Source: Pochonia chlamydosporia 170 (Eukaryota; Ascomycota; Sordariomycetes; Hypocreales; Clavicipitaceae). Taken from it: DNA of 64,000 nt. The stretch spans positions 1,054,001 through 1,118,000 of the forward strand of contig NC_035795.1 of NCBI RefSeq assembly GCF_001653235.2. The letters are read 5' to 3'. The notes under the pieces were generated by a model. The model ran no database searches. It saw nothing but the letters and a program-made list of their open reading frames with translations, and had not been told where the DNA came from. A program made the position numbers and the translations under genes. Shown here piece after piece: positions 1-64,000 of this stretch (its first letter is position 1; every line of letters starts with the position of its first letter).

Positions 1-2
1 CA

Positions 3-620
3 GCGTATGTCGCTCCCGGCGGAAAGTTTGTGCTCACGAGGCGGAATAACCCTGATGAATTGCAGGTGTATTTCTCAAGTAAGCACGTCTCAGAGCGTTT
101 GGAGGATGTTGCACGGGGCGATGTAGAGGGTGAAAAGGCAGTTTTTGCAGACGAGTTCCGCGGCGTGGGATGGCGGACGGACGAGCTGTTGGCGGCGATG
201 AAGGACAGCGATGACTTTTACTGCGAGAGGCAGGGGCTCGTCAAGTTGAATAGGTGGTCGAAGGGACGGGTTGTGCTTCTGGGAGACGCGGGATTCTGCT
301 CTGCGGCGAGTGGGATGGGGACGTCGGCGGCTGTGATAGGCGCATATGTGCTTGCTGGGGAGATTGGGAGGGCGGGGAGGATGGGGGATGCGTTGGAAGA
401 GTATGAGAGGAAGATGAGGCCGCATGTTGAAAGGATACAGGGGGGGATGAAGGATGGGTTTTGGGATGGGGTGAGGTGGAAGGGCTGGCAGGTGAGGGCT
501 GTGTATTGGGTGATTTGGATGGCGGGCTTGGTGAGGGTTGATAGGGTTTTGGGGTGGATGGGGGATGGGGGCGATGGGTGGGAGTTGCCAGATTATGAGG
601 AGTTGAGGGATGATAACTGA
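3..620 (+). CDS. FAD-dependent monooxygenase, C-terminal part (5' truncated by window edge)
   Basis: The open frame enters from the window edge and ends at TGA 618-620, so only about 205 C-terminal residues are visible. The stretch GRVVLLGDAG followed by SGMGTSAAVIGAYVLAGEI is the second FAD-binding motif (GD plus the following helix) of PF01494-type aromatic-ring or secondary-metabolite monooxygenases, where the GD pair contacts the FAD ribityl chain. After it comes a short C-terminal tail rich in Gly, Arg and Trp (WDGVRWKGWQVRAVYW), which could be membrane-proximal. Family assignment is good. Substrate and pathway cannot be told from this fragment. The NADPH-dependent hydroxylation chemistry is family knowledge, not seen here. 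Confidence 0.85.
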   Translation, partial: AYVAPGGKFVLTRRNNPDELQVYFSSKHVSERLEDVARGDVEGEKAVFADEFRGVGWRTDELLAAMKDSDDFYCERQGLVKLNRWSKGRVVLLGDAGFCSAASGMGTSAAVIGAYVLAGEIGRAGRMGDALEEYERKMRPHVERIQGGMKDGFWDGVRWKGWQVRAVYWVIWMAGLVRVDRVLGWMGDGGDGWELPDYEELRDDN

Positions 621-1572
621 GTGTTGCCGAATTATGAGGAGTTGGATGATGATGTTACGGGATGAGAGTTGAGAGATGGACATGAGATGTGGTGGTGATG
701 TATGATGGTGTTTATGTTTATGAACAGTGTATTATATTCTAGGCTTGGATACTGCATGGGATTGGCGTTGGGGACATTCCACTTGATTATTCAATATACC
801 CCTCTGTTCTTGGCACCTGATTATGATCAATTGATATGTGTGAATAGCTCATGAAGAGTGCAAATATAGAGCATAGATCAGACTATCAAAGCGTCTCACA
901 GGCGTACTTGTATAGCTCAACGAGGACACCAGGCATCATAGTCGTACCCAGAGACCAAGGAACATTCTCCTACATTCCAATTCAGATTCAAGCCGATCCA
1001 CACGGTTGCGTATGAAAAGAATCCACACAAGCAATGAAGTAGTTGAATTGGTGCTTGGCGGAACCTGATTATCCTTTCCTTGTGGGTTGATCGCGTGCCA
1101 CTTGCAGTCTGCCACCCGCGGTGCCGCGACACCACTTTTTAGCATCAACATACAATTACATGTACTATATCTTCTTTTAATCCTACGAGCTAACAATTAG
1201 CCACTTACCTACTTATCCATCTATTGAAATATCCATCCTAACAATTGCACTCGTCGTTATCCCCAAGATAGAACTTCCCTCGCTCCTTCCACCTCTCCCC
1301 ATGTTTCGCCCCACAGTACAACCCACTACATCAGTGGACCCCAAAACGTCACTCCCTCAACGTCACACAAAGTACCGTCTTCCCTCCAACTTGCCTCCCG
1401 ACACGCCAATGACGTAACGAACAGCTTCAAGCCAAGCTTCAAGCAGCCGTCATCAGCTGTTACAACAGCTCCCCAAACCTTAATAAGCCCCTCTTCCCTT
1501 CTCTTCCCCTCATCCAATTCATTTCATTTTTCCCATCTCAAACACCAATACACCAGACAAATTACTTTCAAA
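621..1572. other. Intergenic, no gene recognised
   Basis: This stretch holds the 3' flank of the monooxygenase and the promoter of the Rtc3-like gene. The last ~300 bp before 1573 are C/T-rich, as is common for fungal core promoters. Short frames on the minus strand (917-1196, 1326-1517) have no recognisable protein character. Confidence 0.5.
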
Positions 1573-2080
1573 ATGACCCGCGGCGAAAGCACCCAGTCCA
1601 AAGTCCATTACAAGGGCAGCATTGACGACTTCCTCGTCTTTGTGGAAGATCCGGAGCAGTATAAGCAGTGGCTGAAGGGGGATACGTCCATTCCTCTCGC
1701 GCAGTTTGTGTCTGCATTCAAGATTTTCTTGACGCATAGGTACGTTTCTCCTCTACTTTACACTTCTATCACTTCCACAGCACACTTCAATCACTTCTAT
1801 ACATCTACCATTCTACGGAACGCTCTGTGCAGAGGCTAACACACAACAGACAAGGCGCCCAGGGCACATATGACGCCGCCCCCAAAAACATCCTCTACTC
1901 AGAATTCGGCACCGACAACGAAGATGAAGTAATCAAGAAGATTCTCAAAGACGGCACCATGCAGACCATGGAGGTGAGTTTTGTTTCAGTTTCAGAAGTG
2001 ATGTAGCTAATAGCTGTAAATAGATGCCTGGTCGACAGGGCGTTACCAACGATAGCATGAGCCCCATGAAGGCTCATTAG
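1573..2080 (+). CDS. RTC3: Rtc3-like single-domain SBDS family protein
   Basis: Three exons: 1573-1739, 1850-1973 and 2024-2080 (introns GTACGT...CAG and GTGAGT...TAG), giving 115 residues. The protein is a lone SBDS N-terminal (FYSH) domain: VHYKGSIDDFLVFVEDPEQY, then FLTHRQGAQGTYDAAPKN and a DNEDEVIKKILKDG segment typical of the fold. Length and order match yeast Rtc3/YHR087W (about 111 aa), a small SBDS homologue implicated in RNA metabolism and stress response. It is not the full ribosome-maturation factor Sdo1, which has three domains. The C-terminal PGRQGVTNDSMSPMKAH is a short polar tail. The start is the first ATG after a C/T-rich leader. Confidence 0.88.
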
Positions 2081-2117
2081 GGGAATAGCGGCGATACCAG
2101 TTGTATTTTTAAAATTT

Positions 2118-2123
2118 AATAAA
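2118..2123 (+). terminator. Candidate poly(A) signal of the Rtc3-like gene
   Basis: AATAAA lies 38 bases after the stop codon at 2078-2080, in an A/T-rich stretch. Fungal poly(A) signals are degenerate, so this is only suggestive. Confidence 0.4.
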
Positions 2124-2422
2124 TCGAGTTGGTCTTTGACTGGATGTGCATTGGAGGGCTGTTGATCGAATCTGATGTGATACGCTTCATCAATCGTGAT
2201 GACGATACTGTCTTTGGACCTTTGCCATTTATCACTTCACTTGTGTTACTCTGCTCCCTGTGACAACCCCGCACATCACCCAAACATCACAATTCAGTCA
2301 TACACATTACACTGAAAATAAAACTATGCTGGATATTACTACATCTATGCTTCTGTCACTATTCAATCTGGATCTACAACAACCTCCCACTTCATGCAGC
2401 TCTACTCATGCCTCAGCCCAAC

Positions 2423-5400
2423 TTACGCAGAATAGGTATCAGGTCGTTTGGGAAAGTCAAAATATAGAAACGTCACCTTGCCTGACGCATGCCCCAAAAT
2501 AACAATATCTTCACATACAGCCAGCATGTTAGACGTGTAGCTCATCGGCAGCAATGTCAGCACACCTCGTCCCTCGATCCACACGTCACCCAGTCTCGCT
2601 TCAGCTTCCATACCCGGAAAGGCAACCGGCTTGTACACGAAGAGTGTATTATCAGGCGCCTTCTTGTTGAACCCCTTTTGTCCAGACGCACTGCTCGCCA
2701 CGGATCCAGCTGTAGTCACAATCGTCTCTCCGTCTGCTGCAAACGCCATGTGTGAAAATGATTCCTGCTGGTTGAGCACCTGTCGTCTTTCGTTGGCATC
2801 CTTGTCAAGTGCGTAGATGCTGCCATTAACTGTGCCCATTATCACCGTCGAGTTATTCGGGGAAAATGCCAGCGCCATGGGACAATCAGACTCCTCCACA
2901 TCAAAGACGTGCACCTGGTTCCCAGTCTCAACATCCCACAGAGCCACAGCTCCGTCCTTGTTGACAGTGGTCAGCGTCTTGCTGTCGTTGGAGAACGCTA
3001 TGCATGACTGAGATTCGCTTTGACCTTTGATCGGCACGCTCGACCCGGTCTCAACTGTCCAAAGCCTCGCCGTTTGATCCTCGGAGAACGACCCAATCAC
3101 CTTGCCGTCTGGGGAAAACGCAACGCTCTTGACTGCTGCGGTGTGTCCTTTCCAGGTCTGACGGCATTCACCCGATTTGATGTCCCACACACGAACAGTC
3201 TTATCGCCTGACGCCGATGCCAGAGATTGACCGTCTGGCGAAAATGCCACTGCGTGCACGGCGTCCTTATGGCCGCGGAAACGTCGCAGGCATTCACCAC
3301 GTTCAATATCCCATAAACGAATGTCTCTGTCGTTGGAGGCTGTTGCCACAACAGTCTTGTCAGGGGACACGACCACGTCAGTCACTCTGCTACGATGACT
3401 CTGCGCCTCTTCCTTCGGATCCCAATCCTTAATATCTAGCAGACGAGTTGTGTCTTCCAGTCCACCCATTGCTATGGTCTTGAGATCCGGAGACAATGCA
3501 ATCGTCGGCCAGTTGTTCCAGCCAGGGCTGAAGCTTCTTGTGCACATGCCGCTCTCAATATCCCAAATACAAATCGTCCCGTCAGTTGAAACCGACCCCA
3601 GTGTTCTACTGTCAGCGGCAAAGGTAAAATCACGAAAGCCCTCGTCATGCCGCTTCAGCATCCGAGCGCTGTCCCCCGAGCCATTAGCAACATCCCAGAC
3701 ACCGATGAGGTTTTCAAGTAACGAAACAGCCAAAACCTTGTTATCCGGCGACAGTGCCATGATGCTCTTAGTCTCTCCCCTTGCCGTGAATATCTGGTTG
3801 ATAGTTTCCGTTTCCGCTTCCCAAGTGTATACCGTGGCATCGCTGAGTACCATAACAACCCCTTTATTATCGAATTGGAAGTTTGCACAGGCAATCTTTC
3901 GTTTCTCCGGATGCACAATCGTTCGGAGTTGTGTCTTTGTTTCCACGTCACAAATGTGCAGCGTATCGCCATACACTGCAAGAATGGACTTGGAGTCTGG
4001 AGAAAAGCTCACCTCCTCGGCCACGCCAGTTGAGTCTGGAAGGAAAATCGTGCAGATGGGTATCCACGTTTCAGCATCCCACACCGTCAAGGAACCCTCT
4101 GTACCAGTTGAAAAGAACTTGCCGTCCTCAGAAAACGCCACTGCCGTGACGGCACCATAGCGTCCATCCAACGTTCGCGTATTGGAATCACCTGTCTGCT
4201 GCGTGGTGACCATGTTTCGAATGAACGGGAGTCTCTCATCCCATCCGAATATTCGAACGCTGCTCTCGGCAGGACAAAACAGGAGCCCTGTGCCGTAGGT
4301 CTGCAATGCTGCTGCCTTGATGGTCGACTTGTGGCTGATAAGAAACCTTTCAGCATCTTTGAGGAACTTCCTCAACGGGGCGGAAGATTCGAAGCGAGGA
4401 TGTGCCGCCAGCATTCGGATGGACTCCAGTCCCTCGGACAGATTTCCCAAGAGCGAAAGACTCTCAATCCAGCGGAGGAAATACTTCTTCAAAAAATTTA
4501 GGACTTCCTTTGACGTAGCAAGTTCTGCAGAAGTTTCTGAGCCGCTAGCATCACATAGGTGGTACATCCAGAATGTTGCGGAATAGGCGAGCCCAGCCAG
4601 AGGGTCATTGTCGGAGCCATTGATGGCGTCACTCAGGAACCTCGGGAAGTAGCCATTGCTAGGCAAATGGTACATGTTGTGCTTCAAGCTGTGCTGCATC
4701 TCGGTAAGGGACCTACTGGCAATGTCCTGATGGGTCAACACCACATCCCCCTTCTGCAGCAGCTTGCCATACGTCTCGCACAGGTATTCTCGAACGGAGT
4801 GATGAGTCAAAGAAACCACTCTGCCTGTCATGCTAAGTAGAGACCCGCAAGCCTTCACAATATCTAGAGGCTTAATTGGGGAACCAAGACCGGCCACCAC
4901 TCCCAACTCCTTAAGAGAAAGCGGTCGATACGCAAGATATACTGCAGCAAGAACATTTTTGCAGCGAATCTTTTTCAGGCCGTGATGTTCTTCAATCTTG
5001 GCCATCATGTAGCCATACAAATCTGGCAAGCCAGAGGGCAGTTTCTTGATAGTCTCGATTGCATCTTTGCCTTCTACACCTTGCAGCTCTTTGAACGCCA
5101 AAGCTGCCCAAAGAAAAGTGTTGGCGGCGCGTTCACATATCTCGTTGGATAGTTCGACTAGAATAGCTTCATCGCCGTATCCAGGGCTCTCTCTCAGCTC
5201 AGACAGCTTGGATGTGATGTATGCGTGGACTGGGCCTTCCAGCCGTTGCGAATCCAGCTCAACGAGGGCTTCATCCACACCCGGCCGCATCAAGTCAAGG
5301 CCAGGTCTGCTAGAAATCAGCCACTTTACCTTGTGTGAGATGCCCAGAGATTTGAAAATGAGCTGAATCAAGTCACCCTTAGTCTCGTCGCATTCATCCA

Positions 5401-7076
5401 GGGCGTCTACAACAAAGTACGCAGGAGTCAGAGCTGGGTCATTGAGCATATTCTCAAAAGCCTCAGACATTGCGCTGAACGCATTCGAATCCGTGAACAG
5501 TGACGACCCGGCGTACTTGTGTTTGACACGCAAATGCTGAATGAGGCGAGGCTGCTGAACGAGTAGCATCCACAACAATGACCGCAAAATCGCAGTGGCA
5601 TTGTTTCTCGTCTGGTCTCCAGCACCCTGACAAAAGTAGTACGACACACTTGGTGCAAAGGCTGCAGATTGTGTCGATATTTCGCGGACAATTCCAATTA
5701 GGAGCATCGTTTTGCCCGTCCCTGGCCCTCCTTTGATCCAGAGCATGCGACGTGCATCAAACCGCTGCCAATTCGAAAATGATGTATACTCTTTAGTGCC
5801 CATGACCCATGAAAACGCAATGTCTATCAGCTTGTCCGTCTTTCTTTCCAGCCTTTCCAGATCTCGCATTGGATCAATGAGAAACAAATCTCGGAGACAA
5901 GCAGAATCTTTATCATCGGTAATCTTTTGCTTCTGCGTAGAAATAAAGTCTTGTAGATCTTGATGAATGTTCCCCAGAGTGGACTGCATCTTGTCTCCAT
6001 GCTGCATGAGCTCCGATAGACGTTCGAGTGAGCTTTGCGTGTTGTACTGCACCGAAGCAGCCCTCAATGCATCCTCTGCAGTCTTTATGGACGCGAGATC
6101 TGAATCCCACTTGTCCCATGCGGCAAGCTCGCGAAGATAGGTGAGGCCGGAATGTCTGTAGTACGAGCTCACGCTTTTCATTTGATACAGCAAAAGGCTC
6201 TTGTAAAGATCAAGAACCAGTGTCTCCAAGCGCTGTGTTACGAGTTCTGCAGGTTCTTTGCCTTCGACGATGCTTCGTTCATCCAGCAGGTTATCCACCA
6301 GCGAGCAGTACCAATCCATTCGAGAGACAACATGCGTAATTCCAGCAAGATTCTCTCGAGACACCTTGGCCGGATTGGTAAGAATCTATCCATCACAATA
6401 TCAGCACGAGCAACACTCAACATAGACAATCGTCTGCAAAACATCTTACCTGAAGTCCAACGCAGACACCAGCCCAAGGCAGTGCGGCCTGCGGAACGTT
6501 CTTGATAGCCACATCAATGACACCCCGAGCCTGCAGCACAAACCCAGCAACATCACCAACCGTCTGAGCAAGCTTTGAATCGTCGGCAAACTTCTCACGG
6601 CCATTTTGCACAAGATCTCGCATGTGCGCCTGCCGCTTCGCCGGATCCTTCAAATCAGCAGCCAACGTAGCCATCTCAGGAGCAGGCTTCTCGCCATCCT
6701 CGCCAGCAATAGCATAGGTCAACGTCTCCGCATACGATTGCACGATGCCAGAGGTGGCACCGCTCTCTTCCAAGCCATCGTATGCCTCGTTCCAAAGCTG
6801 CTGAGACTTGGGTAGTCCTTGGTCGTCGTCTGAAGCGGAAGATGCGGTCCTCTTTGGCGGTTTGGCGGGACCGGCAGCTTGTTGTGCAACCACAGCAGCA
6901 ACTATCTGCTTTGGGAGCGCTCGAATTTCGGTTTGGACGACATTTGTAACGGCTTTGACGGTTTGGTCAACGGCCGACTTCATCAAGGTGGGTATCAACG
7001 GCTCTGATTTTGGTGGCGCCGCTGCAGCAGTTCCATTGCCATCCTGTGTATGGACCTGAGGTGCGGTTGATGCCAT
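2423..7076 (-). CDS. NACHT-WD40 STAND receptor (NLR-like, NWD type)
   Basis: Two exons: 7076-6450 and 6385-2423, with one 64-bp phase-0 intron, giving 1529 residues. Residues ~1-145 are an Ala/Pro-rich lead. About 145-420 is the NWD NACHT-NTPase N-terminal domain (LWNEAYDGLEES, PWAGVCVGLQ joined across the intron to ILTNPAK, then AGITHVVSRMDWYC). The NACHT ATPase follows, with Walker A GGPGTGKTM near 428-436 and Walker B FVVDALDECD near 533-542. Residues ~945-1500 hold roughly 12 WD40-like repeats; the best are HRSRVTDVVVSPDK, HKDAVHAVAFSPDGQ and HTAAVKSVAFSPDGK. Fungal proteins of this layout (HET-E and relatives) are cytosolic signalling receptors in non-self recognition. No known death-effector domain is visible at the N-terminus. 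The start at 7076 is preferred over a longer upstream frame because the extension has no ATG and no family similarity. Confidence 0.93.
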
Positions 7077-7885
7077 GATGCTTGCTCCCCCCTTGACGTC
7101 CTTTCTGCAGAAACCCCCCACCAGCGGAAAGATGTGTGGTCTGGTGCAACACCCAAAAAAATACACAAAACCACCACAATGAAATACTATCGTGATTCCG
7201 TCAATGTCGATGAGGAAGCTTGTCTGGTGACAGTAGCCCGCCTTTTTGTTTACCGACCTGAACCTGTAATTTGCTGCGGGGTCGGGAGCAAGCCAGGAGC
7301 AAGCCAAAGTCCGTCAATGTCCACCAGACAAGACAAGACAAGCATCTCAGAGGCTGGGTGGTGCAGTCTGGGGCAGTCTGGTGCAAGTGCCATCCCAGCT
7401 CCCCGAGACAGGCTTCATGTACTTGAGTAATTTGGCTAGCTCATCCAAGACATTGCAAGGTTGGTTATGGAGTCAACTAGCCGATACTTCCCCCAAGAGA
7501 CCACCCACGGGCCGTTCTGAGAACACATGTTGATGCATGATAGCGCCAAGTCCGTTGAGTTGCCTCAATTGCTGCATCTGTCTCATCCATCACCTGCACT
7601 CCCATCACCATCAGTAGCTTCGGCGTTCCCCCCTTCCCAGTACCACAAGCCTTGCATTGTGGGATAAGCGCAAAGCATCACGTATCCCAATTGACTCCCG
7701 CTAGCTTCTGCTCTCTGATGTCTTGTTCAATTTCTAAATTATGTCATCATCTATTATGTACCGTTTGCCACACAGCTGTTCTTCCAGGACCCTTAGCCCA
7801 ATTGTTTATCGACATTGCCAACAACAGCAATGACGGCTGCCGTTTCCCACATCACCCACATCCACATGGTCAATATTGGCCGGAT
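7077..7885. other. Intergenic between two minus-strand genes
   Basis: This contains the NLR upstream region and the RhoGEF 3' flank. There is a GACAA-rich stretch at about 7325-7342. I see no gene here. Confidence 0.5.
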
Positions 7886-10800
7886 TTAGCTGAAAATTCG
7901 CCGGAGCCCATGAGACGATACACCACCTCTCCTCTTGTTAGCCTTTATGTCCATTTCCTGCTGCGGCCAGGAGGAGTTTGCCAAGCACGCGGCAGGTTTC
8001 TGCTTGTCTGAATCATCATCTTTACAACTTCCCACTAAACCATTCTTTTCCGCGCTCGAGAGTGTCGTGTCTGGTGCCGGTGGCTGGAAACTGTCTTCCA
8101 TCGGCATTTTCTGTCTGAATCCGCCAGCTCTCTTGGCCAAGGAGCTTGATATACTCGCCATACTCAGCTTCCTAATAACCGTCGAGGCTGAGCTTCTGAC
8201 TAAACGCTCGCTTCGAGACCGAACTCCCATCCCTGGAAAGGGTAGAATCTCTCGACTCCATACATCAGCCAGAATGGTCTCCAAACGTGCGCGTTCGCTT
8301 CGAGCAGGCGCAAGGAACGATACTCGTGCCTTTGTGGTAAGCAATGAGTGAGATCGACGAATGCCTAACGTTGTGGCAGCATGACCACTGTTCTGGCGAA
8401 TGCCACTCGTATTTTTTAATATGACCTGATACATAGCTGGCTTTGGGCATACTGTTGTCGCTCTCCTGATCGATAGTCTTCGCGTTCCGGGGTCTAATGG
8501 TTCTGTGGTCAGATACTGCAGCTGCGTGTAACTTGGGGATGAATGTTGCAAACCTGATTTAGTGGCAACCATTCCAATGCTTTTGATGTCCAAATCCAAA
8601 AATGAAAACCCTGGTGCCGACTTAGTCTTGCATTGTGTGCGTGGCGAAGACAATCGTGCCCTCCACTCCATTTCTTCCTTTGCGTTACAGGCTGTCATAA
8701 CAATTTCGAATAGCTGATGATGACATTCAAAAACGAGCTTCCATGAGAAAGGGGCCGTATGGCATTGTAGCCCTATTGTTGCGACACTATCAGCTGACTG
8801 TAGGCGGCCGAATATAAGGCTGAACATGGTGTACTCACCTCTCCTGTTGTCGGCCTCCTCTATTTTGATTTCATGCACATTTATACAAGCCTTTATGGTA
8901 TATATGGGATCTGCCTTGCCAGCACATGCCAAACACAGAACATCAGGGTAAAGTAGACTTATTAGATATTGACCATCAACCTCGTTTTGGCTTTGCCAAC
9001 ACACATGTAGCGCTCCACATAGACGAACATGGCCAAACGATCTCACCCGGTCTTTGGAGACTGAATCAAAGCTCTAAGATACGGTTACCATCGTTGTCAA
9101 GGAACAAATCTCCATGGCGACTTACCCTGTTCGGAAATACAAGCCGATCTTGTAATAACCAAGAACGGGATAACGTGTTCCTTGCTTGAGGGTCATTTGT
9201 GACTTGATTGATTTCTGCAGTTGCTTCTCGAAAGCGAGCCAGTACGCTGCCCGCCGCCATGTGCGCGTTAGGGCAATCCGAGACTGGCGTGTATTTGAGA
9301 AGCTCCGCAAATATCAGAGGATACCTGCAGATTCTTTGGATAGGCTTTTGAATTTCAGGTTACCAGTTGATCTTATTGGTTAGGCATTCGAATCTTACCT
9401 TCACCAGAAGGTCCTTCATAGTCGAGGCCCGGTTGGTGGTGAGTCCTGTGTAGCCCTTGGAGTAGAGCAGTGCTGACAAGACCTCTATCCCTTTCTGATT
9501 CCAATCCCACCCCGGCAAAGTATCATAAACTGAAGCTGCTTCTTGGGCCATCATTTCGTACTTTGCTCCATACTCTTTGTATATGAAGAATCGAGTTATC
9601 TGTAGATATTAGACGCAGGAACTAACGTAGCATTGTGTAGCATTTCAACATACCTTTCTGTCAAAGATTTTGGAAATTTCCGCAATTACTTGTGGCTCTG
9701 CACATAGTTCCACAATCTCTGTAGGCAATCGACGGCGATTTTGCATTGCAGTGACTGCAGCTTCCGGACCTACCTCAAGGCGATGATGCATTTCTGTGAG
9801 GGAATCATGTGACCTGCCCGTTTAATGAATGTCTCACTTTGTGAGCATTGTGTAAATAGCTTCAGCCAGAGTTCCTTTACGGGTTCTCTTTTTCTCCTTG
9901 TGAATAATCGCTTCATCCAAGTCGCACTCGACCTTGTTCGTGCACTCGTACCGTTACAATTTCCACCTGACCCAGAGTTAAGCCAGCCGCTTTTCCGCCC
10001 ATACTTCTGAAACTTCCGAACTCTTTGTATTCTGAATGTGTAACGGCTCGATGAAGATCCCCTAGGATTTCTTCGTGCAGCTGTAAAATGTCGGAGAGAT
10101 TCTGATTGACCGATTTCCTCAACCCAGGATATGTAGAAGGAAGCGAAACCAGCATGGTAACATATACCTATCATACATGTTAGCACGGCTCCCCCATGAG
10201 TAGTATTATTCGTACATTCAACAGCAGCCGGATATCACCAATATAATTTTCTTCAGTGCCTATGAGCTCCTCCAATATTCGACGGCGCTGCAAGGCTCGA
10301 TCAAGAGCAGCAGAGTCCAACGGTAGAGACCTATCAACACACAGTTCTCCGGAAGTCCTAGGCTCAGCCTTGAATTGGTTGGTATCGTGGTCAGCTGGTG
10401 ACGCACATCTGGAGATTGCCGTATCGGTTCTCGTCATCGAACTGAACCCGGCCAGGCTGACACTGGCGCTGCGAACAGCGGAAACAAATCTGAATGAAGA
10501 CCCGCAAGATGATTTTGCACGGATTGGGTAGCACGATGACAATGTGCCGTACCGATCATCTGCCAGCCGAGAAAGATTTGGCAAGTTACGACTTTGTAAC
10601 ATTGGTGGCTGACAGGTATTCTTGCTTCGTTTCTGCATCGACTCCATCCATTTGCGGAAGGGTGATCTAGGACGAGCATCTTGATCGGTATCTAGATCTG
10701 GAAAAAGGGAAGTACAATTATCTGAGTCGGGGGACGCTTGAACTGAAAGCTTGTCGGAGGCAGGCTCTGAGACGCAAGCAATGTTTTCGATTCCGTCGCT

Positions 10801-10989
10801 GATCAGCAGAGACTTAATCTGCCTTCGCCTGTTGTTTAGTCCGTCACATACCTGCCCAGCGTATACACCCAACTGGAGAAGCCTGGAGTTGATAGTCTGT
10901 TTCCCCAAAGCTCGAGGGGTGGGATCCGTTGATCGGCAGCCATCACTAGAAGCTCGAGGTGTGTAAAAGGTTGAAACTACAATCGCCAT
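7886..10989 (-). CDS. DH-PH domain RhoGEF
   Basis: Likely a guanine nucleotide exchange factor for a Rho/Cdc42-type GTPase. My model has seven exons: 10989-10216, 10167-10005, 9793-9654, 9599-9399, 9344-9126, 9073-8839 and 8772-7886, summing to 872 residues with frame kept at each join. The N-terminal ~230 residues are low-complexity. The DH domain begins at RRRILEELIGTEENYIGDI, continues through LPSTYPGLRKSVNQNL, FFIYKEYGAKYEMM and PIQRICRYPLIFAELLK, and ends near WLLQDRLVF. A PH domain follows (HVRLCGALHVCW ... APFSWKLVFECHHQLFEIVM ... EEMEWRARL). The C-terminus has the conserved block RSERARLETILADVWSREI and a basic tail. The third intron (10004-9794, 211 bp) is the weakest part: one of its own frames looks coding, so exon structure there is uncertain. 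Confidence 0.85.
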
Positions 10990-12386
10990 AATGCTCAACA
11001 ACCAAACTCAACAGAGTCCAAAAAAGGGTGATACAAAATTACTTCCAAGAAGGCCTCCCAAGATCAACGAATGGGTGCTACCAAAAAAACGAATCAAGGG
11101 TAGAGAGTATCATGGAATGGCGAGGAGAAATTGACAAGTGATTCAAAACCCCGAGTTATGTTCTTGCCCGCAGCCTGACAGCTGACAACAGCAGAGCTCA
11201 ACTGTTGCTGAGGAAGGAGCAGTCCACATTAGTCCAACCGACTGGCATTGTACCTCCTGCTTCGATTTCAATACAAATTTATGAGGATCAAACGCTGCAA
11301 AAGGAGAAGTAAAATAAGGAAGGCACACGTGCTCTCACTGCTATGCAAAGGAACGCCGGCGATGCCGCACGCTTTGCCAATTCCCCGTCTCTCAAAGAGT
11401 CAACCTGTGTCCTCTGTCATACCGAAAACTTCGCCATGCACCCGAAATAGTGGTTCAGTTACTCCTGCATATGATGCCGTGCGATTGACGATGCAGTGGC
11501 AGAAGTGAACGACCCTCGTATCCAGCTCCCATGCGCAAGCAGATTTTGAAGCAATCGGGATTCAGACAGCCACGTGTCCCGCCTATCGGTAGCTTCGGCA
11601 CTAAATGGTAGGCTCGCATCTGTTGCGTACAAACGGCTGGCGATCTAGAAATTGATGCTTTTAGTCAAACATGTCAGGACTCGGAAGCAGGGATGGCGAG
11701 AAACCAGGAAACTGCTGTAATTCTCCTCAGCTGTTGCTGGCGACGCTAAAAACGCCATCTTTTCCAGAACGCTCTTTGTTTTCCGAATCGGAAAACGCAG
11801 AATGATGTGCATTATAACGACGTGGTTGACGCATGAAATGCTCTGCATGGTGTGGATTGCGAACAGTGGTTGGACATTTCCCATGTCGACGAGCCACAGT
11901 ATGACACCGTGATACTGTTGCACCGCAGGTGGGAAAACCCACATGGCAACTACTTGATGGTCAATATTTCGTGGGCTAGTTAAAATAAACTTTATGTACT
12001 TGGTTCTAAAAGAGACGGGAACCAAGGTGAGTACGTCACTGGAAATGGGTTATTAGGTTGCTGATATCCAAATTCGAGACAGTGACCACTACTAGTTCGA
12101 GCAACACGACCCGCTCCAATGGCAATCATTTAAAGTTGCCCAAGCCAATATAAATGCACACCAAAAGTGCGAGACAATCCGCAATGCCGCCGAAGGTTCG
12201 GGAGATCGGTTCTTTAAACTCCCGGGGGCGATGGTCGACCTAGGCGGAGTGGCCGTTTTCGGCATCAACCCCTCATCAAGGCCACGCTGTAGAACATTAT
12301 ATGTATGTGTCGTGTTTCTATCAAACGTGTCTATTCGATAGTATAGAACTTGTCTCAATTTAACCGTGTCTTTTTTTTTTTTCGCA
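10990..12386. other. Divergent intergenic region, no gene recognised
   Basis: This region lies between the RhoGEF start (minus) and the PhyH-family start (plus). A TATA-like ATATAAAT lies at about 12147-12154, and a poly-T tract directly precedes the PhyH start codon. The minus-strand frame at 11645-12025 has no recognisable protein features. Confidence 0.5.
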
Positions 12387-13445
12387 ATGGCTGCTGCCGC
12401 CGTGTCCGTCCCCTTGTCACTTGGCCTTCCCGTGCCAGTTGGGTCCAACAAGGGGAAGGTCGCTCAAGAAAACTTGGCTTGGCTCAGGCCAACTTATAAA
12501 GATACTCCTATTGCTGAGATGCGAGATAGACTCAAAGAGGATGGTTACCTGTTTTTGAAGAACTTAATCCCAAGAGAGGACGTGCTTAAAGTTCGATCTG
12601 AGTGAGTGTCAATACCTATTCCACTTATACAACAAACCTCCGGAATTTGTTAAAACTGGTGCTATAACAAGATAATTAACCTAGTCCCAAGATACTTCAC
12701 TCGGTATGCTCCAACTGGAATACTGGAGCCCGGGACCTCAACGGAAGCCGGCATATTCAACTCGACCCAGTCACCGGTAGCCCACGGTGGCATCGGTGCT
12801 GGCGAACTCCCTCCCACAGATCTGCAGGTCACAACCATGACGGAGGCGCACAAAGCTCCGGAATATCTTGACTTTGTGGCACACACGGACCTACGGAGTT
12901 TTATCAGGAACCTAATGGGGTGGGACAACGAAGTGCTACTCCAGCGGACAATGCTTCGGCACAACGTCCCAGGAGCGCTAAGTACCGCTGTACACTATGA
13001 CAAGCTATTCCTTCGAGGCGGCGAGGCCTTTTTCCTCACTGCATGGATTCCCATTGGGGATGTGTCACAAAATGGCGGCGGGTTAATGTATCTGGCTGAC
13101 TCGGCGGGGCTGGGCAGGTCCATCGAGGAGGACTTTACTCGCAGAGCTGCCGAACTGACTCCAGAGGAGAGGATCAGTGCATTCAATGTCAATATGGAGA
13201 AGTATGGACAACTGTCTCAGAATGCCGCCGAGTTTGGTGAGAAGCACAAGCATCCGCGGTGGTTGGTGGCCAATTATGAAGCTGGAGATGTTGTGTTTCA
13301 CGACCCATACATGATTCATACGAGTTCCTTCAATGAGGACGCAGAGGGTAAAATCAGATTAAGTACTGATTTGAGGTTTTATCGGGAAGGAAGCGATTTG
13401 GATCAGCGCTGGATGCAGTTTTGGAAACCAGGTGATGGGCTTTGA
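12387..13445 (+). CDS. Phytanoyl-CoA dioxygenase (PhyH) family Fe(II)/2-oxoglutarate oxygenase
   Basis: Two exons: 12387-12601 and 12692-13445 (intron GTGAGT to AAG, 90 bp), 322 residues. The acceptor at 12690-12691 is chosen because it restores SEYFTRYAPTGILEPGT, the characteristic PhyH segment. The iron-binding facial triad is visible as H173 and D175 in TAVHYDKLF and the distal H281 in PYMIHTS. The arginine-containing IRLSTDLRFY strand downstream would bind 2-oxoglutarate. GDVVFHDPYMIH is also typical. Members hydroxylate small lipophilic substrates and often act in fungal secondary metabolism, but nothing next to it points to a cluster. The N-terminus (AAAAVSVPLSLGLPVPVGS) is short and Ala-rich with no convincing targeting signal. 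The substrate is unknown. Confidence 0.9.
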
Positions 13446-15422
13446 GGTGCATTGCGTTAGCTGTTTTTATATTCTGTCTTGCTCTTGATATTTCCATAGC
13501 CAGTCAATCCTTTGCTTAGACAGTGTGTTTGCAATATGAATATGATTCCTTACCGAAATTCTCCATGGAAGTACTCCGTACTGAGGAAGAGACTGAATGC
13601 TCCGGGTCGGGGCAAAGTCGGTATCTGATGTCGCATTGTAAGTGTTATGCTAAGGTGCCATCATTGGTGCGGTTAAATCCGATCACGATGTACCGAATAT
13701 CTCTTAGTCCGGTAAGCTCATATGCTGGAGATCATGTCAGCGGATATATCCTAGATTATCTCTCTGCATCAGCGGAGCGATCCCTTTTTCCTGCCAAATT
13801 ATCCAGCGGTGATTTCCTTTGATGGATCAACACAACGATAGCGCATATTTACAACAATATTGATGTGAGGAGATTCCAACGTTTTGAACATCCTGTGAGG
13901 CGAAAATTGGTTCACATTGAGCAATATGGTGTGAGATGGAAACTCGGCAAACTACTAAAATGCGAGAGAGAGAAAGAAATGCCCGAAACAAATCGGACAT
14001 TCAGCAAATAGAATACCAGCAGTTGAAGGCTCGGTCTGCCTTTCGAATCACACATCGGTCGCATGTCTTGCATGGCTTGGTACACAATCATGCCAGTGAC
14101 TCTCATGAGTGACCGATGTACCGAGACTGTCGTCTGTTGTCGGGCGCTAGGCCAGGAAAGAAAGGACCCTTGTTTCAATCCAACTGTGCTCAAGCTGACG
14201 AGTTGAAAACCTGGGGCTGGTATGGAGACCAACGATACTGGACCAGGGAAGCCAACAGGGTCATCACGGCGCCCGTGGCCCATTCGTTTCTTGTACATGT
14301 ATCATCAATGCCGTAAACTTGCGGGTCCTTGTCGGATCAAATGAGTAGTCAAACAACGAGGTAAAACGGGGTTGGGAGAAGATATTCTCCACGCCTTTGG
14401 AGGCAGTGCTGGCCTGGGCGCGCTATGTTGCATATGCTGGCCAATGCGGAGCTCAAGAGGGGACGATGGTTCAATAGTTCAATATCAGACAGTAACTGTG
14501 CGATCTCAAAAGATGGACAGACATGGGCAGTGTGCTGAAGAATTCTGGGCAAAAATGAAGCACCAGAAGTTTTAGAGTTGAGTGACAAATCTTATTGTAT
14601 CAATTACGCATCTCTGAGTCGACAAGAATTCTGCAGGCGAGCCTCATGTAGCCCTCCTTGTCCATAAGGCCGGCTGGTACCTTCATCAACGGACCAACCA
14701 CAGGCATCTCCGGGGAGTGGCTGCAGCATGTCCCTGCGCCAGGCCCCGGTTTGCCCGTACCGTAGTTTGCAGTTCGCGCTTGCCCTGACGAGTTGAGCAC
14801 ACCGTGTCCAAGTGGCCACCTCTTGCCTTACTCGTGGCGGAGTGTTTGCCGTGCCTGCCTCTCTCAGGTTTACCTTTTGGCTCCCACTGGCCGTGCAAGC
14901 CGTGTCAGCAACTGGCAGGCACTCGGTCAACACCTTCCCTGCAGCCCAGACTTTGCCGCCATTTGGCCCACTATGGGGTCGGTACTAGCGCAAAAGCACC
15001 TATGAGACGAGTTAGACCCTTTCGCCTTTTCGCCTTTGAGGCTAGTAGCCAGTCCCAGTCGACTAGCACCTCCAAAACGAACACGTAGAACTTTTTCGGG
15101 CTCACAGCGCACGACGCAACAGGTTCATCCTCCTGGCCTCGTCCATCGTCTTGTTTGGTTCTCCTTCTCCAGCCTTCTCTACAGGCGCCACGTGGGGCCT
15201 TTCGGATCTGACAAATCGGCCATGTCAAAGACGCTGATCTGGCTATTTTGACTTTCTCTTACCCTCTTTCTCTAACCTCTGTGTTCCTGTCCTGCTTTTG
15301 TACGTTGTGTAGCCGCATATCCCCCCGGTCTATACTAAGTACTTGTTCGGCTCGTCGTGCATCTCCCGGTTCCTTCGTTTTCGTCGCCGACATTCCGGTG
15401 TTCTCGCACCAAGCAAGTCAAC
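13446..15422. other. Intergenic, promoter region of the Ca2+-ATPase
   Basis: Nearly 2 kb without a recognisable gene. The last ~350 bp (15080-15420) are rich in C/T tracts, typical of strong fungal promoters and leaders. Short frames elsewhere lack family features or ordered exon-intron structure. Confidence 0.5.
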
Positions 15423-18400
15423 ATGGAGACTGCCTTTGCCCGTCCCATTGCGACGGTGCTCTCGCACTTCGAGGTCGATGAGCATGACGGTCTTACCAAC
15501 AGGAAAGTTGACGAACTGCGAATCAAATATGGCCGTAATTGTACGTCTTGTCTCCCATCTATCCACATATCTCCTACGATGGTGTTGCGCGAAATGCTAC
15601 CGCATCGCGAAGCAACGAAAGCCTTGACACCATACTCTGGAATAACCCCACCATCATCCATCTGTACGGACAGAAATGCTAACAGCAGATGACTAGCCAT
15701 CCCCGACGAACCTCCTACCCCCATCTGGGAGCTCATCTTGGAGCAATTCAAGGACCAGCTGGTGATAATTCTTCTTGGCTCCGCTGCTGTGTCGTTTGGT
15801 CTGGCTTTATTCGAAGACGAAGGCGGCTGGAGTGCATTTGTTGACCCCGCTGTTGTGAGTATGCCCGAGCAGTAATATAACATGCCCACCAGAATGCAGC
15901 GTGTATTTCGAATATGGTTGGCTAACAAGTGGTTTCGTGCTCAGATTCTCACTATCCTGATCCTCAATGCCGTCGTCGGAGTCTCTCAAGAGAGCAGCGC
16001 CGAGAAGGCGATCGCCGCTCTTCAAGAATATTCCGCCAACGAGTCCAATGTAATTCGCAATGGTGGCCACATCTCTCGAGTCAAGGCTGAAGAGCTGGTG
16101 CCGGGTGATATCGTCACAGTGGCTGTTGGAGACCGTATCCCCGCTGATTGCCGTGTGATCGCCATCGAAAGCAACAGTTTCGCTGTAGACCAGGCCATCT
16201 TGACTGGAGAGAGTGAAAGTGTTGGCAAAGACGACGAGGCCGTTGTCAAGGATGAGCGTGCCGTCCTGCAGGATCAGGTCAACATGCTCTTTTCCGGAAC
16301 CACCGTTGTAACTGGACGCGCTAGGGCCGTCGTCGTTCTCACTGGGTCGAACACTGCCATTGGAGATATTCACGAGAGCATTACTGCTCAGATCTCCGAG
16401 CCTACGCCGCTCAAGCAAAAGCTCAACGATTTTGGCGACAACCTCGCCAAAGTCATTACCGTTATCTGCATCTTGGTCTGGCTCATCAACATCCCCAACT
16501 TCAATGATCCTAGCCACGGGAGCTGGACCAAAGGTGCCATCTACTACCTCAAGATTGCCGTCTCGCTGGGCGTCGCTGCGATTCCCGAGGGTTTGGCCGT
16601 TGTTATCACCACCTGCCTCGCCCTCGGTACGCGCAAGATGGCTGCTAAGAACGCCGTTGTGCGCAGCTTGCCCTCAGTCGAGACCCTTGGAAGCTGCAGC
16701 GTCATTTGCTCCGACAAGACGGGTACTCTGACCACGAATCAAATGAGCGTCAACAAGATTGTCTTCCTCAATGAGGCCGGCAATGACCTAAGTGAACTCG
16801 ACGTTGAAGGCACCACATTTGCACCCAAAGGCGCCATTAGCGCCAATGGCAAGCGCAGGGAGAATTTAACCTCGTCATCAGACACTGTTCGCCAGATGAC
16901 TGAAGTGGCCGCTATCTGCAACGATGCCTATCTCGCTTATGATTCTCGTACCGCCACTTTCTCCAGTGTCGGTGAGCCCACCGAAGGAGCTCTACGTGCT
17001 CTCGTTGAGAAGATTGGACCCTGCCCACCTGACGGCACGCATCCCGAAGACTGCCTGCACCACGCCAGCCACGGCTACGAGAAGCAGCTCCCCCGTCTTG
17101 CCACCTATGAATTCTCCCGAGACCGTAAGAGTATGTCTGTTCTTGTCCAGAATGGAAAGCAGAAGAAACTTCTTGTCAAGGGCGCTCCCGAATCAATCAT
17201 CGATCGCTGCTCCCACACCCTCATTGGTGCCAATGGCAAGAAGGTAGCACTCACCAGCAAGCTTTCCGAGCTCCTATTGAAGGAAGTCGTCGACTATGGT
17301 AACCGTGGTCTTCGAGTTATTGCTCTAGCTAGCATCGACGATGTCTCCAAGAGTCCCTTGCTGTCCGCCAAGTCCACCGAGGACTATACCCGCCTCGAGC
17401 AGAACATGACTTTCCTGGGTCTTGTTGGTATGCTGGATCCTCCCCGAGAGGAGGTGCCTGGATCAATTGTGAAGTGCAAGGAAGCTGGTATCCGCGTTAT
17501 TGTCATCACCGGAGATAACCGCAACACTGCGGAGAGTATTTGCCGCCAAATTGGTGTCTTTGGTGAACACGAGGACCTCACTGGCAAGAGCTATACTGGG
17601 CGTGAATTCGAGAACCTGAGCCCCAGTGAGCAGCTTGAGGCAGCCAAGAGAGCTTCGTTATTCTCCCGTGTTGAGCCTGGCCACAAGTCCAAGCTGGTTG
17701 ACCTCCTGCAGTCTCTCGGCGAGGTCGTGGCTATGACTGGTGACGGTGTCAATGATGCTCCAGCACTCAAGAAGGCCGATATTGGTGTTGCCATGGGATC
17801 CGGTACCGATGTTTCCAAGCTGGCCGCAGACATGGTCCTCGCGGACAGCAACTTTGCCACAATTGAAGTCGCCATTGAGGAAGGTCGCGCCATTTACAAC
17901 AACACCCAGCAGTTCATTCGTTATCTCATCTCGTCCAACATTGGTGAGGTCGTTTCCATTTTCCTCACTGCTGCTCTGGGCATGCCCGAAGCTTTGATCC
18001 CTGTCCAGCTCCTCTGGGTTAACCTGGTCACCGATGGTCTTCCTGCTACCGCTCTGTCCTTCAACCCGTCTGACCACGACATCATGAGGCGCCAGCCCCG
18101 AAAGAGGGATGAGCCCCTTATTGGTGGATGGTTGTTCTTGCGTTACCTGATTATCGGAACGTATGTCGGTCTGGCTACCGTTGCTGGATACGCTTGGTGG
18201 TTCATGTACAACCCCGAGGGACCTCAGATTTCGTTTAAGCAGCTCTCCCGCTTTCATCATTGCACTGCCGACTTCCCTGAAATCGGCTGTGAGATGTTCT
18301 CCAACGACATGGCCAAGGCCGGTTCTACTGTCTCACTGTCCATTCTCGTCGTCATCGAAATGTTCAACGCCATGAACGCCTTGTCATCCAGCGAATCGCT

Positions 18401-18738
18401 CCTCTCCCTCCCCCTGTGGAAGAACATGATGCTTGTATATGCCATTGCGTTGTCCATGGCTCTGCACTTTGCTCTTCTTTACATCCCCTTCTTGCAGACT
18501 TTGTTTGCAATTGTCCCACTGAACGTAACCGAGTGGAAGGCAGTTGTCATCATCAGTGCACCAGTCATGTAAGTACCACATGCCGTATTTTGGCTGTGAT
18601 AGCAACACCAAGAAACAATTTGCTAATTCGGATTTTAGTCTACTTGATGAGGTTCTGAAGTTGGTTGAGCGCAACTTCTTCATGCAGACGACAACACATG
18701 AGCCGGCAAAGGCTATCAAGGGTAAGAAGGAAATATAG
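15423..18738 (+). CDS. SERCA-type P2A Ca2+-ATPase
   Basis: Four exons: 15423-15540, 15697-15854, 15945-18568 and 18639-18738, giving 999 residues, the usual SERCA length. The pump moves Ca2+ into the ER lumen at the cost of ATP. Visible motifs in order are: N-terminal cytosolic helices; LTGESESV (actuator); [22 protein letters not shown] (M4 Ca2+ site); the phosphorylated aspartate D349 in [21 protein letters not shown] (nucleotide binding); and [21 protein letters not shown] (hinge). Transmembrane helices include [20 protein letters not shown] (M6). The C-terminus ends in KAIKGKKEI, a lysine-rich tail compatible with ER retention. The family is the one of Neurospora nca-1 and Aspergillus SrcA. 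A possible poly(A) signal AATAAA is at 18763-18768. Confidence 0.96.
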
Positions 18739-19190
18739 ACGATAAAATGAAAAGAAGAGCAAAATAAAACAAAACCAAGAAACTATATAGAGACGGAAGT
18801 AACGTTTTTGCATGAACGGCTTTAGCTAGACGGTAGACACATGTATGATAGTTTTCCCTCTGTCGCTGGCGGGGATTTGAGTGTACTTCGCGGCGGCCAA
18901 TGTTTGTCATAGTCAATATACAAAAGGCATTTGAGGTTTAAGAGAAAACGAATCGGTGGCTCGTGCTGACTGAGAAGCACTGTGTGGCTGAATTGGAACA
19001 CCCAAGTTTAGTTGATGTAATTCTTGTTTATTCCACCTCGACGCCAGCCGAGCATCTAGATATTCGTACAGGGCATTCCTAAACGCGCCTCTAAACTCAA
19101 CTTCAACTCATCCAACTGCCCGGATTTGTATCATGTCAGGCCCGAAACCATCACATTCCTACCCCAGCTATGTCCCACGCGACAAAATCT
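18739..19190. other. Convergent 3' intergenic region
   Basis: Convergent 3' flanks of the Ca2+-ATPase (plus) and Pup3 (minus). A/T-rich near 18740-18790. No gene seen. Confidence 0.5.
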
Positions 19191-19986
19191 TTAGTCTTGT
19201 CTACCCTTTAGTAATCTCTTGGTAACCTTGTCCTTCTCAATGATGTACACGTGTGCGCCCCAGCCGGAAAGGGCGTCTCTGTCAACGGCGTTCAATAGAG
19301 ATTGAGAGATGGTTTCGAAAAGAGCATCAGGGCCCTGCATCAGTTAGCAATGCCAGTCTTCCCGTGCAACATGCCCAACCGCCAGGACCAAAACAAAAGG
19401 GACATACCATATCGGGCTCCCACAAACCCTCACACATGCCAAACAACTGCTCCGAAGCGGTGCCCGAAACAATAAAGTCCTTGGCAAAGTCGATACAGCC
19501 TATACTATCGAAGCCACAGATGAACGGCTTTCCGGTCTTGGGATCCAGCCCCGCAACGACGGGCGACACGAAGTAAGGACCGAAGCGGCGCTCGTAGAGG
19601 GACGACGAGACGAGGTTGGCAAAGGTTCGGGGGGCGATGGCTCGCTCCTCGCGGAGGCGATACATGTTGACCTTGTAGCGGAAGAGGTCGGCGACGGTGC
19701 TGACGTCCGTGGCGAGACCGGTCAGGCCGAGGAATACGTCGCCGTATTGGAAGATCTTGGGGAAGTTGTTGGAGACGGTGAGGGCTTGGAGGCCGAGGCG
19801 GAGATCGCAGGCTATGGCGACGCAGTCCTTGCCGACCATGGCGACGCAGGCGCCGCCGTCTGAGGGGTGGTTAGTGCTGGCGGTGCGTCGTGGATGGGCT
19901 TTTACTAACTGATGGAGAAGGGGGATGACTGAGATGTTGGTTAGTATTGGTGTGTCGTGATGGGGAGGTAGATGTGGACGTACCAT
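19191..19986 (-). CDS. PUP3: 20S proteasome subunit beta-3 (Pup3)
   Basis: Four exons: 19986-19984, 19928-19910, 19859-19408 and 19334-19191, 205 residues, the same length as yeast Pup3. Exon 1 is just the ATG and exon 2 is 19 nt; together they give MSSPFSIN joined to [19 protein letters not shown], matching the family. Other conserved blocks are [53 protein letters not shown] and the C-terminal [18 protein letters not shown]. Beta-3 is a structural, non-catalytic ring subunit: it has no processed N-terminal Thr, which agrees with what is seen. It acts in the nuclear and cytosolic 26S proteasome. Confidence 0.95.
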
Positions 19987-20732
19987 GTTGTTTGGTTTGG
20001 AGGAACTGCTTGAGGTTGAGCAGCGTCGCTCAGCACGACTACAATGACTCAATCGAGCTCTGTTTTGGAGAGAGCTTTGGCAGAGGACCTGGCGGGGTGG
20101 TATGTGTCGATGGGTGCAGGTTGTGGGAGGTTGGAGATGCGTGGTGATGGTGTTGAAGCTCCCTGCACGTCGATGGATGGATGTCGTCGTGGTAGCTCAA
20201 CTGCACTCAGTCAGTTGCACGCCAGCAAGCACAGAGACAAGGCAACACACTGGCGTGGCAGAGTCGCTGACTGGCTGTGTGGAGACTCTTGGAGCTGAGA
20301 GTGGTGGCTGGTGGCTGTCATTGGTCAGAGCTGTGGTTGTCCCTGTGCTCTACCTCATGGGAAGGCTGCCTGCTTCTGGCGGAGGTTGGAGGCTTCGAGA
20401 AGCACTGACTTATGTGTCGTCCTGGACTACGCAACCAGATGAGTGAGCAGCCGCTATCATTTGAAGTTTTGGCTTTGTTGTTGAAGACAAGCTTCTGATG
20501 CATGATTTGCACAATACCTCTTATTTGTCCCTGTCTTTCACTTGAATTTGCCACTTGCTTATAGGGTGAAGATAGTAGAGGAAGAGCACCTACCCCACCA
20601 TTCATAGCCATACCATCACTGCCACATCCATCGCTCAGTAAGACCACATATATCAATCAATCTCGGCTCTCTCCTCCTCCTCGAGGTTCCCAGGTTTCTA
20701 CTTTCATATTTCCTTCTACAACCTCACACAAA
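19987..20732. other. Divergent promoter region Pup3 / TUG-UBX
   Basis: Both flanking genes start here and diverge. The plus strand has G/T-rich low-complexity frames at 20040-20440 that read through but have no protein character. No proteasome-associated control element could be assigned with confidence. Confidence 0.45.
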
Positions 20733-22288
20733 ATGGCATCTCATGTTGTCGTTATTGCCACCGACTTGCGCCGGGCGACCATCAAAGTCACCCCCGGCAC
20801 ATACCTCTCCGATGTCCTCGACCAAGCTTGCCAGAAGCTCAACCTCTCCAGTGACAAATACCTCGTCAAGTGAAGATTTTCTCCCGCGCAAAGTCAACCC
20901 CCCTTCTCGGCTAACCACCCAGCAGGCACAAACAGAAACAAGTCGATCTCTCTGTCCCCTTCCGAACATCTGGCCTTACCGGCGGCGCCAAGCTTGAGCT
21001 TGTTCTGCGCTCCAAAACCCCATCCGCAGTGCAAATCGCCCTCCAAATACCCCAACCGGAAGCGAAAGAGATTCCTGGCGGCCGCTTAATCAAGAAATTT
21101 CCCTCAGACCTAACGCTATGGAAAGTCATGCGCCAGTTTGAAAGTGGCGAGGCGAACGCAGGCAAGAATATCAACATTACAGCGAGGGGGTATGCGAGCA
21201 CCACGAGTGGGAGCGGCCAGTTGTATTACGAGACGCCGGTGTTGAATATTATGGGGAGGGAGTTTTCTGGCTTTCAAGAGTTTCAGAAGACGTTGGCGCA
21301 ACTGGGTCATAATTCGGGGAATGTGTTGATTCGGTTGGGGTATAAGAGGACGGAGAAGACGCTCTTCGAGGCCATGCAGGAGATTAGTATGTATTTTAAA
21401 GATGGGGACGAGGAGAAGGAGGCTGAGAAGAAAGCCGACGAAGCGAAGCATGAGCCAGAGAAGGAGGATCAACGACCTGAAGACACGGTTATGACGGATG
21501 GGGTCCCAGAAGCAGCGGGGATGCAACAAAACTCAACATCGTCACAAACTCCCGCAGCAGTGCAACTGGCGGAGGAAGAAGCTCCCCAAGAGAGTGCAAA
21601 TATTTCTTCACCGCTACCACAGGATCCGTATCAGCCCGTCAACGTCTTTCTTGCACCAACAGGGTCTACGCCCGCAGCAGCATTGGTACCAGCTTCGGAA
21701 ACGGACTTCACTCCTACTGTTGCCCATGCTCAATTACACCAGGCTCGACTCCTGGAAAGCTCCCGGAACAAACGGCTGCTCTCAGACAAGGAACTGGAAG
21801 AGAAAGCTGCCGCAGAGGAAGCGCGCATTGCGAGTATCAAGTTCGTCCTCGTCAAGGTCCGATTTCCAGATAACACAAGCAGCGAGTGGCAGGTCAGTCC
21901 CAGCGAGACGGGGGCTTTTTTGTACGAAGCCGTACGGCATGTCATGGCAGATGCTTCTCAAAAGTTTCACTTGGTACTCCCTGGTGGCAAGGATATTATC
22001 AAAGATAACAGCGGGCCAGGCCATAACCTCGTCAAGGCGTATAAGCTGTCAGGCCGCGTCTTGGTCAACCTGGTGTGGGAAGACAGCGTACCAGCGGCAG
22101 TCAGAAAGCAGCCCTTCCTCAAAGCTAATGTAGCGCAGCAAGGTCAGGCTGTCAAGGTACCTGATTTGCCGACGGTGGATGATGAGCCTGTGGCGGGCCC
22201 GTCGAAGGGCGAGGTGAAGGAGGAGAAGAAGGAGAAGAGTGACGGGATTAAGAAGATACCAAAGTGGTTGAAGCTGGGGAAGAAATGA
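20733..22288 (+). CDS. TUG/ASPSCR1-like UBX domain protein
   Basis: Two exons: 20733-20869 and 20926-22288, 499 residues. Residues ~4-80 form a TUG-type ubiquitin-like domain (VVVIATDLRRATIKVTPGTYLSDVLDQ ... SGLTGGAKLELVLRSK). A second conserved block spans ~95-210 (IPGGRLIKKFPSDLTLWKVMRQFE ... LIRLGYKRTEKTLFEAM). An acidic/Gln-rich linker follows, and near 370-460 a UBX domain (FVLVKVRFPDNTSSEWQVS ... KFHLVLPGGKDI). The C-terminus is Lys/Glu-rich. UBX proteins are Cdc48/p97 cofactors; yeast Ubx4 is the closest analogue in layout. Its role is presumably in Cdc48-dependent protein handling. The first exon ends two bases into a Lys codon; splicing removes an immediate in-frame TGA. Confidence 0.88.
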
Positions 22289-22830
22289 GGTTATCATATG
22301 ATTTGCATTGTCGGCGTTTGTTTTGATGTACTTGATGGATTGGGGTAAGCGTGCTGTTATACATAAATGGGAGGTTTACACTAAAGGCGGAGGAAACAGA
22401 TGAGACGTTTCCAATATAGTAAGAAGCATGCTACATTGAAGAACGGTCATTGTACATTTCGAGTCCAACAACGAAAATAGAATCTCAAATCACACTCACC
22501 GTTTTGGAAGAAAACACGACATTCATCAGATGACCCATGAATCCCATGGACCACGTCTTATCAGTCACAGCCCAATTCTTGAGAAGGTAATTTTGGTATT
22601 CAGCAAAAGCAGCAGGCTATCCGTGTCCCAATCCGATCCACAAACAGCCCTTCTCATCCCACCACTTTTGCCCGCCCAATGCATCAGCATCAATATTTCA
22701 TGACCCCACGCCGGTTTTTACATGCATTTCCCGAAAACAAAATCGTTGGTTCGTTTCATGGCGTAGCCCCCAATTGGAATTTTTTCGCTTTCCAAATAGA
22801 ACCCTGTCCGTCTATATATTCGGAGGGAAT
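22289..22830. other. Convergent 3' intergenic region
   Basis: 3' flanks of the UBX gene and of RPL36. I see no gene or repeat here. Confidence 0.5.
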
Positions 22831-23432
22831 TTAGTGGGCGCGGCGGGACTCGGCAATGACGCGCTGGAGCTCATCGACCTTCTTCTTGGCACGGCCAAAG
22901 GTACCGAGCTGCGGAAGGTTAGTATATCGAAGGGCTGAAGGGTAGGAGCCGACGTACTCTCTTCTTGGCGAGCTTACGGGCACGCTTGTCCTTGGAGTTG
23001 CGGAGCAATTCGATGACACGGCGCTCGTAGGGGGCGAGACTGAGTATGTTAGCTGTGATATTTTGTGTGGCGAGCAGTAGGCACGAAGACCAGTTGATTC
23101 TGACATTTCGCATCGACGATTAACTCGGGATTGAGACAAACTTACCCAGCAACCTCCTTGACGACCTCACGGACGAAAGCAGTGCGCTTGCTCAGGTGGC
23201 CCTTGGTACGGGACACACGGGGCTTGACAACACGGGGAGTGGTTTTCTATATCCAGCGAAAAAATAAATCGTCAGTGTCCATCGTCTGCTTCGGCAACAG
23301 TGACCACCTCGCGGGGGAGGGGAGAGCGGGAGCAGAGATCCTCCACGAGGTGAGACTGTGACAATATCAACGTACGTGGCCGCGGTTCAGACCGACGGTC
23401 AGACCGGTTTTCGCGGGCGCTTCCTTGGCCAT
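22831..23432 (-). CDS. RPL36: 60S ribosomal protein eL36
   Basis: Four exons: 23432-23376, 23246-23146, 23039-22958 and 22908-22831, giving 105 residues, normal for eL36. The joined product starts [19 protein letters not shown], continues [20 protein letters not shown] and [19 protein letters not shown], then [20 protein letters not shown], and ends [20 protein letters not shown]. This is the full eL36 sequence pattern. The protein is basic and sits in the large ribosomal subunit. The intron-dense structure is normal for fungal ribosomal protein genes. Confidence 0.97.
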
Positions 23433-23757
23433 CTTTGTCGAATTGGTGATGGGTTGTCGACTTCGGCGTTGGGTGATGTCGAGGGAAGGAAGATCACCAA
23501 ATTCTCCAGCGGTAAATTTCAGTGGATGGGGCCTCACCTGGCGTGCATGGTGGATTCCAAAAATTTTCGAGTTGTGGGTCACGTGCAAGAGGGTAAGCGA
23601 TCGGTGTGGCGGAGGGTTGATAATCCGAAATGTAGAAGGGAGGCTCCACTATGCGCGCTTGGCTGCTTTGGGAGAGGGGCAGTTGTTCAAGTCGCGTCGA
23701 TGGTTTGTGAGCGCGTCGTCGACAATGCAAGTACTTTACACGGGAGGATAAGTTACA
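23433..23757. promoter_or_regulatory. Shared divergent promoter, RPL36 / thymidylate synthase
   Basis: Only 325 bp separate the two start codons, which point away from each other. The interval must therefore hold both promoters and both 5' leaders. No TATA box is obvious on either side. A coupling of ribosome production with dTMP synthesis is an inference from geometry only. Confidence 0.6.
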
Positions 23758-24813
23758 ATGGCGACTCAACAGAATGGCGTTGCTGCCAACGGAGCTGCTT
23801 CCAAGAGACATGAGGAGTACCAGTACCTGGATTTGATTCGTGAGATTCTTGATGAGGGAGAAGAGAGACCTGATCGGTATGTGTAAACGGCCAGCGGTGA
23901 GGGCATTCACGAGCATGAACCCCCACTAACATGATGCAGCACAGGAACCGGCACAATCAGCATCTTTGCTCCTCGACCACTCAAATTCTCACTCAACAGG
24001 GACGGCACGCCGATTGTTCCCCTCCTCACCACTAAGCGCGTGTTCCTGCGGGCTGTGATTGCCGAGCTACTCTGGTTCATCGAAGGCAACACCTCATCCA
24101 AGGCCCTTAGCGACGTGGGCGTCAAAATCTGGGACGGCAACGGCTCCCGCGAGTTCCTCGACAACTTGGGCCTCACGCACCGCGAAGAAGGCGACCTGGG
24201 CCCTGTATACGGATTCCAATGGCGTCACTTTGGAGCGGAATACGTCGACGCAAAGACAGGTTACGCAGGACAAGGCGTCGACCAGCTCGCTGATGTCATT
24301 GACAAGCTCAAGAACAAACCATATGATCGGAGGATCATCATGAGTGCATGGAACGCCCGTGACTTGCACCTCATGGCCCTCCCGCCGTGTCATGTCTTTG
24401 CACAGTTTTACGTCTCGTACCCCAGCCGTGGGAGGCGCAACGGCAAACCCGCGGTGAACGGCACAAATGGCAGCGCGGAAAAGGGCCATCTACACTGCCA
24501 GTTGTACCAACGGTCCTGCGACATGGGTCTCGGCGTGCCATTCAACATTGCTAGCTACGCGCTGCTCACACACATGATGGCACATGTGTGCGATTTAGTC
24601 CCAGGGAGTTTGACGCATGTCATGGGCGATGCGCACGTCTACGCTGATCATGAAGATGCCCTGAATATACAGCTGGAAAGAGAACCGCGTGACTTCCCTG
24701 AGATAGAAATCGCGCGGGAGAAGGGAGGCAGCATTGATGGATGGAAGGTGGAAGATTTCGTGATCAAGGGGTATGATCCGCACAAGACGATCGCCATGAA
24801 GATGGCTGTATAG
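23758..24813 (+). CDS. CDC21: Thymidylate synthase
   Basis: Two exons: 23758-23876 and 23940-24813, 330 residues. It converts dUMP to dTMP with methylene-tetrahydrofolate as carbon donor and reductant. The catalytic nucleophile is Cys190 in [13 protein letters not shown]. The phosphate- and dUMP-binding segments [28 protein letters not shown] and [10 protein letters not shown] are intact, as are WFIEGNTS and [14 protein letters not shown]. Compared with yeast and bacterial enzymes there is a ~20-residue hydrophilic insert after QFYVSYPS (residues ~200-220, rich in Gly, Asn, Lys and Arg), as seen in other filamentous fungi. The C-terminal MKMAV is the usual closing tail. Confidence 0.97.
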
Positions 24814-26072
24814 AGGATTGAAGACGGAGTATTTAAACGGAATGGTTTTTTGTTATGTGTGGGGAGTTGCGAGTAAATGAGCGAGCTTCCCCGTTTAGCC
24901 TCCGCCGTGCAACGTGGTATAGGAGGCATATCTAACGCAGTTAATGATGAAGGATTGGGACGTACTTTGGTTTGGGCTGGTAGATCAATTCGCTTAGCGC
25001 ATTGCATATTGTATTGGGATAGATGAAATAGGAAGTTCAACCTTTCACACTTGTCTTGCCGCAACTGCCGAACCAGAGAGCGGCAATATTGTCTCGTCTT
25101 GAACGTGCACTAGGTTTAGACGATGATCCCGAAGATTCATGACAGCCTGAATTGCTTTGTTGTTGAGTAACATACATATGTCATCACATGAGGGCATAGC
25201 TCGGACTTACTCCGTCTCAGGCACCGGGCAAATCCTCATCCGCCAATCACCAACGGGAAGAATCCCCCGTAGATCTAGGGATTCAAGGTCAAGTTTCTTA
25301 CTCATCGTCTGATAGTCGGGTTATGCAAACTCTTTATTCCAGCTATGTTACTACATGTCAGTGTGGACCATCTCCGTCCGTCCCGTACTCACCTCGGACA
25401 AGCCGGTCAAACCGGTGACCAGATGCTATATTTGAACCAGGGTGCAGCTGGCCCGACGATCTGACGATCTTGTTCGGCTGCAGCAGCGGTGCTTTCAGAA
25501 CAGCTGCAATGACGGCGAGACGGCACATGTAGGCACGGATTGATCGACATTCGAACAAGTGTCCTTCCTGTTCTGTCGGCTTTGATATCGTATGTTCTTT
25601 GCGTGCTGGCAGGCGGGACGTATCAGTGATCGGCGTCAATTGCTGATTGCGAAATGTGGTGCAGACAGCGATCGCAGGTCGTAAATCGTGTCGGCGTCAC
25701 GCACAGCGCTGGACGATAAAAATACCCAGGCGTCATATTCATGTTCATGTTGATGTTCAGCTTCAGCGTCATGTTCGCATGAAAATATACCAAACATAGT
25801 GAGTAATCCAAGGATGCAGCCATGTTATGCACAGAGAGATGGGCGGCATGCCCCCAATCAGATCGGTGGGTGTGGCCGCATGGCATTTAATGGTGTGGGA
25901 ATTCGGAGAGTCAAGCCCCGGTTGGTGTGGCTGACTTCTATGGTGCACCAGACCTTAGCTCACACCCACATATCGGGCAAAATCAATTAGCCGCAGAAAC
26001 CCTCGGAGGCTCTTCAATGTTAGGGGCTCTTAGAGGCCGGGCCAAAAAAAATAATACAGGCGGGAATTAAAC
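24814..26072. other. Intergenic, no gene recognised
   Basis: About 1.3 kb of moderate GC without a supported gene. Frames at 25358-25639 and 25623-25886 (minus) are short and featureless. Confidence 0.45.
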
Positions 26073-26760
26073 CTACAATCTAGGCCTAGCCATAGCCCAC
26101 TCTACTATTGAGCTACTATACCTCAATTTTAACTGCTTAACTACGTTGGGTATTTTTATACTCCTATATATAAGTAGTAATTTTAATCTATATACACCTT
26201 TATTAGAAACTAATTTAATATTATATACTATAAATTTAAAGCTAACGTAGATGCATAGCGAGTGAGTCACTCGCACTCTTACCAAAAATATCATTTCTAT
26301 ATCCCTATAAAAACCACCAAAAATAGATAAAAAGCGTCCTAATTCTAATATAGTATTTCTAACTATTATATTAGCCTAATTTTAGATTTTTATTTATTGG
26401 GCTAACTAGTTATATAGAAGTTTTGAAAAGTCTAATTTACACTGTGAGAAGTCTAGTTCCTCTATATAATTATATATAACCTTAACCCTAGAACTATAGT
26501 AGCTTCTAACTATTTAGTAAATAGTAACATATTAAAATAATAGCTATTTTTACCTATTTTTGGTGGTTTTTACAGGGATATAGAAATAATATTTTTGGTG
26601 AGAGTGCGAGTGACTCACTCGCTATGTTGTCTCACTCGCTATGCATCTACGTTAGTTATATATTATATCTCTGTATACCATAATACTACATATGCTGTAA
26701 TATTACTTGTTCTAATAGTATATAAATATTTTACCTACATACCCTTGCATATGCCGCACC
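26073..26760. other. AT-rich island (possibly RIP-degraded)
   Basis: Base composition changes abruptly to TA-rich, with many TATATA and CTATA runs, between about 26080 and 26750. The flanking DNA is of normal composition. In filamentous ascomycetes such islands are usually transposon remains mutated by RIP (C to T). No intact transposase is visible. Confidence 0.6.
26242..26655. mobile_element. MITE-like element with ~100-bp imperfect terminal inverted repeats
   Basis: The left arm starts CTAACGTAGATGCATAGCGA (26242) and the right arm ends with its exact reverse complement at 26655. The outermost 25 bp match perfectly. Further in, the arms match for another ~70 bp with four differences, all transitions. 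The right arm carries an extra 17-bp copy of the ACAACATAGCGAGTGAG motif. Each arm contains the near-palindrome GCGAGTGAGTCACTCGC. The ~200-bp centre is AT-rich with no coding frame. No clear target-site duplication was found. This fits a non-autonomous DNA transposon or a foldback element. Confidence 0.7.
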
Positions 26761-26909
26761 GACAACGAAACGACCATCCTCCCTCTATTCATCCCGGGGA
26801 TTCATGCTGCTACAGCCAATGCAGTATGCACCCAAGCCTAACCCACGAGTCCGACAGGCGACTTATTCAGGTTGGTATCTCATCATCTATCTACCCTGCC
26901 GAGCGCGGA

Positions 26910-27071
26910 TTACGGCGGAGGCTGCGAAAGCCACACGGTATCAGGACCCTCTGCAGGCTCACCATCGGCATCTGAGTGATGTTTGTCGGCCCAGATCATT
27001 ATGTTATCCAACTTACGGCATTTATGCTGCGTGCTGAAATCAGGATAAAGGCCATACTGTTTAACCCAAAA
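26910..27071 (-). pseudogene. Stranded C-terminal coding remnant of the UstYa-like gene
   Basis: Directly after the TAA at 27074-27072 the same frame stays open for 53 codons, to TAA 26912-26910. It reads FWVKQYGLYPDFSTQHKC and then RKLDNMIWADKHH. This resembles the C-terminus of UstYa/DUF3328 proteins, where a LYPDF-STQHKCR-type block follows the second HxxHC motif. It therefore looks like former coding sequence cut off by a nonsense change, or read by an unusual splice or readthrough. Confidence 0.6.
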
Positions 27072-27973
27072 TTATGTAACAATGCCGGCGTCACCATGGC
27101 AAATAATGGCCTGCCGTAACATATCAATGCAGTGGTCGACGTGCTTCCGAAGGATGCCCTCGGAATCAGTAAACGCCTCTGGCTTGTTCTCTGCACGATT
27201 ATAGTAGTCCCGATACGTGAATTGACGAACTAAATTCTGTCGACTGAAAATCAGTTTCTGCACAAGGTGACGACTAGTTAACGCTGCCAGCGGAATACTT
27301 ACGAGACAGTGCAGCTGGTGGAATACTTCTATTCCAACAAAGTACATGCCGCCAGGTTCTTGGTCTTCTGTGTATTTGACGGCAGAGCGAGATTTTCCAA
27401 TTCGATCCAGCACATCGCCAGTGACTATTGAATTATTCTCTATCGTTTGGTAATTAGCCCTCTGCTACTAGGCAACAAACACAAAAACGGACATACTATG
27501 TGTGAGAAATGTCCAGGCTTCATCCATGTCCTTGTTCGGTGTTCCTTTGTAAATGCTTTTATGATCAAGGGCACCTTGGAACATGACGTGTTCATATTCG
27601 ATAGCACCAGAACCAGGTTCCAGAAGAGGGGCTACTGACATTAGCTGCCCGGTCTGTCTTTCAAATTTTAGGCGCACTACTTACAATACAGGGACGTCAT
27701 GATAGCACAGTCTTGCTCAGAACACAAAGTATTTTTATTATATCCGGAGCGTGTAAGTGTCACCAGTGTGGCAACCAGAAGTAGAGTGTTGATAATGGTG
27801 AGCCCGAGAAATCCGACGAGTCTCCATGGTCTGGAGGCCGGTCGAGGGTCTAGGAAGCCGTGGAGCAATGTCTCCTCTGCGTGATTATTTGGAAGTGACT
27901 CCGAGCTCTTAGACGACCGTGAATCTGAGTACACACGTCCGTACTCGGTGGACTCATCCAATTTGGCACTCAT
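27072..27973 (-). CDS. UstYa-like (DUF3328) protein, truncated by premature stop
   Basis: Four exons: 27973-27685, 27634-27497, 27439-27303 and 27236-27072, 242 residues to the first stop. The order is: a cytosolic acidic N-terminus; one transmembrane helix near residues 50-70 (VGFLGLTIINTLLLVATLV); then EYEHVMFQGALDH and the two hallmark motifs HQLHC and HVDHC (in LRKHVDHCIDMLRQAIICHGD). UstYa-family proteins are membrane-anchored oxidases or cyclases that modify ribosomal peptides (ustiloxin, phomopsin, cyclochlorotine), and some act in other pathways. The two motifs are thought to bind metal, and both are intact. A TAA at 27074-27072 stops the protein before a conserved C-terminal segment still present in frame. 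The gene diverges from the repeat-peptide gene at 28809. Activity is uncertain because of the truncation. Confidence 0.85.
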
Positions 27974-28808
27974 TTCTAAACGACACGAGTTTGGAACGAG
28001 GGAGGGCTGCGTCGGAATACAAAGGTAGAGGGAGCAGAGAATGTTTACAAGATCAAGGGATCAATAGAAAGAAGTCCAGTGCTTTGCAAAACGTAAGAGC
28101 TTTCACCAGTCTGAATAATTGGTCTTAGCGGCTTGTCCGGAGGTTTCCCTTTGCGGAACACGGGGTGGGAGATTCTGTATCAGCAGAAAATTGCGATTAT
28201 GAGTAACTTGTGTATACAGCATGACCGTTTGATACAGCGCCGAGGGGTATCAAGGTAATTAGGAGTGAAATCCAACATCTGCTGATATTGAAGCCGATCT
28301 GCTCCTCTTCAAGACAATATATGCAAGAACAGCAAAGCTTTCATACGACGTAACCAATCATCCAGGATTTTGTTCCGGCCATGCTGATGATTTTCATGGC
28401 AGGCATGTTTCCCCTCCAATGTTATACATTGAAATGGAAGGTAGTTGGTTTTCATTCCGTAACCGCCTGCATTGTATTCATCACGTCCAACATTTGGCAC
28501 CCTGTGCAGTACACGCCATTGGTTCTTCCGATGATAAGACATGCCGGAAACTCGGAGCGAGTCTCCATTAAGACTTACTCGCATGAAGGCACGTTTGTCA
28601 ATTTGGTTGCATGTGACAAATGTAAAGGGCAAGATAATTATATCCCCGTCAACTGAAGAGGAGACGCAGAAAAGCTTAAGATGCCTCCCATCTTGCCCTC
28701 TAGGCTTGCTACGCTTTCGACCTTCCTCATCAACCTAGCACTCTATACCAGACCAAAATCTCCCACAACATTTTTATATTGTCAATTGAGCAGTTATTAC
28801 CAATCGAA
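27974..28808. promoter_or_regulatory. Divergent interval between the UstYa-like gene and the repeat-peptide gene
   Basis: The 835 bp hold the upstream regions of both genes, which point away from each other. I see no other supported gene and no specific operator that can be named. A shared control region for a precursor and its modifying enzyme is an inference. Confidence 0.4.
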
Positions 28809-29075
28809 ATGCATTTTGTTAAGATCTCGATCGCCTTTCTTGGCATATTTACCTCGGCCACTACCGCTCTGGCGATCAATGGGAGAGATGGGAAGGTAAA
28901 GTACGACAAGTATGAACCTGTCTTAGTAAGGGATGCCAAAGAGAAGTACAACAAATATGAGCCACTTGAGGCTCGGGATGGCAAGCAAAAGTACGCGAAA
29001 TATGAACCGCTTGTGGCTCGGGATGGCAAGCAAAAGTACGCGAAATATGAGCCACTTGAGGCTCGGGATGGCTGA
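28809..29075 (+). CDS. Candidate RiPP precursor: secreted peptide with four 15-residue Tyr repeats
   Basis: Single exon, 88 residues. MHFVKISIAFLGIFTSATTALA (1-22) is a clear signal peptide with an ALA cleavage site. After the short INGR spacer come exactly four 15-residue units (27-41, 42-56, 57-71, 72-86), each ending in Arg and each starting Asp-Gly or Asp-Ala. The consensus is DGKQKYAKYEPLEAR; variants are VKYDKYEPVLVR, EKYNKYEPLEAR and QKYAKYEPLVAR. The chain ends in a leftover DG. Each unit has two Tyr. No Cys is present, and there is no Kex2 Lys-Arg pair, so processing would need monobasic cleavage after Arg. Signal peptide plus repeated Tyr cores next to a UstYa-like gene is the layout of dikaritin-type precursors. 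The start is the ATG directly before the signal peptide. It could instead be a repetitive secreted effector. It is not an alpha-pheromone precursor, as there is no Trp-Cys core. Confidence 0.72.
   Translation: MHFVKISIAFLGIFTSATTALAINGRDGKVKYDKYEPVLVRDAKEKYNKYEPLEARDGKQKYAKYEPLVARDGKQKYAKYEPLEARDG
28887..29066 (+). repeat. Four tandem 45-bp coding repeats
   Basis: Four in-frame 45-bp units with no spacer. The last two units are nearly identical at DNA level; the first is the most diverged. This gradient suggests recent unit duplication at the 3' side. Confidence 0.9.
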
Positions 29076-29801
29076 TGCGCTCGGAAACCAAAGAGGCAGG
29101 ATATAGATTGGAGGTTGGTTGGATTCGAAGCAAAGATACTTTCCACACTGTAGCTCTCTTCATGTTAGTCGGTCATTTACAGTATAGCTAGGGCTTAAGA
29201 TGGAACAGACAAGGGACAACAAATCTACTCTTTTGATGTCAAGTAAAGAAAGCCAACACGTTTATTAATTCCGGCATGCACATACTGTACTGTACGCGCC
29301 ATATTTGCACCTTTAGGCAGGCCATAGATGCGCCTTCAAAGGGAATAAATGAAGTAGCCAACAAACGGAGCTCAACCGGTAGTATGACGTCGCAACCCGG
29401 CACAGAAACCAGGACAAGTTCATGTCATCAATTGATGTCGCTTCAGAAGCGACACAACAGCCCCACAGCGGCTCGCACAGCGGCTCGGCCGTTACCGCTT
29501 CGGGAACATGGAATATCCAGACTGGTCGTCTCGTCACAATCTTTTCACGTACATATTGTACGGCCAGTGCATGTTCCGTAGCGCTTGTTGCCATTCCCGT
29601 GCGGTGCGGGGTCCTAGATGTATCTGTAGGGGTCAATTCAAAAGGCTAAGCTTATTACAATATACCAGACTGCAATACTCTCTTCCTGAGGGTTCCTTGG
29701 TCTGCCTAGCCTAAGCCCTCTGTTCTTCATATAGTACATGTCTTTATTCCCAACTTGACGGTTTTAATCTAGTAACCCCCTTTGTCTAGGGTTGATCGGC
29801 A
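29076..29801. other. Intergenic, no gene recognised
   Basis: 3' flank of the repeat-peptide gene and 5' flank of the acetyltransferase. Frames at 29276-29650 lack protein features. Confidence 0.45.
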
Positions 29802-30563
29802 ATGACTTCCTTGAGAATTGAGGGTTGTACCGTTGACGATGCGATTGCCTTGGGTCGCAATAATGGCGCTGCGTTCTGGGAGCAGCCCATGTGGAGGATG
29901 ATGTGGCCAGAAGAAAAGACACAAGAGTTTATGATTGAACAACTACAGAAGCGTATGCCAATGCGACTACTAATAGATCGCGATGCGATGCGACATGAGA
30001 AGGCTGTGGATATAGAGACAGGCTCCATTGTTGGATACGCAAGATGGGCTTTCCCCAAGGGTGTCCTCCTTGAGCAAGAATGGCTATCTGCGCAGGTACC
30101 AGATGTGGATGGTAACCAGATGAAGGCATTTGAAGAGCTTAATCAGTCTTCCTGGTGGGAGGCCAGAGAAGATTTGGAGCCTTTAGATCGCGAGAACGAA
30201 GCAATAAGTGACCGTATACTTGCGACGAGACCTTATATCAGTAAGTTATCATTATACAGTAGATCAGGCCGATGAATATTGTTGGCTAATAGTGTACGAA
30301 CAGAGCTGGACTATTTAGCTGTTCACCCCCAGCATCAGGGAAAGGGCATCGCGACAGCACTTGTGCGTAGCGGGCTGTTGCAGCTGAAGAAGCTAGGCAT
30401 ACCTATTTTTGTCTTTGCATGGAAGTCTGCTCGAGGTATCTACTTGAAGCTGGGGTTTAAGGAAGTTGACCGCCTTATTCAAGACGATACCTCATATGGT
30501 GGCACAGGTGAATACGGCGTATATTTTATGATTTACGAATTCCCTGCAACAATGGCTAAATAA
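29802..30563 (+). CDS. GNAT family N-acetyltransferase
   Basis: Two exons: 29802-30240 and 30304-30563 (intron GTAAGT...CAG), 232 residues. The C-terminal exon carries the acetyl-CoA binding motif A, LDYLAVHPQHQGKGIATALV, with the Q-x-x-G-x-G/A core (HQGKGIA). After it comes motif B, FVFAWKSARGIYLKLGFKEV. The N-terminal half (TVDDAIALGRNNGAAFWEQPMWRMMWPEEKT, then SIVGYARWAFPKG) is the pattern common in fungal small-molecule GNATs. The acceptor amine is unknown. It lies on the same strand as the repeat peptide, 0.7 kb downstream, so a tailoring role there is possible but unproven. Confidence 0.88.
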
Positions 30564-31056
30564 ACTACAGAGATAAGTCTACTAGAGACGCAAGTTCGTG
30601 TAAAGAAGCCTTCTATTTTGAACCAGTAGCTGTTCGTAGTTTGCAAGTCACATCCGCCCTCCCAGGTGGACTTACATTCCCCAAAGACGAGCAGCTTTGT
30701 TGGAGAAGCCTAGGTATATGTAATGTATTGGCATCAAATAGCATTGAGCAACGCTTTGCTCGATATTCAGACTGCATATACTCACCCCCTCTTAAGTCTG
30801 AAGGGTATAAGCACGTCAGCTGTCATATATGTAGGCAGTAGCCGAGCAAACCGACCCGCCGTCAGCAGATTTGTTCACCTTTTCCCACATTCACATTGAG
30901 GGCTGTTGCATCCTAGCCCGCGTTGATTCAATCCACAATATTCTCAAGCCGGTTTCACACAGTAGCAAAAGTAAAGGTATTAATAGATGAACGCGCCTTC
31001 TACTGACTTCCTTATTCATTAACTTTAAATTAGCCCACAACCCCCAGTTGCCTATT
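30564..31056. other. Intergenic
   Basis: No supported gene. It holds the 3' flank of the acetyltransferase and the upstream region of the next gene. Confidence 0.45.
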
Positions 31057-32673
31057 ATGGATCATTCATCACGAGATGAAGAATGGGATGCTCTCCCGTA
31101 TCAGCCATTGGGAGAAGGACCAACCCCAGCCGCTCATGGTCATCGCAAGACGAGCCTATTTCTCTGTGCGTTTCGGATAGGCAACAAAATTTACCATCGT
31201 GGTTTCTGGATCAGTGCCTTCCTGTTGTTCATCGCATTGGTTGTCTTTATAATCGATGGCTCTGGTCACCTCCGCTCCTCTAGTTTCCGTTCGGCAAACT
31301 CGGCTGAGATACCTGCACAAAGCGCGGATCCCGGTGTGAAAATGCCAGGATCTTGCACAACATGGCCGGTCGCTGGCGACTACTCCTACAACGAATCTGC
31401 CGCGAATCGTCAAAGCAAGCTGCGCCTCGATAGCTATGCACCAGCGGGTGGATGGGAAAAACCTCAGGGCACTCGAGTGGTCGCCGTCGTCTTCTACGGT
31501 CGCCGCAGGACCGTCGATATACTAGACTGCTATCTGCAGCAGAACCTCGCTCGCAACGGTGGCTATGTTGACCAAGTTCAGTTCTTATTACATACTACCG
31601 ACCAAGCCGATATCTCATACATCAGCCAGCTTGCTTCACAAACTGCCGAATATCGTGTCCTGGGCCCTGGAAATTGTAAAGGAAACGATTACGGCTGCAT
31701 GTGGGAGTCACTAGTCGAGGATAATACCATCTATGTTAAAATCGATGATGATGTGGTACGTCATTTATCGCCAATTATACAGATATTGTGTGCTCACCAG
31801 CAATTTCAGGTGTATATTCACCAAGATGCCATACCACAGCTTGTGAACACTCGTTTAAAGGAGCGATTCCCTCTCGCGATATCAGCGAATCTCGTCAATG
31901 CCCCTGTGACAGGCCTGGAACATTATCATTTTGGGGCCATCCACCCGTTTTTAGTTGACCCAGCTGATGGGCCATCATACGAGGCTTCCGAGAGTTGGCG
32001 ACCATCCGAAAAGCCCTTCTACCCCGAGGATAAGATGCCTCATTATCAAGACCACAACGCTACTCTGTTTCCGCACCCACCATATCAAGGTCATACCTGG
32101 TTACTGATCCAAGGCGACAACAGCTACAACCTACGCAAGACACCCATAGGTATCAACTTTGGGCGCAACGCTGGGCTTCATGACCTGTACATGACGGCGT
32201 GGGAGTCTTGGGCCTGTGGCGCGCAGCAACAGTACTCGCTGCTGCGAAATATCGAGCTGAATCAAGTTTCAAACTACTTCTTTGGACGGCCCATCAGATA
32301 TGCCACTGACACGTCCATGTCACCTTTGAAGAGCCCGGAAACAGACACACAGCCAGGGGCGGAGCAGCTCTTCGACACCCAGTACAAGCGAAGCAACATT
32401 ATTTTCATTGCAATGTGGGGTCACGATATCAAGCTTACGCTGCCTCTTGGAGAGGATGACGAGCTAGACATGACTCTCTATAAACCTAGGAAGCTGAAGC
32501 GACCGTTTGTTGTTGACACACGCAGCGTTATTGCCCATTTTAGCTTTGGTACACAGGCTGATGGGATGCGCTCGACTGATTTGCTCGATCGGTGGCGGGC
32601 CTTGGCCAACGAACTCGTTTGCAAACCAAATAACCTGAAGGCGCCGTGGGACAGACGGTGTCCTGGATTCTAG
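31057..32673 (+). CDS. Type II membrane protein, glycosyltransferase-like (DDD motif)
   Basis: Two exons: 31057-31755 and 31810-32673, 520 residues. The 54-bp intron (GTACGT...TTTCAG) keeps frame if retained, but removing it joins YVKIDDDV directly to VYIHQDAIPQLV, which looks right. A single transmembrane helix at ~50-66 (FWISAFLLFIALVVFII) follows a ~49-residue cytosolic N-terminus, so the catalytic part would face the Golgi or ER lumen. The segment VVAVVFYGRRRTVDILDCYL and the acid triplet D230-D232 in KIDDDVVYI resemble the nucleotide-sugar-binding part of GT-A fold transferases. I recognise it as a type common in fungi but cannot name a GT family. Substrate unknown. Confidence 0.75.
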   Translation: MDHSSRDEEWDALPYQPLGEGPTPAAHGHRKTSLFLCAFRIGNKIYHRGFWISAFLLFIALVVFIIDGSGHLRSSSFRSANSAEIPAQSADPGVKMPGSCTTWPVAGDYSYNESAANRQSKLRLDSYAPAGGWEKPQGTRVVAVVFYGRRRTVDILDCYLQQNLARNGGYVDQVQFLLHTTDQADISYISQLASQTAEYRVLGPGNCKGNDYGCMWESLVEDNTIYVKIDDDVVRHLSPIIQILCAHQQFQVYIHQDAIPQLVNTRLKERFPLAISANLVNAPVTGLEHYHFGAIHPFLVDPADGPSYEASESWRPSEKPFYPEDKMPHYQDHNATLFPHPPYQGHTWLLIQGDNSYNLRKTPIGINFGRNAGLHDLYMTAWESWACGAQQQYSLLRNIELNQVSNYFFGRPIRYATDTSMSPLKSPETDTQPGAEQLFDTQYKRSNIIFIAMWGHDIKLTLPLGEDDELDMTLYKPRKLKRPFVVDTRSVIAHFSFGTQADGMRSTDLLDRWRALANELVCKPNNLKAPWDRRCPGF

Positions 32674-34647
32674 TTGACCCTGGTCTGGCCAAAGATTGCA
32701 AAACTTGTGTTCTATGAATACAAAATGGCCTGGATTAGAATAATCTAGGTGGTATGTTGAGCAAGACAATATTTTGGTAGTCTAAAAAAGGTTAAAGATA
32801 TTTTTATAAAGGAATTTAAACTTTTTGTTTTTATATAGCCTTTTTTTACTTACTAATATTTTATTACTCTTAATAAGCTAAACTCTGGTTAATTTAAATT
32901 GTAATTTACTTATTAGTTTTTCTTTAATAAAAAAGAAACTATATATTTTTAAATATAAATAAAATCTTTCTTTTCTTAAGGTGTATTTATATATTTTATA
33001 TAATTAGAAAAGAGATACTAGAGAGAATTAATATTATATATAGCTACATAGCTAGCTCTTTAGCCTTAGTAGATGAGGTTAGGCATCTTATTTTTACCCG
33101 ATTTATTGGTGCAAGCCAAGGCATCACCGTAGACCTCCATTCCTTACTATTTTTGTGCCTAATATACTATCAGGGATCAATTAATAGTAAAGCTGTACTA
33201 AAGCTTGTTTGCAGGAACTGGACACACTTATCCACACCATCACTCATCACTCACCACCACTCCACGAATCAAAGTATCTACTCAGCCATAAGCAAAGCAC
33301 AATTCATCCGACCAGACCGACCTCAGCAAGGGGCCCCCGTAATTCAGTGTTGCAGATAGAGCCCGTACCTGTCAGCGATCGACACCCACCAGCCCCATCA
33401 AGATGAGACGCTCTAAACATTCCCGTCCGTCCAATCACCACGCATGATAGTCATGGTCAATTGCCGTTCTTTGTCCTGCGGCTGTTGTACCCAATTCTTT
33501 AACTGGGCTGCCGAGTTATGTTATCGGGTGTTTATTGCGTTGTTTTTTAAGAAAATCTCGCTTCCACACATGGCGAAACATTGTGGATGGAGAAAAACAT
33601 GGTTTGCGGTTCGTCTGTTGTTAGTCAGGTACTGACTTATTCATGGTGTCTCCATCAATCGCACAAGACAAAATGCATCGTGATTGCCGACATAGTCGAG
33701 CGCATGTGAAAATTCAGAGTACCAGAAAAGGTCATCGTGATTGTCGGCATGTAGCATTCTCAGCACCGCGTTGCATCGCCGGCGCACCAAGGTAACGACA
33801 GTCAGGCCTGCATACGTGTACATATGTAGGCATACTTGAGCACATGCAGGGTTGCACGATCGACAGGGCTGGCTATTGCTCCTTGTCGTCAGCATCCAAC
33901 GACGATCCATTTACCATGCCAGTTCCTAGTAATACTCTTCCGAATGTGCAGCCCCGTACATTACAGCACCAGACGATGTTGAAAATTCATCGCCATGACC
34001 ATCTTCACAATCTTCACCGCAGGTCCACGTAGCAGAAACAGCTCAAGGCGCAAAGCAGAAAAGCCACCCAAGAGCGCGAATTCTTGTAACAGCATCAGAG
34101 CCCATTTTCCCCGTAGAACCCAAAATAAATATCTTCATGTATGAAAGCAAAAGCCATACGCACCATCTTTTATGCACGCTATCCACGTTCCCACCGACGC
34201 CACCGTCCCTGTACTCCATCGACATGCATCCTCGCCGTGGTGTGAACAGGGAGTGTATTCTTCAACCTCGCCAGCAAGCCGGCTTTTCTTGCCAACGGAC
34301 TTTATGTACAAGGTGTAAAGTACCGCTGGTATCAATGTTTGCTGGCTGCCGACTCACCTGCCTACGGTGGCCACATCAGGAAGTGATGTGTTGCACACGA
34401 CTTACACAATGGAGCCATATTATCCACGCCCCCTTGGCCATTACTCTTCTGCCTTCTTTTAAATATATCTGTTCTCCTTCCCTTTTCTCTCATCCTAGAT
34501 AAACTATATTCCTTTCCTTTCTCTATAAACCATCGGTATCCGTAGGTTCCTTTTTCCTTTTCTTTCTTTCGTCCCTTTCAGTACAGAACTTTGACAGTTC
34601 TCTCCCCTGGTGCAAGTCATCAGGATATACCACAAAAAAAACACAAA
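32674..34647. other. Intergenic with AT-rich core (about 32770-33060)
   Basis: The left third is strongly AT-rich (TTTATA and ATATAT runs), resembling the island at 26.1-26.7 kb, and may be RIP-degraded repeat. The rest has normal composition and no supported gene. Confidence 0.5.
34523..34530 (+). promoter_or_regulatory. TATA-like element upstream of the secreted-protein gene
   Basis: CTATAAAC lies about 120 bp before the ATG at 34648, in a C/T-rich leader. Position and sequence are plausible for a TATA box of a regulated gene. Confidence 0.35.
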
Positions 34648-35289
34648 ATGAAGTTCTCTCTCCTCTTTCTGGCCGCCTTGCCAGCCACTCTCGCTTCTCA
34701 ACTGGCGTATACTCCTCCCGCGGACCTCGTCGAGAAAGCCAAGCACGGCAAGCACCACTGCGTCCTGCCTTCAGAGTACCACGTCAGGGACTTTACCGCC
34801 ACGACGAACAACACCGGACACAGCCTGACCTCGTACAAGTTTACGTTTCTCAACAAGGCGACCAATTCGTCGACGGCATGTGAGTACGGGCCTTTGTCTA
34901 AGCCTGTGGTTTCTGCCAACAGCGGCGGCTTGCCGAGATATGCTTGCACGAACAAGGATGTGAGCTTTGTCTGGCAGAACAGGCATAAGAAGTTGTCCAT
35001 GATTCAGAAGGTGTGCCCTGATGCAAAGGGGTAAGTTTTATGTTTTCTTGTCTTGCATCGTCGTGGCGTGACGGCCGTTGCTTTATTTTGTATACTGACA
35101 TTCGTTAGACACTCCGAGTATGAGGCCTCAGGGACGACTCATATTCCTCTGTCTTGCGGCCTCAACACTTGCCAGACCAATTCTACCGACCATAGGGGCA
35201 TCTTCACCAGCATCAACCCTATTAAGCATGGCCGTGTGATTCGACACAACAGACGCGGCGTGGCTTGGTCCTTCGACCTGGCCAACTAA
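34648..35289 (+). CDS. Small secreted Cys-containing protein, possibly AA1-like
   Basis: Two exons: 34648-35030 and 35109-35289, 187 residues. MKFSLLFLAALPATLAS is a clear signal peptide. The mature part has six Cys, two in each of the blocks HHCVLPSEYHVRDFTATT...ACEY, RYACTNKDVSFVW...VCPDAKG and PLSCGLNTCQT, with several N-glycosylation sites (NNTG, NATN style, NSTD). The beta-rich pattern with early FTA and central Cys recalls Alternaria allergen 1-like (AA1-like) secreted proteins, but similarity is weak by eye. The tail NRRGVAWSFDLAN is short and basic/aromatic. Such proteins are often effectors or wall-associated. Function not assigned. Confidence 0.8.
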
Positions 35290-36312
35290 GGTTGTTGGCG
35301 AAAGGTGGTTGATGCGGTGGATAAAGAGATCGAAAGTGTCATGTTAATGAGGATTGCAAATTCCTAGCCAATGACGTTCGATTGATGGATTCGCTTTTCC
35401 CGGTATATATTGTTCTGCGCTCGCCTCACGTCCATTCCATTCATGGGTGTCGAGTCACCCGTGTTGGAAAGGGGGGAGACAGCGCCTTGATCGCATGGAG
35501 ACATGCATCCTTAGGAGTGTACGATTTCGACACGCTATTATAGACAGAGTCTTGTTGCAAATTCAAGTCCCAGATTGGCATACACGTTGGTCGTTATTCA
35601 TCATCCTCGCTGGAAGCAATATCGTCACCCGTGCACCCTTGAGTAACAAAAATGTCAGTCAGGTTTGCATCCCATCCAAAAATAACTTGACAATAACTTT
35701 ACCCGTGGCCACATCATCCCCTGCAACCAATAACTCGCCGCATGATTCAATGTTCCCTGGCCGCATCCCCTGCACGGCTTGGCTTGCCGGCCTTTTCCAA
35801 AGCAGGGCTGGTCCGGTGCCAAGTGCACTTGCAGTCTCGTCGCCCCTCTTCCCTCCGCATTTTTTCACCTGTTGGCGCATGGAAATGCCCGTACCGCCTC
35901 GGCGGGTGATGAATTAGTCCAAGTAGTCACGAGACCTCATCCAGTCAGTCAGCCTTTGTGCAGAGGCTGACCAACTTTTGCTTTTCTCACCGTTTCACAG
36001 TAGCTGCTGTTTTTTTCCTCCTGAAATTGTGATTGTATTTTAACCTACTCGTCCCTTGCAATCTATCGTCAATCAATATGCGCTGCATCTGCTAATTGCT
36101 CTTTCCGACCTCCGATTGACGATCCTACCGTTTGCCGATCCGAATCCACAGAAACCCCAGGCTGTTGCGCGACGGTTTTGTGGCTGAAGGAGCAGAAACG
36201 TTTGTTGGGGAGCGACAACACCAGATGAACCACCCCTCAAGGCGGCTGGGAAATCAACGTTCGTTGATATTGTAATCGCAGTGATACGATATACCACGGC
36301 CAAGCATCTACT
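35290..36312. other. Intergenic, no gene recognised
   Basis: 3' flank of the secreted protein and promoter of the lipase. T-rich at about 36000-36020. No supported gene. Confidence 0.45.
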
Positions 36313-37518
36313 ATGCGGTCTTGGACCTTGGTCCAGCCTCTGCTGTGGGCGCAGTTGGCTCACGCTCACTCAAACCAACACCACGTCATAGACTCGTCTC
36401 AGTCACCGCATCATCCACCGTCACCGTCAAATATCTCGACCTCATTATTCGCCAGTCTTGAGCGTCTGTCTAGATTGGTAGACATCTCATACTGCATCGG
36501 CAATACCGGCATCCACAAACCATTCCATTGTCTGTCGCGATGCAAGGAATTCCCTGATATTTCGTTGACCACCACGTGGAGCACAGGGTTTCTCATGGGC
36601 GACAGCTGCGGGTACATTGCGTTAGACCACGGCAAGGCGAATTCAAAATCTAAAGCGGAAACGGCCTCTGATAAAAAAGGAGCCATCATCGTTGCTTTCC
36701 GCGGCACATACAGCATCGCCAACACCATCGTAGACCTGGGCACCATCCCGCAGGAATATGTACCGTATCCCGCTCCCGACGATGACGACAAGGACTCCCA
36801 GCAGACTCTTCGTCGAAAGTGCAACAACTGCACTGTGCACATGGGCTTCCTGCAATCATGGCGGATGGCCAGGACAACAGTCATCCCGGAACTCAAAGCG
36901 CTCAAGAGGAAATACCCAGGCTATCAAATCCAATTAGTCGGGCACAGCCTCGGAGGCGCCGTAGCCTGCCTTGCAGCGCTGGAGCTGAAGCTATCTCTCG
37001 GCTGGGACAACCTCCTTGTCACGACGTTTGGCGAGCCCCGCGTAGGCAACTACCAGCTAGCTCGCTTCATCGACAAAGCCTTCCACCTAGACGGCCCATC
37101 CAACCTGGAGCACAGGTCCTACCGCCGTGTAACTCACAACAACGATCCGGTTCCCCTCCTGCCCCTCGACGAATGGGGATACAAACCCCACGGAGGAGAG
37201 ATTTACATATCCAAACAAGAGCTTCAACCTACCGAGATTGATGTACGAACCTGTGTTGGTGACACCGATCCGCAGTGTAGCGCCGGTGCCGAGACCACTC
37301 TGCTCGAGGATGTGCGACGCCTGCTTCACTTTGCGCGGGCATCTCCTTCTATTGAGGAGTACATTGCTGCGAGAACGTTGCCCACTCGTCTTAAGCTTTG
37401 GCAGCTGTTCTTTGCGCATCGAGACTATTTCTGGAGGTTGGGGCTGTGTGTGCCTGGTGGTGATCCGGCGAACTGGGGACGAGGTTGGGCGGAGGGATTC
37501 GAGTCGGATGAGTTGTAA
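36313..37518 (+). CDS. Secreted class 3 lipase
   Basis: Single exon, 401 residues. The N-terminus MRSWTLVQPLLWAQLAHA is a signal peptide, so the enzyme is probably extracellular. The triacylglycerol hydrolase fold of PF01764 is clear. AIIVAFRGTYS bears the oxyanion-hole strand, and LVGHSLGGAVACLAALEL holds the nucleophile Ser212. VTHNNDPVPLLP has Asp278. LFFAHRDYFWRLGLC near the end has His369, placed as in Rhizomucor-type lipases just before the Cys of the C-terminal disulfide. YKPHGGEIYI matches the conserved YxHxxxEYWI-like segment. There is an acidic insert DDDDKD near 155-160. The triad is complete, so an active enzyme is expected. Substrate range (lipids versus feruloyl esters) is not resolvable here. 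Confidence 0.93.
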   Translation: MRSWTLVQPLLWAQLAHAHSNQHHVIDSSQSPHHPPSPSNISTSLFASLERLSRLVDISYCIGNTGIHKPFHCLSRCKEFPDISLTTTWSTGFLMGDSCGYIALDHGKANSKSKAETASDKKGAIIVAFRGTYSIANTIVDLGTIPQEYVPYPAPDDDDKDSQQTLRRKCNNCTVHMGFLQSWRMARTTVIPELKALKRKYPGYQIQLVGHSLGGAVACLAALELKLSLGWDNLLVTTFGEPRVGNYQLARFIDKAFHLDGPSNLEHRSYRRVTHNNDPVPLLPLDEWGYKPHGGEIYISKQELQPTEIDVRTCVGDTDPQCSAGAETTLLEDVRRLLHFARASPSIEEYIAARTLPTRLKLWQLFFAHRDYFWRLGLCVPGGDPANWGRGWAEGFESDEL

Positions 37519-40500
37519 GGATATGATGGGGACGTTATTGGTGAGATGGTGAAACTTGTACTGTTTTTTTATTGCATAGCCTTTTGGAAAGCTAGATACC
37601 CATAATGAGGAGCATGTTTATGTTGCAGTTGCCCGAGGCATGATGGCCATGATGACCGGTGTTGCAATTTTGTTGTAAACCATACTTTACACTGGATGGA
37701 GCGACTTATAAAGGCACTCTCTTCATGAGCGGCTTGTTTCATTGAGTGATCCCGACGTAGCAGAGCCGTCTGTCGACCTCGAACAGTAGGGTAGTTAGCT
37801 GAAAGAACCGCGCTTTACCAATCATAACACTAATGCAGAGATAAGTCTTGGTGTCGGTATTTTAGACTGATATTCGTGGCATCGAGCACCCAAGCAAATT
37901 AACGGCCTATCTATCAAACTATGTCGCGGTTTCACTTTAGTCAATAACAGCTAGACTAACGTGCAAGGACGTAGATCTCCTGGGTCTCAGGAAGGGGAAT
38001 TCATCATGTGCAGTATGTTCTGGCAGCCATTGTGGCGATGAGGTGCATAGTATCCAACTGGTCATTCCGCTTAAGATACAGTTTAGAACGTAGCCAGTCG
38101 ATCCTTAAGCAATAGCTTTGTTCTGTTGTTTGTAGGTAGCTACGTTGTGTGGCCGTGTGTAGTTAATAAGAATAATTGACTAAAATTATAGCTATATTAC
38201 TATTCATAAAACAAAGAAAAACGGCCGAACTGTCCCGTCCTAGTCTCTGCGCAGACGAACAGGCGGAACTGGAGCAGTTCACATCGACACTCTACTCAGC
38301 AGCAGACTCTTGTTCCTATTTGAGATAGCATTGCTCATGCCTTTTGCATTACCTTAGGATATAGCCGCTTACTTAGCATATGGGCGTTAGCAAACCCCGC
38401 GGTACTACCTGTAGGGAGGTACGTTATTCCTGTTATATATTTTCAGAATGTGGTATTATAATCCGGGAGTATTTGCATAACACGGCCAATGTTGTTCATA
38501 AATCTGTCAACAACCGAGAACTTCAGGTAGCACAGGGATCGGCTTGACGTTTCACGTTGGACATGTTACTTGACAGTTTGTTTACATAAGCCTATGCATA
38601 ATTCCTTTACAGCGACGTCCAAAAGTGGTGGATTGTATTCTCCTGTTTGAGGCACATCTCGGTGGACGCAGCAATTCCACTTAACCCAAATGGTTTGCTC
38701 ACTGTCTGGTCGACAAAACGTGGAATCTCACCAACAAGGGTCAGCTGTGGAACGCACAGGGAGGTCAAAAGTATCGACCAACCAAATGTACCTGATATCA
38801 CGTAAACAACAACCATGCATTGTGACTTGTTAGAGCATACTTGAGTATGGCCAAACCCTTTTGCCCCCAGCTGCAGATCTCAGCAACGATGGCCAACCAA
38901 ATGCGGGAGTGTCACACTGGTGATCGATCCTCTCACCAGACTGCCCAAATGAGTGGGCGCATGCGGCTGCCTGCAATCACGGCGTCATACCTCAGCACCC
39001 CGAGGCTGAGCCACGCGATAGTGATGAAGCATTCCGTTGTTCGTGCGAGAATCAAGGACGAGTGCGGCAGGGAGGGGTAGCCATGACGAAATGAGTCACA
39101 TCGTTGACCTGGCGTCTGGGAAATTGCCACCACAGACCCCCTTGCGGGAGTTTTGATTCTGTCCGTTCACCAAGCTGGTTGGGCTAGCAAGCTTGACGGG
39201 GGTCATCATGTGAGATTGAAAGCGTTGCGCAGGACCCTGGCGATGAGATGGCGCTTTGTTTGAGCCTTGTTGCAGAGATTCATGAGACAGCACCTCTTCT
39301 CAATTTGATAAATGGTACCGTTCCACGTTGAGGATACGGCTCGCAGTACCTAACATGGCATAGTAGATAGTACGTAGCACAGAAAAACAAGAATTAGATC
39401 TGCAGGTTTGTGTTTGCTTTGATATATGATGACCAGAGTCAACATGAGGAGCACCTTGCAGTCAGACTGGGGGCGTCTCTCCCCTACAAGCCAAGAAAAT
39501 CAAACCTAGCCGACCAAAGCCAATAAACAATGCCGCGTTGTTGCAAAGTGCTGGATCAGCGGTGATGAGCAAAATATTGTGCTCGTGTGAAGAGCCTCTC
39601 TTTCAAACATTTCCTGGGTGCAAGGTCATGAGAGCACAAACACGAAATGAAGAATGAGGTGACAGGGTTCTTGTTTGGGCAATGCCCAATGATTTCACAC
39701 AGCCGAGAAGAGCTGTTTGTTGGAGAAATGTCAATTCTGGCGCTCACTAGGCGCTCGTTTCCTGACGACCCTGTCTAGCTTCGGCCGTTGTGTTGGTGTT
39801 CCGTTGGACTGGACTGTTGACTGGTGGAGTGGCATTATTCATTAGCCCGGGCCGCAGGTACTGGTTCTCAATCGCACGGAGTATTCTAATGTTGCATTGC
39901 GGCGTCAACATATTGGAAACTAAAGTGACTGTGGTAGGTTGATTGGATTGGACGTGTTGGCTTCCCGACGTCGTGTCGCAGTTGTGTTATTCTTCTTCTG
40001 GTGGGGGCCTGGGATTGATGAGATCACCAGGCCAAGAGCTGTTGCTGGCAGAGGCTTGTGATTATTACCCAGGTACCCTATCACAGATATTAGTCTTTAG
40101 AGAGTAAGCACAGTTCGCACAAGGAGAGCCTGTTCTGTCATAGCCAGATGGATAACGCCGCTTGTTTGGCCTAGATGATGGCAAGGTTTCTGAGGAGTCC
40201 CTTCCCCCGTTGACGGTCATGCCATATGAAGGGTAGACAATAACAGAGCCTCAGAATACGTGAGGTCTTGAAGAACCACGAGGGCGGGTCTGATCTGTGA
40301 TATGGAATTCGGGACATGGATAGACGCATGGCCTTCATGCACAAGGGAGGGACGAGGTGACTGAGGTCAACCGGAGACAAACGAATGGAGTGAGGGTTAT
40401 TGGCACAACACGCATGGCGCGAGGCATCCCGCATCAACTGGCGTGATTGGGCAATGATGCTTGATTTGGAGTTGGGGTCGAGCTGAGAAGCGCACTGTTG

Positions 40501-42203
40501 GCATCAACATTGGAAGATGTTGACATTTGAAGTCAAGTGTCAAGTTTTCAACTCGACCTAAGGCAAGTGTCAGGGAGCATGTTGCTTCGATGCCTTGGGC
40601 AGTCACAAGCAAAGCAGGGCAAGGCAAGAGCAAGGCACGAAAGGATGCATATATTGCTTTGTTGCTTGCAGTCATATTCCCGGTACCCTGTACGGAGTAC
40701 AATACATGGACTGAGATCGTTCGCGAAATATCCGATTGCTCGAGTCGATTGCCTGGGAATGGCGAATCCTATCGACAGCATGAAGCATCGAATCTGGTTG
40801 TGACTCTTCTAGCACCTTCGGCAAAGCTCAACATCACTGGCATCTTGTCTTCTCACAGCTGCTCCGTCTATCGGATTCCGTCTGATGCTGTTTGACGTTT
40901 TTTGGCAGTTGAGTGGCCCGACAGGTGCAAAGCCGTTGAGGCTTCCCCCTCTCTCGCCCCTCGGCCACAAACGCAGCTTTTTCAATGTTCAAGAGCATCC
41001 ATGTTCCAGGTTCAGATGTTGGTATCCACATTGGCCTCGTTCGCCCACAATCATCTAGATGTCCACAACATAGGAGCCGGACTGCACACGCGGCTCCACC
41101 AGTGGCCCAGCCCGCTGGCGTCCGTCCACATCCCCAGTCTGTTCAGTCCATGCCTGGTCCAATCCACGGTCCCAGTCCCGGTGTTGAGTTGTGGTTGCCG
41201 CTGGGTGCTCACCTGGCCAGATGAGCTTTTCACTCTGCTTTGGGAGGAAGCACCAGGGAGGGAGCGAGAGACAGGTGAGTGGTGCGTGGAGTTGGTGGTG
41301 GCATCATGGGGGCTTGAGATGAGCACGAGCAAGAGCAAGATATTTCGCCGTGTCAAACTGGGCTGGGTTGCGACAGTTGGGCTTGCGACCAGACGCTCGT
41401 ACAATTTCAAACGTCAAGTATCTCTCAAATGTACTCCGTGATCTACTAGGGGTTGTTTCTGCGTAGACTCGGCTAGCTAGCTAGCTTCTTCCCTCTGTTG
41501 AGATGAAGAGCAGTCGGACAAGGCCGCGAGCTCGAGCCACGCAGAGCAGAGCAGAGCAGAGCAGATCCGGAACATAATAACAAACAAACAGCCATCATTC
41601 ATGGCCCAGCTGCAAATGGACAGGCAGTTCAAATGAGTTGGTCGAGACATGGAGTGAACTGGACGTTGAGCTTGCGCATTGGTCACTGCTCACTCGAACA
41701 CTTGAGTCTCTCTGCCCGTCTGTCTGTGAGCATGTCTGCAAAAATCAGTCAGTATGTACTTTGTGGTCAGTGCTAGCAACAACACAGCACCAGATGTTGA
41801 GGTGCGGCCGTGTCTGGCCAACATCTGAAGTCAAGGTCCTTGTCAGGTCTGGCCTGGCCTGGTCTGGTTCAGCCTGTCAGTCCAAGTCTGTCCCAGCCGC
41901 CTTCCTCCAAGTTCTGCCCAGCTCCGCCCCGAAAGGGTCCCCCCCCCTCCCTCCCTCTCCAGTCCGGTCTCTCTGGCCTGGTCACTTCAGGTCTGCTGCC
42001 AAAAACCTACCAAATCCTCGTGCTTCCAAAGAATCCACAATCCAAAATACAAACAACACCCCCTCATCTTGTCCCCTTCGACGCCTTATCTACAGACCCC
42101 CCGAACACGCTTTTTTCCACATTTCTCTCGCATCATCTTTTTTTGAATCTCTCTTCACACTTTTCTCGACACTTTCTCCCCCGTTATCTCTCCATCCACA
42201 AAA
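37519..42203. other. Long gene-free interval upstream of 14-3-3
   Basis: 4.7 kb without a gene I can support. The distal part is mixed A/T-rich (38150-38220, 38430-38470). 40.5-41.9 kb has GC-rich, low-complexity frames (40902-41441, 41638-42219) whose composition follows CT tracts rather than a protein family. An AGAGC microsatellite lies at 41541-41562. The last 300 bp are strongly C/T-rich (41940-42200), consistent with a strong promoter and long leader for the 14-3-3 gene. Confidence 0.5.
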
Positions 42204-43642
42204 ATGGCTACTGAGGTAGGTTCTTAGCTGATGCTGTTTCCCCCTCCCTCACCTCCTCTCCAACTCCCACCACTGTTGCGGCTGATGTCGTCTATTGCCT
42301 CATCTTGTCCGCCAGCGCGGCTGCGCAAGTTCGTGACTGCGGCTTTGTCTAATTACGATGTTTTCCTTGCCATGTATGAGCCTTTTTGATCAATCTTTGC
42401 TGCCAGACGGCTCGTGGCTCCCTTGTTTCCCCTCTTTCCACAACTCCTTGTTTACGCTTTGATCCATTGTTACATGTTGCTGACGATATTTCTTCTCTCT
42501 AGCGTGAAAGGTTCGTCCGCCTTGACTCCTTCCGGGGAATTATCATCTTTTCCCCTGAGATTTGCATCCTCGCGCCGCTGATTCGGAAACACTGACACTT
42601 TTCTCGATGGAAACTATAGCAAGACCTTCCTCGCCCGCCTTTGCGAACAGGCTGAGCGCTACGATGAGATGGTCACCTATATGAAGGAAGTTGCCAAGCT
42701 TGGTGGCGAACTGACCGTCGACGAGCGTAACCTCCTCTCTGTTGCCTACAAGAACGTCGTTGGCACTCGCCGTGCTTCGTGGCGCATCATCTCCTCCATT
42801 GAGCAAAAGGAGGAGTCCAAGGGTTCTGATAAGCACGTCTCCACCATTAAGGAGTACCGGTCTAAGATCGAGCTCGAGCTGGAGAAAGTCTGCGAGGATG
42901 TCCTCCAGGTTCTGGATGAGTCGCTTATTCCCAACGCCGCTTCTGGCGAATCCAAGGTTTTCTATCACAAGATGTATGTGAAACCCGAAGCCCCCAGCTT
43001 TAGGCCAACTCCTTGCCTCCACAAGCCATGTCCACAGATGGCTAACCTTTATTTTCCCCCTCTTATAGGAAGGGTGACTACCACCGATACCTCGCTGAGT
43101 TCGCCTCTGGTGAGAAGCGCAAGGGCGCTGCCACCGCTGCCCACGAGGCCTACAAGGTTCGTAAAATGTCGCACAGCATGCCACCACCCAATACGTCGTC
43201 TATTTGCTGTGGCACATGACAGTTCGCTCTTCCATGCTGCACGTTCTTGTTGCTAACCGTCTGTAAAAAACTTCAGAATGCCACCGATGTTGCTCAGACT
43301 GATCTCACCCCCACCCACCCCATCCGCCTGGGTCTGGCTCTTAATTTCTCGGTCTTCTACTACGAGATTCTCAACTCGCCTGACCGCGCTTGCCACCTCG
43401 CCAAGCAGGCCTTCGACGATGCTATTGCCGAGCTCGACTCGCTCTCAGAGGAGTCCTACCGCGACAGCACTCTTATTATGCAGCTGCTGCGCGACAACTT
43501 GACGTTGTGGACTTCATCTGACAACGCCGAAGCTGAGGGCGCTGGTGCCGCCGATGCCCCAAAGAAGGAGGAAGGCGAGGCCGCAGACAAGCCTGCTGAG
43601 GAAACGAAGGCCGATGAGCCCGCGCCTGAGGCCACCAACTAA
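42204..43642 (+). CDS. 14-3-3 protein
   Basis: Five exons: 42204-42215, 42503-42510, 42620-42973, 43069-43156 and 43277-43642, giving 275 residues. The first two coding exons are 12 and 8 nt; together they encode MATERES up to [18 protein letters not shown]. Family signatures are [21 protein letters not shown] (signature 1) and [18 protein letters not shown] (signature 2), and the Lys/Arg/Tyr phosphopeptide pocket is complete. The C-terminal ~35 residues are an Ala/Glu/Lys-rich tail, variable among fungi. The protein is a dimeric adaptor that binds phosphoserine/threonine partners. It is orthologous to yeast Bmh1/Bmh2. The long leader and 5' intron (287 bp) suggest strong, regulated expression. 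Confidence 0.96.
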
Positions 43643-44861
43643 ATTCTTTTCTCACATCATCGATATCATGAGCATTTCGGCAAAAATGGTACCGAGATGC
43701 GATGTTTGGGCCGGCTTGTTCCCGCATGAACCCCCTTATTCATGCGCGAGAACAACCGGATCGTGTTTTTAGGGTCTGGCAGGCAGGTGAATATTGCGCC
43801 GGTGCGCAGATGCGTTGATACTTTATTTTACGGCAATCGGGTGGAGGGGTCATGTTGGTCCTTTTTTTTTTTTAATCGACTAGGGAAAATGGAAATTGGG
43901 CTATGTCAAGGCATGGTTCCGTACGTCTTTTGTCCGGCTTCACCCCTTTTTGTTTTGGACCAAAAGCCTTCTGCTGGTTAGTTTAGTCTCTTCTCACGCT
44001 AGGGACTCTACATACTGGTGTGTTGGTTTTACCGGGTACTTCTAGTACTGCGGATGATGCCCTCCCCCAGGAGAAGGTTTGCCTTGGTGTCGTTGTTTTA
44101 CATGTTTGGTTTGACGACTCGTCGAATCGAGTCAATGCAAATGTTGTTATTGTTGTTTCTTGGTTTTTCTCTTTTCGTCCCCCTTCCACTATTGTTATAT
44201 TTGTTATTTTTAGTTGCTGGCTACCCGGTTTCCTCCTACACTATGGCCCAGTCTCTCTCGGGAGAGAAGGAATCGTATCGTGGCTTTTGCATCTTGGTTT
44301 CATCCCCCCCGCACAAACTAAAAATTACTTATACCGTTCGCCATGGCCGATAATGAGTGAGGGATGAAGGACACCGCTTTGTCTCGTTACCGGGCGGCTC
44401 GGACTTGTAGGAGCTGGATTGTGGATGGAGAAACTAGTACGTTTCAATTTGGGACCGAACGTTTTGTGTCTGTGATTCGGTGCTACCGGGAGAGTGGTCT
44501 AGTTGCACTTTAGGCATGGGTCAATGAACAAGAAATAAAAATCTAAACTATTTCCATGATATGTGATTATCGTAGAATGTTTTGCCGTTGATGGTCCAGG
44601 CAATTAATTCACAGTCGACTTTGTGTGTATGAATATGTATGATTTACCGATTATGCTAAATAACTATAGATACAAAACAGTAAGAGGGAATATTCGAGGC
44701 AATCATGCCAGACTCCGTCACCAAATGCCCAATATGCAAACGCCATGGTTCAAGCTTCCCATCGTTTCTTCTCATCATTGTCTCATATTGTGTGGCTATC
44801 AAAATTCATCAGACCCTTTTACGCCGGGTATCATTCTCCATTGTTAAGTTCCAGTTCAAGT
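43643..44861. other. Convergent 3' intergenic region
   Basis: T- and C-rich 3' flank of 14-3-3, with a poly-T run near 43863-43875. The overlapping plus-strand frames at 44018-44367 are hydrophobic only because of T-rich sequence. No gene supported. Confidence 0.45.
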
Positions 44862-45359
44862 TTATGAAGTCGCTGCGTGTTGTTGCTCTAATAGGCGAGC
44901 GGCCCTTTCTAATCGCTCCTGTTTGTCCTTTAGGCCGCCACCTGCACCGACCTTTTCATCGCTGCTGTCTTCGCCGAGATCAACTACTTCTTCTTCGACA
45001 ACGGCGGCGGCACCTCTCGCATCAACGGGCGGTGGAGGGGGTGGTGGTGCGCGGTACATGGCGGTTCTGATGGCCGGCTCACGATCCAACTCATCCTCGT
45101 CAAGGCCACCGAAGCGGCCACCTGACAGACGGCGAGCAATGCGACGCCAGAATCGACGGCCCCGCGACATGGTACCGCCGCTATTTTGCCGTGATAAAGA
45201 GTTTTCGGCAGATGAGTGCGTGTCTGAGAAAGAGGCAGCTACGCCGGTGGAGCTGGCTGCCGAGGATGCAGCATCGTCAATTGCCGAAGCAACTTCGGAC
45301 CGCCATATGAGAATTCGGTTCTGCGTCGACGCAGAAATGGTTGATCTCTGTGTAGCCAT
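44862..45359 (-). CDS. Basic/proline-rich hypothetical protein
   Basis: Single exon, 165 residues, not recognised. It starts MATQRSTISASTQNRILIWR and has a Ser/Ala-rich first third. A basic block SRGRRFWRRIARRLSGGRFGG near 65-85 follows, then DEDELDREPAIRTAMY, a run of seven prolines, an acidic stretch (VVEEEVVDLGEDSSDEK) and a C-terminal amphipathic, possibly coiled-coil end (KDKQERLERAARLLEQQ). The ordered change of composition and the lack of stops argue for a real gene. A minus-strand start at 45359 and the stop at 44864-44862 give a compact frame. A membrane- or nucleic-acid-binding role for the basic block is only a guess. Confidence 0.55.
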   Translation of the reverse strand: MATQRSTISASTQNRILIWRSEVASAIDDAASSAASSTGVAASFSDTHSSAENSLSRQNSGGTMSRGRRFWRRIARRLSGGRFGGLDEDELDREPAIRTAMYRAPPPPPPPVDARGAAAVVEEEVVDLGEDSSDEKVGAGGGLKDKQERLERAARLLEQQHAATS

Positions 45360-48300
45360 GGCCAGTTTGCGGGATGCCGAACTCTGGCAATGGTGTTGTG
45401 ATTCGGCTCCAAGTGCCGAGGAGTGAAGTTGAGTGAGGGTCTGTCTGGTAGGGCAAGGCTGAACCAGAACAAAAGATAAGAGAGTGAGGAATCGAGGGTG
45501 TCAGAGATTCTTCTGGGAAAGATCGCCAATCGAAGAGAAGATATACTCCGCTCCGTACTCCTTTTCAGCCCTCGTTCACCTCGCACTGAAAACAAATTGG
45601 TCTTGGACGGCCCCGCGTGTTCAGGCAAGGGCTCTCACGATCGAAATTTTTGGTACTAGGCTCTATGATGCAATGGGGGCGGCACTGGCAGGTGGTTGGT
45701 GGGTAAGTCGTGTGCTAACCCAGAATATGGTTCGATAGAAGTTCAGAAGGTATTTCGGTTGTCTGAGTCAGTTCTGCAGGGTGTTCAGGATCTCAGATCG
45801 TGCCCATCGGGCCGGTGACCAAGACCAACTGACCGGTACTGAGGGGACGTAGGGTAAAAGGAATTGAAATGAACTCAGTATTCCGTGGAAAAAGGTTACT
45901 TCGGGATTGCTAGCTTCTTGAATCGAGGGATGCGTGGGATCGGGGGATGACCAGGGTACGTGGGTTCCAGTGGATTATAGTGCCGTTGTCCACCAGACCC
46001 AATGAAAGCAAGCGATATTATCGGTGCGGTGGTATTGAAATTGTTTCGAAGCCGAAAAGTAGAATAAAAAATATCGGTATTTGGTTGATTCGATTCAACC
46101 ACGCTCGCCCGTGTGTTTGCCCACAGAGGACCGGACGACACTCAGGGTTGTATTCGAGTGGTGAGAAGGACGATAACGAGAAGCGTTTCAAGCTTCCCAC
46201 GCAGAGGACATGCAGTTTGGGGCAAATTTGAGTAGCAGAGCGTAGGGAAATGAACTTCGCTGGGTGTGTCGTTCTGATTTTCGAGTAGGTGGGTGCTGTC
46301 GACTTTAAGGGCTGCTGGGGTTGAACTCGTCCTGGAGACGCCTTGGGTTCGTAAGTCCAGGTTTTGCCTGTTTGGGGACGGGACAGATGTGAAGTACGGG
46401 AAGAAGGGTCAAAGCTGCTGAGGAGAGTCAAGTAGGGTCTGGTCTGGTCGGTCTTGGTCTGGTCTGGTCTGGTCTGGTAGCAGGGAGTATGGGCTGTTGG
46501 ATGGCAATCAGCTCTGCCACTTCCCGCACCACGGCAGTGGAGGGTTGGGTTGGTGCGTTGGTGGGTTGACAAGCTGGATACCTGCTTCAAGTGAGCTGAC
46601 GGAAGTCTTGGGCGATGGCGATCGCCTCGGTAGCCAGCCGAAGCTTAATTGCGGGCATGAAAGGGGGGCTTCAACGCAGCACAGCACGACCCATTGGTGA
46701 ACGAGCAGGCATAATACACAGTCGAGTGTCTTCCCTGGCACCATACGATGGTGATCGGTTATATGCCAAGGTACAAAGATGGGGTTCGACATTGGTGAGC
46801 CGGCCAGGGTGGTGGCGTGGCTGGGCAGAGGCCAAGCTGTGGAGGGTTGAACGAAGCAATGGATATTGGTCTCGTGATGGCACGATGGCGAGTAACTTAT
46901 CAATTGATCTGTGGGACTGCGCACCTAGGTAGTTGCTATTATGGAGCACAGCTGACGAGAGAAGGTTCATTCCGCACAACACAAGCAGGCAAGCTCGGCT
47001 TGCTCCTTCCCTCTCCGAAGCGACTCCCAAGCGATCACAGAACCAGACCAGTTGACATTTATGGCACGGAGTCCGGAGCAATCAGTGCCTGATAGACCAG
47101 ACCTCTCCTGTAACCTGTAAACTCGTCACATGCACAAGCTTCACGCCCATTCTGCCCATCTTCTCACAGAGGGAAATATTTCAACCATCTGTCAGTCCAC
47201 TTGCTGGTGATGTCCAGACCCCGACCTGCGTGCTTCAGTGGGTGGTGACAACCTCTCAACCTGGTTCAATTTTCGGACAATTCCTACGCCCACCCATCGT
47301 TGCCCACATCGCCCACATCGCCGCCGCCGACATCGTGAGGCGGTACCAGCCAAGGCCATGGCATTCACCGCAGCCACTCACCACACCACCAGCCAACTAC
47401 CGTGACGCATTGTCACGCTGTCTGCACCTGAGCATGGGCCCCCAGTAGCCTTGGCCTGACGATTTATCACCTGCGCGGTCGAGCATGTGGAGACTTCTCA
47501 AGCCCCAAAGTCTGGGGTGCCACTGGCAATCCCAGAGAGGAGTTGGAGGCTGCTTCAGCTAGCTTCACTCAGGAATAGTGAGACCACCATCAGGGTCCAT
47601 TGACATTGACTGTTGACTGCCGTCGTGCCATGATCTCGTTGTCGTCCTTGGCCTGCTCACCCTTGCACTTGGGTGAGAGAATGACTCCGTTCGGCTTGTT
47701 ATGTTTCGAACTGAGAAGCTGATGACTCTCAGCTAGGCACCGTTTCGTTACCCGTCACCAGCGTTCGCCTGTACACGAACTTTGTCTCCAAGTGCTCCGC
47801 AAGTGCACTGGTTGTCTTTCGTGGCTGACAAACACCGTACGGGCCAGTTCATTGGGTTCAAACCCAAAACATACCGCGCACTAACTTACCAGCCGACCAG
47901 AAACGCGATACCAGTGTCCAGGCCCATATTATCTCCAGCCACCATCCCGTTTGTGGAGATGCAACAGGAGCAGGGTTCACTACTAAACCCTGATAATATC
48001 AAATCGACGCCCACTGACCAGCTTGTACAAGGCTTTTGTGAACCACTGAGAGCTGTGGTATCTTTTAGAATCGTCCTTGATTTCAGCACCTGATGTGCTC
48101 GCTGTATCATATCTTTGAGAAGAATCTGTCAGGGTCCTAACTGTGGTAGCATTGAGGCAATTCGTCTCGCGTCACAAGCTGGGTCACGGTCCTCACTGCC
48201 AACCGTGTGATGAGCGAATATCACTGGGTCGCCTCACCCACTGGGTGTTGTTGTCTGCAACTGTTGGTATCGTAGTATTGTGACGACGAGATGCCATCCG

Positions 48301-48935
48301 TGGTGCATTTTGCTGTAAGTGGAGCAGTTCAAAGCAAGTCATTTCACCAAAAACGAATATATCTCATGGGCGAGGCGCATGTTGTATTACTAACACTAGA
48401 CCCGTGTGAAAAGCCCTAGTGCCGTCGTTTGCTAGTATCCAAAGCTCGCAAGAGCTGGCTCAGCTCATTCATGCCGGGCAATCCGTGTCCCAGGCCAGTG
48501 CCGCCTTCGAGTCCGAACTTCTGAACCGGCTCTCCTCCCCAGGTTCTCTGTGAATTACCCGCGCCTCGCGGCAGAATATCCGCCATTTTCTGTCATGCAG
48601 TCCGTCTTCACAGTCATAACGCGTATGCTCTGTGCAGCATTGCATGAGTGGTCCTTCTGAAGGCCATGATGCTCTTTACCGTCTATTTCATGTCTATATT
48701 CCCCTGACATATTTTTCCTAAGTGTCTCTCTTCCTCCATGCTGCAATGCCATGTGTTTGTGGCGTTGACAAACCACTGGACAAGGTAGCATCCATCATTT
48801 ATTTCAATGTCATCCCCACTCCAACCACTTCATGTATCCAAAAGCACTGTCGTGTGGATGCTGTCTTTGCCAGCGTCAACGACCCCTGTCCTATCCGACC
48901 AAAGTGGTCCAAAGCAAACCGTCACTCCCTGCATC
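45360..48935. other. Intergenic, no gene recognised
   Basis: 3.6 kb between two minus-strand genes. The only notable local features are a TCTGG-type microsatellite at 46437-46481 and GC-rich, featureless frames (46018-47081). The frame at 47782-48093 has no family character. Confidence 0.45.
46437..46481. repeat. (TCTGG)n microsatellite
   Basis: GGTCTGGTC-type pentanucleotide repeats with minor interruptions. Similar TCTGG-rich sequence occurs at about 41848-41872. Confidence 0.8.
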
Positions 48936-51900
48936 CTATTGTTTGGTACTCGGCTGCAGGGCTTCCCACCCGCCAATACCTTCACCGCCATCATTTATCG
49001 AGTCTAACAGGTCAACGGACGAAGATGATCCTGCAGCCGCCTGCCGGTGGCGATTAGGGAGTGGAGGATTAAACCCGTTGGTGTGCCCCGCTGGGCCGGC
49101 TGCTCCCTTGTGAACTCCACCCTTTGCACTCGCGGCCATTGATGCTATTGACGATGGTGGTTGAGAGGAATTTTGCTGCTGTGCCACGGCCACGGCTTTC
49201 CTCGCCAATGATGCATGCAGGCTGGCCTGTGATGCGCCAGATTCTGAACGTGCAGGAAGACCAGGTGTGATGTCGTCACTTCGAGCGGATGTGCTTATTG
49301 TAGAGCCAGTTGTTGTCTTCGATAGAGGTGAGCCCGTCGCGAGATGGGCGGGCTTCTTGCCTACTGGAGGGGGAGATTTTCCGCTCTTACTACTTGCAAG
49401 CTGCTGCGAGAGCTGTGACACCTGCGATGCTTGTGAAGCGACGGAGGCGGAGCGAGGGGTCGTGGGTAGAGGTGGAAGCGTCTGTGTCCTCTCCAGGTGG
49501 ACGCCGGATGGTGCTGTAGATCCGGACGTGCTTGGTCTCGAATTTGCTGTCTGTCGTCGAGGAGGCGGCGGCGGCGGCGGTGGCGTAGCAGATTTGCCAA
49601 TGTCAGATTGACCCCGGATGCTCTGCTCATCATCTAATCGCAGCCGTCCAACTTGTGCCGGCAACCTTGAAGGGTCGTATGGTGGCGGAAGCTGCTTCCT
49701 TTGCACCGGCGCCCGATCAGCCATTGTCTTCGGTAACGACACTTTCTCATACGGAGAACTAGACAGGCTAGAATGGCCTGGAGACGGTCTCGGTACCGAC
49801 ACCCAGTCGGGCTCTTCACTTTGACCAAATGGATTTGACGGCCGATTTGGATTCAATGCCATTGGGAGTCCATCTCGACCATTGGGCACCGGCACTTGGG
49901 CACGCGCGGGCTGTCGATTATCCAGCCACCACTTCTGACGGTCTGAACTCGCGGGCGGAAGACCAGGTTCGATGGAATCGTACCCAATCAAGTCCTCGTC
50001 GTCTGACTCGTCGCCTTCACCCAAATTCGCAGTAGGGTCGCCAACATCTGCTTTGCGGCGTTGATATAGCTCACGGCTGATATTTTCGCGTGTTTCTTCG
50101 TCAACAATGTTGACTCTGCATTCGAACGTGGCGTAGACCGGGCGGTGGTCCGAAAATTTGAGCGGCGCCGAGTCATACGACAATTGGCGCAGATTAGAGC
50201 CTTTTCTAAGTATACGGTCTGTCCATGCTGGGATCCGAGCCTTTTCACTTTTTTCACCTCGTTAATACCGCGCAGACGACTAGGGTTCTACGTAGAAGGG
50301 TGACTTACGAACTGTCGTAGGTGTCTGATCCTACGTCGAATTTGTACGTGGGCATAAAACTAATGCGGGCCTCAGAGTAGAATGGGAAAGACAGCCCAGC
50401 CACCATCTGGAGATTCAGTTGGTCATTTTCGTAGAGCGTCGCCAAGTCTCGCTTTTTAATCAGCGCCTTGGCAGCTTCTAAACCCAGCCCAATGCGGTAG
50501 TTGAAGTCGCCCATCCAAATAATGGCATCTACACAGATGTTAGTTAAAGCTCAGCTTATCCCTGACGAAATAGCAGGTGTCATACCATGATCCTCTATCC
50601 CTCTATTCCTTTGAAACCGCAAACCATGGTGAATCGTAGCATAATCTCTGTTCCTTTCATCATAATTCGAAAACCCAGCTGCCAGATGCGCCGTGACAAA
50701 GCAAATATGCGTGTTGGCATAATCAAACCGAATGGCCACAGCTCCCTTGTTGCCGGCCATCCCTGAAAGACCAGTCTTCTTGACGCTTCCTTCGACGTTT
50801 TTGATATTGTTCAATATGGATGTTTTTACAAATATGCACAAAGCAGCTCCAACTAGTTGTCCGCTTCGTAAGAGGACGTACTTATCACCTCCGAGGGCAG
50901 CTTGTCGTTGGTTGAGTGTGCGCTTAACGGCTTCTTCCCATAGATGCTTTCTCGAGGGGTCGCTGTTCATGATTTGCTGTGGGCTTAACTCCACGATCTC
51001 TTGGAAGGCGACGACGTATATGTCTGGCTGTTCTGTATCTGCGATAGGTCCGAATAGCCATGGGGAAAGGTCGTGGCCTATGCCGTCTGTGCGACCATTG
51101 AGGTTGAATGTACCGGTCCAGATGGTGATGTTTCTGGACGATGTGAATTCGTCGCTCCGTTTGGATAATTCGATGGAAACGTAGTCGCTGATGGGGTCGA
51201 AGAGGTGCACTGGTGCTTGTCCCATGAGGCGGCCCAGCAGCATGTCAATCGTCACTTGTCTGGATGGATCGATAAAGTTGTTGTGGTATATGCGTTGAAC
51301 GGACTTGCGCATATCTGCCACGGCACCAGCCAGGGACATTTTCCCATGTCGAGTGAATGATGTTTTTAGTGCACCTGTTCCTGCGTAGATTTTGGAGAGG
51401 GAGTCACCATTGTCTGCCCAGAGACTTGAGTGCCTCATCCAGAAATCGGATGCGGCGTAGTCGCTTCGATGGGCTAGGAATGTCTCGACGGCCATTTGTG
51501 AAATTAGCGTCTGGATCAGGTTTGTTCGGTCCAGACAATCCAAGCAGTTGGTACGGAAGACGCCGTCCTGTTGCAACACGACTACCATACGGCCTCGGTT
51601 GCTGCCAGGGTCTTTTTCAGCCGGGTCATCTGTTTCCTCTGCGAGGAAGTACGCAAATCCATCTGTTGACCCCTCTATATGTCGTCGGATGTCTTTTGCC
51701 GCTTCATATCCAGCGGGCCCTTTGGTTTCGGCGTGGAAATCGTAGTGCGTCTCGAGAAGTAAAGCGCGCTCGGCTGAGCCGCTGCTGGACTGACTTTGTG
51801 GAGAATGTCGGATGGCGTTGCGGTAAAGTGTGCTCAGCTCGACTTCGGCAGGTTTCGTGTCGCTTAGCAGGTTTATGATGTGGACTGCGCCGTAGATGTG

Positions 51901-53121
51901 TTCCAAGTCTTCGAAGTGTTTGTTAAACGCGGGCTGAGTTCCTTCTGGTGATCTTGTAATGGTAATTTTCTGCCTGCCTGGTAGTAGGTCTGCGGCTTGC
52001 TCCCAAAATACTGGTACTGACCCTCGAACTTGGACATATGAGAACAAGGTGCCGGCAGGGCTGCAGAATATCGTTTCCGTCTCTACAAAATTTGCTACGT
52101 GGCCGTCGTCATCAATACCACGGGAGTTGAATCGGGTGCCGGCTCTTCGACATGATAGACGTGAAATCAAGCTCATGTAGCTTGGCATTCCGTTCCTCGG
52201 CTCTCGTATGGGAGATGCGCTTTGGGGAATGGTCATGGTTTTGCAGAATCCCCGGATGGCGGATGTGAGAATTCGTGAAGAGTCTAGGGCTTCTCGCTCC
52301 GGGGGCATGAGCCGAGAGCGAAACTCGACAAGTGGACGAATCATGAATGAATTCCACAGATATGTGTCGTCAAAGTTGTCAATGTCGAACGAATTGGAGT
52401 TGATGGATCTGTAGCATTTAGTAGAATTCTAACGTATTGGTGACACGTGTGATACGCCACGGAAAGCATACCTATCTTGTAGCCTGTTTGTCAAGTCGAA
52501 ATCAGTACTATAGTAGAACGAACCATTGCTGAGCAGCTTTCGCAACTCATGACACGGATGCTCCATGGCAACCTCTCGACGACCTAGAGTCTGACCATAT
52601 CCAGACTGGCTGCTGTATGTCGACATCGCATCGGAGAATTCGGGCTCCATAGATTCCAGTGGCACAACATCGTCATAGTCGGCACTGCTGAGACAGTAAA
52701 AGTCCACAGTTGAAATCTTTTCCACAGTCTCTCCGAGTCGAATAGTGGCAGCTCGAATGGCGCGAGTGATGACGGACAAGAACACTTCTCCATTAGCGGC
52801 AATCAAGCCCAGGGTGCCGTACACGGGTCTAGGACTCAGTGGACGATAGTCTTTCAACAGTTGGCTCGATATCGGGGCAAATTCCACCATGCACTTTGCA
52901 GCATGGGGGTCTGCAGCTCCACGAGACTTGTTGGAATGGAGAGATGTCATCGACCCATTGTGGGGGGTATCGCTGCTCGCGGACGAGCTGTATCGCAAAA
53001 TCAGAGCATGAGAGGACGATACAATGGCAATCGATCGGTAGGGATGGTCTCTTATGTAGAGTTCGCTCGATTTCTCGGGGGCTGGAGCCTGTGCAGCCCA
53101 CGAGCTCTGTTGGTGCTCCAT
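48936..53121 (-). CDS. Synaptojanin-like Sac1 / inositol polyphosphate 5-phosphatase
   Basis: Four exons: 53121-52472, 52408-50586, 50528-50309 and 50247-48936, giving 1334 residues. The N-terminal Sac phosphatase domain spans ~60-590, with the catalytic CX5R loop RTNCLDCLDRTN near residue 505. The 5-phosphatase domain runs from ITIWTGTFNLNGRTDG (~655) through SGMAGNKGAVAIRF, WMGDFNYRIGLGLE and PAWTDRIL to SDHRPVYATF. The C-terminal ~350 residues are disordered, with PPPPPPPP and Ser/Gln-rich tracts likely to bind SH3 or endocytic partners. The layout is that of yeast Inp51-Inp53, which dephosphorylate PI(4,5)P2 and other phosphoinositides in endocytosis and TGN traffic. The third acceptor (AAAAAAG at 50248) is unusual but restores SEKARIPAWTDR. 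Confidence 0.95.
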
Positions 53122-54544
53122 GGCGAGAGTGGGAGCATTGGCTGTCGCAGTGCGGGCGAGCGGGATTCGGTCTTGTTACGTAGGGAGGATATGCATGTTT
53201 CAATGGTCGGCTGCAAAGGGATTAATGTGAAGGGGATGTTTGTTTGAACTGATGTGGTGGAGAGTAGCTCGCGCAGCCTGGGCCTAAGTGTGAGGTGGTC
53301 AAATCTGGAGATGACGTCGGCTGAATGATAATATTGGGAGGCTCAAAGCGAACTCAGCCCCACGGTGACACAAAAACGAGCAAAGAGAGTAAGTTATCCG
53401 TAGGTTTGATTAGGGTGCTTGGTGTAACACGGCATAAATAAAATAACTCAATTCACAACTTCTGCTTTGGTCTGTTTCATTCGTTTATTATGGTCACTTC
53501 CAGTGGTCTTGTCAGGACAAGTTGTGTTTCTACGTCCCTAGAGGCTGATGGCGCGCTTACGGGTAGCTTTGAGGCATTCGATTGGAGATGGCTCTGTGAG
53601 CATCACTGGTTACACGGCACATGACAAACACCAACTTCGACATATTTATCCATGGCAAGCAACATCACATCTCATTACACAATCATACCGAATGCTGGTT
53701 TGCCTTGGTAGCTTCGAGATTCGCCTAGTCAGGAAGACATCTACCCTGGAGGCGTTCAAGTTTTGGTCATTCGTGACAAACTTTGATGTGGCCCGACCAG
53801 CGCAGAATTAAGCATCACCGAAAACAACACAGAGCTGTACGACATATTTTATTGGCCAGGCACGACTGGAAAACTATTTCAAAGATTCGCCCCGTGGTGC
53901 TTGACCCGACATCTTCGAACACTCGGAACGGCCCATCGACATAACCTGGCTGTTGGCTTTTGACAAAATGGGTTGAGACTGTCAGGTCTCAAAAAGACAA
54001 AGAGTGAAATGAAACAACAAAAGTTGCAAGTTGAGCTTCAGATTCGAAATTGAGATCATGCTCTCTATTTAGAGAGCGTTCAGTCTCTTCCTATCATATG
54101 TTTTTATGGTAATCATCACAAGCTCATATGGAGAAGAAAAAGAATCTTGTTGCAATTTCGCACTTCACAAAATATCAGTGGGACACGCTTAGTCATTCAC
54201 AGATGACTCAGCAAGTACCCACTGACCTTCACTAAGCCTGTTTTGCGCTTAGCTCCGAGGCTCTGTGGTACACACTATACTTGTACCACATACCCATCGC
54301 ACCAGCCAACGGTGATCAAAAGCTACATGCGACCGAAGTATCTGCGAACTGTTCACCTGGCCTACCGTGAAGACCCATCTTGGCTGTCAACCTGGAACCT
54401 TTGAAGCTGCCAGCCTTTCCGCATGCAACGCGGTGCATCTTCTCAAACTCCAACCTCGTGCCGCAGCTGCTGCGCTCCCTTTTCTTCATCTGCTGCAGAA
54501 ATACATCCCAATTCATCACGAGCTGCGCCGCGCGACCAGCTACC
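53122..54544. other. Divergent intergenic region
   Basis: Promoters of the synaptojanin-like gene (minus) and Prp39 (plus). I see no gene; frames such as 53548-53811 have no family features. Confidence 0.45.
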
Positions 54545-56915
54545 ATGAGTGAATTCGCTTCTTTCGGCGGCGCTGACGAGGAGTATGCCTCGGTGCGCAA
54601 GTACCAGGCTGAAGTGGTAAGTAGGATGAAGCTGCGACAACTCGTCTGCAAGTTCAACCCCGACTTCTGGTGCCTCTGAAGCTAATGCTGCTAAATGCAG
54701 GAAACGGACCCCGATAATTTTGAGAGCTGGGAGAATTATATCAAGTCTTCTGAGACTCTGGATGGCGGATTAAATCGCAACTCAAGCCCCCAAGCTTTGT
54801 CCACCTTTCGCGAAGCCTACGACCGTTTCCTACACAAATTCCCATTACTATTTGGTTACTGGAAGAAGTATGCGGACATGGAATTCAACATTGCTGGCCC
54901 TGAGTCGGCAGAAATGGTACGATGATGGAGTCTCCATTCCCAGATGTAGCACGAATACTGATGACATGGCTGATAGGTCTATGAACGAGGATGTGCATGC
55001 ATTACCAACTCTGTCGACTTGTGGACCGACTATTGCTCCTTCAAAATGGAGACGACTCACGACCCTCAGATTGTCCGAGAGTAAGTATTGCATGATGGTT
55101 TCCTTCCCCTTAACAAGCCATCAACGCAGCATCCCTTGAGGTCACTCACGAGATTGCCTCACGCTACCTACTTCATCATTGAGACCCTCACACGTCGCCA
55201 TCGACACATGTGCTGGTGAGATATGCCTTCAATGGCCCTACCTCTTTGGGATATTCTCTCACGCTATGCGCCAGGCTCTGTTGATGTCCTGCTTCTTATT
55301 CACAGCCTTTTCGCTCATCGCCTTGATGCCGCGTGTTCCCGTCGATAACCTCAGAATGGCGTTCCTTCTTTTGTACTAGTTGCTTTCGTGGTCATAGCCC
55401 CTCTTGTATTGACTCTCCCCCCTCTCCCCCATTACCTATCCGTAAATGATATTTGCCAAGAATCCTCGAGTTCTAACATGATGTTGCAGCCTTTTCGAAC
55501 GTGGAGCAAGCCTGGTTGGTCTTGATTTCCTTGCCCACCCTTTTTGGGATAAGTACATCGAATATGAAGAGAGACAAGAAGCGCAAGACCGCATCTACGC
55601 TATTCATGCTCGGATAATTCGCATTCCCATGCACCAGTATGCCCGTTACTATGAGCGTTTCCGCAATCTTGCGCACACTCGCCCGCTGGCTGAAGTAGTG
55701 CCAGCTGACGTTCTCAGCCGCTTCCAAGCTGAGGTTGAGGCCGAGTCGGCAGCTCAGGGCAGCGGCTCACGGCCAGAGTTGGAGGTGGAGCGGGATATCA
55801 GAGCCAAGATTGACGCCATGTACTATGAAGTCTTTACCGCCACTCAACAGGAAGTATCAAAGAGGTGGACTTATGAATCAGAAATCAAGCGCCCCTACTT
55901 TCATGTCACCGAACTGGAGCACTCGCAGCTGAATAATTGGCGCAAATACCTGGACTTTGAGGAAACCGAGGGGGATTTTGACCGCGCAGTTTCTCTCTAC
56001 GAGCGATGCCTGGTGACGTGTGCCTTCTACGACGAGTTTTGGTTCCGATATGCTCGATGGATGGCTGCAAAGGACGGCAAAGACGAGGAGGTGCGACACA
56101 TCTACATCCGCGCATCCATTTTCGTGCCAATCAGCAGACCTGGCATCAGAATGCAGTGGGCATATTTCGAGGAGAGCTGCGGGCGAGTTGATGTCGCGGC
56201 GGATATTCATGCAGCAATTCTCATGAAGCTACCCGACTGCGTGGAAGTGGTTGTCTCTTGGGCACACCTGCAACGCCGTCAAAACGGACTCGATGCCGCC
56301 ATTCAAGTGTATCGAGACCAGATTGACGCACCAACAGTCGATCTTTACACCAAAGCCGCGTTGGTGGCAGAGTGGGCTCAGCTGTTGTGGAAGGCCAAGG
56401 GCTCCGCCGAGGATGCCAGAGCTGTTTTTGTCAAAAACTCGCAATGGTATGGCGACAGTCTTGTATTTTGGGAGAAGTGGTTTGCTTTCGAGTTGGACCA
56501 GTCTGCAACTGGCGAGGAAGACAAGGAGACTGCCGAACGCATTAAGAATGTGTTTGATGATTTCCGTACCAAGAGCAGATTACCTGTCATCATCAAGCGG
56601 GAATTGGCCAAGACTTATATGAATTACCTTGTCCAAAGAGGCGGTAAGGATGCCATGGCTGTCTTCCTGGAGGTGGATCGTGAGATGTTTGGGTAAGTCA
56701 CACCATGATGTTGTTGTCATTCATGAAGTTGCTAACGCTTATATAGACCTGCCTCAATATCCACCAAATCGACCAGTGGCCCCAAGGAAAATGGCACCAT
56801 TGGAGGGGAGTTGGATGAAGCCAGCAAACGGAAGGCTGAGGCAAGATTGCTCGCATTCTACGAAGCCCACGTCGACCCCAACACTGCAGCACAGGGACCT
56901 GCAGACTTCAATTAA
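54545..56915 (+). CDS. PRP39: U1 snRNP splicing factor Prp39
   Basis: Five exons: 54545-54616, 54701-54916, 54977-55080, 55490-56692 and 56747-56915, 587 residues. The protein is built of HAT (half-a-TPR) repeats, for example NFESWENYIKSSE, FPLLFGYWKKYADMEF, VDLWTDYCSFKM, HPFWDKYIEYEE, FDRAVSLYERCLV and FWFRYARWMAA. The order and length match Prp39 (yeast 629 aa), a U1 snRNP subunit that helps recognise the 5' splice site. The third intron (55081-55489, 409 bp) is long for this window. Its donor GTAAGT and acceptor TTGCAG are good, and the joined FERGAS segment fits. The C-terminus PASISTKSTSGPKENG is hydrophilic. Confidence 0.92.
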
Positions 56916-57837
56916 GGTTGACACAGTTTGCGGGTTTCCTCTTGAGTTTGGACGGGAAGCAGCATTAATGAATGGATCGCCACCCGTCCTTGCTGTACAA
57001 TAATCACTGGATATTACACTGAGACGCCATGCGTGCATGTTGCGTGCCCGATACCTGGGATACGGTATTGAATGCTGGACGGCTAGTTTAGAAGCTTTGC
57101 CTAAAGCATGGCACCTGCTTTCAGTATGGCTGGCTCGGACGGACTGAGGTATGACAGACCTTAGGCGCTGGGAAAAAAGCACACGCCCTTGGATGGGATA
57201 GAGTATCGATTATGGACCTGGGTTAAGCGTTTCCATTGTAGGGATAAAAGGTTTTGTATGACTACAAACAGTGCTCAGCTAGTATAATAAAAACGAGAAA
57301 CCAGGAATATGGTCTCCACACAGATCATGTTGAGTCATATTGGCATTTATCAAGCTGGACTTGTGAGCTGTGTGTGCGTTGTTGAGACTAACGTTCGCTG
57401 ACGAGATTATATGTTGTCCTGTTAACGGTAGCAACGTAAGGACTGATCCGCCAACAAATCGGCGGTCTCATGGAAACAAACGGAAACAGAATCGACACAC
57501 ACTACTTGCTGGCCGTGCTGAGGAAGATAAGCAGAAAGTGAGCAGAAGGTGAGTTGAGTTCAGCAAAGTGGATAACAACATGTAAACACAAATGGTTGCC
57601 AACTCGCATTCACTTTTCGGAGTTGTGTCATGTGAGTGAAGTTGTCAAGTCTGCCTTTAATTTCTATCAACAACAAGTTGTCTTCCTTCTTCTTCCTTCC
57701 TTCCCTACCTCGCATCAAACAGAACCACGCTTTTGTTGCCTCCTCTTTCCGCCTCACTCTAGCTCTTTCTGTGCATTCTGAGCACTCCATTCTAACTTGA
57801 TCTCTCCTCTTAGACTACTTGTCTAAACTCACCCAAG
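56916..57837. other. Intergenic, promoter of the dynamin-like gene
   Basis: No gene seen. 57660-57820 is C/T-rich, typical of a leader before the ATG at 57838. Confidence 0.45.
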
Positions 57838-60044
57838 ATGGGTACCGCAGGAGGAACAAACTCCCTCACCAGCCCAGATCGTCTACACAAGATCGATCAA
57901 CTTCGAGAGAAGAATGTGGGCACTCACATGCCTCTCCCGCAACTCGTAGTTGTTGGCGATCAAAGCTCTGGCAAGTCTTCCCTTCTCGAAAGTCTCACTG
58001 GAATTCCCTTCCCAAACGGCCAGGGTCTCTGTACTCGCTACGCTACACAAATCACCCATCGTCGAGATAGTGTGCAGGACATCACTGTCAGCATCATTCC
58101 TGGTCCTGATGCTACTGATGAGGAAAAGACTCGTTTGTCTAGTTATCATCACAGTGTGAAGGATACAGATGAGCTCCTTGTCAAGTTTGAGTCGATTTTG
58201 CTTGATGTAAGTATCGTGTATGCCGATTAGTGACATATCTGGCTGATCATGTTTAGGTGAATGCTGCCATGGGCATCAAGACGAAAATGAACCCTGATGG
58301 AAACAAGACGTTCAGCCAGGATGTGCTCAAGATTGAAAAGTGCGGTCCAACTGAAGACTATTTGACCGTCATTGATGTCCCTGGTATCTTCCGCAACACT
58401 GAAGAGGGCGTCACTACTGAGAGGGACAAGACACTGGTTTTGGACATGGTGAAGGGGTACATTGAGCAGGAGAGAACCATTATCCTTGCTGTTCTCCCGA
58501 GTACTGTTGACATCATGACTCAGGAGATTCTCAACCTGGCTGAGAAGTATGACAAATCTGGGGAACGAACTCTTGGCGTTTTGACCAAGCCTGATCTTTT
58601 GACTGAGCGGAGTACCAAGGCTGTTGTTTGCGATTTGGTCAATGGGAAGAAGAGGCCCCTGAACCTTGGCTATTATGTTGTGCGAAACCGTGGAGCAGAT
58701 GAGGACAGCCAGGATGAAATGATGTCCCGTCGGCGAGAAGACATGTTCAAGGAGGAACCTTGGTGCAACCTTCCACCAGACCGCGTGGGAGTCATTGCCC
58801 TGCGTGAACGTCTGCAAGAGCTTTTGGGTCAGATCACTGATCGAGCTTTTCCCAAGCTTAGAGCTGAAGCCCGCAGGATGCTCACCGCTTGTAAGAAGTC
58901 TCTTGATGGCCTCGGATTCTCTCGTCAGACAGAACGTGAGCAGCAAGTATATCTAAGTGATCTTGCTGGACAGTTTCAGCGACTGGTCCGATACGCTCTG
59001 GAAGCCAACTACTCTTCCCATCCGACGCTGGACAATGAGGAACTTCGCTTGATCACGGACATTGTCAACATTACGGACAAGTTCAACGATAACTTCATCA
59101 GTGCCTCGCATTCTCATTACTTTCAAGGTGCAGACAAGACTTCGATCAGCGAGGATTCTTCCGAGTACGAAGTCCCTGCCGAGGCAGATGACGAATCGAA
59201 TGGCGAGTATTCCCATCAAAGTGTTGAACTGACGGAGGGCCAGTTTCCAGAGCTCGACTCCATCATTGATATGCACTGTATCCTTGAGAAGCCTCGCGGC
59301 GACATCATGGATTGGATCAAGAAAATGTATTATCGCTCACGGGGCTTAGAGCTCACATTTGGTCCCGAGCTTCTTGCCAGCGCATTCAAAGAACAGTCCA
59401 GGAAATGGGAGCCTCTAGCTAAGACTTACATGAGCAAAGTCATACTCACTATTCACCGATTTATTGTGACGATTCTTGGCGAAATCTGCTCAGACACAAA
59501 GGTTCTGGATGAACTCAAATCCGTGTTGAGCAGCGATCTTCTTGACCGGTATCAGGCTGCAATGGATCAGGCGATGTTCCTAGTCAATATTGAACGGGAC
59601 ACGAAGCCATACACACTGCACAAGTCTTTCAGCAATGCACTTGAGGAGTCTAGCACTCGTCGTGTCGTTCACAGTCTCGGTGGTGATGGCGCGTATGTCA
59701 CTCATCACGGCAAGAGAGCCGTTCTGGTAAGCAATATCGAAGGCGCTCTTAAAACTAAGAGCAATACCGCAAAAACGACAGAGCTTATCCACGACACACT
59801 CGAGGCGTATTACGACGTTGCTAAGCAGAGGTTCGTTGACAATGTATCCCGACAGGCTGTACACCACTGCTTGCTGATGGGGCCGAAGAGCCCTCTTTTC
59901 TTGTTCTCTGAGAAATGGGTTCTTGAACTTGATGACAAGAAACTTGAAGCAATTGCTGGGGAGTCTCGTTTGGTTCGAGATAAACGTGAACAGCTGAAGA
60001 AGAAAATTCACGACCTCGAAAGCGCCGTGGAGATTTTGCGATAG
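57838..60044 (+). CDS. Dynamin superfamily GTPase (Mx/Vps1-like)
   Basis: Two exons: 57838-58206 and 58257-60044 (49-51 bp intron, GTAAGT...TTTAG), 718 residues. The GTPase domain has all four motifs: G1 GDQSSGKSS at 40-48, G2 Thr in CTRYATQI, G3 DVPG (DVPGIF instead of the usual DLPG), and G4 TKPD. The middle/stalk region is continuous. The end (TTELIHDTLEAYYDVAKQRFVDNV ... REQLKKKIHDLESAVEIL) is a GTPase effector domain. There is no PH domain or proline-rich tail, so it is not a classical endocytic dynamin. It belongs to the broad fungal set annotated as Mx-like or dynamin GTPases, whose roles are mostly unknown. An acidic insert lies near 425-450 (SEDSSEYEVPAEADDES). Confidence 0.93.
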
Positions 60045-61096
60045 AGGGCTATTGTGTGAGTTGGTTGGAAGGTCGCTTGGCTTATGGTTGTGCATTGATA
60101 CATTGAGGAGGGCATTGCGATGATTGTTCCGAGGGCCATGGATCTTTGACCTTGTAATGGATATGAATTGTTCATGGTGATTGAGATTTCGCCTTGGATC
60201 TTGGCATGATTGCTTTCCTGGACGAAATTAGGGATTTGAGGACTATGATGCAGATAATTGTATAATAGCCGCCATTTGCAAGACTTCAAGTACAGTTGCT
60301 CTTTAGACAGTGATAAAACAATGGCAATTTACTTGCCCATACCTATTGAAGATTGTTGCAACCAAACAGAGCGTGGAGTATGCTGCCGTGTATTCCGTGT
60401 TCGCTTTCTCTGACGAACCCCAGAACCGCAAAAGCTGCCAAATATACTTCGATAGATGCCCAAAAGTCATGGAAGGGTTCTTCACCGGCTCTTCGGGTCT
60501 TAAAATAACACTGACCCCTCAAAAGAGGAGTGTACTGTGGCGAAGTTCTAGGCCTCCCATGTGTTCATCGCGATTCATTTGAACTCAAATGTTAGTCAGA
60601 CCATATGCCTAGTGTATTTATTTCTAATTATAAACGTGTGCTATTTCGAGACACAGCTGCGTGTGCAACGCTGAGTATTGATGCAGTTCGAGAACAACTC
60701 AAGAGCAGTTTCTCACGAACAACTACTAAAATAGTCTTATTAACGGAATGCTCACCCTGTATAACTATAGAACAAAAATAAACGCAAGTTATTCATCCAG
60801 CAAAAGGGAACGCTTCGTGAATATGGAAGGACAGGCAAATTGTATCCGTTGATCACACCAACTACGAGGTTTGAGCACGCTGAACAAGAGTCTTTTGCTG
60901 CACAGGTTCACTGCCGTGCAATCAACCTGAATAAGCCTCGATCCTCTTCCAACGGGTATAAGTATGAGGAGATTTCCTGCTCAAATTCCTGGCACCCAGT
61001 CTTTCACATCCTACCTGGTCTACATTGCTCTCTCAGCAATCCAGCATACTTTCCATACACAACACTTCCAAGCATCAACACTTCTAAACAGCGACC
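60045..61096. other. Intergenic containing segment A of a duplicated non-coding block
   Basis: 60510-60885 is a diverged copy of sequence found again at 62048-62590 (see that entry). No gene is supported in the interval; short plus-strand frames at 60310-60582 and 60840-61106 are not conserved-looking. Confidence 0.5.
60510..60885 (+). repeat. Diverged direct repeat, copy A
   Basis: It shares with copy B, in the same order: a CCCCTCAAA block, a TTATCGCGATT-like block, CACGAACAACTA, ACGGAATGCTCACCCTGTA..., a TTATTC-CCAGCAAAAGGGAA block, and CCGTTGA...GGTTTGAGCACGC. Spacing differs by indels. The origin (old transposon, promoter duplication) is unknown. Confidence 0.55.
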
Positions 61097-61645
61097 ATGC
61101 CTCTGACTGGTATGTCAACTGCCTCTTATTCTCACATCTCCCCAGTGATTGTAAAGCCATACTGATACACTGCAGCTGATCAAGTCCCGCCTCCATCCGA
61201 GGACGCCACATTGAAGGGTCCTGTCGTCCAAGTTGCAGACAAAGAAACCCTCCAGAAGCGTCTGGAGAGTTATTACGCGGGCATAGACCGAATGGACCTA
61301 TTGGAAGCGTACAATGAAGCCTATCTATCGGTTGCCGGAAAATCTATGAAGGCACGGCAGCTCTTGGTAGAAGTCTTCTCAGCACAAAGGGCACCAGAAA
61401 TGGAGCGCAAAATACCGCGTCTGAAACGCGACGACGAGGAGACCTTCAAGCTCCTGTGCAATTTCTTCGCCGACGAGAGTGAGGGAAGGCAGGCGAGGGA
61501 AGTTCTTCTCAGAATCATTAGGCACCAGGAAGACATATGGTACGGTGTAAGTAGAAAAGTGTTGCAAGCTAGGATAGATGAAGGGAAACCACTGCGGCTC
61601 CTCCATTACAGCGAACTCCCGGATGACCTGAAAGTGGAAGACTAG
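61097..61645 (+). CDS. Unrecognised 160-residue protein
   Basis: Two exons: 61097-61109 and 61176-61645 (66-bp intron, GTATGT...TGCAG), 160 residues. After MPLTADQVPPPSEDATLKGP comes an all-helical, charged body: DKETLQKRLESYYAGIDRMD, LEAYNEAYLSVAGKSMKARQ, LLVEVFSAQRAPEMERKIPR, LCNFFADESEGRQAREVLL and IIRHQEDIWYGVSRK. The C-terminus is polar (HYSELPDDLKVED). No catalytic motif or known domain is seen. The clean frame, good splice sites and amphipathic helices argue that it is real. It lies between two diverged copies of the same non-coding block. Confidence 0.6.
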
Positions 61646-61837
61646 CGTTAGCTATTTAGAGTTTAAAAGAATACAGGAGTTTTAACATATTGCATGAATG
61701 GCTTGCTTAGGTCGTGAGGATAATGTCTATCGCGACTGGCATGGATGGCCATGTGTCTCTCTTATGTTAAATCTGCTTGAGTTTTTGAATATGTAAAAAA
61801 GCAAATTGTGAGGGTACAAACACCGGCTTGTATACTA

Positions 61838-61861
61838 CCTACCTAGGTAGGTAGGTAGTTA
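61838..61861. repeat. Palindromic tetranucleotide run (CCTA/TAGG)
   Basis: ACTACCTACCTAGGTAGGTA and flanking bases form a near-perfect palindrome. Such TACCTAGGTA palindromes recur in Hypocreales intergenic DNA (recalled, not checked). It could form a hairpin near a 3' end. Confidence 0.6.
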
Positions 61862-62047
61862 CCGTTAGTCGTAGGTTGTGTGGGAAGGATTTGAGATTCA
61901 CCAGTAAGCTGGCACGGTGGTTGTAACCCAGAAACTACGCCCACGCAAAGAACTAATTTAAGACTGTGCTAATGCATTGTGTCTAAATTACTTCTAAAAG
62001 TGCTTGTTGTGTAGCGCTTCATTCGCAGCTCTTCGATTCTTGAGTTG

Positions 62048-62590
62048 ACCCTGTCCCCTCAAAGGCGAGTCGGCTGTGGCAAAGTCTTCAGTTATTCTAT
62101 ATGTTTATCGCGATTTAGTTAAATGTAAATGTGAACTCAGTTTATGATTTTAAAGTAATCATGTCTAGTTATACGCAAGTTCTATTTTATTACAATAAAT
62201 ATATGCATGCACAACAGAGAGTTAACATTATTCGATATTAACTCGGGAGTAATGTCTCACGAAGAAGTAGTGAAAACGGTCGCATCAACAGAATATTAGC
62301 CCTGTACAACTATCCAACAAATTGACCGCAGTTTATTCGCCCAGGAAAAGGGGAAGGCTTCGCAAACATGGAGAGACCTGCGTTGACAACAAACAAAGCT
62401 GACATTTAAACAGGCCGGACGGAAGGCCTATTCCACACATGTTTTGAAATGACCGCTAGATTCCTTGCCCTGTTTAAAGAGATCATTCCGCGAACGCAGA
62501 GAAATCGTCGAGTTACCTGCGTTGACAACAACAAAGGCGAGGGTTGAACACGCCGGACGAAAGCCCATCCCACACATCGGTTATTTCGGA
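62048..62590 (+). repeat. Diverged direct repeat, copy B, with internal duplication
   Basis: Matches copy A at 60510-60885 in block order. Within it, the unit beginning GACCTGCGTTGACAACA at ~62376 recurs as TTACCTGCGTTGACAACA at ~62514. Both copies are followed by GGCCGGAC/ACGCCGGAC, then CCACACAT. Confidence 0.55.
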
Positions 62591-63535
62591 GCTAACGCGT
62601 CAGTAAGATGTTGAGTGCACGGTTCATGAGATGTCTTTGTGGCGTTGTAGCGGAACGAGCAGCTAAGGGAGTAATATCACTATATGAGCGAGTAAACGAC
62701 TTGAAACACTTGCTAGCGGTCGATACATTCGAAAACCGTTAAATCTTATACTAGATACTAATACTTGACCAAGTTTTAATAAACGACAGTGAGTAACAGA
62801 GTTCATTGCCCGTACTCTGGTCGTATTCGGACCCGGTTCATAGTCAAGGAGACCCGAACTGAACAACCACTTGGGCATGACAACAAAAACTTGCATCGCA
62901 GAAAAGAAGCGAAGAGCCGCTGGCGGATCCTCCTTACTTACGGGAATTGATATTCGGGCTACATATGTACGTTTTGTTCGGGCCACTCCCAACCTAACAC
63001 ACCCCACCATACATTTTGCTCATAACACCATGGCAACTAAGAAGCATTAAGCCCAAAAAGTCACATTATTCCAGAAGACTTAGCAGCTATAGCAGCAGTC
63101 ATTTAAAAACAAGCGCAGAGAACGTACGGTAGGGTGTAGGTAGCTAGCTGCTTGACCAAATTAGGTCGGGTAGCCTGAATATCCACATATCAAGAATTAG
63201 TAGCATGAACATTAACTCCAGCTCCCATTCTTAGTTCATGTGCTCTGCTGAGTCTTCCTCGCCTAGAATAAAATAACTTTCTTGATAGCTTTATGCTCAC
63301 CGCAAGTTTGGCGCTAGACCTTTGCTAAAAGCAAACCGGCGCTGGGACTATTATGCCACACCAGACGTAAGCTAAAGTTACCCCCACCGTTATAATACAG
63401 TAGACATCAATAATATATATACTATATGGCTCCTCCCTACACAAGGCTTAAAACCTTTACACTCTCATGTACATGCAATGACCGGTTTGTTTCACCAACT
63501 GTCTTGTAACTGTCTTCAAAACATCGGACATTTTG

Positions 63536-64000
63536 ATGGCTACACCGTTAACAATTCTACTCGCAATGTATCTAGTCTTGGCTGGAATCGCATTCTGTCT
63601 TGACTTCGTAATAGCATGGACATACCAGACAGTTGCATTTCGTCCACGACTGCCGTCAATGGCACACCTGCGGTTTCCTTTTTGGCTGCCGCCAGTGACG
63701 ACATGTTCCTTCCTTCTCATGGTATTATTACTTCTGGGAAGCAATGGCCGTTTGTATATACGTCTGCAAGCTGGTGCCAAAGTTCTGTTTTTTGCCCTCC
63801 TTTTTCTCTACAACTACCTAAAACTGAACTTGTGAGTAATACCAGACACCCCTAGATCTGTTGTTCCTTCCGGCTAATATAATTATTGCTATAGAAACTC
63901 GATTTTAATATCCTTTCTCCTTTTCCTTCCGGTCCTGGGCGCCGTGGCACTCTTTACCCGGCACCTCAAAGCAGCCATTTCCCAACCCCCTAGCCATAGG
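63536..64000 (+). CDS. Multi-pass membrane protein, N-terminal part (continues past window end)
   Basis: Two visible exons: 63536-63831 and 63895 onward (intron GTGAGT...TATAG), open to the window end, ~134 residues seen. The joined segment reads YNYLKLNLNSILISFLLFL without a stop. At least four hydrophobic segments are visible: MATPLTILLAMYLVLAGIAF, LLMVLLLLGS, VLFFALLFLYNYL and ILISFLLFLPVLGAVALF, separated by short basic loops. I do not recognise the family; the visible part is too short to name a transporter or enzyme. If the donor at 63832 is not used, the frame would stop at once, so the spliced model is preferred. Confidence 0.45.

What the first reader, a model, noticed from the sequence alone, without database searches (positions are those of the whole stretch)
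28809..29075. Candidate new RiPP precursor: signal peptide plus four exact 15-residue tyrosine repeats
The peptide has a signal sequence and exactly four units of consensus DGKQKYAKYEPLEAR, each starting at Asp and ending at Arg, with two Tyr per unit. A UstYa-like gene lies divergent next door. In ustiloxin, phomopsin, asperipin and epichloecyclin loci, a signal-bearing precursor with repeated Tyr-containing cores sits next to UstYa-type oxidases. Here the usual Lys-Arg Kex2 site is missing; regular single Arg residues (26, 41, 56, 71, 86) could be the cleavage points. The core sequence does not match any dikaritin core I recall. The final peptide, if any, would be new.
Basis: partly seen in the sequence, partly recalled or inferred. 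Interest (0 to 1): 0.88.

Follow-up and report, generated by a model that had tools for sequence, protein, structure and literature searches.

The report
Fungal peptide precursor with tyrosine repeats
A fungus that infects nematode eggs carries an apparently unannotated gene for a secreted peptide made of four similar tyrosine-rich units next to a peptide-modifying enzyme gene; it looks like a precursor of a modified peptide, but with unusual cutting sites and a partner enzyme gene that appears broken in this strain.

Summary
The ORF is real: 88 aa at 28809-29075 (+), a signal-like N-terminus, four ungapped 15-residue units (DxKxKYxKYEPxxxR), then DG. The units are not identical; units 3 and 4 differ by one residue. 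The genome matches Pochonia chlamydosporia 170. Divergently, 835 bases away, lies a UstYa/DUF3328 gene identical to public VFPPC_09228. No precursor relative was found; it is single-copy here. Best reading: precursor of a UstYa-modified, dikaritin-like RiPP whose units are joined by monobasic Arg-Asp junctions instead of dibasic Kex2 sites. Four other repeat precursors that I recognised near UstYa genes in this genome all have KR sites. A published KEP survey required dibasic sites (PMC7329392) and would miss it. Against a working pathway: an in-frame stop in the UstYa gene removes a C-terminal segment present in 15 of 15 aligned relatives, and no usual dikaritin tailoring gene was recognised among the 15 neighbouring ORFs or exons scanned. 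Cutting, crosslinking and expression are not shown. A new variant of a known kind, perhaps impaired in this strain.

The parts
28809..29075 (+). Repeat precursor ORF, 88 aa: signal-like residues 1-22, INGR, four 15-residue units, terminal DG
   Evidence: no Pfam family; single copy in own genome
28809..28874 (+). Putative signal peptide, residues 1-22 ending ALA
   Evidence: sequence, judged by eye; 9 of 12 hydrophobic residues in the best early stretch
28887..28931 (+). Unit 1 DGKVKYDKYEPVLVR
28932..28976 (+). Unit 2 DAKEKYNKYEPLEAR
28977..29021 (+). Unit 3 DGKQKYAKYEPLVAR
29022..29066 (+). Unit 4 DGKQKYAKYEPLEAR, followed by the DG tail
27072..27973 (-). UstYa/DUF3328 gene, exons 27973-27685, 27631-27497, 27439-27303, 27236-27072; 241 aa to an in-frame TAA (27074-27072); HQLHC and HVDHC motifs
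   Evidence: PF11807 E 3.1e-40 with the draft model; final model identical to VFPPC_09228; the draft used an intron-1 acceptor 3 bases earlier and gave 242 aa
26913..27071 (-). Open frame after the stop, 53 codons then a second stop: remains of the conserved DFSTQHKCR segment
   Evidence: taken apart, 43 of 52 residues identical to the tail of the Tolypocladium relative P0003

Best explanation
The ORF encodes a secreted multi-unit precursor of a UstYa-modified (dikaritin-like) RiPP. Proposed course: the signal peptide takes it into the ER; a UstYa-type copper oxidase in the secretory lumen modifies the KYxKYEP core, most simply at one or both Tyr; a Golgi protease (Kex2 acting at monobasic Arg, or a yapsin-like aspartyl protease) cuts at the five Arg-Asp junctions and releases four 15-residue units; a carboxypeptidase may trim the Arg. 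Shown: ORF, array, junction pattern, neighbouring UstYa gene, its truncation. Inferred: signal function, cutting, crosslinking, pairing of the two genes. Since the UstYa gene is truncated, this strain most likely makes no crosslinked product with that gene's enzyme, unless the truncation is tolerated, is an assembly error, or another UstYa enzyme stands in.
For: Array far beyond chance. A PF11807 gene (138.8 bits) is the neighbour, 835 bases between start codons. If gene order were random, the chance of lying next to a UstYa gene is at most about 2x48/14,204 = 0.7% (48 PF11807 matches, exons counted apart; 14,204 genes, PMC5773674 passages). In a published survey the DUF3328 count peaks at the position next to the precursor gene, and Tyr is in 65.6% of repeats with DUF3328 nearby against 38.2% without (PMC7329392 passages). 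By eye, five of 27 UstYa loci here hold a precursor-like ORF, this one included. Five of five Arg are followed by Asp; sites cut by four yeast Kex2 enzymes were enriched for acidic residues and for Ala, Val, Leu at P1' and P2' (PMC2515848 passages): Asp at P1' fits, Gly at P2' (four of five) is not among the named residues. Products apparently cut after single Arg were reported for three mushroom KEPs made in Pichia pastoris (PMC9769878 passage). Single-Arg junctions also occur in L013 (LDAR^HHQ, IDVR^HHQ) and L029 (MKVR^ADT). The DUF3328 enzyme CctR is a dicopper enzyme whose large domain is placed in the organelle lumen (PMC12435403 passages).
Against: No dibasic site. No homologue in two searches, so no evidence that precursor and UstYa travel together. 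The UstYa gene is truncated. No tyrosinase, methyltransferase, transporter of the usual kind or peptidase recognised among the 15 neighbouring ORFs or exons scanned. Coding evidence within the array is modest: 10 of 20 variable columns are third positions; dS could be computed for only 3 of 6 unit pairs (dN below dS in those); one antisense frame is also open and nearly as repetitive, 35 of 73 against 38 of 74 positions identical at shift 15. No expression data.
Confidence: 0.6

Rival explanations
1. A decaying relic: once a working precursor-UstYa pair, now without function in this strain, because the oxidase gene has a nonsense codon. (This overlaps with the best explanation: it concerns the present state, not the origin, so the confidences do not add up to 1.)
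For: In-frame stop before a segment kept in 15 of 15 aligned relatives; the frame after it still matches a relative at 43 of 52 residues, so the change looks recent. In the AlphaFold2 model of the intact Tolypocladium relative the corresponding segment holds most of a confident strand-strand-strand-helix end.
Against: The precursor frame is intact and nine positions are kept in all four units; both HXXHC motifs lie before the stop; an assembly error at the stop codon is not excluded.
Confidence: 0.35
2. A linear secreted repeat peptide precursor (pheromone- or effector-like) whose units are cut out but not crosslinked; the UstYa neighbour is coincidental or inactive.
For: Only 22% of KEP genes in a published survey had a DUF3328 gene nearby (PMC7329392 passages); the UstYa gene is truncated here.
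Against: Divergent adjacency to a UstYa gene and two Tyr per unit.
Confidence: 0.22
3. An intact secreted Lys/Tyr-rich repeat protein, for example a wall protein, never cut into units.
For: No dibasic site; 12 Lys, 8 Tyr and 13 acidic residues in the 66 residues after the putative signal peptide.
Against: Very small and regular; Arg falls only at unit junctions, always before Asp.
Confidence: 0.15
4. A non-coding or chance repeat.
For: No public protein record turned up in the search; one antisense frame is also open.
Against: ATG, signal-like start, in-frame 45-base units, score far beyond shuffles.
Confidence: 0.05

Closest known systems
Dikaritins (ustiloxin, phomopsin, asperipin-2a)
   Same: Signal-bearing precursor with tandem Tyr-containing units next to a UstYa/DUF3328 gene
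   Different: No dibasic Kex2 sites; 15-residue units with KYxKYEP; no tyrosinase or methyltransferase recognised among the neighbours scanned (asperipin-2a is reported with a single DUF3328 gene); UstYa truncated
KEX2-processed repeat proteins (KEPs; Le Marquer 2019, Umemura 2020)
   Same: Small, signal-like start, at least 3 tandem repeats of at least 8 residues
   Different: Fails the KR/KK/RK/RR criterion; junctions are single Arg followed by Asp
Other UstYa-adjacent repeat ORFs in the same genome (L012, L013, L029, L030)
   Same: Repeat ORFs within 5 kb of UstYa matches in this genome
   Different: All four have KR sites; different unit sequences

Membership tests
Dikaritin RiPP | UstYa/DUF3328 gene beside the precursor | tested here: met
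   PF11807 E 3.1e-40, 835 bases between start codons; the gene is truncated
Dikaritin RiPP | Two HXXHC motifs in the DUF3328 protein (named as a marker in PMC12048977 passages) | tested here: met
   HQLHC and HVDHC upstream of the stop
Dikaritin RiPP | Complete DUF3328 protein | tested here: not met
   Stop before the C-terminal segment present in 15 of 15 aligned relatives (P0003-P0017, of 120 listed)
Dikaritin RiPP | N-terminal signal peptide | tested here: inconclusive
   Hydrophobic stretch and ALA by eye; no predictor available
Dikaritin RiPP | Repeated core with an aromatic residue to crosslink | tested here: met
   4 units, 2 Tyr each
Dikaritin RiPP | Dibasic Kex2 sites between cores | tested here: not met
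   0 KR/RR/RK/KK
Dikaritin RiPP | Tyrosinase, methyltransferase, transporter or peptidase genes in the cluster (not present in every known cluster) | tested here: inconclusive
Dikaritin RiPP | Crosslinked peptide product | not testable with these tools
   needs mass spectrometry
KEP (Umemura definition) | At least 3 tandem repeats of at least 8 aa between KR, KK, RK or RR | tested here: not met
   repeat part met, dibasic part not (definition in PMC7329392)

The most novel reading that the evidence does not exclude
A class of UstYa-linked RiPP precursors processed at monobasic Arg-Asp junctions, hidden from surveys that demand dibasic sites, giving 15-residue KYxKYEP peptides with Tyr crosslinks.
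Probability: 0.35. Interest if true: 0.65.

Novelty: new variant of a known kind. Interest (0 to 1): 0.45.

Why it matters
Fungal KEP/RiPP mining has filtered on dibasic Kex2 sites. In one published survey 69,264 proteins were called as having tandem repeats and 7,878 of them passed the filter of at least 3 repeats between dibasic sites (PMC7329392 passage). A UstYa-adjacent precursor with only monobasic Arg-Asp junctions would show that such a filter drops real precursors, and it gives a simple, testable substitute rule: tandem Tyr units joined by Arg-Asp next to a DUF3328 gene.

Tried and rejected
Homology of the precursor: native 88-aa query, 0 of 9 candidates at E<=1; 178-aa query with the native units repeated, to reach longer precursors, 0 of 20 candidates at E<=10. 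Both searches see only proteins that share exact five-residue words with the query. Paralogues in the same genome: only itself at E<=10. Literature: six motif strings (YEPLEAR, KYAKYEP, KYDKYEP, KYEPLE, YNKYEP, KYEPL) gave 0 papers; VFPPC_09228 gave 0; the paper on Trichoderma RiPPs gave no lead in the passages seen; the listings gave nothing on this locus. Solved structures: 0 relatives of the UstYa alignment at E<=1, and no fold match at E<=0.001 for the model of P0003. Exact-copy repeats rejected. KR sites lost one by one are unlikely, because all four units end in [AV]R. RNA families in 24000-32000: only a tRNA. Not achieved: control regions away from UstYa genes, so an enrichment of repeat ORFs near UstYa genes is not measured here; the case rests on published statistics and the chance estimate.

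Dropped rows: one search listed 30 repeat-bearing ORFs with a score of 40 or more in the window and 26 loci; I kept 5 as precursor-like and dropped 25 by eye (other frames of the same arrays, a tetratricopeptide-like protein, low-complexity or antisense frames). One dropped row is borderline: L026 9475-9753, signal-like with weak Tyr-bearing DGP repeats and one RR.

Full report
Identity. The window lies in a 44.2 Mb, 49-contig genome. Its UstYa gene model gives exactly the public protein VFPPC_09228 of Pochonia chlamydosporia 170, whose listed contig length of 3,224,313 equals that of our contig C6 as given. The published assembly of strain 170 has 49 scaffolds and 14,204 genes (PMC5773674, passages). 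The fungus infects nematode eggs (abstract start).

The precursor. 28809-29075 (+) encodes 88 residues: MHFVKISIAFLGIFTSATTALA, INGR, then DGKVKYDKYEPVLVR, DAKEKYNKYEPLEAR, DGKQKYAKYEPLVAR, DGKQKYAKYEPLEAR, then DG. The invariant positions read DxKxKYxKYEPxxxR. Self-alignment at shift 15 scores 197 against a maximum of 41 in 2000 shuffles. The units are similar, not identical. dN is 0.03-0.25; dS could be computed in 3 of 6 pairs (0.24-0.77), where it exceeds dN. Ten of 20 variable columns are third positions, and one antisense frame is also open and nearly as repetitive, so coding evidence from the repeats alone is modest. It has no Pfam family at E<=0.01, no paralogue and no homologue in the two protein searches.

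Junctions. There is no dibasic site. All five Arg are followed by Asp, then Gly (four) or Ala (one). Passages of PMC2515848 report that sites cut by yeast Kex2 enzymes are enriched for acidic residues and for Ala, Val and Leu at P1' and P2'; Asp at P1' fits, Gly at P2' is not named there. A passage of PMC9769878 reports products apparently cut after single Arg for three mushroom KEPs expressed in Pichia pastoris and says that Kex2 may do this; other passages state that dikaritin precursors have dibasic sites. A passage of PMC7329392 defines KEPs by KR, KK, RK or RR, so this ORF would have been left out. Section 10 of PMC6339444 says that almost all UstYa-linked Aspergillus precursors of an earlier survey have Kex2 sites, so exceptions may already be known.

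Comparison within the genome. PF11807 has 48 matches (exon by exon, and the tool calls its counts lower bounds), which I group by eye into 27 loci including this one. The other 26 were fetched as 9,901-base stretches and scanned, together with the window, for repeat-bearing ATG-started ORFs of 45-400 aa (30 rows). By eye I judge five of the 27 loci precursor-like: L012 (AQSPDILYNNQAGWGKR, six units), L029 (xxTSADESYLPMKR-type), L013 (HHQGAK with KR), L030 (YTDTDKEVA, two copies) and the window. The first four, in the order L012, L029, L013, L030, have 11, 4, 2 and 2 dibasic sites, the window none. L013 and L029 also hold single-Arg junctions. One row that I dropped, L026 9475-9753, is borderline. 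No control regions away from UstYa genes could be fetched, so enrichment near UstYa genes is not measured here.

The UstYa gene. Exons 27973-27685, 27631-27497, 27439-27303 and 27236-27072 (-); 241 aa with both HXXHC motifs. An in-frame TAA at 27074-27072 ends it, and the public protein ends at the same point. All 15 relatives aligned (P0003-P0017, of 120 listed) go on with a segment that carries DFSTxHKCR; taken apart, the frame after the stop matches the Tolypocladium relative at 43 of 52 residues. In a chosen set of 34 relatives the Phe of that segment is invariant and its His, Cys and Arg nearly so. The AlphaFold2 model of the Tolypocladium relative (best model mean pLDDT 83.0, the other four 69.6-74.6) has strands 241-245, 249-253, 257-261 and helix 263-272 in this region, so the truncated protein would lose most of this end. 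The DUF3328 enzyme CctR is a dicopper dimer in which C-terminal disulfides matter (PMC12435403, passages); that the Cys lost here takes part in one is my inference. The enzyme is therefore probably impaired, unless the stop is an assembly error.

Neighbourhood. Pfam recognises a proteasome subunit, thymidylate synthase, a GNAT acetyltransferase exon downstream of the precursor, a lipase, a P-type ATPase, a NACHT-WD40 protein, a PhyH protein about 15 kb away, a Sac/5-phosphatase, PRP39 and dynamin; a 541-aa ORF has no match. Apart from the UstYa gene there is no clear biosynthetic cluster; a role for the GNAT or PhyH gene is conceivable but unsupported. Not every ORF of the window was scanned.

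Judgement. A UstYa-type RiPP precursor variant with monobasic junctions is the best reading (0.6). That a whole class processed at Arg-Asp exists stands at 0.35. A recent loss of the oxidase in this strain is a serious companion possibility; the confidences of the rivals overlap for that reason.

Noticed in passing
L012:4413-4907 (-): 164-aa signal-bearing ORF with six AQSPDILYNNQAGWGKR units between two UstYa matches; looks like a canonical KR-type precursor.
   Followed up: partly
L029:6459-6641 (+): Array of TSADESYLPMKR-type units near UstYa exons; a signal-like stretch (MKLSVVLSTFIACVAA) lies upstream in another frame, and one junction reads KVR instead of KR.
   Followed up: partly
L013:6983-7315 (+): HHQGAK / KAKGKAKAKAG repeat ORF with two KR sites plus single-Arg junctions DAR^HHQ and DVR^HHQ near a UstYa gene.
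   Followed up: no
L030:8819-8977 (+): 52-aa signal-bearing ORF with two YTDTDKEVA units and KR sites, 3.6 kb from a UstYa match.
   Followed up: no
L026:9475-9753 (+): Signal-like 92-aa ORF with weak Tyr-bearing DGP repeats (DGPPYALQ, DGPSYNPEG) and one RR, about 4 kb from a UstYa match; borderline, not counted.
   Followed up: no
window 27072-27074 (-): In-frame stop in the UstYa gene VFPPC_09228; the frame after it is still conserved.
   Followed up: yes
window 26052-26122 (-): tRNA match, 32.6 bits over the gathering score of 29.
   Followed up: no
window 29802-30563 (+): Probable two-exon gene with a GNAT domain in its second exon, downstream of the precursor.
   Followed up: no
window 34591-35034 (+): ORF of 147 aa with a weak AltA1 (Alternaria allergen) match below the cut-off.
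   Followed up: no
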